DNA of 64,000 nucleotides, taken from assembly GCF_002159975.1 (NCBI RefSeq), contig NZ_NFJR01000013.1, positions 1 to 64,000 of the forward strand, in the 5' to 3' direction. Each line of letters starts with the position of its first letter. The stretch's first letter is position 1. The notes beneath the pieces were generated by a model. The model did no database searches. It had not been told where the DNA came from and was given only the letters and a program-made list of their open reading frames with translations. Shown here one piece after another: positions 1 to 64,000 of the stretch. Source of the DNA: Barnesiella sp. An22 (GTDB lineage Bacteria; Bacteroidota; Bacteroidia; Bacteroidales; Barnesiellaceae). The position numbers and the translations under genes are program-made.

Positions 1-209
1 TAAAAGCACAATTTTGTTCCTGTTTTGTTTCTCAATAAAATCAAATAAATTTATAATATATTGATTATCATTCTATTGGGTGATATAATTTTGGAAGATT
101 GAATTTTTTTCCCAATAATTACATATGTATCATTGGCGGGATCGAAACTTAAATTTAAATCTTTAAGATTTCTAAATTCTGAAGTGATTTTTAGTGTTAA
201 TAGCTTCAT
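1..209 (-). pseudogene. Remnant of an AAA/SMC-like ATPase gene (N-terminus only)
   Basis: An ATG at 209 lies one base after the stop of the methylase gene, as in a tight operon. The first 33 codons read MKLLTLKITSEFRNLKDLNL and then SFDPANDTYVIIG, the typical first strand of RecF/SMC-like AAA ATPases that normally runs into a Walker A loop (GxxGxGKS/T). Here the P-loop is absent: the frame runs through a 7-A tract (near 110) into unrelated codons and stops at 51. Shifting by one at that tract opens another frame that hits a TAG and then stays open to the window edge. This suggests a frameshifted or internally deleted gene. The rest lies outside the window, so the call is tentative. In intact systems such ATPases often accompany type I-like methylases. 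Confidence 0.42.
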
Positions 210-210
210 A

Positions 211-2724
211 TTAAGAGAAAATCTTATTGTTGAAGTACTCAATATTTTCTCGCATCTGTTCTTCTAAAGATGCCTGCATTTTCCTAATTTCTAAAATCTT
301 TGCAATAAGTTTGCGCTGCTCGTCAATTGATGGCAAAGCTATAAGTGTGTTCTCAAAAACCTTTTGAGATAATCTTCTTCTTCCAGTTGTTCCACTACTT
401 GAGTTAGAGAACTGATTCAATATGGCTTCATTGGTTAATACCAATTCTAAATATTCTGGAACTATTTTAGTTGTGTCAATATTATAAACCATAAAATCAG
501 GAGTAACAATAGCTCCTTCAAGTGATGAGTTCACAATACCAAAAGCTGCGCTTTTTCCATCAATTTTTGAGATGATAAACTGTCCTTCTTTTACGCGAGT
601 TTGACGTTTTGTTCCAATTTGAGAGCCTATAACTATATCGCGTTCCTGAATACCTTTGTTGAATAGTTTTACTGTCAAACGAGTGTATTCAATATTAGGT
701 TCAACATATATAACATCTTTGCTCAATGATACGACACTTCCAATCTTTACTTTCTTATATATAGGATTATAATTAATATTTGTTACGTCGAAAACAGACT
801 TAACACTCCAATTAGATAAATCCGAACGATTAACTATTTTTGTATAAGTCATATTTGACATAACTTTTCCACTTAACCAAGAAGAAACTTCTTTAGCTGC
901 TATTGGCAATTCTTCATTTTGTGAAGGTAAACCAGTAGAAGAAATTCCGGCATCATTGACTTTCGTAACTGATAGCAGATAATCTTTCTCTGGCATCTCG
1001 CCGTCCTTGAGCTTTTCTATAAAAACAAGACTTGGTTTTATGTTTGCACCAGATGACAGGAATACATCTGCAGGAATTGAGGTAATATTGAGTATTCTGG
1101 CTCGCGTTTCTATAAATCTACGAACACGTTCCAATGCTGGATTATCCAGCACTCCTTCTGGTAATACAATACCTGCTCGTTTACCAGGCTTTAATAAGTT
1201 TATACAACGTTCAATGAATAAGATTTCGGTACTATTGTTGTTGATTTTATATAAATCTAATATGCGTTTCCCTATTTTTTTATCCTTGCCAATTTCTTGT
1301 GCATAATTTTTTATAGGGATATATACATTACTAATGTATTCGCTACCATACAAATTCTCATATAAAGTTTTTTCTCTATCTGTAGGAATATCTGAGTCAG
1401 TAATACGCATATCCTTTTCAACATGGGCTCCGAAAGGTGGATTTATAAGGATTATATCAAAGTTGTTGTCATAAACTCCTCCTACATTAAGAAGTCCATC
1501 GTGAAGATAAACTCCAACATGTCCATCACCGTGCATTATCATGTTCATTTTAGAAGTCCTGGCCATACGGGCGTTGGCATCTACTCCAAAGAAATAGTCA
1601 TGACATAGTTTATGATAACGACTTCCTTCAATTGTCTTATCACATTCACATAGTAAATTATTGATTCTACTTTGTCTTTCAGAGTCTGATAGATTCAAAT
1701 TGTCCATCAATGTTGCAATCTGATTATGAATATCTTGATCAATCTCATTCTGAACATGTTCAAAAGCTCTAATCAAGAATCCTCCACTTCCACAACAAGG
1801 GTCGCATACCTTGTCTCCTTCTTTTACATTCAACACTTCAACCATATAATTAACTATGGTCCTTGGCGTAAAAAATTGTCCTAATTCCCCACGGAAAGTT
1901 TTTCCTAGAAACAGTTCAAATGCAATACCCTTTATGTCATCAGAGGTATCATACAACTCGACATTGCTTAACTCTTCCAAAATAAGTAAGAAACTCTCTC
2001 TGCGAATTCTTATTCTATCTTCTGAGTCAAAAAGACCATCGGCTGAATATGTTTCCTTAACTTTGTTAAATAAATATTGGATGTAGTCTATTTCCCCATT
2101 ATATGACAGCTCATCTTTTATGAATTTATCTTTGCTATAAACGAGTTCCTCTTTTGCATCACGTTCATACAGCATCTTTATAAATAAAATTTTGCTTATT
2201 TCATCAAATGCAGCTTCTGGAGAAAGTTTATCCACATTACGTATGATATTGTGACAACGAGTTAAGGTTTTCAAAAACTTATCTTTTGAATAACCTCTCA
2301 CTTTATTTACAAATAGAGCTAAATTGTCGTCTGAAATAATATCCTGAGCTGAGGGAAAATCACTAATACGTTCTATTTTCAGAGGTCTGGCATTTCTATC
2401 AATATAAAAGACTTTTGTTTCCTTAAGATTATGTGCAACATAAAATGCCATGTCATTAAGGACTGCCTGCTTATATTGTTCAAAATAATCTTCGGCTTTA
2501 ATTTTTATGTGTTCAGCCTTACATGCAACAAGAACATAAATATCTGGAGCGAGCCCTGATTTTTTATCTTCAGGACTACGCCATATTGCAATATCTGCAA
2601 TTGATGTTGGAGAAACCGTTACATTAAACTCCATCTGTTCTGGTAAATATCCATAAGAATCTACCAAACGTTGGAAAAAAGTTTCTGCCAACTTCTGTTT
2701 ACTCTGATTTATATCTGCTCTCAT
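211..2724 (-). CDS. Fused restriction-like / N-6 adenine DNA methylase / specificity protein (type I or IIG-like)
   Basis: Single 837-residue polypeptide combining three R-M modules. Residues about 1-120 resemble the HsdR N-terminal PD-(D/E)xK fold: D44 sits in SIADIAIW, and the expected ExK position reads A67-C68-K69, so the usual catalytic glutamate is an alanine. Residues about 165-480 are an HsdM-like adenine methylase with the SAM motif DPCCGSGG at 308-315 and the catalytic NPPF at 428-431. The C-terminal ~200 residues look like one HsdS target-recognition half with a coiled tail (EQRKLIAKILEI). It probably methylates adenine in a site set by the single TRD; cleavage by this polypeptide is doubtful. 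The reading frame extends to 2823, but a good promoter lies inside that extension, so the ATG at 2724 is preferred. Low GC unlike the core genes implies transfer. Confidence 0.8.
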   Translation of the reverse strand: MRADINQSKQKLAETFFQRLVDSYGYLPEQMEFNVTVSPTSIADIAIWRSPEDKKSGLAPDIYVLVACKAEHIKIKAEDYFEQYKQAVLNDMAFYVAHNLKETKVFYIDRNARPLKIERISDFPSAQDIISDDNLALFVNKVRGYSKDKFLKTLTRCHNIIRNVDKLSPEAAFDEISKILFIKMLYERDAKEELVYSKDKFIKDELSYNGEIDYIQYLFNKVKETYSADGLFDSEDRIRIRRESFLLILEELSNVELYDTSDDIKGIAFELFLGKTFRGELGQFFTPRTIVNYMVEVLNVKEGDKVCDPCCGSGGFLIRAFEHVQNEIDQDIHNQIATLMDNLNLSDSERQSRINNLLCECDKTIEGSRYHKLCHDYFFGVDANARMARTSKMNMIMHGDGHVGVYLHDGLLNVGGVYDNNFDIILINPPFGAHVEKDMRITDSDIPTDREKTLYENLYGSEYISNVYIPIKNYAQEIGKDKKIGKRILDLYKINNNSTEILFIERCINLLKPGKRAGIVLPEGVLDNPALERVRRFIETRARILNITSIPADVFLSSGANIKPSLVFIEKLKDGEMPEKDYLLSVTKVNDAGISSTGLPSQNEELPIAAKEVSSWLSGKVMSNMTYTKIVNRSDLSNWSVKSVFDVTNINYNPIYKKVKIGSVVSLSKDVIYVEPNIEYTRLTVKLFNKGIQERDIVIGSQIGTKRQTRVKEGQFIISKIDGKSAAFGIVNSSLEGAIVTPDFMVYNIDTTKIVPEYLELVLTNEAILNQFSNSSSGTTGRRRLSQKVFENTLIALPSIDEQRKLIAKILEIRKMQASLEEQMRENIEYFNNKIFS

Positions 2725-2789
2725 TGAAACTATGTTCGTATTATTTTTGATGAAGTATTGACTTTGCCATACAATACCCCAATTAATTA

Positions 2790-2821
2790 CAAAATTACTA
2801 ATATTTTGCAGCACTTGCAAC
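2790..2821 (-). promoter_or_regulatory. Predicted promoter of the methylase gene
   Basis: On the minus strand GTTG is followed by exactly 20 bases and then TAATTTTG, matching the Bacteroidetes TTTG-N19/20-TAnnTTTG form. The start would fall near 2783, leaving a leader of about 60 nt to the ATG at 2724 and arguing against the longer frame opening at 2823. Confidence 0.5.
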
Positions 2822-2824
2822 ATT

Positions 2825-3142
2825 TGTAGGATTCATTCTTTATTTAAGAAGCATATTTTAGCAAAACGACAGAAATAGTTAGTTTTTTCGTTCTATGATG
2901 CTTTATTCTCATCATAGAACCATCACACAGCAATATCTTCATTTTTTATAGACATAAAAATATTGTAGGAGTAATTAATAACCAACCCACGTTAATTTAA
3001 TAAAGAAATCTATGATATGAAATCATTAGATGTATTATTTTATTGAATAAATACTATCTTTGCATTTAATAAGAGTGTTCTTTGGATTGACGCAAGACAT
3101 AGTAAAATATAAAGCTTAGCTCGTTTCTAAATCGTTACCTTC
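2825..3142. other. AT-rich intergenic region between methylase and integrase remnant
   Basis: No gene is supported here. It contains a perfect 11-bp inverted repeat (2890-2920), and on the plus strand a good -7 element TATCTTTG at 3055-3062 without a convincing -33 box. Nothing downstream of that element on the plus strand is open, so if it is a promoter it is orphaned, as would be expected after a rearrangement that also removed the integrase 3' end. Confidence 0.5.
2890..2920. repeat. Perfect 11-bp inverted repeat upstream of the methylase promoter
   Basis: GTTCTATGATG (2890-2900) and CATCATAGAAC (2910-2920) are perfect reverse complements separated by 9 bases. Neither side is followed by a T tract, so it is not an obvious terminator. 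A regulator-binding site or recombination site is possible. Confidence 0.5.
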
Positions 3143-4381
3143 TTAATAAATCAATTCGTATAAACCGCTTATTTTCAGAGAATATGGTAAAAGGTAATGC
3201 CGGGCTGCGTGCATCGAGAGACTAAACGGAAGGCCGATCTGCTCACCGACAACTGCCAGCGACTGATTGATGCATTTCGTGGCATTGTTGCGGGCTTTGT
3301 ACAGTGCCTCCGCATCATCCAGATCCAAAGTCTCTTTTACAAGGTTGAACACATACCGGCATCCCTCACGTTTTTCCCGCCATTGCTGTAATATATGTAA
3401 TGCAGGTTCAGTAAGGGGTATGACATGTCGTTTGTTTGTCTTTATCATAATCTTCCGCAACTCTTTCCTTGCGAAGTCAATATGTTTCCATTGCAGGGTC
3501 ATCACATCCACTACACGGAGACCGCAGGCGTGGAACGCAAAGAAGAACATTTCCAGAAATTCTTTTCTGCGCGGTTCAGTACAGGTCTTGTAATATTCAA
3601 GCAATGCTGCCATCTGTTCCTTACTTAGACTTTTGCCGTCAAACTCTGCTTCTTCTTCAGAAAGCGATACCTTAGTCACAATGCGCATATCCTGAATCCT
3701 TGCATTGACGGCAGGTTCCATCATGCCCATTTCACAAGCGTATGCACATGCTTTTAATATCGGAGTCAGAGAGTGGTTGATAGTGGCATCACTATTCTGC
3801 TTGATTTCCCTGCGCCACGATATATAACTGTCTAACAGATCCGGAGTCATATCGCCTACATAAATGCTGTCAGAACGATAGGTTCCCTGTCGGGTAGCCC
3901 TCAGGAATGTCTGGAATATATTCATGCAGCTCTTTCCGTTTTCATACCGGCTCCTTCCGATTCTGTTTCTTGCATAGTCAGATGAAAGACGTTCCAATGT
4001 AAACTCTACGAAGTCCTTCCCTTGATCACGACGCGCAAGAGGTTTGTCCGCAAGAAAGCCGGATACGACATCAGCGGTTATCTGATTAGGATGTTTTTCG
4101 TTATATTCGGCAAGTTGTGAATCTATACGTTCAACACGTGCCAGCAATAGCTGGTTAAGCCGTTTGGATTCAGCACCATGACTTGCACGTATTTCACCCC
4201 GTCCCTGATTGCCGTTCTGGTTCCAGTCCGCAACCTTGACAAAGACATTCGTTGTCTTACGGATTACCTGCCTGTTCCAAGTGTATTCCAACTCGACAGG
4301 ATAGGCTTTTTCCTTGTCAACCACTTTCGGCGTGCGAAGGCGGTATTTGCCCAATGGATATAGTCTTTTCGGTCTTCCCAT
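3143..4381 (-). pseudogene. Tyrosine recombinase (phage/conjugative-transposon type integrase), C-terminally truncated
   Basis: 412-residue frame with the layout of Bacteroidetes integrases: an arm-binding-like N-terminus, a SAM-like core-binding domain (about residues 100-200), then the catalytic domain. The first catalytic Arg lies in ACGLRVVDV, a Lys-containing beta-hairpin reads MIKTNKRHVIPL, and the HxxR box is SMHAARH. The frame then ends after about 17 unrelated residues (ending LYELIY), so the second His/Trp and the Tyr nucleophile are missing. Other frames do not restore an LLGH...Y tail. The protein should be unable to recombine DNA. The ATG at 4381 is preferred over 4441 because GGGAGG precedes it by about 8 bases. 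It probably mobilised the adjacent island and is now decaying. Confidence 0.72.
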
Positions 4382-4418
4382 ATGCTTTTCCTCCCAATTT
4401 AATATTCCTGAGGAGAAA

Positions 4419-4446
4419 CAAAGGTAATGTATTTTAGACAAACAAA
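4419..4446 (-). promoter_or_regulatory. Possible integrase promoter
   Basis: Minus-strand TACCTTTG (4426-4419) matches the Bacteroidetes -7 box. The nearest TTTG upstream is at 4446-4443, only 16 bases away, and lies inside the first copy of the 16-bp direct repeat, so repeat-binding proteins could affect this promoter. Confidence 0.4.
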
Positions 4447-4529
4447 ACCTGTTTTCAAGAAGAAAAGCCGCAATTTAGACAAACAAAACGCACCATATAA
4501 CGCCATAAAACACCAGCGCGACAAACAAA
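4433..4529. repeat. Regularly spaced direct repeats at the island edge
   Basis: TTTAGACAAACAAAAC occurs exactly at 4433-4448 and 4474-4489. A third shorter copy of the core GACAAACAAA is at 4520-4529. Core starts are at 4437, 4478 and 4520, i.e. 41 and 42 bp apart, about four helical turns. The position, between the integrase promoter and the core chromosome, fits integrase arm-type sites or an attachment region; this is inference. Confidence 0.55.
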
Positions 4530-4552
4530 TTTTCATTGTTTATCGCGCTGGT
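4512..4552 (-). terminator. Hairpin terminator downstream of the DUF2795-like gene
   Basis: 17-bp arms ACCAGCGCGACAAACAA (4512-4528) and TTGTTTATCGCGCTGGT (4536-4552) match at 16 positions around a 7-base loop. On the minus strand the stem is followed by GTTTTATGG. It lies 30 bases past the stop at 4582. Confidence 0.6.
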
Positions 4553-4581
4553 ATTTAATTGTTTAGTCTATTCGAAGAGCA

Positions 4582-4803
4582 TCAATACTCTTCCTCGTTG
4601 AAGAAGAAGTCTTCTTTGCTGGGGTAGTCGGGCCAAATATCTTCGATACATTCATAGGTCTCCCCTTCGTCTTCCATCTCCTGCAAGTTTTCGATAACTT
4701 CAAGAGGTGCCCCGGAACGCATAGCGTAGTCGATCAACTCCTCTTTTGTTGCAGGCCAAGGTGCGTCTTCGAGTTTCGATGCTAATTCCAATGTCCAGTA
4801 CAT
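4582..4803 (-). CDS. Small conserved acidic protein, DUF2795-like
   Basis: 73 residues, strongly acidic, with the segment APWPATKEELIDYAMRSGAP followed by an Asp/Glu-rich C-terminus ending FFFNEEEY. This closely resembles the short DUF2795-type proteins conserved in Bacteroidales; their biochemical role is unknown. It has no signal peptide or membrane segment and is expected to be cytoplasmic. It is the first gene with core-like composition after the island, has its own promoter (4851-4881) inside the 3' end of the adenosyltransferase gene, and ends at a strong hairpin. The start is the only ATG that gives the full conserved N-terminus. Confidence 0.75.
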   Translation of the reverse strand: MYWTLELASKLEDAPWPATKEELIDYAMRSGAPLEVIENLQEMEDEGETYECIEDIWPDYPSKEDFFFNEEEY

Positions 4804-4850
4804 AGTGTTAAATTTTTAACTTGTTGATATGTCTTTCTATAAAATGTTCG

Positions 4851-4881
4851 CAAAAATAGCTCATTTATTTTCATTAGCAAT
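4851..4881 (-). promoter_or_regulatory. Predicted promoter of the DUF2795-like gene
   Basis: Minus-strand ATTG, 19 bases, then TATTTTTG (4858-4851). The -33 side overlaps the last codons of the upstream adenosyltransferase gene, and the leader to the ATG at 4803 would be about 40 nt. Confidence 0.55.
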
Positions 4882-5434
4882 CTTTATCCCAGAAAATTTC
4901 GTCTTGTTTTTTGACATAATTGTTAAATCGCGCTAAAACGAAGAAGTAGTCGGAGAGGCGATTGACAAATTTCAGGATGTTTTCGTCGACCAGAACCTCT
5001 TGGGCAACCTGGCAGATGCGGCGTTCGGCCCGGCGGCATACGGTGCGGCACACGTGGGCTTGAGCGGCGGCGGCTGTCCCGCCGGGCAGCAGGAAGGCGT
5101 GGAGCGGCGGCACGGTGGCATCGAGGGTGTCGATGCGGTTTTCGATGCGCTCGATGTCGGCGGGGTGCAGTCGGCTGGCATCGCGCAGTTGGGTGAACGA
5201 GGTGTCGGTGGCCAGGTAGGAGCCTACGACAAAGAGTTTGTTCTGTATGAAGAGGAGCAGGGCGTCGTCGTCGGGGTCGTTGCCCATCTGGCGCAGCAGG
5301 CCGATGTGGGCGTTGAGTTCGTCGATGGTGCCGTAGGCTTCGAGCCGCGGGTCGTTTTTCGAGATGCGCAGTCCGCCCACCAGCGAGGTGGTCCCTTTGT
5401 CGCCGGTGAGGGTGTAGAGGTTGCTTTTTTTCAT
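4874..5434 (-). CDS. Cob(I)alamin adenosyltransferase, PduO type
   Basis: 186 residues. The N-terminus LYTLTGDKGTTSLVGG carries the ATP-binding signature of PduO/MMAB adenosyltransferases, and the Arg/Asn-containing helix FVNRLSDYFFVLARFNN near residue 160 is the family's characteristic corrinoid/ATP site. The enzyme transfers adenosyl from ATP to cob(I)alamin to make coenzyme B12, needed in Bacteroidales by methylmalonyl-CoA mutase. It is cytoplasmic. The same frame stays open upstream to 5980, but the conserved domain begins at the ATG at 5434, 20 bases after the stop of the LOG-family gene, so the two genes probably share a transcript. Length is normal for the family. Confidence 0.9.
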   Translation of the reverse strand: MKKSNLYTLTGDKGTTSLVGGLRISKNDPRLEAYGTIDELNAHIGLLRQMGNDPDDDALLLFIQNKLFVVGSYLATDTSFTQLRDASRLHPADIERIENRIDTLDATVPPLHAFLLPGGTAAAAQAHVCRTVCRRAERRICQVAQEVLVDENILKFVNRLSDYFFVLARFNNYVKKQDEIFWDKDC

Positions 5435-5454
5435 ATCGCTGTCAGTTTGGGTTA

Positions 5455-6000
5455 TTAACGGTTTTGTTGCTCCAGTAGTTCGCAGCAGGCGCGGGCGTCG
5501 GGCACGACCTGGTAGAGGTCGGGGCGGTCGTATCGCAGGAAGCCTTGCCGACGCAGCAGGTCGAGCTGTTGCACGAGGGGTTCGAATATGCCCTGTGTGT
5601 TGCAGATGACGATGGGCTTGTCGTGGTGACCGAGCATCTTGGTGGTGATGGCATCGAAGAGTTCGTCGATGGTGCCGATGCCGCCGGGCAGAGCCACGAT
5701 GATGTCGCCCTGCTCGATGAGGCGCCGCTTGCGGTCGCCCATGTCGTCGGTGGTGATGAGCTCGGTAGGTTGCTGGCTCGACCGTCCCAGGTGGGCGATG
5801 TGGCTGGTGATGATGCCCAGCACGGGGCTGCCGTTGTTGCGGGCGCACCGGGCCACAATCTCCATGAGTCCGCCATTGGCCCCGCCGTAGACCAGCCGGT
5901 AGCCGTGGGTCCCTATCCATTGGCCCAGCACCTCGGCCTCGTGCTTGTAGTCGGGGGCGATGGCATCGGAGGCCGAGCAAAATACGGTAATGCTTTGCAT
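5455..6000 (-). CDS. LOG family protein (putative nucleoside 5'-monophosphate phosphoribohydrolase)
   Basis: 181 residues with a Rossmann-type fold. The family signature PGGIGTIDELF (PGGxGTxxE) lies near residue 95 and LVYGGANGGLMEIVA near residue 35. LOG (TIGR00730-like) enzymes release the base from nucleoside monophosphates, including cytokinin precursors in plants and some bacteria; the bacterial substrate here cannot be read from sequence. The ATG at 6000 is chosen over the frame opening at 6048 because two residues later the conserved strand ITVFCSASD begins and a near-perfect promoter sits at 6018-6049. It is followed by the adenosyltransferase gene in the same direction. Confidence 0.87.
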   Translation of the reverse strand: MQSITVFCSASDAIAPDYKHEAEVLGQWIGTHGYRLVYGGANGGLMEIVARCARNNGSPVLGIITSHIAHLGRSSQQPTELITTDDMGDRKRRLIEQGDIIVALPGGIGTIDELFDAITTKMLGHHDKPIVICNTQGIFEPLVQQLDLLRRQGFLRYDRPDLYQVVPDARACCELLEQQNR

Positions 6001-6017
6001 AGTGTCGTTTGTTTTTT

Positions 6018-6049
6018 CAAAGATAGTGAAAGGTGAGCGCAGAGGCAAA
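6018..6049 (-). promoter_or_regulatory. Promoter of the LOG-family gene (proximal)
   Basis: Minus-strand TTTG (6049-6046), exactly 20 bases, then TATCTTTG (6025-6018): a perfect Bacteroidetes promoter. The ATG is 17 bases after the -7 box, so the leader is very short. Confidence 0.75.
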
Positions 6050-6060
6050 TGAAAACCATG

Positions 6061-6108
6061 TTTTCAAATTTGACTATGCCGAACTGCATCCTATCTTATC
6101 CAAAGATA
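6061..6108. repeat. Dispersed ~48-bp repeat, copy A
   Basis: Begins TTTTCAAATTTGACTATGCC and ends CAAAGATA. Related sequences occur at 44526-44573 and 51307-51354. The last 34 bases (from TATGCCGAAC) differ from the 51321-51354 copy at only a handful of positions. Each copy lies just upstream of a minus-strand promoter. Confidence 0.6.
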
Positions 6109-6132
6109 GTGAAAGGTGGCTATCGAGACAAA
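6101..6132 (-). promoter_or_regulatory. Second, distal promoter-like element upstream of the LOG gene
   Basis: Minus-strand TTTG (6132-6129), exactly 20 bases, TATCTTTG (6108-6101). The 18 bases CAAAGATAGTGAAAGGTG are identical in the proximal and distal elements, so the pair looks like a duplicated promoter segment 83 bp apart. Confidence 0.6.
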
Positions 6133-6236
6133 TAGAAAATGAAATTTTCGATATATGGCCTCTTGTTCTATGAACGAGAGTAAGAGGCGAGATTATAAAT
6201 TGCGCTATAAGGTGTGGGGAAAATCCAGGATTTGCA

Positions 6237-6244
6237 TATATTTG
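6237..6244 (+). promoter_or_regulatory. -7 element upstream of the outer-membrane-like protein gene
   Basis: TATATTTG followed by CC fits the TAnnTTTG consensus. No clear -33 box is seen, and the gene's first ATG is 32 bases downstream. Confidence 0.4.
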
Positions 6245-6275
6245 CCACAGATGATTCCAGAACGAGTTGGATATA

Positions 6276-6983
6276 ATGGTTATGAGATTGAGCCGGTATT
6301 TGACGCTTTTATTTGTTTCCGTATGGTGCTGTGGACCTGCAGGGGTGTATGCGCAAGACGAGGCTTCGGCTTTTACGGCCGATTTGTACGGGGGGCTGTA
6401 CCTGAATAATGAACCGGCCTGGCAATTGGAGCCTTCCGTCAGCTGGCTTTTCCATAAGTATCTGGGCGTGTCACTTGGACTGGAATTGACCAGCCAATAC
6501 AATCAACCGAGCCGTCAGACTGTGATTGACGGGCATGAAGCCGAGCTTGCCGACAATGAGCGAAACATCGGATGGCTGATATTGAAGCCGTCGTTGGTCA
6601 TTAAATCTCCTGCTATCTGGGCGAGTGCGGATAACGACTGTCGTCTTTGGGTTCAGGCCGAGCCGGGGCTCAGTCTGGCGTGTCCGTTCCGAAACTCTTT
6701 GTCCTATGAAATCAAGCAGTTTTCGGGAGTCGTCAGCCAGACCGTAGATTACCGCACATTTCCCAATAAGGGGCTCCAGTGGTTCTACTGGAATGCCCGG
6801 GCCTCGATCAATTTTGCCATTGGTCGTTTTATATTCAGGGGCGGGTATTTTGTCTCGAATCTCGACTATTATTCCGGGCGGAGGAATATTATGCTGGACA
6901 ACGGGCAGAAGTTCTATGTGCCCAAGAGAGAGTTGAGCCAGAGTATCTTCCTGTCAATCGGTTATGCGTTTCATCACTTTTGA
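6276..6983 (+). CDS. Putative outer-membrane beta-barrel protein of unknown function
   Basis: About 235 residues with a signal peptide ending VYAQ (hydrophobic core YLTLLFVSVW). The mature part alternates short amphipathic strands rich in Tyr, Trp and Gly (for example LYGGLYLN, FIFRGGYFVS) and ends in aromatic residues (IGYAFHHF), as expected for a small outer-membrane barrel whose last residue is Phe. No catalytic motif is visible and I do not recognise a family. It stands alone, divergent from the LOG gene, with its own -7 box. The start could be 6276 or 6282; a TTG further upstream (6267) is less likely. Confidence 0.68.
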   Translation: MVMRLSRYLTLLFVSVWCCGPAGVYAQDEASAFTADLYGGLYLNNEPAWQLEPSVSWLFHKYLGVSLGLELTSQYNQPSRQTVIDGHEAELADNERNIGWLILKPSLVIKSPAIWASADNDCRLWVQAEPGLSLACPFRNSLSYEIKQFSGVVSQTVDYRTFPNKGLQWFYWNARASINFAIGRFIFRGGYFVSNLDYYSGRRNIMLDNGQKFYVPKRELSQSIFLSIGYAFHHF

Positions 6984-7090
6984 AGGTCGATGATAAATCC
7001 CTTCCTACGAACAGTTTCTTGTCTTTCTTATTCAAAAAAGAATACGGAAAGAGGGTTCACCTGTATAGGGGCAGAATAATATCGCCGTTT

Positions 7091-7122
7091 TTTGTGGAAC
7101 GGGCGGGAATGTCGTATTTTTG
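7091..7122 (+). promoter_or_regulatory. Promoter of the M16 peptidase gene
   Basis: TTTG (7091-7094), 20 bases, TATTTTTG (7115-7122): a consensus Bacteroidetes promoter 28 bases before the chosen ATG at 7150. Confidence 0.72.
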
Positions 7123-7149
7123 CAGCTCCTAACAGAGGACGGTTTATTT

Positions 7150-8373
7150 ATGGAAGAATATCAGATTTGCACCTTGTCCAACGGCCTGCGGCTCATACAC
7201 CGGCCCACGCAGTCGGCCGTTTCGTATTGCGGCTTTACGGTCAATGCCGGTACCCGCGACGAGGAGGAGTCCTACAACGGGCTGGCCCATTTCGTGGAGC
7301 ATACGTTGTTCAAGGGTACGACCCACCGGCGTGCGTCGCATATCCTCAACCGCATGGAGGTGGTGGGGGGCGAGCTGAATGCCTACACGGCCAAGGAGGA
7401 GACGGTGGTCTACTCGATTTTCCCGGGCGTGCATCTGCCCCGGGCCATGGAGCTGCTGGGCGACCTGGTGGCCAACTCGCAGTTCCCCGAGCGGGAGTTG
7501 AACAAGGAGCGAGAGGTGGTGGCCGATGAAATCGATCTCTACCTCGATACCCCTACCGAGCTGATATACGACGAGTTTGAGTCGCTGCTCTTCGAGGGGT
7601 GTGCGCTGGGTCGCAACATTCTTGGTTCGGCCGAGTCGCTCAACCGCATGACGTCGGCGGTGGCCCGGCAGTTCCTCACCGACCATTATACCCCCGGCAA
7701 CATGGTGTTCTTTTCGATGGGGGCTACCCCCTTTGCCCGGGTGAAGGCTCTGGCCGAGCGCTATCTGGGCGGGCTCATCCGTCCCACGGCACCGATGAAT
7801 CGCCAGTTGCCCCACCCGGTGCCGGCTTTCACGCGCACCATCAACCGGGATACGCACCAGTCGCACGTCATCATCGGGGCCCGGGCCTACGACCTGCACG
7901 ACCCGCGCCGCCGCGCCCTGCTGCTGTTGAACAATCTGCTGGGCGGCCCCGGCATGAACAGCCTGCTGAATGTGAGCTTGCGCGAGAAGCGGGGCTATGT
8001 CTATACGGTAGAGTCGTCGGTGACCTCGTATACCGATACCGGCCTGTTTACTATCTATTTCGGTACCGACCATCACGATACCCGCCGTTGCATCGACCTG
8101 GTGCGTCGCGAGTTGAAGCGGTTGCGCGAACAGCGGCTTTCGGCTTCGAAGCTGGCCTCGGCCAAGCGGCAGTTCATCGGGCAGCTCGAGGTATCGACCG
8201 ACAACTCGGAGAATGTGGCCCTGGCTCTGGGCAAGAGTTTCCTGCGCTACGGCCGGTTCGACTCGCTGGAGGAGGTTGCCCGACGGGTCGAGCAGATTAC
8301 GGCCGACGACTTGATGGCCGTGGCCAATGAGCTGCTGGCCGAAGAAAGGTTGTCTATGTTAATTTACGAATAG
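7150..8373 (+). CDS. M16 family zinc metallopeptidase
   Basis: 407 residues. The inverted zinc-binding motif HxxEH is H47-F-V-E50-H51, with the downstream Glu ligand region in KEREVVADEID. The C-terminal half carries the R-Y/G-Y pair region (REKRGYVYTVESS) used for substrate positioning in M16 peptidases. Members process peptides in the cytoplasm or periplasm; there is no signal peptide here, so a cytoplasmic role is likely. The ATG at 7150 is preferred because the promoter ends at 7122 and the conserved N-terminal strand starts straight after. It is followed, after an 80-base gap, by dusB in the same direction. The substrate is unknown. Confidence 0.9.
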   Translation: MEEYQICTLSNGLRLIHRPTQSAVSYCGFTVNAGTRDEEESYNGLAHFVEHTLFKGTTHRRASHILNRMEVVGGELNAYTAKEETVVYSIFPGVHLPRAMELLGDLVANSQFPERELNKEREVVADEIDLYLDTPTELIYDEFESLLFEGCALGRNILGSAESLNRMTSAVARQFLTDHYTPGNMVFFSMGATPFARVKALAERYLGGLIRPTAPMNRQLPHPVPAFTRTINRDTHQSHVIIGARAYDLHDPRRRALLLLNNLLGGPGMNSLLNVSLREKRGYVYTVESSVTSYTDTGLFTIYFGTDHHDTRRCIDLVRRELKRLREQRLSASKLASAKRQFIGQLEVSTDNSENVALALGKSFLRYGRFDSLEEVARRVEQITADDLMAVANELLAEERLSMLIYE

Positions 8374-8453
8374 AATAATTGTTAATTTTTATAACTATAT
8401 AGCGGCGAGGCAGATAGTTTTTTGTATATTCGTCTTGTCAATCAGATGCAGAC

Positions 8454-9458
8454 ATGAAAATAGGTAATCTCGATTTTGGCCGGTATCCGCTGTTTCTGGC
8501 CCCGATGGAAGATGTGACGGACGAGTCGTTCCGCCTCATGTGCAAGGAGTTCGGGGCCGATATGGTCTATACGGAGTTTGTGTCGAGCGATGCGCTGGTG
8601 CGCAATATCAACAGCACTACCCGCAAACTGAACATACACGACGAGGAGCGTCCGGTGGCCATCCAGATTTACGGCCGCTTTGTCGATGCGATGGTCGAGG
8701 CCGCCCGCATGTGCGAGGAGGCTCACCCCGACGTGCTCGACATCAACTTCGGCTGCCCGGTGAAGAAGGTAGCCGGCAAGGGTGCCGGGGCCGGCATGTT
8801 GCGGGATGTACCGCTGATGCTGAAGATTACCCGGGCCGTAGTCGATGCCGTGAAGATACCCGTCACGGTGAAGACCCGTCTGGGGTGGGACCAGGAGTCG
8901 CGCATTATTGTCGAGCTGGCCGAGCAGTTGCAGGACTGCGGTATCGCCGCCCTCACCATACACGGGCGCACCCGCAGTCAGATGTATACCGGCGAGGCCG
9001 ACTGGACGCTCATCGGCGAGGTGAAGAACAACCCCCGCATGCACATTCCCATCATCGGGAATGGCGATGTGACCACTCCGCAGATAGCCAAGGAGAAGTT
9101 CGACCGCTACGGGGTCGATGCCGTGATGGTGGGGCGGGCCAGTTTCGGTTGCCCCTGGATTTTCAAGGAGATGAAGCACTACCTGCTCACCGGCGAGGAG
9201 CTGCCGCCGCTCACGATTCACGAGAAGATGTCGGCCCTGCGCCGGCAGATGCTCGAGAGTGTGGCCCGGCTCGACGAGCATCGGGGCATCCTGCACATCC
9301 GTCGGCATCTGGCCGCCACGCCTCTGTTCAAGGGAATCCCCAACTTCAGGGAGACCCGTATCGCCATGTTGCAGGCCGATACCGTAGAGGCGCTCACGGC
9401 TATCCTCGACAAGATAGAATATGAGATATTACCCAACCAAGTTATAAACGAGAAATGA
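8454..9458 (+). CDS. dusB: tRNA-dihydrouridine synthase B
   Basis: 334 residues of the Dus flavoenzyme family. FMN-binding TIM-barrel start FLAPMEDVTDESFR, the catalytic cysteine in NFGCPVKKVAGKGAGAGM, the Lys/His strand segment LTIHGRTRSQMY and the phosphate-binding end IGNGDVTTP are all present. It reduces specific uridines in the D-loop of tRNA using NADPH, in the cytoplasm. Its last codons overlap the ATG of the next gene (ATGA at 9455-9458), indicating translational coupling. Length and motifs are typical; the start ATG gives the canonical short N-terminus MKIGNLDFG. Confidence 0.94.
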   Translation: MKIGNLDFGRYPLFLAPMEDVTDESFRLMCKEFGADMVYTEFVSSDALVRNINSTTRKLNIHDEERPVAIQIYGRFVDAMVEAARMCEEAHPDVLDINFGCPVKKVAGKGAGAGMLRDVPLMLKITRAVVDAVKIPVTVKTRLGWDQESRIIVELAEQLQDCGIAALTIHGRTRSQMYTGEADWTLIGEVKNNPRMHIPIIGNGDVTTPQIAKEKFDRYGVDAVMVGRASFGCPWIFKEMKHYLLTGEELPPLTIHEKMSALRRQMLESVARLDEHRGILHIRRHLAATPLFKGIPNFRETRIAMLQADTVEALTAILDKIEYEILPNQVINEK

Positions 9459-10171
9459 GTATGAAGAAGATAGGGATGTGGGCCGTTTGCCTCCTCTCGG
9501 TTGTGGGGATGCAGGCTCAGACGGTAGAGACCTCGGTGAAACAACTCGCGGTCGACGATTTCTACAAGATGAAGGTGTACAACAACTTCGACGTGTCGTA
9601 CCGGCAGAATGCCGACTCGGCCGGGGTGATTGTGGTCATGGCGGCTACCGACGATATAGAGAATATCGAGTGTGTCTCGAAGAAGGGGCAGCTCACCATC
9701 AAATACAAGGGCCCGCGCGACAAGGAGCAGATGCAGGGCTCGATTATCGTCTACTCTACGGCGCTGGAGTATGTCGAGAACAACGGCATAGGTTCGGTGC
9801 AGATTACATCGCCCGTTTCGGGGGCAGCCTTCCAGGCCAAGGTGATAGGCAATGGCTTGATTGCCGGGCGTCACATCGATTACGGTATTGTGAAGGCATC
9901 GGTGCTGACCGGCAGCGGCAAGGTGGTGCTGGCCGGTAAATGCCGGGAGGCCGAGCTCTCGGTAACCGGCACGGGACAAATCGAGGCCGACGGTCTGGTG
10001 GCTCGCGACGTGAGTTGCCGCATTACGGGCAACGGTGTAATCGGGTGTCATGCCCAGAAGAAACTGACAGCCTGGGCTACGGGCAACGGCGAGGTCTATT
10101 ACCGGGGAACCCCCGAAATCAAGAAGAACTCGCTGGGCGAACTCTCGGTCCGCTCGCTCGAGGGGCTTTAA
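9455..10171 (+). CDS. Exported head-GIN-domain (DUF2807-like) protein
   Basis: 238 residues with an N-terminal signal peptide ending MQAQ. The body is built of short repeated beta strands with recurring Gly-Asn/Gly-Ser motifs (NNGIGSVQI, IGNGLIAG, TGSGKVVL, TGTGQIEA, TGNGVIG, TGNGEVYY), which is the right-handed beta-helix pattern of the DUF2807 (putative auto-transporter adhesin, head GIN) family. It is probably periplasmic or outer-membrane associated; the function is not known. Translation is coupled to dusB through an ATGA overlap although the two products have no obvious functional link. A terminator hairpin follows at 10180-10197. Confidence 0.8.
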   Translation: MSMKKIGMWAVCLLSVVGMQAQTVETSVKQLAVDDFYKMKVYNNFDVSYRQNADSAGVIVVMAATDDIENIECVSKKGQLTIKYKGPRDKEQMQGSIIVYSTALEYVENNGIGSVQITSPVSGAAFQAKVIGNGLIAGRHIDYGIVKASVLTGSGKVVLAGKCREAELSVTGTGQIEADGLVARDVSCRITGNGVIGCHAQKKLTAWATGNGEVYYRGTPEIKKNSLGELSVRSLEGL

Positions 10172-10179
10172 TTTCCTTC

Positions 10180-10208
10180 GCTCCCCTGGAAGGGGGCTTA
10201 TTTCTTTG
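10180..10208 (+). terminator. Rho-independent terminator after the dusB operon
   Basis: GCTCCC pairs with GGGGGC around CTGGAA (10180-10197, one G-T pair) and is followed by TTATTTCTTT. It lies 9 bases past the stop at 10171. Confidence 0.5.
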
Positions 10209-10212
10209 TGAC

Positions 10213-11316
10213 TTATTTGTATCGGGCGTGGTCGCTGGCTACGGTGGTGAAGGCACTGCCGGCGCCCAGAGCCTGCTGCATGTAATCGGCCGATATGCGG
10301 TCGTATTGCGGATTGATGCGGTAGCGGCCGTCGGTGTCGACAAACCCGTATACGGTGCCGGCCTGTACCAGAGCCAACCCATCGAAGAAGGGGAAGGCTT
10401 CGGCAAACTGCCGCTTTATCTTCCACTTGCCGTGGCGGTCGATGTATCCCCATTTCCCTTGCAACTTCACCGGAGCCAGTTCGGCCGAGCCGAAGGCGCG
10501 GCTGTCGTCGAAGGCGGGGGCGATAACCTCTTTGCCGCTGGCGTCGCACCAGCCCCATTTCCCCGCCTTTTGGATGCGGAAGAGGGTACCGTCTGAAACC
10601 AGGTTTTCACACTCGGTTTGCCAGATGGAGTCGCCTTGTATGCCGATGACCCGGAAGGTGCCGGGCTTTACCTGCACGACAGCCTGTCGGTGAGTCGAGA
10701 ACGATTCGGCCGATTCGTACCGGGGGGCTATCGTCTCTACGCCCTGGGCGTCGATGTATCCCCACATTCCCTCCTCGTTCTGGACTGCGGCCAGTCCCTG
10801 GGTAAAGGGCTTCACCTGCCGATAGGCGGGTTTGACCACCGTCTTTCCGCTCTTGTCGATAAATCCCCATCGCTCGCCCCGTTTCCCCTTTTGGGCAAAG
10901 GCGGCCATCCCCTCGCAGAAGATCATCGCCCGGGAGGCCCGGGTGAGGGTGAGTTGCAGGCGCCCCTTGGTGTCGATGGCACAGGGGGCCTCGTCGGGGC
11001 GTACCACCCAGGCGCGGTTCTCGTGGAATATGGTTGCCTCTTTGTAGACGGCCGGGTAGATGAGTTCGCCCGCGTCGTCGATGTACCCCCACTTGTCGTC
11101 GGCCCGGTTGCACACCAGCGCCATGTCGTCGTAGAAGAGCGAGGCGTCGGTGTAGGGGCCGGCAAAGCGCAGGTCGTCGTCGCGGTCGATGTAGAGACAG
11201 GAGTCGCCGGCGAAAGCCGGCATGTAGTCGGTTTCGGTGAGGATATACGATTCGTTTCCGCCGCACTGGCTGAACAGAAGCACAAGTGCCGCGGGCAGTA
11301 GAGCGCTCGGTTTCAT
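10213..11316 (-). CDS. WG-repeat lipoprotein
   Basis: 367 residues. The signal peptide ends in a lipobox-like LLFSQC, so the mature protein is probably lipid-anchored. The rest holds about six WG repeats of roughly 45-60 residues, each with a core such as KWGYIDDAG, RWGFIDKSG, MWGYIDAQG, KWGWCDASG, KWGYIDRHG and VYGFVDTDG followed by a hydrophobic strand and A-Y/F. WG repeats form beta-propeller-like or solenoid structures and are common in Bacteroidetes surface proteins; no enzymatic role can be assigned. The gene lies alone between the convergent dusB operon and the glycine-lipid genes, with a 47-base gap to the latter. Confidence 0.85.
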   Translation of the reverse strand: MKPSALLPAALVLLFSQCGGNESYILTETDYMPAFAGDSCLYIDRDDDLRFAGPYTDASLFYDDMALVCNRADDKWGYIDDAGELIYPAVYKEATIFHENRAWVVRPDEAPCAIDTKGRLQLTLTRASRAMIFCEGMAAFAQKGKRGERWGFIDKSGKTVVKPAYRQVKPFTQGLAAVQNEEGMWGYIDAQGVETIAPRYESAESFSTHRQAVVQVKPGTFRVIGIQGDSIWQTECENLVSDGTLFRIQKAGKWGWCDASGKEVIAPAFDDSRAFGSAELAPVKLQGKWGYIDRHGKWKIKRQFAEAFPFFDGLALVQAGTVYGFVDTDGRYRINPQYDRISADYMQQALGAGSAFTTVASDHARYK

Positions 11317-11363
11317 GGCGAATATCTATTTATTCACCCGATAAAAAGGGCGGAACCGTTCCG

Positions 11364-12311
11364 CTACGAAATTTTTATCGGAGGCAGTTTGTCGTAAGTT
11401 TCGATGTATCGGCTTCGTTTCTCCGCAATGATATCCTTGATAGCGATGAGGATACCCGACTCCTCTACGTTGCCGAACTCGTCGTTGATGGCTGTGCCAA
11501 ACATCTTCATTGTGGGCGAGAGTCCCATGTAGGCGTTGACCAGCGGAGGAATGTTGTACCCGAGTTTGCGTACCTCCTGGTTCAATATCTTGTAATCTTC
11601 CTTGAAGTCGTCGTGAATGAAGAGCCGGCTCATCTTCTCCTCGTCGGTATTGGTTTGCAGCGGGTACCGCGGCCACACCAGATGCTCGGGGTCGGGGAAG
11701 TGCTTGTTCAGGAAGTAGAGAATCATGTTGCGCCCCTCGTGCGAGTAGGTGGGGTACATGGTCACCTTTCCGAAGAAATATTCGATTTGCGGATAGTCGA
11801 CCGTGAGGGCACCCAGACCGTCCCACAGGTTGTCGAGGGCAAAGAGGCCCTTGGCTCCGGCACGCGACGACTGGTATTCGAGCGTAACGAACGAGCGTCC
11901 CAGCTCGATGGTGCGAGGCAGGTATTCGTGCAGGAACTTGTCGGAGAAGTCGAAGAGGTGCGAGGTGGCGATGCGGGGCCGGCCCTGCTCATCGGTACGG
12001 ATGTTCTCGCCCAGGATGAAGCGGTAGCCGCCTATGATCTCTTCGGCATCGGGGTTCCATACGATAAGCTGCTGGCAGGGCGGGTCCATCGTATCGAACT
12101 GGTCGATGTCGAGGGCGAGCCCGGTGCCGCCGCCGGGAAAACGGAAGGCGATTTCGCGCAGTCTTCCTATTTCGCGCATGGTATTGGGTGCGTTGTTACA
12201 ATCGACAATGTATATTTTGTTTCCGCCCTTGCGGGTATCCCGCATAAATCGGTCGGGGGTCAGTTCCGACTTGATGAGTTCTTTGTCAACAGGCGCGATA
12301 ATCGGTTCCAT
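11364..12311 (-). CDS. glsB: Glycine N-acyltransferase of glycine-lipid synthesis (GNAT / hemolysin-like)
   Basis: 315 residues matching the ornithine/glycine lipid N-acyltransferase (OlsB/GlsB, Acetyltransf_5-like) family, with the GNAT core FRFPGGGTGLALDIDQFD, the strand IIGGYRFILGE and the region SFVTLEYQSSRAGAKGLFAL. In Bacteroides GlsB joins a 3-hydroxy fatty acid to glycine, making commendamide, the precursor of glycine lipids. Its start overlaps the end of the upstream glsA by 26 bases, so the two are cotranscribed. The assignment rests on the paired acyltransferases and on their position next to the dcw cluster, an arrangement I recall from Bacteroides thetaiotaomicron. Peripheral membrane location is expected. 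Confidence 0.82.
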   Translation of the reverse strand: MEPIIAPVDKELIKSELTPDRFMRDTRKGGNKIYIVDCNNAPNTMREIGRLREIAFRFPGGGTGLALDIDQFDTMDPPCQQLIVWNPDAEEIIGGYRFILGENIRTDEQGRPRIATSHLFDFSDKFLHEYLPRTIELGRSFVTLEYQSSRAGAKGLFALDNLWDGLGALTVDYPQIEYFFGKVTMYPTYSHEGRNMILYFLNKHFPDPEHLVWPRYPLQTNTDEEKMSRLFIHDDFKEDYKILNQEVRKLGYNIPPLVNAYMGLSPTMKMFGTAINDEFGNVEESGILIAIKDIIAEKRSRYIETYDKLPPIKIS

Positions 12312-13137
12312 GTTGTTGTTTTTTAATCTGATAGACTTGTTGTTTTACAACCTGGGCCCACTCTTGAAGACTCTTGGACTTGTCGAATGTCTGCCAGGGG
12401 ATAGGTTTGCCGATGTAGATGTTGAAAGTCTTGTTTTTACTGCTAAACATTTCGTCGGGCAAATATATCAATTCTATATTAAATTTTATGCCGAGAGATT
12501 TACGTATTTTAGCAAATCGATAAAAAAAGGCTGAATTCTGACCTTCGAAAAAAATGGGTATTACATCGCGCTGCGATTGGATGGCTTTGGCGATGAAGGT
12601 CTTTTTCCACTCCAGGTCGCATATCTTGCCGTGTTGCAGGCGCGAGCACAAGCCGGCGGGGAAGATGAGCATCTGTTCGTCGGAATCGTAGGCTTTGTTT
12701 ATCTGCACGCTCGACTCCTTGGCCTGGGAGCCGTACTTGTTGATGGGCAGGAATACGGGAGCCAACGGTTTGATATTCATCAACAGGTCGTTGACGAGAA
12801 ATTTGATTTTCCCGTTGTAATAATGTCCGAAGAATCGGATGAGCGTAACTCCGTCGAGCGCTCCCAGCGGGTGATTCGAGGCAAAAATGAAACGCCCTTC
12901 GGCCGGAATATTCTCGATGCCGAAGACGCGGGCGTGCACGTTCATGTAATCGAGCAGGTCGTCGGCAAACTGCACGCCGGTGCTCTCCTTGTAAGTGCTG
13001 AGTACGTAGTTTATCTCGTCCTGATGGATAGTGCGCTTGAGATAACGGAAGAGAAAACCCGGAATCCGTTTCGCATATTTGGGCGTTTTCTCTCTGACTA
13101 CCTTCTCAATATCGATTTTCAGAGGTTCGGAACTCAT
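12286..13137 (-). CDS. glsA: Glycine-lipid O-acyltransferase (PlsC-like)
   Basis: 283 residues. The PlsC-type acyltransferase motif NHxxxxD is present as NHPLGALDG, followed by the conserved block PVFLPINKYGSQ and the FPAG motif (LIFPAGLCSR). GlsA esterifies the hydroxyl of commendamide to give the di-acylated glycine lipid; GlsB supplies its substrate. A hydrophobic stretch around the active site suggests membrane association. The ATG at 13137 is preferred over upstream in-frame codons (13161, 13146) because the predicted -7 box (13159-13166) overlaps them. Alternative: a general lysophospholipid acyltransferase, but pairing with the GNAT gene favours glycine lipids. Confidence 0.82.
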   Translation of the reverse strand: MSSEPLKIDIEKVVREKTPKYAKRIPGFLFRYLKRTIHQDEINYVLSTYKESTGVQFADDLLDYMNVHARVFGIENIPAEGRFIFASNHPLGALDGVTLIRFFGHYYNGKIKFLVNDLLMNIKPLAPVFLPINKYGSQAKESSVQINKAYDSDEQMLIFPAGLCSRLQHGKICDLEWKKTFIAKAIQSQRDVIPIFFEGQNSAFFYRFAKIRKSLGIKFNIELIYLPDEMFSSKNKTFNIYIGKPIPWQTFDKSKSLQEWAQVVKQQVYQIKKQQHGTDYRAC

Positions 13138-13150
13138 GACATTCATAAAA

Positions 13151-13166
13151 AGTGTGTACAAAAATA
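13151..13166 (-). promoter_or_regulatory. glsA -7 box inside a small palindrome
   Basis: Minus-strand TATTTTTG (13166-13159) fits the -7 consensus. It is embedded in GTGTA-N6-TACAC (13153-13168 region on the plus strand), a perfect 5-bp inverted repeat that could bind a repressor. No good -33 box is visible. Confidence 0.4.
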
Positions 13167-13317
13167 CACCATTTTTTTATTTTTACAGATATGAACAGGG
13201 CTTTTATTACGGAATGATAGAAGTCGTCGAGTTAATGCCCGGAAATTTTTGGACTTTAGATGAAAAAAAATAGCGAAAAAAGTGAAAAAGAGCACTGCGG
13301 GATTAGGGATTAATGCC

Positions 13318-13325
13318 TATCTTTA
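13318..13325 (+). promoter_or_regulatory. Possible dcw-cluster promoter
   Basis: TATCTTTA is one base from the -7 consensus and lies 36 bases before the rsmH ATG. A TTGGAGG ribosome-binding site follows at about 13344-13350. No clear -33 box is seen. Confidence 0.4.
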
Positions 13326-13361
13326 CCCTGCAAAAATGTGAAGTTGGAGGACAAGTAGTAA

Positions 13362-14276
13362 ATGGAATTGCAATCGACTGTATATCATATACCTGCACTT
13401 CTCGAGGAGTGTATCGACGGACTGGCCATCAAACCCGGTGGCACCTATGTCGATGTGACCTTTGGCGGAGGTGGACATTCCCGGGCCATTTTAGGACATT
13501 TAGGCGAAGCGGGACGACTCTTTTCGCTGGACCAGGACGAGGATGCCCGGCGCAACAGTTTGGACGATTGCCGGTTTACATTTGTTCACAGTAATTTCAG
13601 GTATCTGAAAAACTTCATGCGCTATTATGGTGTGGAGCAAGTCGACGGTATCCTGGCCGATTTGGGGGTTTCGTTTCACCACTTCGACGATTCGGAGCGG
13701 GGGTTCTCGTTCCGCTTCGAAGGGCCTCTCGACATGCGCATGAACCAACGGGCATTACAGACGGCTGCCCAGGTGGTGGCCACGTATAGCGAGGAGCAAT
13801 TGGCCGACCTCTTCTTTCTCTACGGCGAGTTGAAGAGTGCGCGCCGCATAGCTTCGGCCATCGTTTCGGCCCGGGCCGCGTCGCCCATCGTTACGACCGA
13901 GCAGCTGCTCGAGGTGGTGCGTCCCTGCGTCAACCGCAAGCAGGAGAAGAAAGAACTGGCCCAACTGTTCCAGGCATTGCGCATCGAGGTGAACCGCGAG
14001 ATGGAGAGTCTGCGCCGGCTGCTCGAGCAGTCGGTCGAACTGCTGGCTCCCGGTGGACGGCTGGTGATACTCACCTACCACTCGCTCGAAGACCGCATGG
14101 TCAAGAACTTCATACGCACGGGAAATGTCGAGGGGCGTGCCGAACAGGATTTCTTCGGCCGCATCGAGGCTCCGTTCCGGGCGGTCAACCACAAGGTGAT
14201 TGTCCCCGACGAAGCCGAAATCGAACGCAATCCCCGTTCGCGTAGTGCTAAACTGAGAATTGCAGAGAGGGTATAG
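13362..14276 (+). CDS. rsmH: 16S rRNA (cytosine-1402-N4)-methyltransferase
   Basis: 304 residues of the RsmH/MraW family. The N-terminal HIPALLEE and SAM-binding VDVTFGGGGHSRAIL, the DLGVSFHHFDD segment, the GFSFRFEGPLDMRM block and the C-terminal TYHSLEDRMVKNF and RNPRSRSAKLR motifs are all intact. It methylates N4 of C1402 in 16S rRNA and heads the dcw cluster. In most Bacteroidales mraZ precedes it; here the 200 bases upstream carry no mraZ and the next gene is the divergent glsA. The GGAGG about 10 bases before the ATG supports the start. ftsL follows after 4 bases. Confidence 0.95.
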   Translation: MELQSTVYHIPALLEECIDGLAIKPGGTYVDVTFGGGGHSRAILGHLGEAGRLFSLDQDEDARRNSLDDCRFTFVHSNFRYLKNFMRYYGVEQVDGILADLGVSFHHFDDSERGFSFRFEGPLDMRMNQRALQTAAQVVATYSEEQLADLFFLYGELKSARRIASAIVSARAASPIVTTEQLLEVVRPCVNRKQEKKELAQLFQALRIEVNREMESLRRLLEQSVELLAPGGRLVILTYHSLEDRMVKNFIRTGNVEGRAEQDFFGRIEAPFRAVNHKVIVPDEAEIERNPRSRSAKLRIAERV

Positions 14277-14280
14277 AGGT

Positions 14281-14643
14281 ATGGCAAAGAAAGCAAAAAA
14301 CGAAAGAATAGGATTTATCAAATATCTGAAGCTGGTGATTCAGGGGCGTATCTTCTCCCTGGACTTTTTCCGCTCGCACTGGGGCTTTATCGCTTCGGTG
14401 GTTTTTCTATTCTGCTTGTCGATAGCCAATCGATATGTGTGCCAGACCAAGTTGCAGACCATTCGCGATTTGCAATTCGAGCTGGTCAATGCCAAGACCG
14501 ATCGGGTGCGTGCTGCAGCCCGGTATATGGGGGCTGTGCGGCATTCGCGCATCGTGACGCTCGTGAACGAAAACCGGCTGGGGCTCGAGATACCCAATAC
14601 CCCGCCTGTAAAATTGAGACAGACCGATGGAGACAAGGAATAG
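14281..14643 (+). CDS. ftsL: Cell division protein FtsL-like
   Basis: 120 residues: a basic cytoplasmic N-terminus, one transmembrane segment (WGFIASVVFLFCLSIA, about residues 38-55), then a short periplasmic coiled-coil-like helix (KLQTIRDLQFELVNAKTD). This is the FtsL topology of the FtsQ-FtsL-FtsB complex that activates septal peptidoglycan synthesis. Sequence conservation in FtsL is low, so the call depends largely on position between rsmH and ftsI. The ATG at 14281 follows the rsmH stop by 4 bases and its 3' end overlaps ftsI by 17 bases. Confidence 0.85.
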   Translation: MAKKAKNERIGFIKYLKLVIQGRIFSLDFFRSHWGFIASVVFLFCLSIANRYVCQTKLQTIRDLQFELVNAKTDRVRAAARYMGAVRHSRIVTLVNENRLGLEIPNTPPVKLRQTDGDKE

Positions 14644-16687
14644 AAATCATATATTGCTGCGCTATACCCTGGTGATTGTAGGGGTATTGCTCTTTAGTAT
14701 CGCCATTGTCAAAAAGGCGGCCGATACGTGCATTATTCATGCCGATAAATGGAATGCCAAGGCGGCTCAGATGCTCTCGGTATCGCTCGACGTGATGCCC
14801 GAGCGTGGCGATATTCTGGCCCAGAACGGCGAGGTGCTGGCTACGACGATGACCTACTACGGGGCCATCATCGACTTTACGGTGCCCAAGTTCAAGGCCA
14901 AGGAGTTCAACGACAGCGTGCAGGCTTTGAGCCAGATGCTGGCCAAGTATTTTCCCAAAAAGACGGCTGCCGCCTATGAGCAGAGCATGAGGCAGGCCTT
15001 CAAGCAGGGCAAACGCGGCTATGTGCTGGTGAGCGAGGTGACGGGAAAGGACTACAAGTTGATGAAGACGTTTCCCTTCCTGAGGAATCCGACCAAGTTC
15101 TCGGGCTTCTACCTCAATTCGGCCCGAATCATCAAGCGGGAGAAACCCTACGGGAATATGGCTTCGCGAGCCATCGGCCGGCTGAACGAGACCTTTCACG
15201 GCAGCAGCGGCCTGGAGAAGGCGTTTGACTCCCTGCTGTACGGTGTGCCGGGAAAGACCATCAAGAAACAGATTCCTTCGGGTATTGTCGATTGGGTGGC
15301 TGTACCCCCGCAACGAGGTCTCGATGTGAAGACGACAATCGATATAGATATACAGGATATTACCGAGCAGGCCCTGCTGGGGGCAATCGAAGAGACTCAA
15401 CCCGAGTTTGCCGTGGCGGTGGTCATGGAGGTGGCGACGGGCGATATCAAGGCCATGTCGAATTTGGCACGGCTGCCCAACGGAGAGTATCTGGAGACGG
15501 TAAACAATGCCGTGCAAGGCTACGAGCCTGGCTCGGTTATCAAGCCGCTGTCGATGATGATTGCCCTCGACGACGGGGTCGTGCGCCCCAACGACATCAT
15601 CAATGGCCATAATGGCGTGTTCCGCTATCCGCCGGGCCGCAAGGTACGCCCGATTACCGATACACACGGACGGGCGTCGATGACGGCTCTCGAGGCGATG
15701 AAGTATTCGTCGAATATCGGTCTGTCCGAGATTATTCTGAAAGGATACGAGCATGACCCCGACCGTTTTGTGCAACGTATCTACGAGGTGGGGTTCATGG
15801 AGCCCTTCGACCTGGGTATCCCCGGTGCGGCGCGTCCCGTCATACGCCACCTGAAAAACGATGTGGGCGACCGGGTCGACCTCACCCGCATGTCATACGG
15901 CTATACCACCCAGATTCCGCCCATCTATACGTTGGCTCTGTACAATGCCATTGCCAACGACGGCAAGTTTGTGAAACCCCGTTTGGTGAAAGAACTGTTG
16001 CGCAACGGGCAGACCGATACGGTCTTCAACATTCGCTACATCCGGGAACAGGCCTGCAAGCCCGAGACGGCTCGCGAATTGCGCAAGATGCTCTATGCCG
16101 TGGTAAACGACAACGACGGTACCGGGCGGCGGGCCCGTTCGACCAAAGTGGGCATTGCCGGCAAAACAGGTACGGTGCGGGTGCTCGGTGCCAGCGGGTA
16201 CGAGAGCCGCTACCGCATCACCTTCTGCGGATTCTTCCCCTATGAGAAACCGCAATACTCGTGTATCGTTCTGTTGGGTAAACCCGATCTGCCGGGCATG
16301 CCTTCGGCCGGTCACTATTGCGGCGGTGTGTTGAAGAAGATAGCCGAGACCCTCTACTCGATGGGACGGCTCGACATGCCTCGGGTGTTGCCTACCGACT
16401 CGACTCTGACCTTTGCTCCGGCCGTGATGAAAGGCAATCTGTCCGATGCTCGGGAGGTGTTGCAGACACTGGGTGTACAAGGCGATGTGAGCGACTGTTT
16501 CCACATGGAAACCGATTGCGACAGCATGCCCGACATGATAGGAATGGGAGCTCGCGACGCTCTATATCTGTTGGAGCATGCCGGATTGAACGTGAATATT
16601 CAGGGCCGCGGCCGGGTATATGAACAGTCTATCCCCAAGGGCGCTGTGTTGCAGCCAGGCACGACGGTGATTTTAAGATTGAAATAG
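14627..16687 (+). CDS. ftsI: Septal peptidoglycan transpeptidase with C-terminal PASTA domain (PBP3/SpoVD-like)
   Basis: 686 residues. One N-terminal membrane anchor ([16 protein letters not shown]), a dimerisation domain (about 50-230), and a transpeptidase domain with S303-V-I-K306 (GSVIKP), the SSN motif (KYSSNIGL) and KTGT (AGKTGTVRV). The last ~60 residues form a PASTA domain ([20 protein letters not shown]). FtsI cross-links septal peptidoglycan with FtsW. The PASTA tail is typical of Bacteroidetes and Gram-positive division PBPs, less so of Proteobacteria. The start overlaps the end of ftsL by 17 bases. Confidence 0.95.
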
Positions 16688-16703
16688 GAAAGGATACGAT
16701 GAT

Positions 16704-18167
16704 ATGAAAAATGTAGAAGAGTTATTATCGGGAATTACAGTGGTCGAGCGCAAGGGCGCGGCCGTGAGCGAGGTGTCGGGTGTGGAGTCGGACTCCCGCC
16801 AGGTAAAACCCGGCTACCTGTTTGTGGCTGTGCGCGGTGCGTCGGTCGATGGTCATACCTTTATCCCCCAGGCCATGGCACAGGGGGCCAAGGTGATTGT
16901 TTGTGAAGAGTTTCCCACCGAGCTGAATGGCGAGGTGTCGTATATAAAAGTCGATGACAGTGCGGTAGCTTTCGGCATGTTGGCCTCGGCCTGGTATGGC
17001 AATCCCTCGCGCGAGCTTACGCTGGTGGGGGTAACCGGTACCAACGGCAAGACGACCACGGCCACACTGCTGTACGAGATGTTCCGCTCGCTGGGTTACA
17101 AGGCGGGGCTCCTCTCGACGGTGTGCAACTACATCGATACGGTGAAGGTTCCCGCTACCCACACCACCCCCGACCCGTTGCATCTGCACCGTCTGTTGCG
17201 CGAGATGGTCGATGCCGGTTGCCAGTATGCCTTCATGGAGGTGAGTTCGCACTCGGCAGCCCAGCACCGCATTGCCGGGCTCGATTTCGACGGGGCCATC
17301 TTTACCAACCTGACACGCGACCACATCGACTATCACAAGACGGTAGAGGCCTATCTGAAGGCCAAGAAGTCATTCTTCGACGGACTGCCCGAGGGCTCTT
17401 TTGCCTTGACCAATATCGACGACAAGTCGGGCCTGGTGATGTTGCAGAACACGCGGGCCGAGAAGCATACCTACTCGTTGCGGACGATGGCCGACTTCAA
17501 GGCCCGGATCATCGAGAGCCGTATCGACGGCATGACCCTCGAAATCAACGGCAAGACGGTAGAGGTGATGTTCGTGGGCAAGTTCAATGCCTACAACCTG
17601 CTGGCCGTCTACGGAGCTACCTGTCTGCTGGGGCAGAACCCCGACGAGGTGTTGCGCAAGATGAGCCTGCTGGTGCCTGTGGCCGGGCGGTTCCAGACCC
17701 TGCACTCGTCGCGCGGATATACCGTAATCGTAGACTATGCACACACCCCCGATGCGCTGAACAATGTGCTTACCTCTATCCGTGAGGTGCTGGGCAACCG
17801 GGGACACATCATCACCGTGGTGGGTGCCGGCGGCAACCGCGACAAGGGCAAACGACCCATGATGGCCCGCGAAGCGGTGAACCTGAGCGACCGGGTGATT
17901 CTCACTTCCGACAATCCCCGCTTCGAGAATCCCAACGACATTCTCAACGACATGCTGGCCGGGCTCGATGCCGAGCAACGCCGCAAGACCTTGACCCAGG
18001 TGGACCGTCGCGAAGCCATTCGCACCGCCACACAGTTTGCCAATCCTGGCGATGTGATACTGGTGGCTGGCAAGGGGCATGAGGATTACCAGGAAATCGA
18101 GGGGGTAAAACACCACTTCGACGATAAGGAAGAGGTAGAAAAACTGTTTGCCGAAGAGCAGGCTTAA
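16704..18167 (+). CDS. murE: UDP-N-acetylmuramoyl-L-alanyl-D-glutamate--2,6-diaminopimelate ligase
   Basis: 487 residues with the three Mur ligase domains. ATP binding is shown by [18 protein letters not shown], the carbamoylated-lysine region follows ([17 protein letters not shown]), and the C-terminal substrate motif DNPRFENP contains DNPR, the signature for meso-diaminopimelate. It adds meso-DAP to the stem peptide in the cytoplasm. It follows ftsI by 16 bases and precedes mraY by 24 bases in the dcw operon. The meso-DAP signature agrees with Bacteroidales cell-wall chemistry. Confidence 0.96.
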
Positions 18168-18191
18168 CGACTAATTGCGAATAAAGAGACT

Positions 18192-19457
18192 ATGCTATAC
18201 TATCTGTTTCAATATCTCGAATCGATATTCGATATTCCGGGTGCACGACTGTTTTCGTACATTTCGTTCCGGTCGGTAGCCGCTTTTATCCTGTCGCTCT
18301 TCATTGCCACGATTATCGGTAGGCGCATTATCAACCGGTTGCAGTTGCGGCAAATCGGCGAGATTGTGCGCGACCTGGGGCTGGAAGGTCAGATGGCCAA
18401 AAAGGGTACCCCCACGATGGGAGGTATCATCATCATTATTGCCATACTGGTACCCTGTCTGTTGCTGGGTCGGCTGGGCAACATCTACATGATACTGATG
18501 CTCATCACCACCGTATGGCTGGGAGCCATAGGTTTCCTCGACGACTATATCAAGGTATTCAAAAAAGACAAGGAGGGGCTGCACGGACGGTTCAAGATTG
18601 TAGGTCAGGTGGGGCTGGGGCTCATCGTGGGATTTACGCTCTATCTGAGTCCCGATGTGGTGATTCGTGAAAATGTGGCCGTACAGGCTCCCGGTACCGA
18701 TACCGAGGTGGTCAAGTACGAATCTGAGAATATCAAGTCGACCCAGACGACCATCCCCTTCTTCAAAAACAATAACCTCGATTATGCCGACCTGGTGCCC
18801 TTCCTGGGCGAGCATGCCCAGACCGGCGGCTGGATTATCTTCATCCTGCTCACCATTTTTGTGGTGACTGCCGTATCGAACGGAGCCAACCTGACCGACG
18901 GTCTCGACGGTCTGGCTACGGGCACCTCGGCCATCATGGGGCTTACGCTGGGTATTCTGGCCTACCTGTCGGGTCACATAGCCTATGCCTCCTATTTAAA
19001 TATAATGTATATACCGGGCAGTGAAGAGCTGGTGGTGTTTGCCAGTGCTTTCATGGGGGCCACTATCGGCTTCCTGTGGTACAATGCTTATCCCGCCCAG
19101 GTATTCATGGGCGACACGGGCAGCCTCACGCTGGGCGGTATCATTGCCGTCTTTGCCTTGTGCATACACAAAGAGCTGCTTATCCCCATCTTGTGCGCTA
19201 TCTTCTTTGTCGAGGACCTGTCGGTAATGATGCAGGTCGCCTACTTCAAGATAACCAAGCGCAAGTATGGCGAGGGTCGCCGTATCTTCAAGATGACACC
19301 GTTGCACCACCATTTCCAGAAACCGGGAAATGCGGGTATCAACGCCTTGATACAAAAACCGCTGCAAGCTGTGCCCGAGTCGAAAATCGTTGTTCGGTTC
19401 TGGATTGTCTGTCTCATGCTGGCAGCTATTACCATAATTACGCTGAAAATGCGTTAG
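18192..19457 (+). CDS. mraY: Phospho-N-acetylmuramoyl-pentapeptide-transferase
   Basis: 421 residues with about ten membrane segments. Conserved MraY motifs are present: GTPTMGGI, the [14 protein letters not shown] catalytic Asp pair, [15 protein letters not shown] and MGDTGSL, and the MTPLHHHFQ histidine motif. It transfers phospho-MurNAc-pentapeptide to undecaprenyl phosphate, making lipid I at the inner membrane. It is about 60 residues longer than the E. coli enzyme because of an extra loop (around residues 160-200) between membrane segments, a feature common in Bacteroidetes. The neighbouring murE and murD complete the lipid I precursor pathway. Confidence 0.96.
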
Positions 19458-19472
19458 AAAGGTCGTTTCGAT

Positions 19473-20816
19473 ATGGAAAAGAAAAAGAGAATTGTAGTGT
19501 TGGGAGCTGGTGAGAGCGGTGCGGGAGCCGCCGTGCTGGCTCAGGTAAAGGGTTTCGATGTATTCGTTTCGGATATGTCGTCGATCAAAGACTCATATAA
19601 ACAGCAGCTCGACCACTACAGTATTGCGTGGGAAGAGGGTCACCATACCCCCGAGCTGATACTGAATGCCGACGAGGTAGTCAAGAGTCCCGGCATTCCC
19701 GAGAATGCCCCCATGATTGTGGCTCTGCGCGAGCGGAATATCCCCGTTATCTCCGAAATCGAGTTTGCCGGTCGCTATACGCATGCCCGTATGGTGTGCA
19801 TTACCGGCAGCAACGGCAAGACGACTACGACCCTGCTCACCTACCATATTCTGAAGAGTGCCGGGTTAAAGGTAGGCCTGGCCGGTAACGTGGGCAAGAG
19901 TCTGGCCCTGCAGGTGGCTACCTGCGACTACGACTACTACGTCATCGAGTTGAGCAGTTTCCAGCTCGACAACATGTACGACTTCAAGGCCAATATCGCC
20001 GTGCTGCTCAACATCACGCCCGACCACCTCGACCGCTACGACTACAAGATGGAGAACTATGTGAACGCCAAGTTCCGCATCATACGCAACCAGACCGAGG
20101 ACGACGCCTTTATCTACTGGAACGACGACCCCGTCATCAACGAGAAGCTGTCGACCCTCACCCTCCAGTCGCAACGCTACCCCTTTGCCGAGACGCACGA
20201 GCCCGGCACGCAGGCCTATACCGACCACGGGGAGCTGACGTTCGACACCCCCGAGGAGAAACTCACGATGAAGGCCGACGAACTGTCGCTGCACGGCCGC
20301 CACAACCTCTACAACTCGATGGCTGCCGGCCTGTCGGCCTGCCTGCTGAATGTGAAGAAGGAGACCATACGCAAGGCATTGAGCGACTTCGAGTCGGTAG
20401 AGCATCGGCTCGAACGGGTTGCTTCGGTGCGGGGTGTGCAGTTCATCAACGACTCGAAGGCTACGAATGTCAACTCGTGCTGGTATGCACTGGAAAGTAT
20501 GAAGACCCCCGTGGTGCTCATTCTGGGCGGCAAGGACAAGGGTAACGACTATACCGAAATCGAGCAGTTGGTGCGCGATAAGGTGAAGGCGCTGGTGTTC
20601 CTCGGGGTCGACAACAGCAAGTTGCATGCCTTCTTCGAGGGGAAGGTGCCCTATATCACCGAGGCCCGCTCGATGAAAGAGGCCGTAGACAAATCGTATG
20701 CCCTCGCTTCGCCGGGCGATACCGTGTTGCTGTCGCCCTGCTGTGCCAGCTTCGACCTGTTCAAAAGCTACGAGGACCGGGGCGACCAGTTCAAGGCGTG
20801 TGTAAGAGCTTTATAA
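19473..20816 (+). CDS. murD: UDP-N-acetylmuramoylalanine--D-glutamate ligase
   Basis: 447 residues. The N-terminal Rossmann domain binds the UDP-sugar (RIVVLGAGESGAG), the P-loop is CITGSNGKTTTTLLTYH, and ELSSFQLD and NITPDHLDRY are the conserved MurD motifs; the C-terminal INDSKATN and ILGGKDKG are also typical. It adds D-glutamate to UDP-MurNAc-L-Ala in the cytoplasm. The gene follows mraY after 15 bases and precedes ftsW after 12. Length is normal. Confidence 0.96.
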   Translation: MEKKKRIVVLGAGESGAGAAVLAQVKGFDVFVSDMSSIKDSYKQQLDHYSIAWEEGHHTPELILNADEVVKSPGIPENAPMIVALRERNIPVISEIEFAGRYTHARMVCITGSNGKTTTTLLTYHILKSAGLKVGLAGNVGKSLALQVATCDYDYYVIELSSFQLDNMYDFKANIAVLLNITPDHLDRYDYKMENYVNAKFRIIRNQTEDDAFIYWNDDPVINEKLSTLTLQSQRYPFAETHEPGTQAYTDHGELTFDTPEEKLTMKADELSLHGRHNLYNSMAAGLSACLLNVKKETIRKALSDFESVEHRLERVASVRGVQFINDSKATNVNSCWYALESMKTPVVLILGGKDKGNDYTEIEQLVRDKVKALVFLGVDNSKLHAFFEGKVPYITEARSMKEAVDKSYALASPGDTVLLSPCCASFDLFKSYEDRGDQFKACVRAL

Positions 20817-20828
20817 AACGAGAACGAA

Positions 20829-22109
20829 ATGATGAAAGAAGAGGCAGTTGAGAAACCGAGGAGGAGCGATCCCTACATTTGGGGCATCATCATCATCCTG
20901 TATATCGTTTCGGTGGTCGAGGTATATAGTGCCATCAGCCGGGAGATTACGGGAGGCGATGTCTATACCCCTATTATCAAGCATGTGTTGCTCCTCTTTT
21001 CGGGATTCCTGATAACCTATGTGACCTCGAGGGTGCACTACAAGTGGTTCAAGGTGATGGCCTACCTGATGATACCGGCGACCATCGTCTTGCTGGTGAG
21101 CATCCTTCTCTGGGGCGATACGCTCAATGGTGCCAAGCGTACCATCCCGGTGATGGGTATTTCGCTGCAAGGCTCGGAGGTGGCCAAGGTCACCATCGTG
21201 CTGGCCATGGCAACCGTGCTGGCCAAATCGCAAATCAAGCGAGGGGTGAACACGAAGGGGGTGGTGCTGGTCGTGGTGCTGGTGACCATCTTCAGCGGTC
21301 TGCTGTTTACCCAGGGGCTCACCAACACGTTGCTGTTTATCGGCATCAGCGTGTGCATGATGCTGATAGGCGGTGTGGAGTGGTACAAGTTGGGCATTAT
21401 CTTTCTGGTCTATCTCGTCCTGGCACTGGCCGTGATGCAGGCCAAGGATATTCTGACCGAGAGTGAACTCTTCAACAAGCAGGAACAGACGGTCCAGGAT
21501 GGTGAGAAGAAAGATGTGCTTATCCAGCGAAGCTCTACGTGGAAGAGCCGGTTGGAAGACTTCTTCGACTCGACACCCGAGTATGAGAAAGAGACGACCG
21601 ATGCCAACCGTCAGGAGCACCGGGCCGCCATGGCGATGGCCCACGGAGGCATTACCGGCGTAGGACCCGGCAACAGCCGGGAGGCCTCGCGGCTGCCGTT
21701 GGCCTTCTCCGATTACATCTATGCCATCATCATCGAAGACCTGGGCTTTGTGGTCGGCGGGGTAGGGCTCTTGCTGGTCTACCTCATGATTCTGGCGCGG
21801 GCGGGGCTCATTGCCCGGCGGTGCACCAAAGCCTTCCCGGCCCTGCTGGTGATGGGTATGGCGGTGATGATTGTGTTGCAGGCTCTCTTCAACATGGCTA
21901 TCGTGGTAGGGGTATTCCCGGTTTCGGGTCAGCCGCTGCCGCTCATCAGTAAGGGTGGAACCTCGATATGGATGATGAGCTTTGCCTTCGGGGTCATGCT
22001 CAGCGTGAGCCGGTATGCCGTGAAAGATACAGGAGCAAATATAAAGTCGGAACGGGAGAGCGGTTTGCCCGAAGATTTGCAGGCCGCCAATCCCACCAAT
22101 TTAGCATAA
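20829..22109 (+). CDS. ftsW: Septal peptidoglycan glycosyltransferase FtsW (SEDS family)
   Basis: 426 residues with about nine to ten membrane segments. SEDS motifs are visible, including GSEVAKVTIVLAMA (the R/K-containing loop region), SDYIYAIIIEDLGFVVG with the conserved acidic residues, and the C-terminal PVSGQPLPLISKGGTS. FtsW polymerises lipid II at the septum together with FtsI. A hydrophilic insert of about 60 residues (around 205-265, with GVGPGNSREASRLPLAFSDY at its end) is the large periplasmic loop. The gene lies between murD and murG; murG follows after 7 bases with AAGGAGG before its ATG. Confidence 0.94.
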   Translation: MMKEEAVEKPRRSDPYIWGIIIILYIVSVVEVYSAISREITGGDVYTPIIKHVLLLFSGFLITYVTSRVHYKWFKVMAYLMIPATIVLLVSILLWGDTLNGAKRTIPVMGISLQGSEVAKVTIVLAMATVLAKSQIKRGVNTKGVVLVVVLVTIFSGLLFTQGLTNTLLFIGISVCMMLIGGVEWYKLGIIFLVYLVLALAVMQAKDILTESELFNKQEQTVQDGEKKDVLIQRSSTWKSRLEDFFDSTPEYEKETTDANRQEHRAAMAMAHGGITGVGPGNSREASRLPLAFSDYIYAIIIEDLGFVVGGVGLLLVYLMILARAGLIARRCTKAFPALLVMGMAVMIVLQALFNMAIVVGVFPVSGQPLPLISKGGTSIWMMSFAFGVMLSVSRYAVKDTGANIKSERESGLPEDLQAANPTNLA

Positions 22110-22116
22110 GGAGGCT

Positions 22117-23232
22117 ATGATGAAACGAGCAATCAGAGTATTGATAAGCGGCGGTGGTACCGGGGGGCACATCTTCCCCGCCATATCCATTGCTAATGCG
22201 ATAAAGGCCCGTTGCCCCGAGGCCGACATCTTGTTTGTCGGGGCCGAGAACCGGATGGAGATGGAGAAGGTACCGGCTGCCGGATACCGCATCGAAGGGC
22301 TTCCCGTGAGCGGCTTCAACCGCAGCAACCTGCTGGCCAACTTCAAGGTGTTGTGGCGGTTGGGCAAGAGCCTGCGGCTGGCCCGCCAGATTGTGCGCGG
22401 GTTCAACCCCGATATTGCCGTGGGCGTAGGCGGTTATGCCAGCGGTCCCACGCTGTGGGCGGCAGCCCGCCGGGGGGTGCCCACCCTCATTCAGGAGCAG
22501 AACTCCTATGCGGGTGTCACCAACAAACTGCTGGCTTCGAAGGCGCATACCATCTGTGTGGCCTATGAGGGGATGGAGCGGTTTTTCCCCGCCGGTAAAA
22601 TAGTGCTTACGGGGAACCCCGTGCGGCAGGACTTGTGCAACGACCGGCTCACTCGCGACGAGGCGTTCGACTTCTTCGGGCTCGACCCGCACAAGAAGAC
22701 CATTCTGCTCATCGGCGGCAGTCTGGGGGCTCTCACCCTCAACACGGCCGTTGTCGAGTCTATCCCCGAAATCGTGAAGAGCGGCGTGCAGTTTATCTGG
22801 CAGTGCGGCAAGCGGTTCGACGAGAAGGCCCGCGCCGCATTGAAGGCGGCGGGCGACCCGGCCTGCATCAAACAGATGCCCTTTATAGCTCGCATGGACT
22901 TGGCCTACAAGGCTGCCGACCTGGTGATTTCGCGGGCCGGAGCCAGCTCTATCTCGGAGCTCTGCCTGTTGGGTAAGCCGGCCATTCTGGTACCTTCGCC
23001 CAATGTAGCCGAAGACCACCAGACCAAGAATGCCGAGGCCCTCTCGTCGAAGGGAGCCGCCATTCTGGTGCGCGACGCCGAGGCCCGTCAGCGGTTGATG
23101 CCCTGCGCCCTCTCGGTGGTGAACGACGAGGATTGTCTGGAGTCGATGAGCCGGCAGATTTCGAAACTGGCTCAGCGCGATTCGGCCGCGCGTATTGCCG
23201 ATATAATATTTGACATAGTCGATAAAAAATGA
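22117..23232 (+). CDS. murG: UDP-N-acetylglucosamine--lipid I N-acetylglucosaminyltransferase
   Basis: 371 residues of the GT28 family. The N-terminal glycine-rich loop GGGTGGHIFPAISIANAI, the second G-loop LIGGSLGALTLN and the UDP-GlcNAc-binding SRAGASSISELCLLGKPAILVP are present. It adds GlcNAc to lipid I on the cytoplasmic face of the membrane, making lipid II. The start is well supported by AAGGAGG 6 bases upstream; a second ATG follows immediately. The stop overlaps the murC ATG by 4 bases. Confidence 0.96.
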   Translation: MMKRAIRVLISGGGTGGHIFPAISIANAIKARCPEADILFVGAENRMEMEKVPAAGYRIEGLPVSGFNRSNLLANFKVLWRLGKSLRLARQIVRGFNPDIAVGVGGYASGPTLWAAARRGVPTLIQEQNSYAGVTNKLLASKAHTICVAYEGMERFFPAGKIVLTGNPVRQDLCNDRLTRDEAFDFFGLDPHKKTILLIGGSLGALTLNTAVVESIPEIVKSGVQFIWQCGKRFDEKARAALKAAGDPACIKQMPFIARMDLAYKAADLVISRAGASSISELCLLGKPAILVPSPNVAEDHQTKNAEALSSKGAAILVRDAEARQRLMPCALSVVNDEDCLESMSRQISKLAQRDSAARIADIIFDIVDKK

Positions 23233-24599
23233 AACAGTACAGTTCGCTTTATTTCATAGGTGCCGGCGGCATAGGTATGAGTGCGCTGGTGCGTTATTTC
23301 CTGGCAAAGGGATACCGGGTGGCCGGTTACGACCGCACCTCGTCGCCCCTGACCGAAGCCTTGCAGAGCGAGGGGCTCGAGATTGTCTATGACGAGTCGG
23401 TCGACCTCATCCCCGACTATTGCCGCGACCCGAAAACGACGCTCGTCGTCTATACCCCGGCCATTCCCGCCACACATGCCGGGCTGGTCTACTTCAGAGA
23501 GCACGGCTTCAAGGTGGTGAAACGGGCCGAGCTGCTGGGGCTCATCACCCAGTCGAGCAAGGGGCTTTGCTTCTCGGGTACGCACGGCAAGACGACCACC
23601 TCGAGCATGGCGGCCCACATCTTTCACGAGTCGCCCATCGGGTGCAACGCCTTTCTGGGCGGTATCCTGCGCAACTACAACAGCAACCTCATCCTGTCGG
23701 ACCACTCGCCCTTTACGGTAATCGAGGCCGACGAGTACGACCGTTCGTTCCACTGGTTGCACCCCTATATGGCGGTGGTGACGGCTACCGACCCCGACCA
23801 CCTCGACATCTACGGTACCGAGGAGGCCTATCTCGAGAGCTTCGCACACTTCACCTCGCTCATCCAGCCGGGTGGCTGTCTGGTCATCAAGAAGGGTATC
23901 AAGCTGGTGCCCCGTGTGCAGGAGGGGGTGAAGGTCTACACCTATTCGGCCCGCGACGGCGGCGATTTCCACGCCGATAATATCCGGGTGGGCAACGGTA
24001 CGATTCTCTTCGACTTCGTAGCCCCCGACGGTGTGGTGACCGATGTCGAGCTGGGTGTCCCCGTCGACATCAACATCGAGAATGCCGTGGCCGCCATGGC
24101 CATAGCCCGGTTGAACGGGGTGGCCGACGACGACATGCGGCGGGCCATGGCCTCGTTCAAGGGAGCCAAGCGGCGGTTCGAGTTCTGGGTGAAACGCGAC
24201 GACCGCGTGATGATAGACGATTATGCCCATCACCCCGACGAGCTGAAAGCCAGTATCCGTTCGGTACGGGCCCTCTATCCCGGGCGTAAACTCACGGTTA
24301 TCTTCCAGCCCCACCTGTATAGTCGCACCCGCGATTTTGCGCCCCAGTTTGCCGAGGCGCTGTCGATGGCCGACCAGGTGATACTGCTCGATATTTATCC
24401 GGCTCGCGAATTGCCTATACCGGGAGTCACGTCGCAACTTATTTTCGACCGGATAACATGCAGAGATAAAGAACTTTGTTTGCGCGAAAAGTTGTTAGAA
24501 CGGATAAAAGAGTGTAACTTTGACATTTTATTGACGATGGGAGCCGGCGATATAGATCGTCTGCTTCCCGAGATAGCATCAATCGTGGAGGCAAAATGA
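23229..24599 (+). CDS. murC: UDP-N-acetylmuramate--L-alanine ligase
   Basis: 456 residues. FIGAGGIGMSALVRYFL is the N-terminal nucleotide-sugar domain, FSGTHGKTTTSSMAAHIF the P-loop, EADEYDRSF and TATDPDHLDIYG the conserved central motifs, and DDYAHHPDE the C-terminal Mur signature. It ligates L-alanine to UDP-MurNAc, the first stem-peptide step. Order in the cluster (after murG, before ftsQ) is as usual. Both ends overlap their neighbours by 4 bases (ATGA), indicating coupled translation. Confidence 0.96.
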   Translation: MKQYSSLYFIGAGGIGMSALVRYFLAKGYRVAGYDRTSSPLTEALQSEGLEIVYDESVDLIPDYCRDPKTTLVVYTPAIPATHAGLVYFREHGFKVVKRAELLGLITQSSKGLCFSGTHGKTTTSSMAAHIFHESPIGCNAFLGGILRNYNSNLILSDHSPFTVIEADEYDRSFHWLHPYMAVVTATDPDHLDIYGTEEAYLESFAHFTSLIQPGGCLVIKKGIKLVPRVQEGVKVYTYSARDGGDFHADNIRVGNGTILFDFVAPDGVVTDVELGVPVDINIENAVAAMAIARLNGVADDDMRRAMASFKGAKRRFEFWVKRDDRVMIDDYAHHPDELKASIRSVRALYPGRKLTVIFQPHLYSRTRDFAPQFAEALSMADQVILLDIYPARELPIPGVTSQLIFDRITCRDKELCLREKLLERIKECNFDILLTMGAGDIDRLLPEIASIVEAK

Positions 24600-25333
24600 A
24601 GGTCTTGTTGAGATTTCTGTTGATGGTAGTGCTTGTGGTCTACCTGTTTGTCGCGTTCTTTGTCCTCCGCTCGCATGCGGCCGAGGAGAAGTGTCTCGAC
24701 TTGCAGGTCGAGGTCCTGGACAGTGCTACGCATCACTATATCTCACCGGCCGATGTATATAGATATATCGAAGAGTACGATTTGGACCCCTGCGGAAAAC
24801 CGATGGGGGAGGTCAATACCGAAGATATGGAGCGAACCCTCATGCTGAATGGCGTGTTAGGTTCGGTCGAGTGTTACAAGGAGGTAGGGGGCACCGTGTG
24901 TGTGAAGGTAACCCAGCGCATTCCCGTAATGCGGGTGATGGCCAATGGCAGCAACTATTACGTCGATACCGAAGGGCATCGCATTGTTGCCGTGGCGCAG
25001 TATCGCACCCCGTTGCCTCTGGTGACCGGGCAGGTAGACAGTACGCTGACCTATCTCGACCTGTTGCCGATGGCCCGGTATATTTACGGGCATCCTTTTT
25101 GGAATGCTCAGATTGAACAAATTTATGTCAATGAGCGTCATGAAGTGGAGTTGGTGCCCCGGGTCGGCAAGCAGACGATTCTGCTGGGCTCGGTGGAGGA
25201 TTATGAGACGAAGTTCGACAATCTGATGCTGGTTTATAAGGATGTATTCAGCAAGACCGGTTGGACGATGTACGACACCGTTTCACTGAAGTTTAAGAAT
25301 CAGGTGGTTTGTACGCGTAGAAAAAAGTGGTGA
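24596..25333 (+). CDS. ftsQ: Cell division protein FtsQ
   Basis: 245 residues with a very short cytoplasmic N-terminus, one membrane segment (FLLMVVLVVYLFVAFFVL), and a periplasmic part beginning with a POTRA-like domain (about 40-110, including the HHYISPADVYRYIEEYDL segment) followed by a beta domain. FtsQ organises the FtsQLB complex and recruits later division proteins. The gene is short but normal for Bacteroidetes. It overlaps murC by 4 bases and precedes ftsA by 23 bases. Confidence 0.9.
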   Translation: MKVLLRFLLMVVLVVYLFVAFFVLRSHAAEEKCLDLQVEVLDSATHHYISPADVYRYIEEYDLDPCGKPMGEVNTEDMERTLMLNGVLGSVECYKEVGGTVCVKVTQRIPVMRVMANGSNYYVDTEGHRIVAVAQYRTPLPLVTGQVDSTLTYLDLLPMARYIYGHPFWNAQIEQIYVNERHEVELVPRVGKQTILLGSVEDYETKFDNLMLVYKDVFSKTGWTMYDTVSLKFKNQVVCTRRKKW

Positions 25334-25356
25334 AATAAAAACTAATAGAGAAAGAT

Positions 25357-26778
25357 ATGGATACGGAGAGATACATAGTAGCTATTGAGATCGGGAGCTC
25401 GAAGATAAGAGGAGCCATAGCAACCCGTTCTCTCAAGGGGGTTGTTACTGTGCTTGGCGTAGATACCGAATCGTTGAGCGGGAGTGTGAAACGCGGTTTC
25501 GTGGTTCGCCCCGACGAAGTATCGGCAAAAATCAGACGCCTGATAGTCAAACTGAGTAACCGCATAGGGACCTCGAAGAAGATCAAGCAGGTCTATGTCG
25601 GCATCAGCGGTCAGTCGCTCCATGCCGAGGATCATCTGATCAGCCGCGATTATCCCGAGGGTACGCTCATCAACGAAGATATAATCAAACACCTGCAGGA
25701 GGAGGCCCGCGAGATGCCTATCGCCGGAGCCGATATTCTGGAGGTGGTTCGCACCGAAGTGACGGTCGACGATCAGCCGCGCATCGGTCGGGAAGAGCTG
25801 GTTGGCTCGAGCCTGAAGATGGGCGTGAAGCTGATTGTGGCCCGCGACGAACTCAAGAAAAGTGCCGCCCGCTGTTTCCAAGGCGATTTGACGGTGGCTC
25901 ATTATATACCCACGGCCCTCTCGACCGCCTATGTGGCCTTGAGCAACGAGGAGCGTCAGGCCGGTGTCATGCTGGTCGATTTTGGGGCCGACACGACTAC
26001 CGTCTCGATTTACAAGGATGGATTCTTGCGTTACCTCTCGACCATACCGCTGGGCGGGCAGAACATCACGCGCGACATTATGACGCTGAACGTGACGGCT
26101 GCCGAGGCCGAGTCGTTCAAGATTCGTTTGGGTTCGGCCAAGATGGTGGGCGAGGAGTCGAACATTACACTGCGCGGCGAGAGCGGTTCGGAAATCAAGA
26201 GCCTCGACCTCTCGAAGGTGGTCAAGGCTCGTATCGAAGAGATTGTGGCCAACGTGAACGCACACTTCGATTATGCCAAGTGCGACCGCAAGAGCCTGGG
26301 CGCCGGCATGGTGATTGTGGGCGGAGCCTCCAAGCTCTCCAACCTCACCGAGCTCCTGGCCGAGAAGTGCGACATCAAGGTTCGCAAGGGTGCCCTCCGT
26401 CAGGATATGTTGCTCGACGTAGCTTCGCAATCGAAGAGCGCCGACTATCTGCAGATATTGGGCCTGCTCTATTCGGGTCGTGAAAACTGCGTGGAGGTAA
26501 TAGCCCGGCCGGCTGCGACCCCCGAGGTGGAGCCGCAGGTCGAGGAGGAAGAGGAACCCGTAGACCCGAGAGAGCAACGGGCTCGCGAAAAAGAGGAACA
26601 GGAGCGTCGCAAACGGGCCGAGAAGGAGCGCCGCAAACGCGAAGCCGAAGAGGCCAAGAAACGCGAGAAAGAGCGTAAGGAAAAGGAGAAAGCCAACAAG
26701 CCCGGCTTATTCGGTAAGTTGAGAGATATGGTCAAGAAGGCCGAGACTCTGCTCGATGATGAAAACGATAACTATTAA
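25357..26778 (+). CDS. ftsA: Cell division protein FtsA with a charged C-terminal extension
   Basis: 473 residues. Actin-fold motifs include AIEIGSSKIRGAI (phosphate 1), LVDFGADTTTVSIYKDG (phosphate 2) and VIVGGASKLSNLTELL (adenosine). FtsA links FtsZ to the membrane. After about residue 385 the protein continues with an acidic stretch (EVEEEEEPVD region) and then about 50 residues almost entirely Arg, Lys and Glu (for example REKEEQERRKRAEKERRKRE), predicted as one long charged helix, before a short hydrophobic-amphipathic end (PGLFGKLRDMVKKAETLL) that is the likely membrane-targeting helix. The helix is longer than in E. coli FtsA. ftsZ follows 12 bases later. Confidence 0.94.
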   Translation: MDTERYIVAIEIGSSKIRGAIATRSLKGVVTVLGVDTESLSGSVKRGFVVRPDEVSAKIRRLIVKLSNRIGTSKKIKQVYVGISGQSLHAEDHLISRDYPEGTLINEDIIKHLQEEAREMPIAGADILEVVRTEVTVDDQPRIGREELVGSSLKMGVKLIVARDELKKSAARCFQGDLTVAHYIPTALSTAYVALSNEERQAGVMLVDFGADTTTVSIYKDGFLRYLSTIPLGGQNITRDIMTLNVTAAEAESFKIRLGSAKMVGEESNITLRGESGSEIKSLDLSKVVKARIEEIVANVNAHFDYAKCDRKSLGAGMVIVGGASKLSNLTELLAEKCDIKVRKGALRQDMLLDVASQSKSADYLQILGLLYSGRENCVEVIARPAATPEVEPQVEEEEEPVDPREQRAREKEEQERRKRAEKERRKREAEEAKKREKERKEKEKANKPGLFGKLRDMVKKAETLLDDENDNY

Positions 26779-26790
26779 AAGAAGAAGGTT

Positions 26791-28017
26791 ATGAACGATG
26801 TAGATATAAATAGCTCCAAGTTGCCCGACTTCATCGTCCCCGGGGTCGGAGAGAGGAAAGAAGAGCCTATCAAGATAAAGGTCGTGGGCGTAGGTGGTGG
26901 TGGCGGAAACGCTGTCAACTACATGTATCGGCAGAATATTCAGGGCGTGAGTCTGGCCCTGTGCAATACCGATCCCCAGGCCATGTTCGACTCGCCGGTC
27001 CCCATCAAGGTGGCCATCGGCGACGAGGGTGCCGGCGGCGAGCCCGAGGAGGGCAAGCGCCTGGCCGAGGAGTATGAGAAACTGGACGGTCGCATCTCGT
27101 CCCTCTTCGAGGATGAGACCCGCATGGTATTCATCACCGCCGGTATGGGTGGAGGCACCGGTACGGGTGCCGGCCCGGTCGTGGCCCGCATCGCCAAGGA
27201 GAAGGGCATGCTCACGGTGGGTATCGTTACCATACCGTTCCTCTTCGAGGGCGAGCCCAAGATTCTGCAGGCCTTTGCCGGTGTCGAGGAGATGCGCAAG
27301 CACGTCGACGCCCTGCTGGTAATCAACAACGAGCGTCTGTGCAAAATCTATCCCGACCTCTCGTGGACCAATGCCTTCTCCAAAGCCGATGATGCCCTGG
27401 CCAACGCGGCCCGCAGCATTGCCGAGCTGGTGTCGAAGAACGGTAAGATAAACCTCGACTTTGCCGATGTGCGCACTACCCTGAAAAACGGAGGTGCCGC
27501 CGTCATCAGTACCGGCGAGGGCGAGGGTGAGCACCGCATGAGCAAGGCCATACAGAATGCACTCATCTCGCCGCTGCTCAAGGAGAGCGACATCTATGAC
27601 TCGGAGCGGGTGCTCTTCAACCTCTACTTCTCGCCCGAAGAGACCGACGAGTTGCGTATCGAAGAGGCCAAGGAGCTGAACGCCTTTATGACCCGCTTCA
27701 AGAAACGGGTGAAGGTAATCTGGGGCTATACCCACGATTCGTCGCTGGGCAAGAAGGTGCGCATCACGATTCTGGCCACCGGCTTCGAGGTATCGGACCT
27801 CACCTTCAAGGGCGAGTACGGCGGCGATGCCGACGAGCACATAGCCCAGTCGCAATACATCGTGCTGCGTCCCGACCAGCTCGACAACAACGCGTTGATC
27901 GAGAAGCTCGAGAATGCCCCGGCCTACGATCGGCCCAAAGACTTCCGCGACAATTTCGAGGGAGGCGAGAAGCGCAAGGAGGAGCCGACGAGCAACCGCC
28001 GTTCCATAAAGTTTTGA
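26791..28017 (+). CDS. ftsZ: Cell division protein FtsZ
   Basis: 408 residues. The tubulin signature is GMGGGTGTGAGPVVARIAKE, with the N-terminal GVGGGGGNAVNYM loop and the T7 loop NLDFADV. FtsZ forms the cytokinetic ring. The C-terminal linker is very short: the globular domain ends near residue 350 and only about 50 residues follow, ending SNRRSIKF. The charged helix at the end of the neighbouring FtsA may compensate, which is inference. Codon use and context are as for the rest of the dcw operon, and yqeY follows after 26 bases. Confidence 0.97.
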   Translation: MNDVDINSSKLPDFIVPGVGERKEEPIKIKVVGVGGGGGNAVNYMYRQNIQGVSLALCNTDPQAMFDSPVPIKVAIGDEGAGGEPEEGKRLAEEYEKLDGRISSLFEDETRMVFITAGMGGGTGTGAGPVVARIAKEKGMLTVGIVTIPFLFEGEPKILQAFAGVEEMRKHVDALLVINNERLCKIYPDLSWTNAFSKADDALANAARSIAELVSKNGKINLDFADVRTTLKNGGAAVISTGEGEGEHRMSKAIQNALISPLLKESDIYDSERVLFNLYFSPEETDELRIEEAKELNAFMTRFKKRVKVIWGYTHDSSLGKKVRITILATGFEVSDLTFKGEYGGDADEHIAQSQYIVLRPDQLDNNALIEKLENAPAYDRPKDFRDNFEGGEKRKEEPTSNRRSIKF

Positions 28018-28043
28018 TTGAAACCTGTAAAATAGTATAGATT

Positions 28044-28493
28044 ATGAATTTATTTGATCAGGTCAGCAACGACATCAAAAGTGCCATGCTGGCAAAAGAC
28101 AAGGTAAGACTCGAAGCCCTGCGGGGTATCAAGAAAGAGTTTCTCGAAGCAAAGACCGCCAAGGGTGCCGACGGCGAACTGTCGGACGAGACGGCGATGA
28201 AGATATTGGCCAAGATGGTAAAACAGCGCAAGGAGAGCGCACAGATTTATTCGGAGCAGAACCGCCCCGACTTGGCCGAACCCGAACTGGCCGAAGCTGC
28301 CGTTATCGAAACCTATCTGCCCAAACAGATGACCGACGAAGAGCTGACCGAAGCCCTCAAGGCCATCATTGCTCAGGTAGGTGCCACCAAACCGCAAGAG
28401 ATGGGCAAGGTGATGGGCGTGGCCTCCAAACAGTTGGCCGGTCGTGCCGACGGTCGTGCCATCTCGGCCAAAGTAAAAGAACTGTTGTCGTAA
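28044..28493 (+). CDS. GatB/YqeY domain protein
   Basis: 149 residues of the YqeY family: an N-terminal helical bundle (LFDQVSNDIKSAMLAKDKVR), the KQRKESAQIYSEQNRPDLAE segment, and a C-terminal GatB-like helix triplet ending GKVMGVASKQLAGRADGR. The domain resembles the tRNA-binding tail of the amidotransferase subunit GatB, but here it stands alone; its function is not established. It sits between ftsZ and serS, and the tRNA theme of the neighbour is suggestive only. Cytoplasmic, typical length. Confidence 0.9.
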   Translation: MNLFDQVSNDIKSAMLAKDKVRLEALRGIKKEFLEAKTAKGADGELSDETAMKILAKMVKQRKESAQIYSEQNRPDLAEPELAEAAVIETYLPKQMTDEELTEALKAIIAQVGATKPQEMGKVMGVASKQLAGRADGRAISAKVKELLS

Positions 28494-28522
28494 ACGAGAA
28501 TACAATATACGAAATTTAGACT

Positions 28523-29794
28523 ATGCTTACACTTAGTGTCATTAAAGAGAATCCCGAAGATGTGATTCGCCGGTTGGCTATCAAGCATTTCGACGGGAGA
28601 GAGGCTATCAACCGGGTACTCGAACTGGATAAAATCCGTCGCGCTTCGCAAGCCGAACTCGATGGCAAATTGGCCGAACTGAAAGGATTGGCCGCCCAGA
28701 CCGGGCAACTGATGAAAGCCGGAAAGAAAGAGGAGGCCGAGGCCGTGAAAGCTCAGACGGCTGCCATCAAGGAGTCGACCAAAGCGCTCGAAGAGTCGAT
28801 GGTATCGGCCGAGAAAGAGATTACCGATATTTTGTTGACTGTCCCCAACCTGCCTTATGCCGGTGTGCCCGAGGGACGTACCGCTGCCGACAACATTGTC
28901 GAGAAGACCGGTGGCGTGATGCCCAACCTGCCCGAGGATGCTCTGCCTCACTGGGAGTTGGCCAAGAAATACGACCTTATCGATTTCGAATTGGGCGTGA
29001 AGATTACCGGTGCCGGATTCCCCGTCTACAAAGGCAAGGGTGCCCGCCTGCAACGCGCCTTGATTTCGTTCTTCCTCGACGCCGCCCGTGAGGCCGGATA
29101 CCTGGAGATACAGCCGCCTTATGTGGTGAATGCCGCATCGGGTTACGGCACGGGACAGCTGCCCGACAAAGAGGGTCAGATGTACCACTGCAACGAGGAT
29201 GACCTCTACCTGATTCCTACCGCCGAGGTACCGGTGACCAACCTCTACCGCGACGTGATTTTCAACGAGAGCGACCTGCCTATCAAGAATACCGCCTACT
29301 CGGCTTGCTTCCGCCGCGAAGCCGGTTCGTACGGCAAAGACGTGCGCGGTCTGAACCGTCTGCACCAGTTCGACAAGGTAGAGATTGTACAGATACAGCA
29401 CCCCGACCACTCGTACGAGGCTCTCGAGGAGATGAAGGACCACGTGCAAAGTCTGGTCGAGCGTCTCGAATTGCCCTGGCACATCCTGCGTCTGTGCGGT
29501 GGCGACATGAGTTTCACCTCGGCCATCACCTTCGACTTCGAGGTATTCTCGGCTGCTCAGAAACGCTGGCTCGAGGTTAGCTCGGTTTCCAACTTCGAAA
29601 GCTACCAGGCCAACCGTCTGCACTGTCGTTACCGCGGTGCCGACAAGAAGATGCACCTGTGCCACACCCTCAACGGTAGTGCACTGGCTTTGCCGCGTAT
29701 CGTGGCAGCTCTGCTCGAAAACAACCAGACCCCCGAGGGTATCAAGATACCTAAGGTGCTGGTTCCCTACTGCGGTTTCGACATCATCGACTGA
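28523..29794 (+). CDS. serS: Seryl-tRNA synthetase
   Basis: 423 residues. An N-terminal antiparallel coiled-coil arm (about 30-100) binds the long variable arm of tRNA-Ser. The class II core shows motif 2 (CFRREAGSYGKDVRGLNRLH) and motif 3 (LNGSALALPRIVAALLENNQ). It charges tRNA-Ser and tRNA-Sec in the cytoplasm. The gene follows yqeY after 29 bases and is the last gene of this co-directional block; a GC-rich terminator hairpin follows at 29835-29864. Length and motifs are complete. Confidence 0.97.
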   Translation: MLTLSVIKENPEDVIRRLAIKHFDGREAINRVLELDKIRRASQAELDGKLAELKGLAAQTGQLMKAGKKEEAEAVKAQTAAIKESTKALEESMVSAEKEITDILLTVPNLPYAGVPEGRTAADNIVEKTGGVMPNLPEDALPHWELAKKYDLIDFELGVKITGAGFPVYKGKGARLQRALISFFLDAAREAGYLEIQPPYVVNAASGYGTGQLPDKEGQMYHCNEDDLYLIPTAEVPVTNLYRDVIFNESDLPIKNTAYSACFRREAGSYGKDVRGLNRLHQFDKVEIVQIQHPDHSYEALEEMKDHVQSLVERLELPWHILRLCGGDMSFTSAITFDFEVFSAAQKRWLEVSSVSNFESYQANRLHCRYRGADKKMHLCHTLNGSALALPRIVAALLENNQTPEGIKIPKVLVPYCGFDIID

Positions 29795-29834
29795 TTGCCT
29801 GCGGCCTTGGTGCCGGGACAAACATAGATACACA

Positions 29835-29864
29835 AGGGGTGTCCCATTCTTTTGGGGCGCCCCT
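29835..29864 (+). terminator. Terminator after serS
   Basis: AGGGGTGTCCC (29835-29845) pairs with GGGGCGCCCCT (29854-29864), an 11-bp stem with two G-T pairs and loop ATTCTTTT, followed by GTCGTTTGTATTG. It closes the dcw-yqeY-serS block. Confidence 0.6.
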
Positions 29865-29924
29865 GTCGTTTGTATTGTGGGGTCAAAAACTTACCGAAGT
29901 TATCGCCCATACGAAACAATTCAT

Positions 29925-29932
29925 TAACTTTG
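29925..29932 (+). promoter_or_regulatory. Predicted -7 box for the GH84 gene, with a structured leader
   Basis: TAACTTTG fits the -7 consensus. The ~130-nt leader contains nested inverted repeats: TCTCTG (29934) with CAGAGA (about 29985), enclosing GCATGG/CCATGC. No -33 box is clear. Confidence 0.42.
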
Positions 29933-30069
29933 TCTCTGACGAGTATGGCGAGTGCAGCTTGCATGGCTTTGCATCTCCATGCGACAGAGATATGGCGATT
30001 GTCGCTAATTGCCAAATTTTCAGATGACTATAACCTGCTGATACCTGTTAACCGAAATTCTATAATCCC

Positions 30070-33000
30070 ATGAAAAAAGTCTTGTTACTGCTTGTATGTC
30101 TGATAGGTATGACTTTGGCTCATGCCCAGACCTATACCATTTATCCCATTCCCCAGCAGACGACCGAAGGAAGTGGCACGGTGGAGTTGACACCGACCAT
30201 CAACGTGGTTTGCGGCTCGGGCATCGGTCGTGTGACCAAGGACCGTATCCAGGAGGTGCTGGAGGGGGCCGGGTACACCTTCCAACTGAGTGAGTCGGCT
30301 TCGTCCGAGTTGACCAACCTGTATGTAGGCGTGGCCGGGTCGGGCGATGTGGCAGATTCCTATGCCACAAGCCAGGGTGTCTCCAAGGAGGTGTTCACCG
30401 AGGCGCCCAACCGCTTTGACGCCCATGTGATGCAGATTGCCGACGGCAACATCGTGGTGCTGGGCAATGGCGAGCGTTCGGAATACTATGCCTTCGCCAC
30501 CCTGGAGCAGATTCTGGAGCAGGCCGCAGGGACTGCGCTGCACGAGGTGACTTATGAAGACTACTCTCACTGCCAGTGGCGTGGTGCAATCGAGGGATTC
30601 TATGGCAACCCCTATTCGGTGGATGCACACTGCAGCCTGTTCGAGTTCTTCAAGCGTTTCAAGATGAACGTCTTCATCTATGCGCCCAAGATGGACCCTT
30701 ATCACCTGGGCTATTGGACCGAGGAGTATCCGACAGAGATCACTGAAGAGCAACGCCGCATGGGGTGGATCACGCAAGATGACGTGCGCCGCATGGCCGA
30801 GACTGCTCGGGCTTGCAACGTACACTTCGTCTGGGCTGCCCATCCGGGTCTGGCTCCCGGCGGACAAGTGTCGATGGACTTCTCCAGCACGGCGACGGTG
30901 GATGAAGGCGTGGAGCTGCTGATGCAGAAATACCACCACATGTACGACCTGGGCGTGCGTGCTTTCAGTGTATGTATCGACGATATGGATCGCAACCCGT
31001 CGGCACAGATGCAGGCTCACCTGCCCGACCAGACGCAGAAGCGGCTGAAGGAGGAGTTCCCCAGCCAGGCTGAGGACGAGAAGATTGCACCCCTTTTCTA
31101 TGTTCCTGCCACATACGCTCTGATGTATCAGGGAGCAGCTTCCTATCTGACTCAGATGGCAAGTGTTGACAAGGACGTGGTCATCGGTTTCACCGGTTAT
31201 GCCGTATGCGGCGACCTGGACAAGAAGGATTGCGATGCGATGGCGGGCTACATAGGACGCAACCCGCTGTTCTGGTGGAATGCGACGGTCAACGACAACA
31301 ACGACGACCGCCTCTACATGCGCGAACTCACGGCTCACTACAGCCTCGTTCCCGAGAAGGGGGGCATCAGCACCTTGGGCGGTGTCATTCTCAACCCCGA
31401 GAAGCAGTCGCAGGCTGCCAAGGTGGGGCTGTTCGGCCTGGCAGACTATTGCTGGAATCCCAATCAGTTCGACGTGACGCAAAACTGGAACGACTGCTTC
31501 GACTACCTGGCCGAAGCGGGCGATACCGAGACGGCGAACCAGATACGGCTGTTTGCCCGCTATACCGATGCTATCTATGAAGATCAGGAGATTATCGACC
31601 TCTATGAGGCATTCAAGTCGAAATACAGCGACGGCAACTTCCCGGCAGAGGGCGTGGCCATCCGCGAGGAGATGGCCCGGTTGCAAGCCGCTTGCGAATA
31701 TATCGAAACCGTGATGGCAAACAGCGACAACCGAGACTACCGCCTGTTCGCCACCGATGTCAAGGCCTGGTGTGCCAAGTTGAAGGCTTACGCCACTATC
31801 ATCCAGAAGTCGCTCGACCTGCTCGAAAATGGTGAGTCGATGAGCCGCTCCGACTCTTGGACATCGTTTGCAAGCATCATTTCGCTCTATACGGGTTTGG
31901 GCATCGAGCCGCAGTATTTTATCTCCGAGCTCGAGGGCTACGGCACCGACTCGCACGTGGTGAGCTATGAGGTGCATCCGGCCAACTCTTACACCCGTCC
32001 GTTTGTGGACTATCTGTATGAGACCCTGGGCGCCAACCTGCCCGGTGACTGGCCGGAACCCGAGCAGGCGCAGGTTGTCACCAATCTGGACCCGGCGGCT
32101 TTCAACCTGACTGTGACGGATGCCGGGGCCACACTTTCGGGGCTGAGCGGTGTCGAGTTGGCCGGGGGCGATTACGTGGGCCTCTACCTCGGGGCTATCG
32201 AGAAGGTGGCAGTCGGCGAGATGGAGTTGCCTGAAGGGGTGACCTTCGAGACCTCGATCAATGGCAAGATATGGACTCCAGCCACTCTGCCCGTGTCGTC
32301 GCAGAATGCGGCCTACGTTCGTCTGGTTCGCAGCACTGCCGGCGGCGAGGCGGAATCGCTTGGCTTTGATGTTCTGACCGTCTCCTTGTCGTCGGGCGCA
32401 ATCGTCGTACCCACTCCGGCTATTACGTCAAACCTGAAGGTCTACACCGATGGTAATGTCTCTTATCCCCTCGAGCTGGCTGTCGATGGCAACACCGGTA
32501 CTTTCTTCTGGAGTGGTGAGAACACGGCAGCGGGGCACTACATCCAGCTCGACTATGGCGATGTCTACTCGATCGACAACGTCACCCTCGTCTTCACGGG
32601 CAAAGACATCCTTTCCGGTACGGCCGATATTCAACTCTCTACCGACGCCAACGAATGGACTACCATAGCACAATACAGCCACGGCAGTCTGGTCAATAAT
32701 CGTTATACCTGTGCAGCCAATGGTACCAATGCCCGATATGTCCGCCTGATGGTAACCAGTGTCGAAGGTTCGTTCTGGATGCAGCTGGCCGAATTTTCCT
32801 GCTCTGTGGCAGGTGCTACCTCCGAGATAGGCAAACCCACACCCAGCACTTCGCTCGGCACCTACCAGAGTTATAATATCGGCAATATCGTGGACGGTAA
32901 CTCCGGTACGCACTTCTGGAGCAACGCCGAGCCGCAGGTGGGCGACTGGTTGCAACTCGAGTATGCCGAGCCACATTCTATTTTTGAGATAACGGTTACC

Positions 33001-33852
33001 TTCATGGAGAACGACCAGCTCATCGGCAGCGGAGAGTTTCAGGTGTCGTTGGACGGGCAGAGCTGGACAAAGGTGGCAGCCTACGACAGTGGCGGCATCA
33101 ACGCCAACACCCACTCATTCACCACCAATGCCAATGGCGCTACGGGCAAGTATCTCCGCCTGTATATTACCAATGTCATCGGCAGCTATTGGCTCAAGGT
33201 GGCAGAGTTCGGTTGTGTCATGGCAGACCGTGTGACACAGACTACCGACCACAACCAGGCCATGATTTCGGCCTTGTCCGACAAGAACATGATTACCAAC
33301 TATCGAGCCGAAGAGGCCGGTTATGTGGAACACACCTTCATCGAGAATATGGACATCGAGGCCGTTGAGATTTACCACAACACCACCTTCGATGCCAACT
33401 ACGAATTGCCTGCCGTCTCGCTCTACGATGGCTCTCAATGGGTGGAAGCCGGAACACTCGACCACCTGGCCACCGTCATCGACACGCGTGACTACGAGAT
33501 GGTGACGGCCGTGCGCATCGAGTGGAACGAGCACAATATCCCGACCCTCTACGAGATTATCCCGTCGGGCGAATACAAGGAACCGCAAGGCACCGGCATT
33601 ACCGAGTTGGCCGGGGAGAGTGCTGACGATACCGTCCGGGTCTATACCTATGGTGGTCGGCTTGTCGTGAGCGGTCAGACGATGCTGAGTGCCGTCCGCA
33701 TTTATGACCTCTATGGACGGTTGCTCCATCAGTCGGCTCCCGATGCGACCAGCTTCACGCTCGACCTCGGTGCCTCAACTCCGGCCATCCTGGTTGTTCA
33801 GGTGGTCGACGAGTCGGGTACCATCACTACGGCCAAGGTGGTAAGACGTTGA
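30070..33852 (+). CDS. Secreted GH84 beta-N-acetylglucosaminidase with two CBM32-like domains and T9SS tail
   Basis: 1260 residues. A signal peptide ends AHAQ. The GH84 unit follows: an N-terminal alpha/beta domain (about 25-150), then the catalytic barrel starting WRGAIEGFYGNPYSV, with the catalytic aspartate pair D304-D305 in VCIDDMDRN. A helical domain follows to about 620. Two F5/8 type C (CBM32-like) modules lie at about 790-915 and 935-1065, recognisable from VDGNTGTFFWSGE and VDGNSGTHFWSN. The C-terminal ~65 residues (VRIYDLYGRLLHQS to KVVRR) resemble a T9SS sorting domain, so surface display is likely. Members remove terminal beta-GlcNAc from mucins, hyaluronan or glycoproteins. It is alone between two terminators. 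Confidence 0.9.
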   Translation: MKKVLLLLVCLIGMTLAHAQTYTIYPIPQQTTEGSGTVELTPTINVVCGSGIGRVTKDRIQEVLEGAGYTFQLSESASSELTNLYVGVAGSGDVADSYATSQGVSKEVFTEAPNRFDAHVMQIADGNIVVLGNGERSEYYAFATLEQILEQAAGTALHEVTYEDYSHCQWRGAIEGFYGNPYSVDAHCSLFEFFKRFKMNVFIYAPKMDPYHLGYWTEEYPTEITEEQRRMGWITQDDVRRMAETARACNVHFVWAAHPGLAPGGQVSMDFSSTATVDEGVELLMQKYHHMYDLGVRAFSVCIDDMDRNPSAQMQAHLPDQTQKRLKEEFPSQAEDEKIAPLFYVPATYALMYQGAASYLTQMASVDKDVVIGFTGYAVCGDLDKKDCDAMAGYIGRNPLFWWNATVNDNNDDRLYMRELTAHYSLVPEKGGISTLGGVILNPEKQSQAAKVGLFGLADYCWNPNQFDVTQNWNDCFDYLAEAGDTETANQIRLFARYTDAIYEDQEIIDLYEAFKSKYSDGNFPAEGVAIREEMARLQAACEYIETVMANSDNRDYRLFATDVKAWCAKLKAYATIIQKSLDLLENGESMSRSDSWTSFASIISLYTGLGIEPQYFISELEGYGTDSHVVSYEVHPANSYTRPFVDYLYETLGANLPGDWPEPEQAQVVTNLDPAAFNLTVTDAGATLSGLSGVELAGGDYVGLYLGAIEKVAVGEMELPEGVTFETSINGKIWTPATLPVSSQNAAYVRLVRSTAGGEAESLGFDVLTVSLSSGAIVVPTPAITSNLKVYTDGNVSYPLELAVDGNTGTFFWSGENTAAGHYIQLDYGDVYSIDNVTLVFTGKDILSGTADIQLSTDANEWTTIAQYSHGSLVNNRYTCAANGTNARYVRLMVTSVEGSFWMQLAEFSCSVAGATSEIGKPTPSTSLGTYQSYNIGNIVDGNSGTHFWSNAEPQVGDWLQLEYAEPHSIFEITVTFMENDQLIGSGEFQVSLDGQSWTKVAAYDSGGINANTHSFTTNANGATGKYLRLYITNVIGSYWLKVAEFGCVMADRVTQTTDHNQAMISALSDKNMITNYRAEEAGYVEHTFIENMDIEAVEIYHNTTFDANYELPAVSLYDGSQWVEAGTLDHLATVIDTRDYEMVTAVRIEWNEHNIPTLYEIIPSGEYKEPQGTGITELAGESADDTVRVYTYGGRLVVSGQTMLSAVRIYDLYGRLLHQSAPDATSFTLDLGASTPAILVVQVVDESGTITTAKVVRR

Positions 33853-33889
33853 TTCCGTGGCTTCTGTGCCGGTTGTGAACATAAAGTAA

Positions 33890-33921
33890 ACCAGGGCTGC
33901 CTCATGCGAGGCAGCCCTGGT
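33890..33921 (+). terminator. Strong terminator after the GH84 gene
   Basis: A perfect 14-bp stem ACCAGGGCTGCCTC/GAGGCAGCCCTGGT with loop ATGC, followed by AGTTTTTAT. It also lies past the stop of the convergent RNase H gene. Confidence 0.8.
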
Positions 33922-33957
33922 AGTTTTTATAGGAATGAAAAAAATAATCGAGAGGGT

Positions 33958-34599
33958 CTATTTGCGCCCGAAGTCGGCCGGGATTTCGCCCCACCGCTCG
34001 GTCTCCCATTTGATGATGGGGTTGGTGTAGGTGTGGGTCTGCAGCCATCGTTCGGCCCGGGCGATGAGGTTGAAGATGGGGGCGTTGACGGCGTTTTGGG
34101 TCAGTTTGGTCTTGCACTTCTTTTGCCGCACCCAGGCGATGGCGTTGCGGCTGTCGGAGTAGACGGGGATGGCAGAGCCGCGCTGGTGCAGATAGGCCAG
34201 CCCGTGAACGAGGGCCAGAAACTCGCCTATGTTGTTGGTGCCCTGCATCATGGGGCCCACGTGGAAGAGCTCGATGCCCGATTTCGTGTCGACACCGCGA
34301 TACTCCATGTGGCCGGGATTTCCGCTGCAGGCGGCATCGACGGCCAGGCTGTCGGCAATGACCTCGGGACTGAGTCGGGGAGCTTCGAGCTTGTCGCGCG
34401 AGCGTTCGCCTATTTTGCGCAAGACGCCCGAGAAGTCGTCGGGGATATTGCGGAAGGCTTCGGTGGCCGCTTCGAGGCTGTCGAAACTTTTGTACTTGGC
34501 TCCTTTGAAGTTGTCGACCTGCTCTTTGCACGCTTCCCACGAGTCGAAGATGCCCCGGGCCCGACCTTCCCACACGACATAGTATTTGTATTTGGCCAT
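33958..34599 (-). CDS. Viroplasmin-RNase H1 family protein
   Basis: 213 residues. The N-terminal ~50 residues (KYYVVWEGRARGIFDSWEAC, then VDNFKGAKYKSF) form the caulimovirus viroplasmin/RNase H1 hybrid-binding domain. The catalytic domain shows the carboxylates AVDAACSGNPG, GTNNIGEFLALVHGL, VYSDSRNAIAW and a late Asp in ADFGRK. It degrades RNA in RNA-DNA hybrids in the cytoplasm. This two-domain form is common in Bacteroidetes. The gene is divergent from the TPR lipoprotein gene and has its own -7 box (34628-34635) 29 bases before the ATG. Confidence 0.9.
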   Translation of the reverse strand: MAKYKYYVVWEGRARGIFDSWEACKEQVDNFKGAKYKSFDSLEAATEAFRNIPDDFSGVLRKIGERSRDKLEAPRLSPEVIADSLAVDAACSGNPGHMEYRGVDTKSGIELFHVGPMMQGTNNIGEFLALVHGLAYLHQRGSAIPVYSDSRNAIAWVRQKKCKTKLTQNAVNAPIFNLIARAERWLQTHTYTNPIIKWETERWGEIPADFGRK

Positions 34600-34627
34600 A
34601 ATTGAAATCTCATTTGGTTGTCTGGTG

Positions 34628-34656
34628 CAAAAATAGGGAAATTTATCGTATCTTTA
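34628..34656. promoter_or_regulatory. Divergent -7 boxes for RNase H (minus) and the TPR lipoprotein (plus)
   Basis: Minus-strand TATTTTTG at 34635-34628 followed by C faces the RNase H gene. Plus-strand TATCTTTA at 34649-34656 faces the TPR lipoprotein gene. Neither has a clear -33 box. Confidence 0.42.
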
Positions 34657-34734
34657 CACGGCTTAGTGCGGCAATCGCAATCCGGCAGCCCGGTCTTGGA
34701 GCCGGAACGGGTGCCGTGAATGGAGGAAATGAAG

Positions 34735-35439
34735 ATGAGAAAAATCGTCATGTGTGGTATCGTGGGGGCCGTTTTGTGGGGACTCGTTGCCTGTGCCCCC
34801 GGCAAAAGCGACCGGGAGGAGAGCACCCGCCTGTATGAAGAGGCGGTATCGATGCTCTCGGGCGACGGAGTGTCCATCGCCGATTGCAGGGTAGCCCAGA
34901 GGTTGCTCGAACAGGCTCTCGAGGCCGACGACGGAAATATCGACGTCTACTTCGGGAAGGTGCTCAACGAGTTGAATCTGTGGCTCCCCGACAGTGCCTA
35001 CCGCACGGCGACCACCGCTATCGAGAAGATAGGACCCGACGGGAAGAACCGTTTGAAGGCCTATTTCTATACGGTGAAGGGATTCATCGCCTACGACCGG
35101 GGCGACGAGGCCGATGCCCGTGCCCAGTTGTCGCAGGCACTGGTGCTCTACGAATCGTATTTGAAGGAGGAGCCAGCCAACCTGGACTATCTGCTCAACA
35201 AGGCCGTGCTGCTGTCGGGCCTCGAGGGGCGGGAGAAGGCACTCGAGTTTATCGCGGGGCTGCCGGTGAAGGAGGCCGACCGGCAGATGCTCACCGAGAG
35301 CCTGGCCGGGTTCGAGTTCAGCCAGTTCGGCGAGACGTGGCGGGCCAAGCACCGGGCTCTGGTGACCGGTGGCGAACTGGCCGTCGAGGCGGACCCCGGC
35401 AGGAATACCGATACTCTATCTTATACCCAACAACCATGA
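34735..35439 (+). CDS. TPR-repeat lipoprotein
   Basis: 234 residues. The signal peptide ends in the lipobox GLVAC, so the product is lipid-anchored. The rest is helical, with tetratricopeptide-like repeats (for example AQRLLEQALEADDGNIDVYF and ALVLYESYLKEEPANLDYLL). TPR proteins serve as scaffolds; the partner is unknown. The ATG at 34735 is chosen because GGAGG at 34722-34726 is 8 bases upstream, whereas the in-frame ATG at 34720 overlaps that site. The stop overlaps the aroK ATG (ATGA), so the two are translated together. Confidence 0.78.
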   Translation: MRKIVMCGIVGAVLWGLVACAPGKSDREESTRLYEEAVSMLSGDGVSIADCRVAQRLLEQALEADDGNIDVYFGKVLNELNLWLPDSAYRTATTAIEKIGPDGKNRLKAYFYTVKGFIAYDRGDEADARAQLSQALVLYESYLKEEPANLDYLLNKAVLLSGLEGREKALEFIAGLPVKEADRQMLTESLAGFEFSQFGETWRAKHRALVTGGELAVEADPGRNTDTLSYTQQP

Positions 35440-35987
35440 AGCCTGTTTTTTTAGTGGGATATATGGCAGCCGGCAAGACCACCCTGGGCCGGCGGGCCGC
35501 TCAGCTCCTCGATGTGGAGTTCATCGATCTCGACGCCTATATCGAGGCCCGGTATCGCAAGCAGGTCTCCGACCTCTTTGCCGAGCGGGGCGAAGCGGGA
35601 TTCCGCGACATCGAGCGACGCATGCTGCACGAGGTGGCCGAGTTCGACAACGTGTTGGTGGCGACGGGCGGGGGTACCCCCTGCTTCTTCGACAATATGG
35701 AGTATATGCGCAGTCGGGGTGTCACGGTCTATCTGTCGGCTTCGATACCGACGTTGTGCCGGCGGTTGTTGCGGGCGCGGGTCAAGCGGCCCCTGGTGGC
35801 CGGCAAGACGGCCGAAGAGCTGGACGATTGCATCGCCGGGATGCTGGCGCAGCGCGAGCCCTACTATCGGCAGGCCGATTACACCTTCGATGCCGAGCAG
35901 TACGAGTCGACCCATTCGGTCGACGAGGCGGTGCAGCGGCTCTCGCAACTGATGCGGGGAGAGGCCGGCGATGAGTCTGCCGAATAA
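35436..35987 (+). CDS. aroK: Shikimate kinase
   Basis: 183 residues. Walker A is GYMAAGKTTLGRRAA, the shikimate-binding block is IDLDAYIEARY and ERGEAGFRDIE, the GGG motif is VATGGGTPCF, and the LID Arg lies in RVKRPLV. It phosphorylates shikimate with ATP in the aromatic amino acid pathway, in the cytoplasm. The start overlaps the stop of the TPR lipoprotein gene by 4 bases. Length is typical for a single-domain enzyme. Confidence 0.93.
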   Translation: MKPVFLVGYMAAGKTTLGRRAAQLLDVEFIDLDAYIEARYRKQVSDLFAERGEAGFRDIERRMLHEVAEFDNVLVATGGGTPCFFDNMEYMRSRGVTVYLSASIPTLCRRLLRARVKRPLVAGKTAEELDDCIAGMLAQREPYYRQADYTFDAEQYESTHSVDEAVQRLSQLMRGEAGDESAE

Positions 35988-36062
35988 ACCGGGCAGGCCG
36001 AACCGTTTTATCAAGGATATTTGTATATTAGTACCGATAAATCTAATTAAACAGAAAAAGCT

Positions 36063-37247
36063 ATGGCGGGTAGTTTGAATGTAGGAATGGCTCCTCAGGA
36101 ACAGTTGCTGGGTGTGATGTCGGGCAACCGTCGGTTGTCTGTCGGGTTGCCGGCCGAACACAACGGCGGGGAGAAACGATTCCCCCTCACCCCCGAGGGG
36201 GTGGCGCTGCTCACCCGGGAGGGATTTGTGGTGCTCATCGAGCGCGGCGCGGGCGAGGGTATCAAATACAGCGACCTGCACTACACCGAAGCGGGAGCTC
36301 AGGCGGTCGATGCCGCCGAGGTGTTCCAGTGCGATGTGGTGCTCAAGATTACCCCGCTGAACGGGGAAGAGGCGGCCTTGATTCGGCCGGGCGTGTTCCT
36401 GCTCACCCTGCTGCAACCTCAGTATCAGTCGGCTTCGGTTGTCAAACTGTTGATGCAGAAGAAGGTGACCGCCGTGGCCATCGATCGGGTGACCGACGAA
36501 CAGGGGCGCTGTCTCTTTGCCGATATTCTCGACGAGATTGACGGCCGTGCCGCCATCGTGCTGGCCTCGGAGCTGCTGAGCAACCGCAGTGGCGGCAAAG
36601 GGGTTTTGCTGGGTGGTGTGCCCGGTGTGGCTGCCTCCGAGGTGCTGATTATCGGCGGCGGCTTGGCCGGCCGTGCAGCAGCCCGTGCGGCTTGCGGACT
36701 GGGGGCTCTGGTGCGCGTCTTCGACAACGATTTCTATCGCCTGCGGGCTACCCAGCTCGAGGTGAGCCCCTCGGTCTTTACTTCGAACCTGCACCCGCAT
36801 GTGCTGGAAAATGCCATGCGCTCGGCCGATGTGGTTATCGGTACCGAGGTGCCCGACCAAGGACGGCTGGGCATGAACTATGTCGAGATGATGAAGCGGG
36901 GCGCCCTGCTCTTCGACCTCTGCATGGACAAGGGGGGCTGTTTCGAAACCTCGAGTTGCAGCGAGGCCCCGTGCAACAAGGTGTACGAACAGTGCGGCGT
37001 GCTGCACTACTGCCTCTCGAGCGTGAGCAGTGCCGTGGCCCGGACGGCTTCGATGGCCCTGAGCAACCTGCTGGTGCCCCTGCTCATTTCGCTCAACGAC
37101 CCCGCCATGCTCTACGGCCACATCAAGTCGGACGACCGGCTGCGCAATGCCGTTTATCTGTTTGGCGGGAAGCTCACTCACAAGGAGCTGAGCATACGTC
37201 TGGGGTTGCCCTATTACGATATGGCACTTTTCATGGCCATGTTTTAA
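36063..37247 (+). CDS. Alanine dehydrogenase / PntAA family dehydrogenase
   Basis: 394 residues of the alanine dehydrogenase-pyridine nucleotide transhydrogenase family. The N-terminal substrate domain has GLPAEHNGGEKRFPLTPEGV with the conserved Arg/Lys region, and the NAD domain has the Rossmann loop LIIGGGLAGRAAARAACGLG followed by an acidic VFDND end, which favours NAD. It probably converts alanine and pyruvate. A cluster of cysteines (FDLCMDKGGCFETSSC) near residue 290 is unusual for alanine dehydrogenases and could bind metal or be redox active. It stands between aroK and korA. Confidence 0.8.
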   Translation: MAGSLNVGMAPQEQLLGVMSGNRRLSVGLPAEHNGGEKRFPLTPEGVALLTREGFVVLIERGAGEGIKYSDLHYTEAGAQAVDAAEVFQCDVVLKITPLNGEEAALIRPGVFLLTLLQPQYQSASVVKLLMQKKVTAVAIDRVTDEQGRCLFADILDEIDGRAAIVLASELLSNRSGGKGVLLGGVPGVAASEVLIIGGGLAGRAAARAACGLGALVRVFDNDFYRLRATQLEVSPSVFTSNLHPHVLENAMRSADVVIGTEVPDQGRLGMNYVEMMKRGALLFDLCMDKGGCFETSSCSEAPCNKVYEQCGVLHYCLSSVSSAVARTASMALSNLLVPLLISLNDPAMLYGHIKSDDRLRNAVYLFGGKLTHKELSIRLGLPYYDMALFMAMF

Positions 37248-37312
37248 ATAGAAAGAGGTAAGATTGCTTACATATTTCTATGAAAATATTTCAAATGCTT
37301 ACAAAAAAACAC

Positions 37313-37320
37313 TATCTTTG
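37313..37320 (+). promoter_or_regulatory. Promoter -7 box for korAB
   Basis: TATCTTTG, a perfect -7 match, with ATTTC near the expected -33 position. The leader contains the AT palindrome GATTTTA-ATA-TAAAATC (37328-37344). Confidence 0.5.
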
Positions 37321-37381
37321 TCAAAATGATTTTAATATAAAATCAAAAACAGCTCTGTTGAATTAAAAATGTAACGTAAAC

Positions 37382-39226
37382 ATGACAGAAAAAACGAAAG
37401 TGAAAGTATTGGAAGAAGTCGTGGTACGATTTTCCGGCGATTCGGGCGATGGCATGCAGTTGGCCGGAAATATTTTTTCCAATGTTTCGGCCGGTATGGG
37501 AGATGAAATATCGACCTTCCCCGATTATCCGGCAGAGATTCGGGCTCCGCAAGGCACACTGGGTGGAGTATCCGGTTTTCAGGTTCATATGGGACGGGGT
37601 GTTCACACGCCGGGCGACTTGGCCGATGTGTTGGTGGCCATGAACCCTGCAGCCTTGAAGACGAATGCCCGTCATGTGAAGAGAGGCGGAGTGGTCATCA
37701 TCGACTCCGACAGCTTCCGCGCCAGCGATTTGGAGAAGGCGGCTTTCCAGACCGACGACCCCATCAAGGAGGCCGGACTTTCGCATGCACAGATTGTGCC
37801 GGTGCCCATTACGCAGATGGTGAAGGATTCGTTGGCCGACTCGGGTCTCGACAACAAGTCGATCGTGCGGTGCAAAAACATGTTTGCGCTGGGCCTCGTC
37901 TGCTGGTTGTTCGACCGTCCGCTGGAGCAGGCACAACATTTGCTGAAGAATAAGTTTGCCAAGAAACCGGCCATCTACGAGGCTAATGCCAAGGTGATGA
38001 GCGACGGTTACAATTATGGCCACAACATACACGCCTCGGTATCGACCTATCGGGTAGAGTCGGCACAGGTGCGCCCCGGTATCTATACCGACGTGAACGG
38101 CAACACCGCCACCGCCTGGGGCTTGATTGCCGCTTCGGAGAAATCGGGTCTGCCCCTTTTCCTGGGCAGTTATCCCATCACCCCCGCCACCGACATTCTG
38201 CACGAGCTGGCCAAACGCAAAGACCTGGGTGTAAAAGCCATTCAGGTCGAGGATGAGATTGCCGGTGTCTGCACCGCCATCGGTGCCGCGTTTGCCGGGA
38301 ATCTGGCAGCGACCTCGACCTCGGGTCCCGGTCTGGCCTTGAAGAGCGAGGGTATCGGTCTGGCCGTGATGTCGGAGCTTCCGCTGGTAGTTATCGACGT
38401 ACAGCGCGGCGGTCCCTCGACGGGTCTGCCCACCAAGACCGAGCAGACCGACCTGTTGCAGGCTCTCTACGGCCGTAACGGCGAAAGCCCGGTTGTGGTC
38501 GTGGCTGCTTCGACTCCGACCAACTGCTTCGACATGGCCTTCCAGGCTGCCAAGATCGCTCTGGAGCACATGACGCCCGTCATCCTGCTCACCGACGGTT
38601 TCATCGGCAACGGCTCTTCGGCCTGGCGTATCCCCGACATGGACGAGTATCCCGAAATAAAACCCAACTACGTGAAGTCCGAACAACTGGGCGCCTGGAA
38701 ACCCTACGACCGCGACGAGCGTTCGGTACGCTTCTGGGCACGTCCGGGCGTCGAAGGCTTCATGCACCGCCTGGGCGGACTGGAGAAAGACTGGAAGACC
38801 AGCGCCATCTCTACCGACCCGGCCAACCACGAGAAGATGGTGCGTGCCCGCCAGCAAAAGGTCGACAACATTGCTAACGACCTGCCGTTGCTCCAGGTGC
38901 AGGGTAACCCCGATGCCGAGCTGCTGGTAGTGGGCTGGGGCGGCACCTACGGCCACCTCTATTCGGCCGTCGAGGCCATGAATGCCCAGGGCAAACCGGT
39001 GGCATTCGCCCACTTCAACTATATCAATCCTCTGCCCCTGAATACCGAGGAGGTGCTCCGCCGGTACAAACGGGTGGTTGTGTGCGAGCTGAACAACGGT
39101 CAGTTTGCGGCTTACCTCTCGGGTAAAGTCCCCGGCAAGACCTTCCTGCGTTACAACAAGATACAGGCCCAACCGTTTATGGTGAGCGAGTTGATTGACC
39201 ATTTTACAAAGCTTTTGGAGGAATAA
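37382..39226 (+). CDS. korA: 2-oxoglutarate (2-oxoacid):ferredoxin oxidoreductase, fused gamma/alpha subunit
   Basis: 614 residues. The first ~190 residues are the gamma domain (VVRFSGDSGDGMQLAGNIFS). The alpha domain follows (about 205-610) with the pyrimidine-binding signature GSYPITPATDILHELAK and VQRGGPSTGLPTKTEQTDL. With KorB it oxidises 2-oxoglutarate or related acids to acyl-CoA, reducing ferredoxin; in Bacteroidales it works in the branched or reductive TCA route. The complex is cytoplasmic. It lacks its own iron-sulfur domain, as usual for this two-subunit type. korB starts 3 bases after the stop. Confidence 0.92.
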   Translation: MTEKTKVKVLEEVVVRFSGDSGDGMQLAGNIFSNVSAGMGDEISTFPDYPAEIRAPQGTLGGVSGFQVHMGRGVHTPGDLADVLVAMNPAALKTNARHVKRGGVVIIDSDSFRASDLEKAAFQTDDPIKEAGLSHAQIVPVPITQMVKDSLADSGLDNKSIVRCKNMFALGLVCWLFDRPLEQAQHLLKNKFAKKPAIYEANAKVMSDGYNYGHNIHASVSTYRVESAQVRPGIYTDVNGNTATAWGLIAASEKSGLPLFLGSYPITPATDILHELAKRKDLGVKAIQVEDEIAGVCTAIGAAFAGNLAATSTSGPGLALKSEGIGLAVMSELPLVVIDVQRGGPSTGLPTKTEQTDLLQALYGRNGESPVVVVAASTPTNCFDMAFQAAKIALEHMTPVILLTDGFIGNGSSAWRIPDMDEYPEIKPNYVKSEQLGAWKPYDRDERSVRFWARPGVEGFMHRLGGLEKDWKTSAISTDPANHEKMVRARQQKVDNIANDLPLLQVQGNPDAELLVVGWGGTYGHLYSAVEAMNAQGKPVAFAHFNYINPLPLNTEEVLRRYKRVVVCELNNGQFAAYLSGKVPGKTFLRYNKIQAQPFMVSELIDHFTKLLEE

Positions 39227-39229
39227 GAC

Positions 39230-40246
39230 ATGGAAGAACAAAAGGAATATACGGCAAAAGATTATAAGAGCGATCAGTATGTGCGCTGGTGTCCCGGTTG
39301 CGGAGACCACTCGATCGTGAACGTGCTGCAGAAAGCCATGGCCACGCTGGGCATACCGCCCCACAAGACCGTAGTGGTTTCGGGTATCGGCTGCTCGTCG
39401 CGTCTGCCCTACTACATGAATACCTACGGGTTCCACACCATTCACGGCCGTGCCGCTGCCATCGCTACCGGCGTGAAGACGGCCAACCCCGACCTGACCG
39501 TATGGCAGATTTCGGGCGATGGCGACTGCCTGGCTATCGGCGGTAATCACTTCATCCACTCGGTGCGCCGGAATGTCGACATCAACGTGGTGCTGATGAA
39601 CAACAAGATCTACGGCCTTACCAAGGGGCAGTATTCGCCCACGAGCGACCGTGGTTTTGTGACCAAGTCGTCGCCCTACGGCACGGTAGAAGACCCCTTC
39701 ATCCCGGCCGAGCTCGTGTTTGGTGCCCGCGGTACCTTCTTTGCCCGTTCGCTCGACGTAGAGCTGTCGGTTTCGCAGGAGGTGCTGGTCGAGGCTGCCC
39801 GCCACAAGGGAACCTCGGTGGTAGAGTTGTTGCAAAACTGCGTCATCTTCAACAACAACATCCACAGCTATGTGGCCGACAAGGAGTTCCGGGCCGACCG
39901 CACCATCCATCTGCGCCATGGCGAGAAGATGATTTTCGGCAAGGACCACAACCGAGGTCTCGTGCTCGACGGTTACAAGCTCAAGGCGGTGACCATCGGC
40001 GAGAACGGTGTGACACTCGACGACATTCTGGTACACGATGCCAAGTCGCCCGACAACTTCATGCACCAGAGTCTGGCCATGATGGACGGTCACGAACTGC
40101 CGCTGGCCATCGGCGTGATACGCAATGTCGAGGCTCCGGCCTACGACCAGGAGGTGGCCCGCCAGGTGAAAGAGGTAACCGGCAAGGTGCCTTACCATTC
40201 GCTGCGTGAGTTCCTGTTGAACGGAGAGACCTGGGAGGTAAAGTAA
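39230..40246 (+). CDS. korB: 2-oxoglutarate (2-oxoacid):ferredoxin oxidoreductase, beta subunit
   Basis: 338 residues. WCPGCGDHSIVNVLQKAM carries the Cys pair of the [4Fe-4S] site, and the TPP-binding motif runs from SGDGDCLAIGGNH to VLMNNKIYGLTKGQYSP. This subunit binds thiamine diphosphate and the cluster and works with KorA. GGAGG 10 bases before the ATG supports the start. The TKGQYSPTS stretch matches 2-oxoglutarate-type enzymes rather than pyruvate ones, but substrate choice is not certain. Confidence 0.93.
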   Translation: MEEQKEYTAKDYKSDQYVRWCPGCGDHSIVNVLQKAMATLGIPPHKTVVVSGIGCSSRLPYYMNTYGFHTIHGRAAAIATGVKTANPDLTVWQISGDGDCLAIGGNHFIHSVRRNVDINVVLMNNKIYGLTKGQYSPTSDRGFVTKSSPYGTVEDPFIPAELVFGARGTFFARSLDVELSVSQEVLVEAARHKGTSVVELLQNCVIFNNNIHSYVADKEFRADRTIHLRHGEKMIFGKDHNRGLVLDGYKLKAVTIGENGVTLDDILVHDAKSPDNFMHQSLAMMDGHELPLAIGVIRNVEAPAYDQEVARQVKEVTGKVPYHSLREFLLNGETWEVK

Positions 40247-40273
40247 TTGGCCCGCTCTCTGTGTAACCTATAC

Positions 40274-40317
40274 CATGGCGCTCGAAGCGGCGGTGATACC
40301 GGTCTTTGGGCGCCATG
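40274..40317 (+). other. Long imperfect hairpin between korB and purN
   Basis: CATGGCGC (40274-40281) and GCGCCATG (40310-40317) are perfect inverted repeats, with an inner CGGT-GAT-ACCG hairpin. It could end korAB transcription or lie in the purN leader; no T run follows directly. Confidence 0.35.
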
Positions 40318-40352
40318 TCTGTTTGTAAACCTGTGATAAAAAGAATTGTGTC

Positions 40353-40931
40353 ATGTCTCAAAAGAAACGTCTTGCTATATTTGCCAGCGGCACCGGTACC
40401 AACTTCGAGGCGATTGTAACGGCCTGCGAGTCGGGCCGTATTCCGGCCGAGGTGGTTCTGCTGGTTTGCGACAAGCCGGCGGCTGCCGTAGTCGAACTGG
40501 CCGCCCGTCACGGGGTGGAGACCTTTGCCTTCCAACCCAAATCCTACCCCTCGAAAGCCGATATGGAGGGTGCCATTGCCGACCGTCTCGACAAGGCCGG
40601 TGTCGACCTGGTGTGTCTGGCCGGTTACATGCGCATCGTGGCCGACACGCTGCTGTCGCGCTACGGTGGTCGCATCATCAACATACACCCCTCGTTGCTG
40701 CCGGCATTCCCCGGGGCCCGGGCCGTCGAGCAGGCTTTGAACTATGGGGTGAAGGTCTTTGGCGTGACCATTCACTACGTGGACCAGACGGTCGACGGCG
40801 GGCGCATCATTGCCCAGCGTGCCGTTCCCTACGAGGGGCACGACCTCGACGAGCTCTTCACGCTGGTCCATGCGGCCGAGCACGAGCTCTATCCGGCCAC
40901 AGTAGCGCGTTTGCTGGCCGGTGAGGTATAA
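40353..40931 (+). CDS. purN: Phosphoribosylglycinamide formyltransferase
   Basis: 192 residues. N-terminal ASGTGTNFEAIV binds the phosphate, and the catalytic Asn-His-Asp triad appears in INIHPSLLPAFPG and VDQTVDGGRII. It transfers a formyl group from 10-formyl-tetrahydrofolate to GAR, the third step of purine synthesis, in the cytoplasm. It stands alone and is followed by a strong bidirectional hairpin. Length is normal. Confidence 0.95.
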   Translation: MSQKKRLAIFASGTGTNFEAIVTACESGRIPAEVVLLVCDKPAAAVVELAARHGVETFAFQPKSYPSKADMEGAIADRLDKAGVDLVCLAGYMRIVADTLLSRYGGRIINIHPSLLPAFPGARAVEQALNYGVKVFGVTIHYVDQTVDGGRIIAQRAVPYEGHDLDELFTLVHAAEHELYPATVARLLAGEV

Positions 40932-40956
40932 CCCTCCAAAACGAAATAAAAAGAGC

Positions 40957-40992
40957 GAGAGCCGCTGCGAAGCATGTTTCGCGGCGGCTCTC
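40957..40992. terminator. Bidirectional terminator between purN and the Mrp ATPase gene
   Basis: A 15-bp stem (GAGAGCCGCTGCGAA with TTCGCGGCGGCTCTC, one G-T pair) around GCATGT. On the minus strand it is followed by GCTCTTTTTATTT, which would end the Mrp operon; on the plus strand it lies 25 bases past purN. Confidence 0.7.
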
Positions 40993-41026
40993 TGCCTTAT
41001 GGGAGTAACCTTGTGTGGGGGTATGT

Positions 41027-42130
41027 CTACTTGTGAACCTCTACCCGCTGGGTCGAGGGGCGGGTGGCGTTGCGCTCGTCGACAGCCTTTACTACCTCCT
41101 CGGCCAGACGTTTGAAGGCGAGCCCGGTGACCGAATCGTCGAGGGCTACGGGGTGTCCGGCATCGCCGCTTTCGCAGATGCTCTGCACGATGGGAATCTG
41201 CCCCAGCAGAGGCACGCCGGCCTCTTCGGCCAGCCGTTTGCCGCCATCCTTGCCAAAGAGGAAGTATTTGTTCTCGGGTAGTTCGGCCGGGGTGAACCAG
41301 CTCATGTTCTCGACCAGACCCAGAATGGGCACATTCACCTTGTCGCCGGTGAACATGCTGATGCCTTTGCGGGCATCGGCCAGAGCCACCTCCTGCGGGG
41401 TGGTGACCACGATGGCCCCGGTGATGGCGAGAGTCTGTACCAGGGTGAGGTGTATGTCGCTGGTGCCCGGCGGCAGGTCGAGCACGAAGTAGTCGAGGTC
41501 GCCCCAGGCGGCATCGGTGATGAGTTGCTTCAGGGCGTTGCTGGCCATGCCGCCCCGCCACAATACGGCGTCGTTCTTGCGCACGAAGAAGCCGATGGAG
41601 AGAATCTTCACCCCGTATCGTTCGACGGGCAGAATGAGGTCACGGCCGCCGATATTCTCGGTGTAGACGTCGGTATCTTCGATGTCGAACATCGTGGGGG
41701 CCGAGGGGCCGAAGATGTCGGCGTCGAGCAGACCCACCTTGTAGCCCAGGCGAGCCAGTGCTACGGCCAGGTTCGAGGCGATGGTCGACTTGCCCACGCC
41801 GCCTTTGCCCGACGACACGGCGATGATGTTCTTCACGCCGGGGAGCGGGTTCTCGGGGTTGGGGCGGGCCACCTGTTTGCTCTTGACGTTGATGTTGCCC
41901 TTGATGTCGACATCGGGGCTGATGAAGGTGAGGATAGCCGTTTCGGCCGCCTTCACGACCGAACGGATGAAGGGGTCGTTGGGCTTCTCGAAGATGATGG
42001 AGAAGCTCACCTTGTTGCCGTCGATGCGGATGTCGTCCTCGATCATGCCGTTGGCGACGAGGTCTTTTCCGTTGCCGGGATAACGCACTTTGGCCAGTGC
42101 GTCGAGTATCAGTTTAGGATATAGCTGCAT
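41027..42130 (-). CDS. Mrp/NBP35-family iron-sulfur cluster carrier ATPase
   Basis: 367 residues. An N-terminal MIP18/DUF59-like domain (about 1-85) is followed by a deviant Walker [20 protein letters not shown], and the Mrp signature [19 protein letters not shown]. Apo-proteins receive Fe-S clusters from this family; the C-terminal CxxC seen in some members is absent here. Cytoplasmic. The frame stays open to 42244, but the ATG at 42130 gives the usual domain start ([12 protein letters not shown]) and lies 10 bases after trmB, so the two are cotranscribed. Confidence 0.92.
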
Positions 42131-42140
42131 GATATATAAG

Positions 42141-42917
42141 TTATTTTGTTGTCGTATCGTCTTGACTGCTCTGCTTGCCGCTGCGTTTTCCCCGGTTGAA
42201 ACTCCGGTAGGTGTCGTAGGGAATATCAACGTCGGGCTCGACAAATTGTTCGCGCGGCTGGCATACGAACCGGATGTACTTGATGTTCATGCCCCGCTCG
42301 AGCCACTGTTGCTCGTAGAAGGTCTTTATCTCGAGAATGTCGTCGGCGATGCCCGAGTGGTAGAGGTCGTCGGTAGCCACCTGCACGGGGTAGCCGTTGG
42401 CCTTCACCATTTCGCAGGTGTAGGTATACATGAAGGGGCTGTCGCTCTTGAGGTGGATGAGCCCGTCGGGGGTGAGTATCTGCTGGTAGAGCGCCATGAA
42501 GCGGGTCGAGGTGAGCCGCTTGCGCACCTTCTTCATCTGCGGGTCGGGGAAGGTAATCCAGATTTCCGACACCTCGCCCGGGCCGAAGAAGCGGTCGATC
42601 AGCTCGATGTTGGTCCGCAGGAAGGCTACATTCTTTATCCCCTCCTCGAGCGCCTGTTTGGCACCGCTCCACATGCGGGCCCCCTTGATGTCGATGCCGA
42701 TAAAGTTCTTTTGCGGAAAGCGACGGGCCAGCCCTACGGCATATTCGCCCTTGCCGCAACCCAGCTCGAGCACGATGGGGTTGTCGTTCTTGAAGAAGGT
42801 TTCGCCCCATTTGCCCTGCATTTCGAATCCTTTCTCCTGCAACAGGCCGAAGGGGTATTGGAACACGTGGGGGTATCCCTGCAGATCGTCGAATTTTTTC
42901 AGTTTATTTTTTCCCAT
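42141..42917 (-). CDS. trmB: tRNA (guanine-46-N7)-methyltransferase
   Basis: 258 residues. The SAM site is [16 protein letters not shown], followed by [12 protein letters not shown] and the catalytic [17 protein letters not shown]. It makes m7G46 in tRNA variable loops, in the cytoplasm. A tail of about 25 residues rich in Ser, Gln, Asp and Lys extends past the usual end of the domain. It is followed by the Mrp ATPase gene and preceded by the LRR protein gene 33 bases upstream, so it could be read from the latter's promoter. Confidence 0.93.
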
Positions 42918-42950
42918 AGTCGAAATTTCATCTTTGTTCCTGGCGGTCGA

Positions 42951-44450
42951 TTACCGGTTTCGTCCCACCTTCAGGTGGCGGTACTCTCCCGATTGCATTT
43001 GTATGGACAGGACAAATATCGGTCCTGTGTATGAGCGGGTGTCGATGGCCCACTCGTAGGTCTCGCCCTCCTCCCGGTGTACAACGCGCCCGTCGAGGGT
43101 GTAGAGGGCGATTTGTCGCATGGGGTCGGAGGCTTTGACCCGGAGTATTTCGTGTTCGAAATAGACTTGCAAGGTGTGGTCGTCGGCTATCTCTTCCCGG
43201 TTGGAGAAGTGCCTGATGTCGAACTCCTGCCACTGCGGAGCGTTGCGGTAGAGCTCTATGCTCTCGTCGGGAGCTCCCAGCGCGCAGTCGGCTTGCTGCA
43301 CGTTGAGGAATACCTCCTCGCCCAGTGCCGGGGGCTCGGTGGGGTAGGCCATGACGGCGGCCAGGCGGGTACAGCTGTCGAAGGCGTGGTCGCCGATGTA
43401 GGTGACGGTCGAGGGTATCGTGGCCGAGTAGAGTTGTCGCATGCCGTAGAAGGGCCACCGGCCTATCCGCTCGAGCCCTTCGGGCAGGAACGAGAGGTGT
43501 TCCATCCGGCTGCATCCGGCAAAGGCATAGTCGGCTATCTCGCGCAGTCGGGTAGGTAGCGTGCAGTCGAGCAGCGAGGTGCAGTAGTAGAAGGCCCCTT
43601 CGCCAATTTCTTCAGTCATGGCTGGGGTATGCAGCGATGTGAGGCTTGTACAGTGGTCGAAGGCATAGGCCGGAATCGAGGTGAGCAGGATACGCTTCAT
43701 ATCGACCTGCGAGAGCGAGGTGCAGTAGGCGAAGCAACCTTCACCCAGCGATTGCAGCGCTGCGGGCAGGGCGATGGCCGTGAGGGCCGGGCAGCCGGCA
43801 AAGCAACGGTCGCCAATGGTTTGCAGCGAAGCTGGTAAGGCGATAGCCGCCAGGCGGGTACAGCCGGCGAAGGCGTTGGCTCCGATGGACTTTAGCGGAG
43901 CGCTTTCGAGGTTCAGTTCGGTATAGGCGGTGCATCCGGCAAAACTGTATTCGCCGATGCTGCGCAACGTGGCAGGCAGCGGGGTGTCGAGTGCCGGGCA
44001 GCCCGAGAAAGCCAGGTCGCCGATGCTGCGCAACTGCTCGCCCCAGACGATGGTGGTGAGGGCCGGGCATCCGGCAAAGGCGGCCTCGCCGATGACTTGT
44101 GTGCCTTTTGGTAGTTTTACCATCGTCAGTTTCTGGAATCCGAGAAAGGTGTGCGCCGGCAGGGTGTGCGCTTCGAAACGCGCCTGGTTGCCCAGATAGG
44201 TATCGCGGCTTTCGTAGGCGGCAATCGTGCAGCCCTCCAGGTCGATGAGGTTCAGGTTGGTGAGCGAGTCGCCCATGTAGGCGAAATCGCGGGCATCGAG
44301 TGTGCCCGTGACGGTCAGTTGGGTGACCGACTCGCCGGAGGTCGGGATATGACTTTGCAGCTCGCCCTCCTCGGTGTGGCAGGTGTAGGAAGCCGCCAGC
44401 ACGCTGTGGCCGGAGAACAGTAGTAAAGCGATGTATAGCATCTGTTTCAT
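42951..44450 (-). CDS. BspA-like leucine-rich-repeat surface protein with T9SS tail
   Basis: 499 residues with a signal peptide ending VLAA. About a dozen 22-24-residue LRR_5 (BspA/TpLRR) repeats of the form IG..AFAGC..L..I.LP run from about residue 105 to 385. The C-terminal ~75 residues (IALYTLDGRVVHREEGE to HLKVGRNR) resemble a T9SS sorting domain. BspA-like proteins of Bacteroidales bind host matrix or other bacteria; the ligand here is unknown. The gene has a consensus promoter (44481-44512), and a copy of the dispersed repeat lies just upstream of that. Confidence 0.87.
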   Translation of the reverse strand: MKQMLYIALLLFSGHSVLAASYTCHTEEGELQSHIPTSGESVTQLTVTGTLDARDFAYMGDSLTNLNLIDLEGCTIAAYESRDTYLGNQARFEAHTLPAHTFLGFQKLTMVKLPKGTQVIGEAAFAGCPALTTIVWGEQLRSIGDLAFSGCPALDTPLPATLRSIGEYSFAGCTAYTELNLESAPLKSIGANAFAGCTRLAAIALPASLQTIGDRCFAGCPALTAIALPAALQSLGEGCFAYCTSLSQVDMKRILLTSIPAYAFDHCTSLTSLHTPAMTEEIGEGAFYYCTSLLDCTLPTRLREIADYAFAGCSRMEHLSFLPEGLERIGRWPFYGMRQLYSATIPSTVTYIGDHAFDSCTRLAAVMAYPTEPPALGEEVFLNVQQADCALGAPDESIELYRNAPQWQEFDIRHFSNREEIADDHTLQVYFEHEILRVKASDPMRQIALYTLDGRVVHREEGETYEWAIDTRSYTGPIFVLSIQMQSGEYRHLKVGRNR

Positions 44451-44480
44451 TCCTGATATAAACCTCTCGTCATTCGGGCG

Positions 44481-44512
44481 TAAAGATACTAAAAGATGAG
44501 GGTCTGGACAAA
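44481..44512 (-). promoter_or_regulatory. Promoter of the BspA-like gene
   Basis: Minus-strand TTTG (44512-44509), exactly 20 bases, TATCTTTA (44488-44481), 30 bases before the ATG at 44450. Confidence 0.68.
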
Positions 44513-44525
44513 TAGGGACGCACAG

Positions 44526-44573
44526 TTTTCAATTTTGGCTATGCTGCCCCGTCCCTCTGTCTGCTGTAAAAGA
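44526..44573. repeat. Dispersed ~48-bp repeat, copy B
   Basis: Begins TTTTCAATTTTGGCTATGCT, matching copy A (6061) closely over its first 20 bases and loosely over the rest; its TATCTTTG-like end is degraded. It lies just upstream of the BspA promoter. Confidence 0.45.
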
Positions 44574-44660
44574 GTGGGTAAAATAGGGTTCCCCGGTGTA
44601 GTGCTTCGTAGCGTTGCCGGTGTGTGGCAGGCCGTTCACTCCCCCGGGGGGATGGCAGGG

Positions 44661-45008
44661 CTACTCCTGGGTGAGGCGATAGCGGGCGCCGTGGTCGAGG
44701 ATGAAGTTGAGTATCTCCTGGAACAGAGCTTCGACCTCCGACGGTACCGCCAGATTGGAGGTGTCGCCATACCTGTCGAACAGGGCCTGGGGTAGAGCCT
44801 CGGCGGTGATGTGCAGATGTTTGGCCAGGGTAGCAGCCTCGTCCCGGTCGAGTGTGGCAAACGTCTTGCTCTCTCGGTCCGGGTCGTCATAGTCGGTAAA
44901 TTCCAGCTGGATAACCAGCTCCTGCCGTGCACCCTCCCACACGGTAATCGACGACCATATCTCGAGGTCGTCGTGCGATTCCACGATTACTTGTTTCAAG
45001 GTCAGCAT
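44661..45008 (-). CDS. Hypothetical protein of unknown function
   Basis: 115 residues, acidic, no signal peptide or membrane segment. It starts with a strand-rich half (LEIWSSITVWEGARQELVIQ) and ends helical (VEALFQEILNFILDHGARYR). I do not recognise a family. It starts 56 bases after the stop of the S24 repressor gene in the same direction, so it may be cotranscribed with the repressor and belong to the same module. The reading frame is consistent with local codon use, and it is followed by about 90 bases before the dispersed repeat copy B. Confidence 0.6.
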   Translation of the reverse strand: MLTLKQVIVESHDDLEIWSSITVWEGARQELVIQLEFTDYDDPDRESKTFATLDRDEAATLAKHLHITAEALPQALFDRYGDTSNLAVPSEVEALFQEILNFILDHGARYRLTQE

Positions 45009-45064
45009 ATTTCTCGGTAATGTTTCGTTGGCGTTGATATTGGTATTTTTTTCTTTACTGCATC

Positions 45065-45769
45065 TTATATGCGATTGTCGATGCGTATGATATTCTCGAC
45101 GATGAAGAGGTCGCAGATGTCGCGCTTCTCGATTTCGATGTCGTCATATTCTTTGTTTTCGCTGCGCAGGATTACCCGTTCGGGGTTCTCGTGCTTGCGC
45201 ACATACTTGACCATGCGGTAGTCTTCGAGCAGTACGACGTAGATTTGGCCCCAAAAGATGAGGTTGGGGTTTTTGATTTCGCGGATGGCTATCATGTCGC
45301 CGTTGTTGATGACCGGTTTCATGCTGTCGCCGCTCACCTTGACGATGCTGCAGTCGGGGTTGATGAATGGGACGTCGATGCTGCCGATGACCAGGTCGTC
45401 GGTAAACATGCGGTCACGCCCCAAGTTGCCGGCTGTGACGTCGAGCCCGTATACCTTGGCGCCATTGCGCACCTCGGGTACGATGGCTCCCGAGGGGAGG
45501 GTGAGGGTGCGTATGTGGTTGTGCCCGTCGTTGGTTGTAGAGCTGGTCGAGGCGTACATGGGGCCGTTGCCCGAGCAGAGCCACTCCTTCGAGACGCCCA
45601 GTTCGACTACGATTTTGTTGATGAGCGAGTCGCTGATGGGTAATTTGCCGGTCAGGTGCTTCGAAAAGTTGGAAGCATCGATGGCAATGCGTTTGGCAAA
45701 CTCCGACTGGGTGATTCCCTGGTCGTCTATTAACGCTTTGATTCTGATAATTTTATCGTCGTTGCTCAT
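45065..45769 (-). CDS. S24-type repressor (XRE helix-turn-helix plus LexA/CI-like peptidase domain)
   Basis: 234 residues. The N-terminal XRE helix-turn-helix spans about 17-65 (ITQSEFAKRIAIDASNFSKH). The C-terminal S24 domain has the Ala-Gly cleavage pair A113-G114 (DVTAGNLG), the serine S149 in VSGDSMKPV and the lysine K188 in YRMVKYV. The 35-residue step from cleavage site to serine equals that in LexA, so RecA-stimulated self-cleavage is plausible. Two GGTA-N4-TACC palindromes and a third with a 3-base spacer lie in the intergenic region upstream, one over the divergent promoter, which suggests it represses that gene and itself. It is probably a phage-like or SOS-type regulator. Confidence 0.85.
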   Translation of the reverse strand: MSNDDKIIRIKALIDDQGITQSEFAKRIAIDASNFSKHLTGKLPISDSLINKIVVELGVSKEWLCSGNGPMYASTSSTTNDGHNHIRTLTLPSGAIVPEVRNGAKVYGLDVTAGNLGRDRMFTDDLVIGSIDVPFINPDCSIVKVSGDSMKPVINNGDMIAIREIKNPNLIFWGQIYVVLLEDYRMVKYVRKHENPERVILRSENKEYDDIEIEKRDICDLFIVENIIRIDNRI

Positions 45770-45788
45770 GGCCGTATAAAATTTATAT

Positions 45789-45800
45789 GGTAAAATTACC
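45789..45800. promoter_or_regulatory. Operator-like palindrome O1 (GGTA-N4-TACC)
   Basis: GGTAAAATTACC, 20 bases upstream of the repressor ATG. Its reverse strand contains TAATTTTA, a weak -7 box for the repressor gene, so binding could give autoregulation. Confidence 0.55.
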
Positions 45801-45808
45801 TTTAATAA

Positions 45809-45840
45809 TTTGCATAATGCGATTTTGAGTTGTATATTTG
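45809..45840 (+). promoter_or_regulatory. Promoter of the divergent gene controlled by the S24 repressor
   Basis: TTTG (45809-45812), exactly 20 bases, TATATTTG (45833-45840): a perfect Bacteroidetes promoter reading toward the 46048 gene. The predicted start at about 45847 is inside operator O2. Confidence 0.7.
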
Positions 45841-45858
45841 TGTGGTATTATTACCACA
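45841..45858. promoter_or_regulatory. Operator-like palindrome O2 over the predicted transcription start
   Basis: TGTGGTA-TTAT-TACCACA, a perfect 7-bp inverted repeat containing GGTA-N4-TACC, starts on the base after the -7 box. This is a classical repressor position. Confidence 0.65.
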
Positions 45859-45933
45859 TACAAAGGTAGAAACTTTTTTTGAATAAACGAAATAATAGGC
45901 TAATAATTAACATATTTGATAACACTCTGCCGG

Positions 45934-45944
45934 GGTATATTACC
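45934..45944. promoter_or_regulatory. Possible third operator O3 (GGTA-N3-TACC)
   Basis: GGTATATTACC has the same half sites as O1 and O2 with one base less between them. It lies about 90 bases downstream of the predicted start, in the leader of the 46048 gene. Confidence 0.4.
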
Positions 45945-46047
45945 TATGTAATTTATAAACAGAGGGAAGAGATACACGGGCAAAACAGGTAAAAGCAGTG
46001 TGAATATACCCTGGCAGAGTGGCGTCGAAGGAAAGGAGCAAGCAACA

Positions 46048-46368
46048 ATGAAGACAATCGAATGGGAAGCACCGGCTTTGGCAGCCTTGGCAGCATCGCA
46101 CTGGCTGGTGGCTTACGAGCGCGACGAGACACCGCGCAAGCGGGTACGGCACGAGGCCGAAATCGAGTTTGACGGCGTGGCCTACATGCTGATGTGTGAG
46201 ATTGGGCTGACCGAGCGAGAGCATCGGGCGGTATCGATGATTTGCGGCATCGAGCCGCAGTACACCGATATGCCGGTGCGGGTAACCGGCAACATGGGCA
46301 AGGCCGTGGGCGAAATACTGCCCGTGCTGAATAACTTTTTGTCGAGCTATGGTGTTGTATATGTGTGA
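46048..46368 (+). CDS. Hypothetical protein, probable target of the S24 repressor
   Basis: 106 residues, no signal peptide or membrane segment. It begins MKTIEWEAPALAALAASHWL and has a charged central part (ERDETPRKRVRHEAEIEF). I do not recognise a family. The ATG at 46048 is chosen over one at 46000 because GGAG at 46035 precedes it at normal spacing. The promoter at 45809-45840 carries repressor-type palindromes, so expression probably rises when the S24 repressor is cleaved. The ~200-nt leader is long. A terminator follows at 46459-46487. Candidate roles (damage response, phage remnant, toxin) cannot be separated from sequence alone. Confidence 0.62.
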   Translation: MKTIEWEAPALAALAASHWLVAYERDETPRKRVRHEAEIEFDGVAYMLMCEIGLTEREHRAVSMICGIEPQYTDMPVRVTGNMGKAVGEILPVLNNFLSSYGVVYV

Positions 46369-46458
46369 GACCGGTAAATCCGAGAGGTGTGGCGTGGCAC
46401 AAAGAAGGATGCCTTCAAGGGTATATGGCGAGGGTGTACCTGTCGGATTGAGACGAAA

Positions 46459-46487
46459 AAAGCCGACCCCGATAAAGGGTCGGCTTT
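46459..46487. terminator. Terminator between the 46048 gene and gapA
   Basis: AAAGCCGACCC/GGGTCGGCTTT, an 11-bp stem with loop CGATAAA. On the minus strand it is followed by a run of T, which ends gapA; on the plus strand by CTTATGTATT. Confidence 0.75.
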
Positions 46488-46513
46488 CTTATGTATTATC
46501 GTGTGGATAATGA

Positions 46514-47536
<1,023 letters not shown>

Positions 47537-47624
47537 TTAAGTGTTTATTGAATAAAAATAATGTCTCGCGTTTTTTCTCTTTTCCGACCCGCTGCCTTAA
47601 AAACATTTGCTCTTGCCATATTGT

Positions 47625-47699
47625 TTAACAACCGCATGGAGTGGCGCAACTGCTCATCAGGGCAAGCAAAACCAGCAAAAAGGCAATTTTATATTTCAT
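47625..47699 (-). CDS. Possible tiny lipoprotein (24 residues) upstream of gapA
   Basis: The frame MKYKIAFLLVLLALMSSC followed by six residues ending in Cys reads as a complete lipoprotein signal peptide with lipobox LMSSC and a six-residue mature part. AGGAG lies 14 bases before the ATG and a consensus -7 box TACCTTTG (47738-47731) about 30 bases before it. It could be a genuine mini-lipoprotein or a leader peptide of gapA. No longer frame is present, so it is easily missed by gene finders. Confidence is limited by its size. Confidence 0.42.
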   Translation of the reverse strand: MKYKIAFLLVLLALMSSCATPCGC

Positions 47700-47730
47700 A
47701 ATTTTATACTTTGCTCCTAAAATTGCACTG

Positions 47731-47738
47731 CAAAGGTA
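47731..47738 (-). promoter_or_regulatory. Promoter -7 box for the mini-lipoprotein/gapA transcript
   Basis: Minus-strand TACCTTTG followed by C, a full consensus match; the -33 box is weak (ATTG at 17 bases). Confidence 0.45.
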
Positions 47739-47848
47739 TATATTTTTTTTGAATACAATGTATGCGAATGTGAAAATAAAAGAAAAATTTCTTTATTTGC
47801 ATATCCTTGAATGTGAGTAATCTATCTGTAATACTAAAATGTACCGTT

Positions 47849-48301
47849 ATGAAAAGTTCTTTTTGGACCGACTTTAAAAACTTTGCGATGCGTGGCAACG
47901 TCATCGACTTGGCCGTGGGTGTGATTATCGGGGGGGCTTTCGGCAAAATTGTCTCTTCGCTGGTGGCCGATATTATCATGCCGCTCCTGGGTGTGCTGGT
48001 AGGGGGTGTCAACTTCACCGACCTGAAGTGGGTGCTGAAGGCGCCGCGCGAGGTCAACGGCGTGGAACAGGCGGCCGTGACGCTTAACTACGGGAACTTC
48101 CTGCAGATGACGTTCGACTTCCTGATTATCGCCTTCTCGATTTTCCTCTTCATCAAACTCATCACGCGGCTCACGGCCAAACGCAAGGCGCAGGCGCAAG
48201 CTCAGGCGGCTGCTACGCCGCCCGAACCTTCGGCCGAGGTGAAGCTGCTGACCGAAATCAGAGACCTGCTCAAGGCGCAGGAGCAGTCGGGCTCGAAGTA
48301 G
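47849..48301 (+). CDS. mscL: Large-conductance mechanosensitive channel
   Basis: 150 residues. A short amphipathic N-terminal helix ([20 protein letters not shown]) leads into TM1 ([17 protein letters not shown]), and TM2 is [17 protein letters not shown]; a charged Ala/Gln-rich C-terminal helix follows. It opens as a pentamer under membrane tension to release solutes during hypo-osmotic shock. The ATG at 47849 is chosen over one 42 bases upstream because it gives the canonical N-terminal helix. Length is normal. Confidence 0.94.
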
Positions 48302-48320
48302 TGTCGGGTCCCCGACGGCC

Positions 48321-49373
48321 TTATCCGATGATGTATTTGCTCTTGGGCAGCCAGGCTATCACCTTCACCAGCAGGTAGACGGTGACGAAGGTGCACACGG
48401 CTATGAGGGGTATGGCTATGTAGGCTGCCTGGGCAAGGGGGTGAATCAGGTCGTAGTAGAAGTTGAGCACGATGATGTGGGCCAGGTACATACCGTAGCT
48501 TTTGACCGAGATGTCGGTGAGGAGCTGCGCCCCCCGGCTTTGCCCGTTCAGTTTCAGCCGGCCGATGAGCGAGAAGAGTCCCAACGACATCATCAGTACG
48601 TTTACGGTACAGAAGCGCCAGCTGAGTTCCAGCTCGGGAATGGTGGCTACGGTATCGATGCGTGCGCAGAAGAGGCCGGCCGTGACAGCGTAACCCGCCA
48701 CGAGCAATACCCACGAGAGGAGTGCCGAGGGGTAGCCGTATCTTCGCAGGTAATACCCCAGAATGAAATAGCCGATAAACCCGGTGAAGTAGTAGAGCAG
48801 GGGGGTGTCGTTCCAGAAGGCCTCGCCCAGCACTTCGGGGTAGGCCAGGTGTATGTAGGGGAGGAAGGTGGTGAGAGTCCACAGGGCCAGGTAGCCTTCC
48901 AGCTCGCGTTTGCCGGCCCGTTCGAGCCAGGGCGAGATGATGGGGACAACCAGGTAGAGCCCGATGAGCATGTAGATATACCACAGATGGCCTATCTCGC
49001 ACCCGAAGTTGACGGGGATGTGCAGGATGTGCAGAGCCAGGTCGCCCACCGACTCGCCCCGTGTAGCCATGAAGTAGATGGCGTAGATGACGCACCAGAC
49101 GACAAAGGGGTAGACGATGCGGGTGAACCGCTTGCGGAAGAACCGGGAGATGGAGTCTTGCATCGGGAGCAGCAGAAATCCCGACAGCATGACAAACAGG
49201 GGTACCGACGTGCGGCATAGCGAGGTGATGATACCTATCCAGAAGGTGTTGCTACCGGTGACGACACTGAGTTGGTCGCCAATGTAGTAATACTCGCTGG
49301 CATGTTGTTGCATGACCAGGTAACAGGCAATGACCCGCAACAGGTCGAGTGAAAGATTACGGTTCTTGATCAT
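48321..49373 (-). CDS. Acyltransferase family 3 (OafA-like) membrane protein
   Basis: 350 residues with about ten membrane segments. The family start SLDLLRVIACYLVMQQHASE carries the conserved catalytic His, and RKRFTRIVYPFVVW is the typical basic motif after the second segment. Such enzymes transfer acetyl or similar groups to cell-surface sugars (O-antigen, capsule, peptidoglycan) across the inner membrane. The substrate cannot be inferred; no glycan-synthesis cluster surrounds it. It is convergent with mscL and 216 bases upstream of its start lies the panB terminator. Confidence 0.85.
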   Translation of the reverse strand: MIKNRNLSLDLLRVIACYLVMQQHASEYYYIGDQLSVVTGSNTFWIGIITSLCRTSVPLFVMLSGFLLLPMQDSISRFFRKRFTRIVYPFVVWCVIYAIYFMATRGESVGDLALHILHIPVNFGCEIGHLWYIYMLIGLYLVVPIISPWLERAGKRELEGYLALWTLTTFLPYIHLAYPEVLGEAFWNDTPLLYYFTGFIGYFILGYYLRRYGYPSALLSWVLLVAGYAVTAGLFCARIDTVATIPELELSWRFCTVNVLMMSLGLFSLIGRLKLNGQSRGAQLLTDISVKSYGMYLAHIIVLNFYYDLIHPLAQAAYIAIPLIAVCTFVTVYLLVKVIAWLPKSKYIIG

Positions 49374-49543
49374 AAGATACTATCTGGCAAATGGTGTGAT
49401 GAATGTCTTCTTGTCCATGCCCCGATTTGTGGCTGGGCTGGAGTTTGCAGGGGGTGAGCGCCGGTAACCGGCCTTCGGTTGTGACGGCAGGTGGTTGTGC
49501 CGGTGCCGTTTGCGGTTCGGGCCACATGGCCCCCAGTCAAGCA

Positions 49544-49577
49544 AAAAGGAACTGTGCCCTGCGACACAACTCCTTTT
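49544..49577 (-). terminator. Probable terminator after panB
   Basis: AAAAGGA...TCCTTTT with an inner CTGTG/CACAA-type stem and a 2x2 internal mismatch; on the minus strand it ends in a T run (CCTTTTTGC). It is 13 bases past the panB stop. Confidence 0.5.
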
Positions 49578-49589
49578 GCGTTTCCGTTT

Positions 49590-50408
49590 TTAGTATTGCT
49601 CCTTCTCGTTGGGGAAGTCGCGCGTCTTTACATCTTTTATATAGGCCTGAACCGCTTCGGTGATGGTAGTGCTCAGGTCGGCATACCGACGAAGGAAGCG
49701 GGGCGAGAACCCTTTGTTGATACCCAGCATGTCGTGCATCACGAGCACCTGGCCGTCTACACCGCCACCGGCACCGATACCGATTACGGGGATGGTCAGC
49801 TCCTCGGCCACGCGGGTAGCCAGCGTAGCGGGAATCTTCTCGAGTACGAGGGCAAAGCAGCCGATTTCCTCGAGCAGATGGGCATCCTCGATCAGTTTTT
49901 TTGCTTCGGCCTCTTCGCGGGCACGTACGGTATAGGTGCCGAATTTGTTGATCGACTGGGGTGTGAGGCCCAGGTGACCCATCACGGGGATACCGGCACT
50001 GAGTATGCGCTCTACCGATTCGCGTATTTCGGCTCCGCCCTCCATCTTCACACAGTCGGCGTGCGTCTCCTTCATGATGCGGATGGCCGAGGCCACAGCC
50101 TCTTTCGAGTTGCCCTGGTACGACCCGAAGGGCATGTCGACAACCACCAGCGCCCGTTTGACGGCACGTACCACCGACTTGCCGTGATAAATCATCTGGT
50201 CGAGGGTGATGGGCAGCGTGGTCACATTGCCCGCCATCACGTTGGAAGCCGAGTCGCCAACCAGAATGACATCGATACCGGCCTGGTCTATAAGAGTCGC
50301 CATAGAGAAATCGTAGGCGGTCAACATCGAAATCTTTTCGCCGCGGAGCTTCATCTCCATCAGGCGGTGAGTCGTTACTTTACGAGTATCTTCGGTATAA
50401 GTAGACAT
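49590..50408 (-). CDS. panB: 3-methyl-2-oxobutanoate hydroxymethyltransferase
   Basis: 272 residues. TIM-barrel motifs [44 protein letters not shown] and the late [14 protein letters not shown] are all present. It makes ketopantoate from 2-oxoisovalerate and methylene-THF, the first step of pantothenate synthesis, in the cytoplasm. The ATG at 50408 is chosen over 50450 because the -7 box TACCTTTG (50444-50437) lies in between. It is monocistronic. Confidence 0.95.
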
Positions 50409-50436
50409 AGTTTTTTGTGTGTTAGAATTTCGGGGG

Positions 50437-50444
50437 CAAAGGTA
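50437..50444 (-). promoter_or_regulatory. panB promoter -7 box
   Basis: Minus-strand TACCTTTG followed by C, 29 bases before the ATG at 50408; no clear -33 box. Confidence 0.5.
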
Positions 50445-50526
50445 CATCAATTTTTTATATTGACACCCTTTTTACTTTCTAATCTCAATTCCGTTATCTT
50501 TTAAATAGATAGCGATTGTGCGATTT

Positions 50527-50628
50527 TTAATTCCGTGAGTTCCACTGTCGCAGTTGTTCATACCCAGGATAAGGGTCGTGTAGCCATTCGGCAAAAGCAA
50601 GAGCGAAACTTTGTCCTCTTTTTGCCAT
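50527..50628 (-). CDS. Candidate 33-residue small protein
   Basis: ATG at 50628, stop at 50527. The product begins MAKRGQSFALAFAEWLHDPY and is rich in aromatic residues. No Shine-Dalgarno is seen. Another frame of the same bases (ending at 50472) also reads protein-like without an ATG, so this may instead be the decayed remains of a longer gene. It overlaps the plus-strand promoter of the TPR gene. Low confidence. Confidence 0.2.
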   Translation of the reverse strand: MAKRGQSFALAFAEWLHDPYPGYEQLRQWNSRN

Positions 50629-50651
50629 TGCAGTGCTTTTCACTATCTTTG
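50621..50651 (+). promoter_or_regulatory. Promoter of the small TPR protein gene
   Basis: TTTG (50621-50624), 19 bases, TATCTTTG (50644-50651), 17 bases before the ATG at 50669. Confidence 0.68.
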
Positions 50652-50668
50652 TTACACAATAATTTGGA

Positions 50669-50947
50669 ATGGATATGATTTCAATAGAAGATATAAATCG
50701 AATGATTGGTGAAAACGAGTTGGAGAAGGCACTCGTTCACCTCGAAGAACGCTTGGCTTGCGACCCGCAGGACGATGGGGCCTATTACCTGAAAGGGGCC
50801 CTCTTCTGGAAACAGGGGAACTGGAAATTGGCGATTGAGAATTATTTGAAAGCGACCGAAATCAATCCCGAGAGTCCGGCTCGTCAGGCCTACGAAATGG
50901 TGATGGAGATTATCAACTTCTCCAACCCCGACCTTTATAATCCTTAA
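50669..50947 (+). CDS. Small TPR-repeat protein
   Basis: 92 residues, one clear tetratricopeptide repeat pair (ALVHLEERLACDPQDDGAYY and WKLAIENYLKATEINPESPA), no signal peptide. Such single-domain TPR proteins mediate protein contacts; the partner is unknown. It has a consensus promoter close to the ATG and is convergent, with 16 bases between stops, to the membrane protein gene. An ATG two codons later (50675) is an alternative start. Confidence 0.75.
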   Translation: MDMISIEDINRMIGENELEKALVHLEERLACDPQDDGAYYLKGALFWKQGNWKLAIENYLKATEINPESPARQAYEMVMEIINFSNPDLYNP

Positions 50948-50963
50948 GTCATGGGCCTCAGTG

Positions 50964-51257
50964 CTATGCTACCAGTATGGCCAAGGCTATATAGACCAGA
51001 ATTTGCAATGCCTGCAAAATCCACGACACCTCGGGCCGGGAGGCATAGACCCGGTAACTGATCCAGGTGGAGAGCACGACGTAAAGGGGCATAAGCATGA
51101 CAAATGTCCACGGCAGACTGTCGTCCATACCGCTCTCGGTAAAGGCCGACGTGGCCCGACTCATCAACCAGGGCCAGGCGAAAATCGGCAGAGCCGTTAT
51201 CAGTATCAACACCTTGAACCAGCCGGGGACCTTGCGTGAATAGTTATCTTTCTTCAT
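50964..51257 (-). CDS. Small integral membrane protein of unknown function
   Basis: 97 residues with a basic N-terminus (MKKDNYSRKVPGWFK) and probably three membrane segments: VLILITALPIFAWPWLM, TFVMLMPLYVVLSTWISY and WILQALQILVYIALAILV. I do not recognise a family. Two minus-strand -7 boxes precede it, TATCTTTG at 51281-51274 and another 73 bp further upstream in repeat copy C, the same double arrangement as upstream of the LOG-family gene. Confidence 0.7.
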   Translation of the reverse strand: MKKDNYSRKVPGWFKVLILITALPIFAWPWLMSRATSAFTESGMDDSLPWTFVMLMPLYVVLSTWISYRVYASRPEVSWILQALQILVYIALAILVA

Positions 51258-51273
51258 AGCCTGCTATTTTTTA

Positions 51274-51281
51274 CAAAGATA
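51274..51281 (-). promoter_or_regulatory. Promoter -7 box of the small membrane protein gene
   Basis: Minus-strand TATCTTTG 16 bases before the ATG; the -33 region is weak. Confidence 0.5.
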
Positions 51282-51306
51282 CGAAAAGGCGAAAGTAGAA
51301 AAACAA

Positions 51307-51354
51307 GTTTACTTGATTTTTATGCTGAACCGCCTCCTGTCTTATTCAAAGATA
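51307..51354. repeat. Dispersed ~48-bp repeat, copy C (contains a distal promoter-like element)
   Basis: TATGCTGAACCGCCTCCTGT (51321) and the following CTTATTCAAAGATA match copy A with few changes. The minus strand has TTTG, 19 bases, TATCTTTG (51377-51347), so this copy can also be read as a second promoter for the membrane protein gene. Confidence 0.58.
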
Positions 51355-51418
51355 CAAGAGACGAGAGCGAAAACAAAGTTTTCGACAGGCGGCAGTGTCG
51401 AACCGACTCGTTATGAAA

Positions 51419-51446
51419 AGCGGGGAGCCATCGCTGGTTCCCCGCT
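51419..51446. terminator. Terminator after the glycosidase operon
   Basis: AGCGGGGA/TCCCCGCT with an inner CCA/TGG, flanked by CTTTTTTT on the plus strand and TTTTC on the minus strand. It lies 26 bases past the GH20 stop. Confidence 0.75.
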
Positions 51447-51471
51447 CTTTTTTTAATTGCCGATTTTATGA

Positions 51472-53742
51472 TTAGTGAGAGAGTGTAGCCGGGTCGGGCA
51501 GGGCCAACGTACCACCTTCGGGTGCGAATATAAACCCTTTGTTGTTCCAGGCACGCAGGTAGCCGCCGATGTTGTTGTTGATCATCAGCAGGCGGAAAGC
51601 GTGTTTGCCCTTTTGCAGAGCTATCGAGTTGCGGGTGTGCGAGTGGCGCACGAGTCGGCCGTCGTTGCTGATGACCACCCGTCCGTCGATTTGCAGTTCG
51701 TCCATCTCGGAAGAGAAGTAGTAGATACCGTCGGCCGGGACTTCGAAGTAGCCCGTGTAGCAGTAGGCCCCCTTTTCGTCGCCACTGGTCTTGAGGCTGA
51801 AATCCTTGACCACTTGAGGCTCGGTCCAGTAGGCCCCCTCTAAGTCTTTTACAAAGTAGAGGTTACCTTCGGTGCGTCGCCGTTCGATACCCGGTTGGGT
51901 AGCCTGGTCGGTTGCCGGCATGAGCGGCTCGCGAACCACCTCGAGGGTACGGGTCGTACTCAATTTCCCCGAGGGGAGCAGCGTAGCGATTTTCAAGGTC
52001 GTGTTGCGGTCGAAGGTCAACGGATTCTCATATCGGGTCGACCCGGCCTGCGGTTCGCTGCCATCGGTAGTATAGACCATGGGGTAGTTGCGGCTGTTGT
52101 GGAAGGTCAGTGTCGTCTGGTCGGTAAAGGCGATGCGGTTGGCCATGGGCCCTTCGGGCAGGGGAATGTGGTAGTTGATGTGGTGCATGTCGAGCCGTAC
52201 CAGTTGCGAGTCGAGGCGACGGGCAAACGAGTTATAGTCTTTTTTCTCTTTGGGAGTCCAGTCGAGTTCGGCCAGAGCGAGCATGCGCGGGTAGAGCAGA
52301 TACTCGGTATAGTCGGGCGTGACGGCATATTCGGTCCACATGTTGCACTGGGCGCCCAGTACATGGTGGCGAAGGTTCTCGGGAATCTTTTCGGACGAGG
52401 GGTCGTAGTTGTAGATTTTGTCGAGCATGATGGCAAACTTGATGGCGATGGGCTCGGCCTCGACGGCTCCTTGACCGGCATCGACATAGAGCCACGGCGA
52501 GGGGGTCATAATCACGTCGTGTCCCATCGAAGCGGCTGCGATACCGCCCTCTTCGCCCCGCCACGACATGACGGTAGCCGAGGGGGCCAGTCCGCCTTCG
52601 AGTATCTCGTCCCAGCCAATCATGGCCTTGCCGTGTTCGAGAATGATTTTCTCGATGCGGTGGATAAAGTAGCTTTGCAGTTCGTGTTCGTCTTTCAGAT
52701 TTTCATCTTGGATACGTTTCTGGCATTTGGGGCAGGCTTTCCATCTCTTTTTGGGGCATTCGTCGCCACCGATGTGTACATATTTGCCCGGGAAGAGGGG
52801 AATCACCTCGTCGAGAATGTTTTCGAGAAATTCGAAAGTCTTGTCGTTGCCGGCACAATAGACGTTGTCTTCCACGCCCCACTTGTTGCGCAGCTCAAAC
52901 GGGCCGCCGGTACAGGAGTATTCGGGGTAGGCGGTGAGGGCGGCCAGGGCGTGACCCGGCAACTCAATCTCGGGGATGACGGTGATGAAGCGGTCGGCCG
53001 CATAGGCGACTACCTCTTTAATCTGCTCTTGCGTATAAAATCCCCGGTGTATGGAGCCGTCGGCATTGTGGCGTACCGAACCTACCTCGGTGAGGCGGGG
53101 GTATCTCTTTACTTCGATGGTCCAGAGGTGGTCGTCGGTGAGGTGCCAGTGGAAATAGTTCATCTTGAACATGGCCATGATGTCGAGCTGTTTCTTGACG
53201 AATTCCACGTCGTGGAAGTGGCGGCACACGTCGAGCATCATGCCGCGGTAGCCGTAGGCCGGTTCGTCACCGATTTCGACACAGGGCATTGTCCAGTCGA
53301 TACCGTCGACAGGTTGCTCGCTCTCGATTTGGGGAGGGAGCAGCTGCATGACCGACTGCATGCCGTAGAAGAGACCTTGCGGTGTGCGGGCCTTGACCTG
53401 TACCCGCTTGGGGGTGACGCTCAACCGGTAGCCTTCGTCGCCCAGTTTCAGCGAGCGGTCTATCTGCAGCGAGATGCAGTTGTGGTTGCCGCTGTTTTTG
53501 ATAGCCAGGTCGTAGCCGGTGGCTCGATTGATTTTGGCCTGAAAGTAGGCGGCCACCTTTTGCAGGTCGGCCCGTTGGGTACGGCCGACGACCAGCGACG
53601 TTTGAGGCGTGAGGGCGAAAGTGCCGCTTTTCACGGTCATCTCTTGAGGGGCAGGAGTGATATTCAGCGGGGTGTCTTGCGCCGCATATCCCGCAAACAG
53701 GGATATGCAGCACCACAGACAAGCGATTATGATTTTCTTCAT
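51472..53742 (-). CDS. GH20 beta-N-acetylhexosaminidase, exported
   Basis: 756 residues. A signal peptide ends GYAAQ. A GH20b-like N-terminal domain (about 25-160) precedes the catalytic barrel, with YRGMMLDVCRHFHDVEFVKK at the start and the catalytic pair D327-E328 in HIGGDECPKKRW. The last ~130 residues form a PA14-like/beta-sandwich module (GYFEVPADGIYYFSSEMDEL). Such enzymes cleave terminal beta-GlcNAc or GalNAc from host glycans. It has no lipobox or T9SS tail, so it is probably periplasmic. It is the last gene of the operon, 39 bases after GH3. The ATG at 53742 gives the proper signal peptide. Confidence 0.92.
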   Translation of the reverse strand: MKKIIIACLWCCISLFAGYAAQDTPLNITPAPQEMTVKSGTFALTPQTSLVVGRTQRADLQKVAAYFQAKINRATGYDLAIKNSGNHNCISLQIDRSLKLGDEGYRLSVTPKRVQVKARTPQGLFYGMQSVMQLLPPQIESEQPVDGIDWTMPCVEIGDEPAYGYRGMMLDVCRHFHDVEFVKKQLDIMAMFKMNYFHWHLTDDHLWTIEVKRYPRLTEVGSVRHNADGSIHRGFYTQEQIKEVVAYAADRFITVIPEIELPGHALAALTAYPEYSCTGGPFELRNKWGVEDNVYCAGNDKTFEFLENILDEVIPLFPGKYVHIGGDECPKKRWKACPKCQKRIQDENLKDEHELQSYFIHRIEKIILEHGKAMIGWDEILEGGLAPSATVMSWRGEEGGIAAASMGHDVIMTPSPWLYVDAGQGAVEAEPIAIKFAIMLDKIYNYDPSSEKIPENLRHHVLGAQCNMWTEYAVTPDYTEYLLYPRMLALAELDWTPKEKKDYNSFARRLDSQLVRLDMHHINYHIPLPEGPMANRIAFTDQTTLTFHNSRNYPMVYTTDGSEPQAGSTRYENPLTFDRNTTLKIATLLPSGKLSTTRTLEVVREPLMPATDQATQPGIERRRTEGNLYFVKDLEGAYWTEPQVVKDFSLKTSGDEKGAYCYTGYFEVPADGIYYFSSEMDELQIDGRVVISNDGRLVRHSHTRNSIALQKGKHAFRLLMINNNIGGYLRAWNNKGFIFAPEGGTLALPDPATLSH

Positions 53743-53781
53743 ATCTGTTTTTATCGTGTTGGATGTGTGGGTAAACAAGGG

Positions 53782-56367
53782 TTAATCCTCTCCGTAGTTG
53801 ACGGTCATGTTGATGACGTTGCGGTTGTTCACTTCGATTTCGGCAGTGCGGTAGCCCGATTTCTTGAAGACCAGGAACTCGTGGTTGCCGGTCGTTACCT
53901 GGAATCTGCCGCGTTCATCGGTCTTGGCCAGGGTTTTCCCCGTGCTCTTCTCGATAACCTGCATGCCGGGTACGAGGGTAGCCTGTATGTCGCGTACCTC
54001 GCCTTTTACCTGCATTTGCCGCGAGCTTTTCGGGGTATAGGCTACTACGACTTCATCGTCGCCGATGGTCGAAGGTTCGCCTACGACGACGCTCTTCGTC
54101 AGGATAATGTTGTCGGACGACTGTCCGGCCTCGATGATGAATTCGCCGGGTTCGACAAATCGGTGGTTCTGTTCATCGACCAGATAGAGTTCGGCTACGG
54201 GAACCTGCAAATGTACGGTGCGGCTTTCGCCCGGCTTCAGCTCGATTTTCAGGAAGTCGCGCAATTGTCTTATCGGGGTTACATAGGTGCTCACCTTGTC
54301 GCGCACGTAGAGTTGTACCACCTCTTTTCCGGTGCGTTTGCCGGTATTCTTCACCTCGACGGTAGCCTTGATGGTGTCGGTCAAGCCATATTTATCGCGG
54401 TCGGTCGTGAGATTCTTGTAGACAAACGACGTGTAGGAGAGACCGTATCCGAAGGAGTAGAGCGCCGTGGGCGAGGAGAATACATAGTCGCGGCCCGGAG
54501 CGTCGTAACTGCCCGGATTGTGGTAGAAGCCTCGGTCGGAGGGGAGGTAGTTGTAGTAGACGGGCAGATGGCCGGTGCTTCGGGGGAAGGAGAAGGTAAG
54601 GCGTCCCGAGGGATTTACCCGGCCGAACAGAATGTCGGCGATGGAGTTTCCGGCCTGTTCACCGGCATACCACTGCACGAGTATGGCGGGGAGGTTGTTC
54701 TTCTCCCACTCGATGGCAAACGGTTTGCCTGTTACCAGTACGAGAATGACGGGGGTACCCGTGTCGTATACCGCACGGATGAGTTGGGTCTGGGCTCCGG
54801 TGAGGTTCAGATCGTTGAGGTCGAAGCCCTCGCCGCAGGTCGAATTTTTGTAACCGTCGCGTACGAATGCCGCACTGGTGCTGCCGCCGAAGATGACGGC
54901 GACCTCGCTTTGACGGGCAGCTTCTACGGCTTCGGCAATGCCCGATGTATCGAGCGAAGCCAGGCTACATCCTTTGGCATAGCGAACGATGGTGTTTTTG
55001 CCCACCTGGCTTTTGATGCCTTGCAGCGGAGTGATGCCGTCTTTGTTGTTGCGGCTCCAGGTGTAATCGCCAAACTGTATCTGGTCGGCATTGGGGCCGA
55101 TGACGGCAATCGACTTCAGGCGTTTGGGGTCGAGGGGCAGCAGGTTGTTTTCGTTTTTCAGCAATACGGTCGATTCGTCGGCGATGGCCTTCGACAGCCT
55201 TACGCTCTCGGGAGTGTGGCGTTTGTTCTGTTCGTATCGGTTGCCGTAGGGGTCGTCAAACAGGCCCGAGGCAAACTTGGCATACAAGACCCGGCGTACA
55301 GCCGTGTCGATGACCGATTCGTCGATGACCCCTTTTTCGACAAGACTTTTCAAGAAGGGGTAGCAGTTGCTCGAGGCTTCGACATCGAGTCCGGCGGTAA
55401 TGGCCTGGATAGCGGCTTCGGACGAGTTGCGGGCCGTGCGGTGCATGCTTTTGAGCATTTCGATGGCACCCCAGTCGGAGTAGACATACCCTTTGAATCC
55501 CCATTGATTGCGCAGAATTTCGGTGAGCATATAGTGCGAAGCCGAATTGGGCACGTGGTTCCACGAGTTGTAGCTCGACATTACGGCCAGTATCCCCGTG
55601 TTCTTTACCACCATTTCGAAAGGCTTGAGATAAATCTCGTGCAGGTCTCTCAGTCCGCATTCCACCGACGCCAGATTCAGACCGCTCAGCGGGTTGCCGT
55701 GAGGCCCGTAGTGTTTGAGCATGGGCGATATGCCGCTTTCGAGATATCCGTCCACCTCTTCGATAGCGAATAGGCCGCACAGGTAGGGGTCCTCGCCATA
55801 CGACTCTTCTACCCGGCCCCATCGCAAGTCGCGCACGGCATCGATACAGGGAGCCAGCACTTGTTTGAATCCCATGCTGTGAAGGTCGTTTGCGATGTGA
55901 TGAGCCTTTTCACGAGCCAGTTGTGGTGTGAACGTGCTGCCGAGTGCGATGTTCTGGGGATAGACGGTGTTGCCGTCGTGTACCACGCCATGCAGCGATT
56001 CGGCTACGGTGAAGACGGGAATACCCAGACGGGTCTCCTCGACCATGTACTTCTGTATGGGGCGCATGTATCGGGCACAGTTGTCGCCGGTAAGGGGGAA
56101 TCCTTCGACAAAGCCCCAGGCGATGTCGCCTGCTTTGTTTGAGAGTTTTTGAGGATCAAACTCCTGTCCGTTGAAAATGTCGGACGAGTGAATGTGCCGT
56201 ATTTGGGCAATTTTCTCGTCAATAGTCATGCGGCCCAGCAGATCCTCCACCCGCTCTTCGATAGGGAGATCGGGGTTTTTGTAAGGAGGAATCTGTTTCT
56301 GGACTGCCTGTGAATAAGTCGCGCTTGAAGCAAGCAGCAACGAGCATATAAGCACTTTGTGTAACAT
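53782..56367 (-). CDS. GH3 beta-glycosidase with C-terminal CarboxypepD_reg-like domain
   Basis: 861 residues with a signal peptide ending TYSQA. GH3 N-terminal barrel with the nucleophile D298 in YVYSDWGAIEM, then the C-terminal alpha/beta domain (VLLKNENNLLPLDP) and a fibronectin-III-like domain (VEVKNTGKRTGKEVVQLYVRD). The last ~75 residues (VKGEVRDIQATLVPGMQVIE to INMTVNYGED) fit the CarboxypepD_reg-like fold usually found at the N-terminus of SusC proteins; finding it at the end of a GH3 enzyme is unusual. The sugar specificity (glucosidase, xylosidase or hexosaminidase) cannot be set. Probably periplasmic. Confidence 0.9.
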   Translation of the reverse strand: MLHKVLICSLLLASSATYSQAVQKQIPPYKNPDLPIEERVEDLLGRMTIDEKIAQIRHIHSSDIFNGQEFDPQKLSNKAGDIAWGFVEGFPLTGDNCARYMRPIQKYMVEETRLGIPVFTVAESLHGVVHDGNTVYPQNIALGSTFTPQLAREKAHHIANDLHSMGFKQVLAPCIDAVRDLRWGRVEESYGEDPYLCGLFAIEEVDGYLESGISPMLKHYGPHGNPLSGLNLASVECGLRDLHEIYLKPFEMVVKNTGILAVMSSYNSWNHVPNSASHYMLTEILRNQWGFKGYVYSDWGAIEMLKSMHRTARNSSEAAIQAITAGLDVEASSNCYPFLKSLVEKGVIDESVIDTAVRRVLYAKFASGLFDDPYGNRYEQNKRHTPESVRLSKAIADESTVLLKNENNLLPLDPKRLKSIAVIGPNADQIQFGDYTWSRNNKDGITPLQGIKSQVGKNTIVRYAKGCSLASLDTSGIAEAVEAARQSEVAVIFGGSTSAAFVRDGYKNSTCGEGFDLNDLNLTGAQTQLIRAVYDTGTPVILVLVTGKPFAIEWEKNNLPAILVQWYAGEQAGNSIADILFGRVNPSGRLTFSFPRSTGHLPVYYNYLPSDRGFYHNPGSYDAPGRDYVFSSPTALYSFGYGLSYTSFVYKNLTTDRDKYGLTDTIKATVEVKNTGKRTGKEVVQLYVRDKVSTYVTPIRQLRDFLKIELKPGESRTVHLQVPVAELYLVDEQNHRFVEPGEFIIEAGQSSDNIILTKSVVVGEPSTIGDDEVVVAYTPKSSRQMQVKGEVRDIQATLVPGMQVIEKSTGKTLAKTDERGRFQVTTGNHEFLVFKKSGYRTAEIEVNNRNVINMTVNYGED

Positions 56368-56452
56368 AATGTGTGTTCTATGGTGTTAATGATTATTTGT
56401 TTATAAAGTAGACGAATAAGGGGGTTGATGTCTCATCGGGTATCTTGCAATT

Positions 56453-58651
56453 TTAAATATTTTTATAAGTTTGACGTATCTCTCCGATGTATTGCTTGTA
56501 GAGCTCCTCGATGATGGCAATGGAATCGCCCGAGGGGCCTTCGTCGTATGTCTTGTCGCTGGTTACCCACGCCTTTTCCAGACCGAAGTAGTCGGGCTCC
56601 CGGGCAGGCTCCCCTTTCAGCAGAGCCAGCTTGTAGTTGACCCAAGCCTCCCATCGGGGCAGGTAGAGGTCGCGCATGAGGCCGCCCCACTCCTTGTGGG
56701 CATAGTCGTGCAGTTCTGAATCGTAATCGGTCCAGGTGGTAATCTGTCGTTTGGCATTGGCCACGAACTGCGCCTTTTCCTGGGGATTGGTACCGGCCTT
56801 TTCGGCTTCGCCTATCCAGGTGCCCACATAAAATTCCTTGCGGGTGGAGAGCAGCCGGTCGTCGTCGCGGATGATGTCGAGCATCCGGGCCGACAGGCGG
56901 GTGAACCGGGGGGCATCGTGGTGTTGGAAGGCAGCTACCGCCTGGCGATGCAACGCTTTCAGATAGTCGCTCAATACCTGGCGGGTCAGGTCTACCAGGT
57001 CGTAGCGGTAGGTGTCGCTGTTACGGAACTTGTTGCGCGAGGCATACATCGTTTCCCAGGCGGTCACCACCTGGTCGGGATCGTAGAATATTTCGGCATT
57101 GCCCCAGGCCGATACGTGTTTGATGGTATCGGCGGGTCGCGCACAGATGTACGACTCTACGGGGCCGCCGGTCTCGTTGTGACACTCATAGATGGTATGG
57201 GCGAGAATCTCCCAGGCCTGGTCGCAGGCCGAGTCGGGTTGTCCATATCGGTAGAGAGCATACTCTTTGAGCCATTCGTCTACGTTCAGGCTGTCTTCCC
57301 GCCAGGCCATGTCGTAGACCATATCGTATACGACAGGAATGGTTCCTATACCTTCGGGGGCTGCACCTATGCCGCACAGGTTTTTCCCCAGCGGGTGGTG
57401 TTTGGCGAATACGGGGCCCGAAGCATAACTGCTCATCTTGCCGTGCAGCCCGGTCTTGCCGCCGAAGTTGGGCAGGGCGCACCAGATCCAGTTGTGGTAC
57501 ATGTGCCCTTCGGGTTTATAGAACATCGAACTGGGTATGCCTCCCCATTGAGGCCGTTCGCAGGCCATCAGGTCGAGAATGATGGCATCGCCCTGTTTCA
57601 GCCCCTCCATGAGGCTGGGCATGGGGTTGTGTTGCCAGCCTTGCAGAATCCACACGGCCTTGGGCGAGATGCGTCGCATGGCCTGCAGTATCTTTGTGGC
57701 AGCCGCTTTCACGTCGATGCCTTCGGTCTGCCCGCCTTCGTGGAAGGGGTCACCGGCAAAGTAGAGGGCATCGCCGAAGAGTCTTTTCTGCTCGGCGTAG
57801 TAGATGTCGGCTATCGAGTCGAACAGCGGGTCGTTGGGGTCGAGGAAGGCGGGCCGCTGATAGGTGCACCACTCGCCCTGCTCGAGAATGTGTGCTTGGG
57901 GAAATTTCTCTTTCAGACTGTTGGGTACCATGCCGTAGAAGCCCTGGAATACGGGTTGCATGCCCAGCTCGCGCATGCGGCGCAGCATCTTCTTTTGCAG
58001 GTCGGTCTGTCGGTCGATAAAGGCTTGCGAAACCGGTCCGCCGAACCCCTCGAGGTTGCCCATCAGCCACCAGGCTTCGTACCCGGCACCGGGAAGAAAG
58101 GCGAAGATTTCGTCGTCGGTATATCCCAGACGCTTGAGGGTATTTTGCCAGACGGCATATTGGCTGTTGACGGCCATGAGCGGCAGGTTGATGCCTTGAA
58201 GAGCCATGCGATCTATCTCCTGTTCCCACTCTTCCCAGCCCCAAAAAGCCATGGAATAGCTGTATGTGCAATAATTGAGGTAGTATCTGAAGGGCTGTGA
58301 GGCTTCGATGCGTAGGGGCGAAGCAATCCGGGGCAATGTGTCGGGTATGCCCGAGAGGTTGTTGCCGCACCAGGAGACAGACGCATGGCAGTAGTGGCGG
58401 AGGTAGTGGTTGAGACCTCGCGCCATGGAGACACCATTATTTCCTTGAATCTCTATTTGGTCTCCGTGTTGTTTCAGTTCGAAGTAGTCGTTTTCGGCCG
58501 GCACGAGTGTGAAGATGAAATCCTTTTCGTGACCCGGAACCAGGCGCCCGGCCAGCTGTTGGGCCGAACGTTCATAATCGGGATTTTGCCCGCAGGAGAG
58601 CAGCCCCAGAAGCAGGGCTGCCCATAGAAATATCGTGATGTGTTTTGTCAT
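56453..58651 (-). CDS. GH89 alpha-N-acetylglucosaminidase, lipoprotein
   Basis: 732 residues. The signal peptide ends in the lipobox LLSCG, so it is lipid-anchored. GH89 signatures: NYCTYSYSMAFWGWEEWEQE, the catalytic Glu E305 in DPFHEGGQTEG, WILQGWQHNP, and the second Glu E433 in AAPEGIGTIPVVYDM. The enzymes remove terminal alpha-GlcNAc, as in heparan sulfate and class III mucins. Active-site residues are inferred by comparison with human NAGLU and Clostridium GH89. It lies between the EEP and GH3 genes with 85-base gaps on both sides, all on the minus strand. Confidence 0.93.
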   Translation of the reverse strand: MTKHITIFLWAALLLGLLSCGQNPDYERSAQQLAGRLVPGHEKDFIFTLVPAENDYFELKQHGDQIEIQGNNGVSMARGLNHYLRHYCHASVSWCGNNLSGIPDTLPRIASPLRIEASQPFRYYLNYCTYSYSMAFWGWEEWEQEIDRMALQGINLPLMAVNSQYAVWQNTLKRLGYTDDEIFAFLPGAGYEAWWLMGNLEGFGGPVSQAFIDRQTDLQKKMLRRMRELGMQPVFQGFYGMVPNSLKEKFPQAHILEQGEWCTYQRPAFLDPNDPLFDSIADIYYAEQKRLFGDALYFAGDPFHEGGQTEGIDVKAAATKILQAMRRISPKAVWILQGWQHNPMPSLMEGLKQGDAIILDLMACERPQWGGIPSSMFYKPEGHMYHNWIWCALPNFGGKTGLHGKMSSYASGPVFAKHHPLGKNLCGIGAAPEGIGTIPVVYDMVYDMAWREDSLNVDEWLKEYALYRYGQPDSACDQAWEILAHTIYECHNETGGPVESYICARPADTIKHVSAWGNAEIFYDPDQVVTAWETMYASRNKFRNSDTYRYDLVDLTRQVLSDYLKALHRQAVAAFQHHDAPRFTRLSARMLDIIRDDDRLLSTRKEFYVGTWIGEAEKAGTNPQEKAQFVANAKRQITTWTDYDSELHDYAHKEWGGLMRDLYLPRWEAWVNYKLALLKGEPAREPDYFGLEKAWVTSDKTYDEGPSGDSIAIIEELYKQYIGEIRQTYKNI

Positions 58652-58736
58652 GCGTGTATGGTTTCTTATGTATCGGGTTTAAAGTCTTTCCGGTTCGGGG
58701 GCCTCTCCTGCCGAGAGTCCGTTGCCCGGCCCTTCG

Positions 58737-59576
58737 TTATTTGCAGATGATGTCGACGAATATGGGATAGTGGTCCGAGACATGGGCCAGGTCTACCTTC
58801 TCGCCGTCGATTTCAAGCGTCCGTACAATGTGAGTATCGACGATTTTTATCTTCTTCCGGTTCTTTTTGCTCAGCAGAATGAAATCGATGAGTCCGCCGT
58901 CGTCGGCACGGCCGGGAATGGAGCTGCCCACGGTGTCGCTGGCAATGACAAAATCACGGGCAAATACGGGGAAAGAGTATCCGCCTCCGCTCCATCGGAA
59001 CGAGTCGTTCAGGTCGCCGGCCACGAATACGGGCTTGTCCATTTCGCGGGCATCGTTGCAGATGATTTTGGCTCCCTGTTTGCGCTTCTCGTTGTGCAGG
59101 TCGGAGTGGGTGGCGATGAAGACAAACTTGTCGAGTTCGATTTCAACCGCAGCCCGACCTTCATCGCCGGGCAGGTAGGCTACATAGCGGCTTTTGACCG
59201 GCAGGTTTTTCTTCACCAGTGCTCCGCAGCCTATGCTGCCGTTTTTGTCGAAGGGTTGGGCATTGCCATAGAAGTCGGCATAGTCGAGACCCGTGCTTTG
59301 GGCGATGTCGCGCAACAAATAGCGGTTGCCCCGGCCTTGCGATGCGCTGTCGAGTTCCTGCAGCGAAATGATGTCGGCATTGAGAGCCCGGATGACGCGC
59401 CCCAGATTGACGATGTTGCTGTCGTTCATTACGCCCGGGTTGCCGCCACCTTTGCCGTAGTGGGTGTTGTAGGTAAGCAGTCGTATGACCCCGGGGGCTT
59501 TGGGGTAGGTTTGTGCGTCGACCGAGCATACGCTCGTGAGAACCAAAAGAATGAAGAGAGTTAGCACCTTTTGCAT
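58737..59576 (-). CDS. Endonuclease/exonuclease/phosphatase-fold exported enzyme (paralogue 1)
   Basis: 279 residues, signal peptide ending VDAQ. EEP-superfamily catalytic motifs: YNTHYGKGGGN, SLQELDSA (Glu), FVAGDLNDS (Asp, Asn) and the terminal SDHYPIFVD (Asp, His). Members act on nucleic acids, sphingomyelin, inositol phosphates or other phosphodiesters. It shares its start (QTYPKAPGVIRLLTYNTHY) with the gene at 61860-62948 but lacks the T9SS tail, so the two paralogues are probably sent to different places. The substrate may be a phosphorylated glycan of the same target; this is inference. Confidence 0.88.
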   Translation of the reverse strand: MQKVLTLFILLVLTSVCSVDAQTYPKAPGVIRLLTYNTHYGKGGGNPGVMNDSNIVNLGRVIRALNADIISLQELDSASQGRGNRYLLRDIAQSTGLDYADFYGNAQPFDKNGSIGCGALVKKNLPVKSRYVAYLPGDEGRAAVEIELDKFVFIATHSDLHNEKRKQGAKIICNDAREMDKPVFVAGDLNDSFRWSGGGYSFPVFARDFVIASDTVGSSIPGRADDGGLIDFILLSKKNRKKIKIVDTHIVRTLEIDGEKVDLAHVSDHYPIFVDIICK

Positions 59577-59621
59577 AACTTTGAGAATTAAATAGTTGTA
59601 ATGTGTGAATATAATCGGTGT

Positions 59622-60527
59622 TTATCGTACCTGTATTTTCCGGGTCGACTTGAGGCTTTTGACCAGATAGGTGCCAGGAGCCATGTCGAGGTTGCTGATT
59701 CCGGCCGGCAGGTCATACTCGGCCACGCAGACTCCGTCGGGGGTATATATGGAGAGGTGGTCGGCTGCCTGGGTTTTGACGTGAATGACCGACTTCCCTC
59801 CCCAGACTTCTATATCCGGGTCGTCGGCTGTCTGGGTGGCTATGCTGCTACCGGCCATAGCCTGTTCGATTGCGGCCTCGACGAGCGGAGCCATCACGGC
59901 ATATCCGGCTTCGTTTGGGTGGACTCCGTCGCCTACCGAGTATTCCACTTTCAGAGCTTTGAAGGGGTTGACCATCGGCGTGTAGAAGTCGACGCAGGGA
60001 TAGCCGTGAGCATCGGCATACTCTTTGATCCATTGGTTGAGGTCTATAATGTCTTGACGGGGATCTACATCGGGGGCCCAGCCGTAACTGTATGCAGGCA
60101 GCAGCTGGCACATGACCACTTTGATGCCGTTGGCCGTGGCGATTTCGGCCATCGACGAGAGATTGTCTTCGATCATTTCGAGGGTCGAGGGTCCCGTGTT
60201 GCCGGCAATATCGTTGGTGCCGCCCAGAATGACCACGACGCTGGGATTCAGATGCACGACATCCTGTTTGAAGCGGATAAGCATTTGCGGGGTCGTTTGT
60301 CCCGAAATACCCCGGCAGACGTATGAGCCTGCAAAAAATTCGGGGCAGGTGCTCTCCCAGCGTTCGAATATGGAGTTACCCATGAAGACTACCCGCGAAG
60401 GGTCTTCTTCTCCGGCCAGCAGGGCCTGGTTGGCCTCTTGATACCGGGCGAGTTCGGCCCAGTCCTGAGCAAAGGCCGAGAGGGTCAGGGCTTGTAGTAA
60501 AACGGAAAGTATAAGTATCTTTTTCAT
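59622..60527 (-). CDS. SGNH/GDSL-family hydrolase with T9SS-like tail
   Basis: 301 residues, signal peptide ending SAFAQ. The four SGNH blocks are present: FMGNSIFERW (catalytic Ser), YVCRGISGQTT, ILGGTNDIAG and DGVHPNEAG (catalytic Asp and His). The C-terminal ~70 residues (HLSIYTPDGVCVAEYDL to STRKIQVR) look like a T9SS sorting domain, implying surface or extracellular location. Such enzymes remove acetyl or other esters from glycans, or act as lipases. It lies 4 bases after the esterase gene, so the two are coupled. Confidence 0.87.
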   Translation of the reverse strand: MKKILILSVLLQALTLSAFAQDWAELARYQEANQALLAGEEDPSRVVFMGNSIFERWESTCPEFFAGSYVCRGISGQTTPQMLIRFKQDVVHLNPSVVVILGGTNDIAGNTGPSTLEMIEDNLSSMAEIATANGIKVVMCQLLPAYSYGWAPDVDPRQDIIDLNQWIKEYADAHGYPCVDFYTPMVNPFKALKVEYSVGDGVHPNEAGYAVMAPLVEAAIEQAMAGSSIATQTADDPDIEVWGGKSVIHVKTQAADHLSIYTPDGVCVAEYDLPAGISNLDMAPGTYLVKSLKSTRKIQVR

Positions 60528-60531
60528 TGTA

Positions 60532-61821
60532 TTATTGGTTTTTCAGTGGAACTTCGTACAGCCATTTCAAGATGGCCTCTTCGACTTGGGGCAGACATTC
60601 GTAGTCGGGATAGAATCCGAATCCGTGACCGCCCGAGGGCAGTGTAATCAGTTGTGCGGGAATGTTCTGGGCTTGCAGTCCCTCGACATAGCGTATGGCG
60701 TTCTGTATCTTCACCCCGTTGTCGTCGGCCGCATGGAAGAGCAGGGCCGGCGGAGTTTGCGGGGTGATGAGCAGTTCGGGCGAGCAGGCCCGGCACATCT
60801 CCGGCGTGGGCGAGGTGCCCAACAGGTTGTTGCGGCTGCCTTCGTGCACATAGGGCTCTTCGGTCATGGTGATGACCGGGTAGAAGAGTATGGAGAAGTC
60901 GGGACGCGATTCGCCCCGTTTTTCGGGCAGTGCTACGTCGATGTCGTCGTGGTTGAATGCCGTCGATACGAATGCAGCCAGGTGTCCGCCGGCCGAGAAG
61001 CCGATGACTCCCACGTGATTGGGGTCGGACTGTATCGAGTAGTGGTTCTCTTTGAGGTAGCGGATGCCTTGTTGTGCGTCGCTGAGCGGGATTTCGGGGT
61101 GACCCGAGGGGAAAGCATAGTAGAGTACGGCGGCTACGAATCCCTGTTCTTTGAACCATTGTGCTACCAGGCTGCCTTCGTGGTAGGTGGCTACCGTCTT
61201 GTAGCTGCCGCCGGGGCAGATGAGCACGGCCGGGGCGGGCGCTGTCTGGATGTCGGGGCGATAGACAATAATCTGGGGATTCTGGATATTTCCCAGGTTG
61301 TTGCCGTCCCAGTAGGGTTCGCCCGAGAGCCATTGGGCGAAGGGGTCACCGTCGGGCCACAGGAATATCTCTTCGGGTTCGTTGCTCTTTTGACGGTAGA
61401 CGAAGGTGCCTGTGAGGGTGATGTCCCCTTCGAACCGGCACTGGTCAAAGAGCAGGGTGGGGCGGCCGTTCTGATAGGACGAGGTGCGGGCCGTCCCGCC
61501 GGTCCATTTGCCCTGACGGGTGGAGCCGTCGTGCGACACGGTGATGTAAGAGGGGATAAGGTCAAGCCCTCCCCGAGGCTGTATCTTTTCTTGAAAGTAG
61601 ACGGTTACATAGGTGGGTGTAGCCTCTTGAGACGCTTGTATGGCGGTTTGAAAAACCGAGCTGCCTTCTCGCACCTCGCCTATGTTGTCTTGTGTGTATG
61701 ACGTCTGGTTTATCGTTATTCCTGTGGGGGTGGCAGAGGCTTCGGAATTGCTCTTTTGGCAGGCCGGTAAGGAACAAGAGATAGCCAGAAGTCCACATAG
61801 TATGGATTTCGAATAAGTCAT
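60532..61821 (-). CDS. Alpha/beta-hydrolase, BD-FAE/acetyl-esterase-like lipoprotein
   Basis: 429 residues. The lipobox is SLPAC. A beta-sandwich-like region (about 25-150) precedes an alpha/beta-hydrolase with the nucleophile Ser in GVIGFSAGGHLAAF, an Asp in FHAADDNGV and a His in PSGGHGFGFYPD. The oxyanion segment is ICPGGSY. The family contains carbohydrate acetylesterases and feruloyl esterases that strip substituents before glycosidases act. It is anchored in the membrane, unlike the T9SS-tailed SGNH gene that follows 4 bases later. The exact ester is unknown. Confidence 0.86.
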   Translation of the reverse strand: MTYSKSILCGLLAISCSLPACQKSNSEASATPTGITINQTSYTQDNIGEVREGSSVFQTAIQASQEATPTYVTVYFQEKIQPRGGLDLIPSYITVSHDGSTRQGKWTGGTARTSSYQNGRPTLLFDQCRFEGDITLTGTFVYRQKSNEPEEIFLWPDGDPFAQWLSGEPYWDGNNLGNIQNPQIIVYRPDIQTAPAPAVLICPGGSYKTVATYHEGSLVAQWFKEQGFVAAVLYYAFPSGHPEIPLSDAQQGIRYLKENHYSIQSDPNHVGVIGFSAGGHLAAFVSTAFNHDDIDVALPEKRGESRPDFSILFYPVITMTEEPYVHEGSRNNLLGTSPTPEMCRACSPELLITPQTPPALLFHAADDNGVKIQNAIRYVEGLQAQNIPAQLITLPSGGHGFGFYPDYECLPQVEEAILKWLYEVPLKNQ

Positions 61822-61859
61822 AATGTCCGTGTTAAAGAACGTATGGCCGAACGGCTACA

Positions 61860-62948
61860 CTACAGCTTGATGATTCGAGCTTTATGGCTTTTTCCTTGAG
61901 CCGAAGTCTCTACAATGTAAATGCCTTTTGCCAGACTCGAGAGGTCGACGGTGCGAATATCCGTGCCTTTGAGTTGCAGTTGCTTTTGTCCGGTCAGCGA
62001 ATAGATGTTTACTTGTTCTACGGGGGTGTCACTCTCGATGTTCAGCTGGTCCTGTACATACGTAGGATAGAGTTTTACCTCTTGAGCGGCAGTGGTATTT
62101 TCGATAGCGCTCAATCCCGGCACTTCGATGTCGACAAATACGGGGTAGTGATCCGATATGGAGGCCAGATCGACGACAGAACCCTCTATTTTCAATTCTC
62201 TTACGATATGGGTATCGACAATCTTGATACCCGAGTCTTTGTAATCGTGGTACAGGATATAGTCGATGAGACCGTTGTTGTCGGTACGTCCCGGAATGGT
62301 ATTCCCTTCGGTATCGCTGGCGATGGTATATTTGGTGAGCAGCGTGGGAAATGCGATACCGCCTTGTCCCCAACGGTGCGAGTCGTTCATGTCGCCGGCC
62401 AGGAACGACGGTTTGCGTATGTAGTCCAGTTCGTTGATAAGGGTATTGGCGCTCATGATACGCAGATTGTCGTCCAGATCGAGGTGAGTGCAGAAGAAAA
62501 CGAACTGGTCAAAGTCGATTCGCATGGCGCAACGCTCTTCAATCGAGCCACCCAGCGAAATAAGTTTTACTTTGCTGATGGGCAAATTGGGTTTTACCAG
62601 TACGCCCGGACCCACTTTCCCTCCGTCCAATTTGCAGAGACCTCCGAATATGGGAGTGTAGGGAATGTCGGTATAGTCGGTGATTTGCTGTAACAAGTTT
62701 CTGCGATTACGTCCATTCATGGCACTGTCCAACTCTTGCAGGGCAACCACGTCGGCATCGAGAGCCTCGATGACCAGAGCAACACGGCGGGTATTGTAGT
62801 CGTCGATTGAACCCGGATCGCCACCTCCCTTGCAGTAGTGGGTGTTGTAGGTCAGTAATCGGATTACTCCGGGAGCTTTGGGATAGGTTTGAGCATCGAG
62901 CCCGAACAGGAAACAGCAAACGAAAAAGAGAAGGACAAATTTTTTCAT
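61860..62948 (-). CDS. Endonuclease/exonuclease/phosphatase-fold exported enzyme (paralogue 2) with T9SS tail
   Basis: 362 residues, signal peptide ending LDAQ. The EEP motifs are intact: YNTHYCKGGGD, ALQELDSAM, FLAGDMNDS and SDHYPVFVD. It is clearly related to the 58737 gene along the catalytic domain. After residue ~285 it has a T9SS-type tail (VNIYSLTGQKQLQLKG to KSHKARIIKL), so this paralogue is probably surface-exposed. The ATG at 62948 is preferred over 62957 for the signal peptide. It is the first gene of the operon after the terminator at 62973-63008. Confidence 0.88.
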   Translation of the reverse strand: MKKFVLLFFVCCFLFGLDAQTYPKAPGVIRLLTYNTHYCKGGGDPGSIDDYNTRRVALVIEALDADVVALQELDSAMNGRNRRNLLQQITDYTDIPYTPIFGGLCKLDGGKVGPGVLVKPNLPISKVKLISLGGSIEERCAMRIDFDQFVFFCTHLDLDDNLRIMSANTLINELDYIRKPSFLAGDMNDSHRWGQGGIAFPTLLTKYTIASDTEGNTIPGRTDNNGLIDYILYHDYKDSGIKIVDTHIVRELKIEGSVVDLASISDHYPVFVDIEVPGLSAIENTTAAQEVKLYPTYVQDQLNIESDTPVEQVNIYSLTGQKQLQLKGTDIRTVDLSSLAKGIYIVETSAQGKSHKARIIKL

Positions 62949-62972
62949 AATCGACAATCTGTTTTTATTTAA

Positions 62973-63008
62973 TGACAGGCAAAATACGTAAAAATATTTT
63001 GCCTGTCA
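62973..63008 (-). terminator. Terminator between the right-end surface protein and the operon
   Basis: A perfect 14-bp stem TGACAGGCAAAATA/TATTTTGCCTGTCA around CGTAAAAA, 20 bases past the stop at 63028, followed on the minus strand by TTAAATAAAAA. Confidence 0.65.
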
Positions 63009-63027
63009 TTGTGCTTAGGAGATAAAA

Positions 63028-64000
63028 TTATTTCTTGATGAATTTAGCCGTCGTGTTACCTTCGGTCGTCGAGAGTTTTACCAGATACATACCGGGAGTG
63101 AGGTCGGCGATGTCGATGGTCTGAACGCCGGCTTCGATATTCTTCACGCAGGCACCGGCAAGCGAGTAGATTTGGGCGCCCAGAACTTCGGCACCTTCGA
63201 TGGTCAGGTAATCATCGGCCGGGTTGGGACCAACTTTTACCGTAGCTTTTTGGGCGTTCTCGATACCCGAGTATTCGCTGACAACCTTTACAAATACCGT
63301 GTTGAGTGAAAGTTGAGGATAGGCCTCGTTAATCATCTCGCAGCGATACTCTTTGCCTACGTGCGACTCGTCGAAGCAGAACCAGCCTTCTACGGCGTCG
63401 GTCGGTTCGATTACATTACCGTCGAGGTCTTTCCAGGTGTAGATGGTCATGTAGCCGTCGATGTCATATTCGCCCGAGAGGTCAATGTCTTCGTCGACCA
63501 TAATCTCGTATTCACCGTCGGCATTCATGTAACCGATAGGCATACCGCCGCGGGCATTCCATTGCAGCTTGTAACCCGATGTGAGTCTTTCGCCGGTAAT
63601 GGGGTGGTTGGGGATGGTCGAGAAGGTGTACATGTTGTCTTCGAGGTTGAGCAACCAGTCGAGGAATTCGGTTTGGCGGCAGTTGTTGCAGATGAACGAA
63701 GATTCGTCGGTGAATGCGTTGCGATAACCGGCCAACTGACGGCATTTACCGTTCGAGTCGCTCAGGTCGAGATTGGTCAGTTGCAGGTTGCGGCGTACGT
63801 GCAGGTAGCAGTCCATATCTTCGTTGGTCATTTGGATTTTCACCTTTTCCATTTGTGTGCCCGAGATGTGAACCACCGTAGCCTTACAGTCCATCAACGT
63901 GAACGAACCTTTCAGGTTGGCTACACCGGCGATGGCAGGATACCATTGGTTATCTCCTTCGGTTGTAGTCCAGGTAAGACCGCTGGTCTTTCCGTTGAAG
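63028..64000 (-). CDS. Large surface protein with T9SS tail, partial (N-terminus outside the window)
   Basis: The frame is open from the right window edge to the stop at 63028, giving at least 324 residues. An ATG at 63897 is internal, since the same frame continues upstream (for example GDNQWYPAIAGVANLKGSF). The visible part has leucine-rich-repeat-like segments (LTNLDLSDSNGKCRQLAGYR, with CNNCRQTEFLDWLLNLEDN), then beta-sandwich-like strands, and a clear T9SS sorting domain at the end (AQIYSLAGACVKNIEAGVQT to GNTTAKFIKK). Exported by T9SS and attached at the surface; function unknown. Confidence 0.82.
   Translation of the reverse strand, partial: FNGKTSGLTWTTTEGDNQWYPAIAGVANLKGSFTLMDCKATVVHISGTQMEKVKIQMTNEDMDCYLHVRRNLQLTNLDLSDSNGKCRQLAGYRNAFTDESSFICNNCRQTEFLDWLLNLEDNMYTFSTIPNHPITGERLTSGYKLQWNARGGMPIGYMNADGEYEIMVDEDIDLSGEYDIDGYMTIYTWKDLDGNVIEPTDAVEGWFCFDESHVGKEYRCEMINEAYPQLSLNTVFVKVVSEYSGIENAQKATVKVGPNPADDYLTIEGAEVLGAQIYSLAGACVKNIEAGVQTIDIADLTPGMYLVKLSTTEGNTTAKFIKK

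Follow-up and report, generated by a model that had tools for sequence, protein, structure and literature searches.

Sus-like polysaccharide utilization loci (PULs) of Bacteroidota that carry ECF sigma/FecR genes are the closest described systems in gene organisation. The locus reported here, PUL-A, likewise holds SusC, SusD, sigma/anti-sigma, glycosidase, and surface-protein genes in one run; however, it adds two EEP-family phosphoesterases, EEP1 and EEP2, which are set apart from each other by a T9SS tail. EEP phosphoesterases specific for sugars are already known. GlcNAc-PDase of the EEP superfamily acts on GlcNAc-6-phosphocholine and GlcNAc-6-phosphoethanolamine (PC/PE), and has been described mostly from Clostridia, standing alone (PMC10704324). 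The PUL-A EEPs resemble it in the EEP fold, the retained metal-site residues (N, E, D, N, D, and H), and the single domain with a signal peptide, and the GlcNAc-phosphodiester setting fits as well; nevertheless, neither EEP1 nor EEP2 matched PF23226 (the PGAP2IP nuclease-like domain) at E<=0.01. Bt3783 (4c1r), by its title a mannosyl-6-phosphatase of a gut Bacteroides, shares the EEP fold, with a Z of 25.4 across 222 residues, but the identity is 15% and the substrate is, again by title, a phosphomonoester. Bt3783 belongs to a mannan context. The GH89 of PUL-A shares its family and three domains with CpGH89, hNAGLU, and Bt3590; the known GH89 substrates are the GlcNAc-alpha-1,4-Gal of gastric-type mucin and heparosan, whereas the PUL-A enzyme is linked to EEPs.

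The analysed stretch of DNA (the window) comprises 64,000 nucleotides of contig C5 from a Barnesiella gut bacterium. A preliminary description had reported a seven-gene glycan operon in it, without a SusC/SusD pair. The seven ORFs are real and, as claimed, run in one direction, all on the minus strand from 51472 to 62948; the gaps, given as 4-85 bases, measured 39, 85, 85, 45, 4, and 38 bases. The family calls (GH20, GH3, GH89, EEP of PF03372, GDSL/SGNH, BD-FAE/AxeA1-like esterase, and a second EEP) were likewise upheld. The absence of SusC/SusD is literally correct within the window; however, it is an edge artefact, since both are encoded just beyond the window end, and an operon devoid of them was dropped once the sequence past the edge was read. 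Since SusD, SusC, and further same-strand genes continue past the window, the unit is a 14-gene PUL rather than a seven-gene operon, with all genes in line at C5 51472-75862. The features are as follows.

51419-51446, strand unassigned, hairpin lying 25 bases beyond the stop codon of GH20b; candidate transcript end
51472-53742, minus, GH20b, beta-N-acetylhexosaminidase family (PF00728, 2.3e-117) with a plain signal-peptide-like N terminus; ATG start used, the listed ORF extending to 53778
53782-56367, minus, GH3 (PF00933, PF01915, and the Fn3-like PF14310)
56453-58651, minus, GH89, alpha-N-acetylglucosaminidase family (PF05089, PF12972, PF12971) with a lipoprotein-like N terminus
58737-59576, minus, EEP1, EEP-fold phosphoesterase (PF03372), no T9SS tail
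59622-60527, minus, SGNH/GDSL esterase (PF13472, 2.1e-27)
60532-61821, minus, BD-FAE/AxeA1-like alpha/beta-hydrolase esterase (PF20434) with a lipoprotein-like N terminus
61860-62948, minus, EEP2, EEP-fold phosphoesterase with a T9SS type A sorting domain (PF03372, PF18962)
63028-64000, cut by the window end, minus, T9SS-tailed protein (PF18962)
C5 64537-66342, minus, SusD (PF07980, 1.9e-50)
C5 66365-69850, minus, SusC (Plug, 6.8e-23; STN and barrel domains)

Beyond the window, the order is SusD, SusC, GH20a, U805, FecR, and ECF sigma, up to C5 75862. SusD and SusC are adjacent, 22 bases apart, and the widest gap in the run is the 194 bases between SusC and GH20a, or 222 bases before SusD when the T9SS-tailed protein is given its ATG start (the gene running to C5 64314, otherwise to 64485). 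An adjacent SusC/SusD pair, two GH20s, GH3, GH89, and genes for ECF sigma and FecR make PUL-A a complete polysaccharide utilization locus. Three of the nine Barnesiella genomes carry it, as does one genome outside their family (G068). EEP-SGNH-GH89-GH20, an order suggested for search in other genomes, is not the conserved order, SGNH being missing from the G006 and G068 loci. A divergent GH92 gene neighbours the locus in G000 and G006; GH92 was ruled out as a core member, as it does not lie upstream of the G068 locus. The G007 contig stops 2.4 kb before the sigma gene.

The NAGLU N, barrel, and C domains are all present in GH89, which matched CpGH89 (PDB 2vc9) at 1.4e-140. The PDB relatives of GH3 are beta-glucosidases, beta-xylosidases, and isoprimeverose-producing enzymes; since they span several activities, the target sugar of GH3 is not fixed. 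Its C-terminus shows a weak CarboxypepD_reg-like stretch. The alpha/beta-hydrolase esterase scored 178.6 bits against NF042968, below the cut-off of 700.

T9SS domains had been claimed for SGNH and EEP2. The EEP2 tail bore this out with 36.4 bits against TIGR04183 (cut-off 23), as did the protein at 63028 with 45.5 bits, and the genome encodes SprA of the T9SS machinery, so that both proteins qualify as T9SS cargo. For SGNH the claim was not confirmed: the window copy gave no T9SS match up to E = 10, and its G007 orthologue scored 18.8 bits, below the same cut-off. By eye, the C-terminal tail of SGNH looks T9SS-like. GH89 and the esterase, described as lipoproteins, do show lipoprotein-like N termini when their translations are read by eye. 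PF18962 is the sole domain above its cut-off in the 63028 protein, which is possibly a surface glycan-binding protein.

Profile match (PF03372), fold, and metal/catalytic residues place EEP1 and EEP2 in the EEP superfamily. The EEP1 model (pLDDT 92.7) has the EEP fold with the active-site residues retained. In a FastTree phylogeny of a hand-picked set of 24 EEPs, the EEP1 and EEP2 clades both contained a G068 member; eight positions, including active-site residues, were invariant across the set, and both paralogues are kept in all four PUL-A loci read. The split between EEP1 and EEP2 is old, and both paralogues have intact active sites. The profile and fold matches of EEP1 did not tell phosphatase, nuclease, and sphingomyelinase apart, and a PDB sequence search with EEP1 gave no close relative at 1e-3.

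Co-occurrence of the EEPs with glycosidases in other genomes had been proposed as a check, and it was found. GH89 lay near seven of 29 EEP loci against 0.34 expected, and none of 20,000 trials reached seven, in a test that took EEP loci as independent, placed EEP and GH89 randomly in genomes of rounded size, and used a query EEP itself taken from a GH89 neighbour. Conversely, 11 of 17 GH89 genes lay within 20 kb of an EEP, two GH89 matches of G019 sitting on short contigs. The seven linked loci comprise three of PUL-A, three of PUL-B (see below), and one in G244; since they fall mostly into two homologous groups, they are not seven independent events. In G067, EEP and GH89 are fused in one protein, and in Hoylesella enoeca a GH89-GH3 fusion adjoins an EEP. 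That an EEP generally accompanies GH89 was rejected: of nine further GH89 loci that were read, eight (G263, G358, G333, G113, G213, G173, G016:C17, and G381) showed no EEP in blastp, although blastp may overlook distant EEPs, as it missed EEPa of L096, which Pfam recovered. The preliminary proposal that EEPs alongside GlcNAc hydrolases point to phosphodiester-linked or phosphorylated GlcNAc has gained support from the above-chance linkage, the fusion, and the GlcNAc-6-phosphodiester precedent (PMC10704324).

The distant locus, PUL-B, was found in seven of the nine Barnesiella genomes and in genomes of two other families; for G002, G005, G007, and G008 it is deduced from the positions of an EEP and of two GH89s that flank a glycerate kinase. 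PUL-B holds EEPs, two GH89s, a glycerate kinase, and an HGSNAT-like gene, and most of the loci read also have a GntP permease. Genes were chosen as the longest ORF, and opposite-strand ORFs in G001 displaced the expected SusD, EEPb, and HGSNAT-like gene. The G372 locus carries an SGSH-like gene of the sulfatase family, and only part of a glycerate kinase is present there, in a 213-aa ORF. G000 and G003 lack PUL-B but do encode a glycerate kinase. The lipoteichoic acid (LTA) repeat of C. difficile contains two alpha-GlcNAc, D-glycerate, a 6-P-6 phosphodiester, and some GlcN (PMC10642750, PMC5270738). The PUL-B gene set appears to match this clostridial repeat, in that its enzyme families, compared by family name alone, cover each bond of the PS-III type. 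Between them, LTA (PS-III) and PS-II offer phosphodiester links, alpha-GlcNAc, D-glycerate, GlcN, beta-Glc, and beta-GalNAc, to which the PUL-B enzyme families correspond, and those of PUL-A in part (PMC10642750, PMC5270738). PS-II, however, is without alpha-GlcNAc, and PUL-A is without glycerate genes: no glycerate kinase or transporter was seen among its 14 genes, and the sole glycerate kinase of the genome is on a separate contig, C3. No polymer looked up fits the entire PUL-A enzyme set. In the open-access literature, among the matches listed, we found no PUL for teichoic-type polymers, including C. difficile LTA/PS-II, and no link between GH89 and glycerate kinase.

The best reading of these sequences is that the EEPs would cut sugar phosphodiesters and so let a phosphate-linked polymer be imported, probably a Gram-positive wall polymer. 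We give roughly an even chance to PUL-A targeting a phosphodiester-held or -decorated glycan; the likeliest candidate is a teichoic-acid-like polymer, wall-bound or lipoteichoic, from Gram-positive bacteria of the gut. EEP2 would be exported to the cell surface through the T9SS and hydrolyse sugar phosphodiesters there, thus trimming or depolymerising the polymer; SusC/SusD, perhaps with the T9SS-tailed protein, would bind the pieces and import them; EEP1 may strip leftover phosphate esters in the periplasm or at the membrane, and the esterases may take off acyl or alanyl esters. GH89, the two GH20s, and GH3 would then free alpha-GlcNAc, beta-HexNAc, and a beta-linked sugar, with regulation presumably by the locus's own ECF sigma and FecR genes. 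No surface endo-glycosidase or lyase was recognised in PUL-A, where U805 has no Pfam family. Somewhat short of an even chance, we further speculate that PUL-B forages the alpha-GlcNAc/D-glycerate LTA of clostridial type and that PUL-A takes a phosphodiester polymer related to it; the cut in the backbone that readies it for SusC/SusD would be made by an EEP at the surface, in place of a glycosidase or lyase. If so, commensal Bacteroidales would draw on Firmicutes, alive or dead, for wall polymers, the C. difficile polymer type among them, which would offer a route for gut cross-feeding or antagonism. EEP proteins named by superfamily alone would gain a function, a natural setting would be suggested for the EEP GlcNAc-phosphodiesterases, and enzymes for teichoic acid analysis would become available. 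Mucin and heparan sulfate, proposed earlier as inducers, fit less well, because the 14 genes, including U805 with no Pfam family, gave no Pfam match to a fucosidase, sialidase, sulfatase, or heparinase domain.

The main rival to a wall polymer is a host, invertebrate, or fungal glycan, such as a mucin O-glycan, N-glycan, or glycolipid, whose single sugars bear phosphocholine, phosphoethanolamine, or phosphate caps, which the EEPs would remove for GH20 and GH89 without depolymerising anything. This is rather unlikely, but it draws on the same precedents, since GlcNAc-PDase takes PC/PE off terminal GlcNAc-6 and Bt3783 is titled a sugar phosphatase; a terminal HexNAc would suit GH20 and GH89, the divergent GH92 points the same way, and the G244 EEP lies in a host-glycan-like set of GH110-like, GH95, GH29, GH2, GH89, and GH3 genes. 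Against it, the 14 genes, U805 having no Pfam family, revealed no recognisable fucosidase, sialidase, or sulfatase and no endo-acting enzyme for host glycans, GH92 is not upstream in G068, and the glycerate genes of PUL-B would be unaccounted for. It is improbable that the EEPs are there for DNA or phosphate supply, as nucleases of the surface and periplasm or as phosphoesterases of a general kind, and share the locus by chance or co-regulation. The nearest fold matches do include nucleases (TDP2 and exonuclease III chains) at nearly equal Z, exodeoxyribonuclease III TIGR00633 was matched weakly by EEP1 (0.00088) and below cut-off by the PUL-B EEPc (2.9e-12), and there is an NCBIfam family of T9SS-borne DNases, matched here through the tail only; but the GH89 linkage, the EEP-GH89 fusion, and the retention of both paralogues argue otherwise.

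If the target were a GPI-type or inositol-phosphate glycan, alpha-GlcN(Ac)-inositol would be the substrate of GH89, and the EEPs would open links through ethanolamine phosphate or inositol phosphate. The HGSNAT-like gene would suit alpha-GlcN, and PF23226 was matched by some PUL-B EEPs (2.9e-5 to 1.4e-5 in G006, 2e-6 in G372), with most or all of these scores close to the cut-off of 27 bits or below it; EEP1 and EEP2, however, lack that match at E<=0.01, no inositol gene was seen among the genes run through Pfam, and the PUL-A gene run is without a mannosidase, so that this target is very improbable. Still less probable is a role in degrading heparan sulfate or heparosan, GH89 serving as a NAGLU-like exo-enzyme. 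In its favour are Bt3590 of B. thetaiotaomicron, active on heparosan oligosaccharides (PMC8225759), the HGSNAT-like gene of PUL-B, and the SGSH-like gene of the G372 locus; but it leaves the EEPs, GH20, and GH3 unexplained, and the 14 genes of PUL-A, U805 having no Pfam family, gave no heparinase, GH88, or sulfatase domain.

For transcription signals, the hairpin past GH20b is followed on the minus strand only by CTTTTC, and the scan lists it for the plus strand; terminator-like sites were overall at chance (15 found, 14.4 expected). Sigma-70 matches were also at chance level, and the Bacteroides-type promoter pattern had no full match in L009. The -7 boxes were at chance as well, 8 being found where 7.4 were expected; a single box lies 42 bases ahead of the ECF gene.

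U805, an 805-aa protein encoded between GH20a and FecR, had no Pfam match in the window species' copy; across seven members there were weak matches to five families, none of which recurred in more than two of them, with a best E of 0.018. Its structure model was poor (pLDDT 47.5), and the best PDB profile match was 5no8 (0.0013, residues 228-359), where filamin Ig repeats match too. By blastp, the U805 stretches of G014, G016, and G316 held no EEP, and no GH3 was seen in that of G316. U805 occurs in six of 393 genomes at 1e-8, and GH3 adjoins it in G014 (on a 5.8 kb contig) and G016.

The seven open reading frames of the preliminary description, with their order and short gaps, were recovered by ORF reading and domain profile searches. 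The absence of a SusC/SusD pair was an edge effect: the window is part of an 85,558-base contig (C5, of which it covers positions 1-64000), and both genes are present on the same strand beyond it. Past the edge, this strand carries the remainder of a T9SS-tailed protein, SusD, SusC, a second GH20 (GH20a), the 805-aa protein U805, FecR and an ECF sigma factor, and the run stops at C5 75862. The gene set is thus real and larger than described, and is hereafter called PUL-A. Two features at or just past its far end were as follows.

L009:11634-14051 (C5 71633-74050), minus strand: U805, conserved, 805 aa, without a Pfam family
L009:16042-19833 (C5 76041-79832), plus strand: divergent GH92 beside PUL-A, carrying F5/8 type C domains; its T9SS match is weak and under the threshold

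U805 was present in 6/393 Bacteroidales genomes; its low-confidence structure model has a helical middle and beta-rich ends, and it is possibly an uncatalogued carbohydrate enzyme. The GH92 was found at 79% in the Barnesiella genome G006.

EEP2 orthologues with 65-75% identity were found in G006 and G007, so that three of the nine Barnesiella genomes hold the locus, and a fourth PUL-A locus was found in a member of another family (G068). Reading of the DNA showed a common core of ECF, FecR, U805, SusC, SusD, the T9SS protein, EEP2, EEP1, GH89, GH3 and the GH20 inside the window (GH20b). The SGNH and esterase genes were present in the window genome and G007, and absent from the G006 and G068 loci; GH20a was absent from the G068 locus. 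A conserved order including SGNH was therefore not upheld, and the conserved unit is EEP2-EEP1-GH89-GH3-GH20. As for export, the T9SS type A domain of EEP2 scored above the cut-off; the one proposed for SGNH did not reach it. SprA is encoded in the window genome, with matches in 0/14 control genomes. Judged by eye only, the N termini of GH89 and of the esterase resemble those of lipoproteins.

In a tree of 24 chosen EEP sequences, EEP1 and EEP2 formed separate clades (local support 0.98 each). Since a G068 copy falls inside each clade, the duplication appears to predate the divergence of the two families. In the alignment, all four PUL-A loci have a tail on EEP2 and none on EEP1; profile scores for the EEP2 tail cover only the copies of the window genome (36.4 bits) and of G068 (39.5 bits). 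One further tailed copy grouped with EEP2, and no GH89 was seen among the ORFs read in 20 kb around it.

L045:11586-12677, minus strand: G006:C2 EEP, T9SS tail 40.9 bits, adjoining ORFs that resemble another SusC/SusD pair

Eight positions (N37, E74, H157, D188, N190, D231, D268 and H269, EEP1 numbering) were invariant in 24/24 EEPs. The predicted EEP1 model (pLDDT 92.7) has the EEP fold, which leaves its function undecided, because Tdp2 phosphodiesterase chains score up to Z 23.8 beside 25.4 for 4c1r, titled mannosyl-6-phosphatase Bt3783.

EEP1-like matches at E<=1e-12 occurred in 24/393 genomes (32 matches, 29 loci). GH89 lay within 20 kb in seven of the 29 loci, against 0.34 expected from random placement and reached in none of 20,000 trials; the seven are not independent, being three PUL-A loci, three Barnesiella loci of a second, distant type (PUL-B) and one in G244. 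Conversely, 11/17 GH89 genes above the cut-off in the 24 EEP-bearing genomes lay within 20 kb of an EEP1-like EEP. The G244 cluster and two loci outside the 29-locus count were as follows.

L141:6850-18775 and L083:2772-14683: G244:C2 cluster of GH110-like, metallophosphatase, two GH89, two GH2, GH95, EEP, GH29 and GH3
L042:10719-15440, plus strand: Hoylesella enoeca GH89-GH3 fusion, 1573 aa, adjoining an EEP with ~49% identity to EEP1
L156:16415-19273, minus strand: G067 EEP-GH89 fusion, 952 aa (EEP domain 28-244, GH89 domains 264-921)

The Hoylesella locus also has SusC-like and SusD-like ORFs, judged by position and sequence start. An EEP beside GH89 as a general rule was contradicted, as blastp found no EEP in 8/9 of the other GH89 loci that were read.

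The EEP-GH89 linkage and fusion strengthen the earlier proposal that the predicted target is a GlcNAc glycan bearing phosphodiesters. An EEP from human faecal DNA (GlcNAc-PDase) takes PC or PE off C6 of GlcNAc, is weaker on glucose and is inactive on galactose and mannose (PMC10704324); the EEP fold is therefore able to serve GlcNAc-6-phosphodiesters. PULs, EEP sugar phosphoesterases and GH89 are each already known. The PUL-A families would cover phosphoester, alpha-GlcNAc, beta-HexNAc and beta-glycoside bonds. We infer Gram-positive wall polymers as the target, the step that carries the main uncertainty. The C. difficile lipoteichoic acid (LTA) repeat is [-6)-alpha-GlcpNAc-(1-3)-[-P-6]-alpha-GlcpNAc-(1-2)-D-GroA]; it has 6-P-6 phosphodiesters and D-Ala esters, and one of its residues is GlcN in ~15% of cases (PMC10642750). 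This polymer is joined to glycerol-borne beta-1,6-glucose, and PS-II, a hexaglycosyl phosphate, contains beta-Glc, beta-GalNAc, alpha-Glc and alpha-Man (PMC5270738). Neither LTA nor PS-II fits the PUL-A enzyme set completely. The leading rival is host-type glycans with phospho-decorations; the G244:C2 cluster, by its gene content, appears to be a host-glycan-like set.

PUL-B would supply an enzyme family for every part of the LTA repeat, including, in Barnesiella, one that may handle GlcN. It is a candidate clostridial-type LTA utilization locus; its genes comprise EEPs, two GH89s, glycerate kinase and, in most of the loci read, a GntP permease, joined in Barnesiella by an HGSNAT-like gene. 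The stretches read were as follows.

L096:1534-20000 and L149: G006:C4
L151/L152: G004
L092/L154: G001
L156/L157: G067
L158/L165: G372

In G006, the ECF and FecR regulators and the SusC and SusD genes are accompanied by three EEPs, of which the third has a T9SS tail (31.9 bits), and by genes for a beta-helix protein, GH89, glycerate kinase, a GntP permease, an acetyltransferase of HGSNAT-like type and a second GH89. G004 has the same plus one further 669-aa gene, and G001 agrees in the parts read. Glycerate kinase between two GH89s with an EEP alongside occurred in 7/9 Barnesiella genomes, the window genome and G003 being the two without. The kinase alone is not diagnostic of PUL-B, because these two genomes, and G004 as a second copy, carry it elsewhere. 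It matched at 1e-30 in 107/393 genomes, and when these matches were set against the GH89 list it adjoined GH89 in five (G006, G001, G004, G067 and G372). PULs of the PUL-B kind, with EEPs, were also read in the DNA of G067 and G372, which come from two other families. In G372 the kinase is only a piece within a 213-aa ORF, and between this piece and GH89 lies a gene of the sulfatase family whose S-T-P-A-R motif suggests a true sulfatase.
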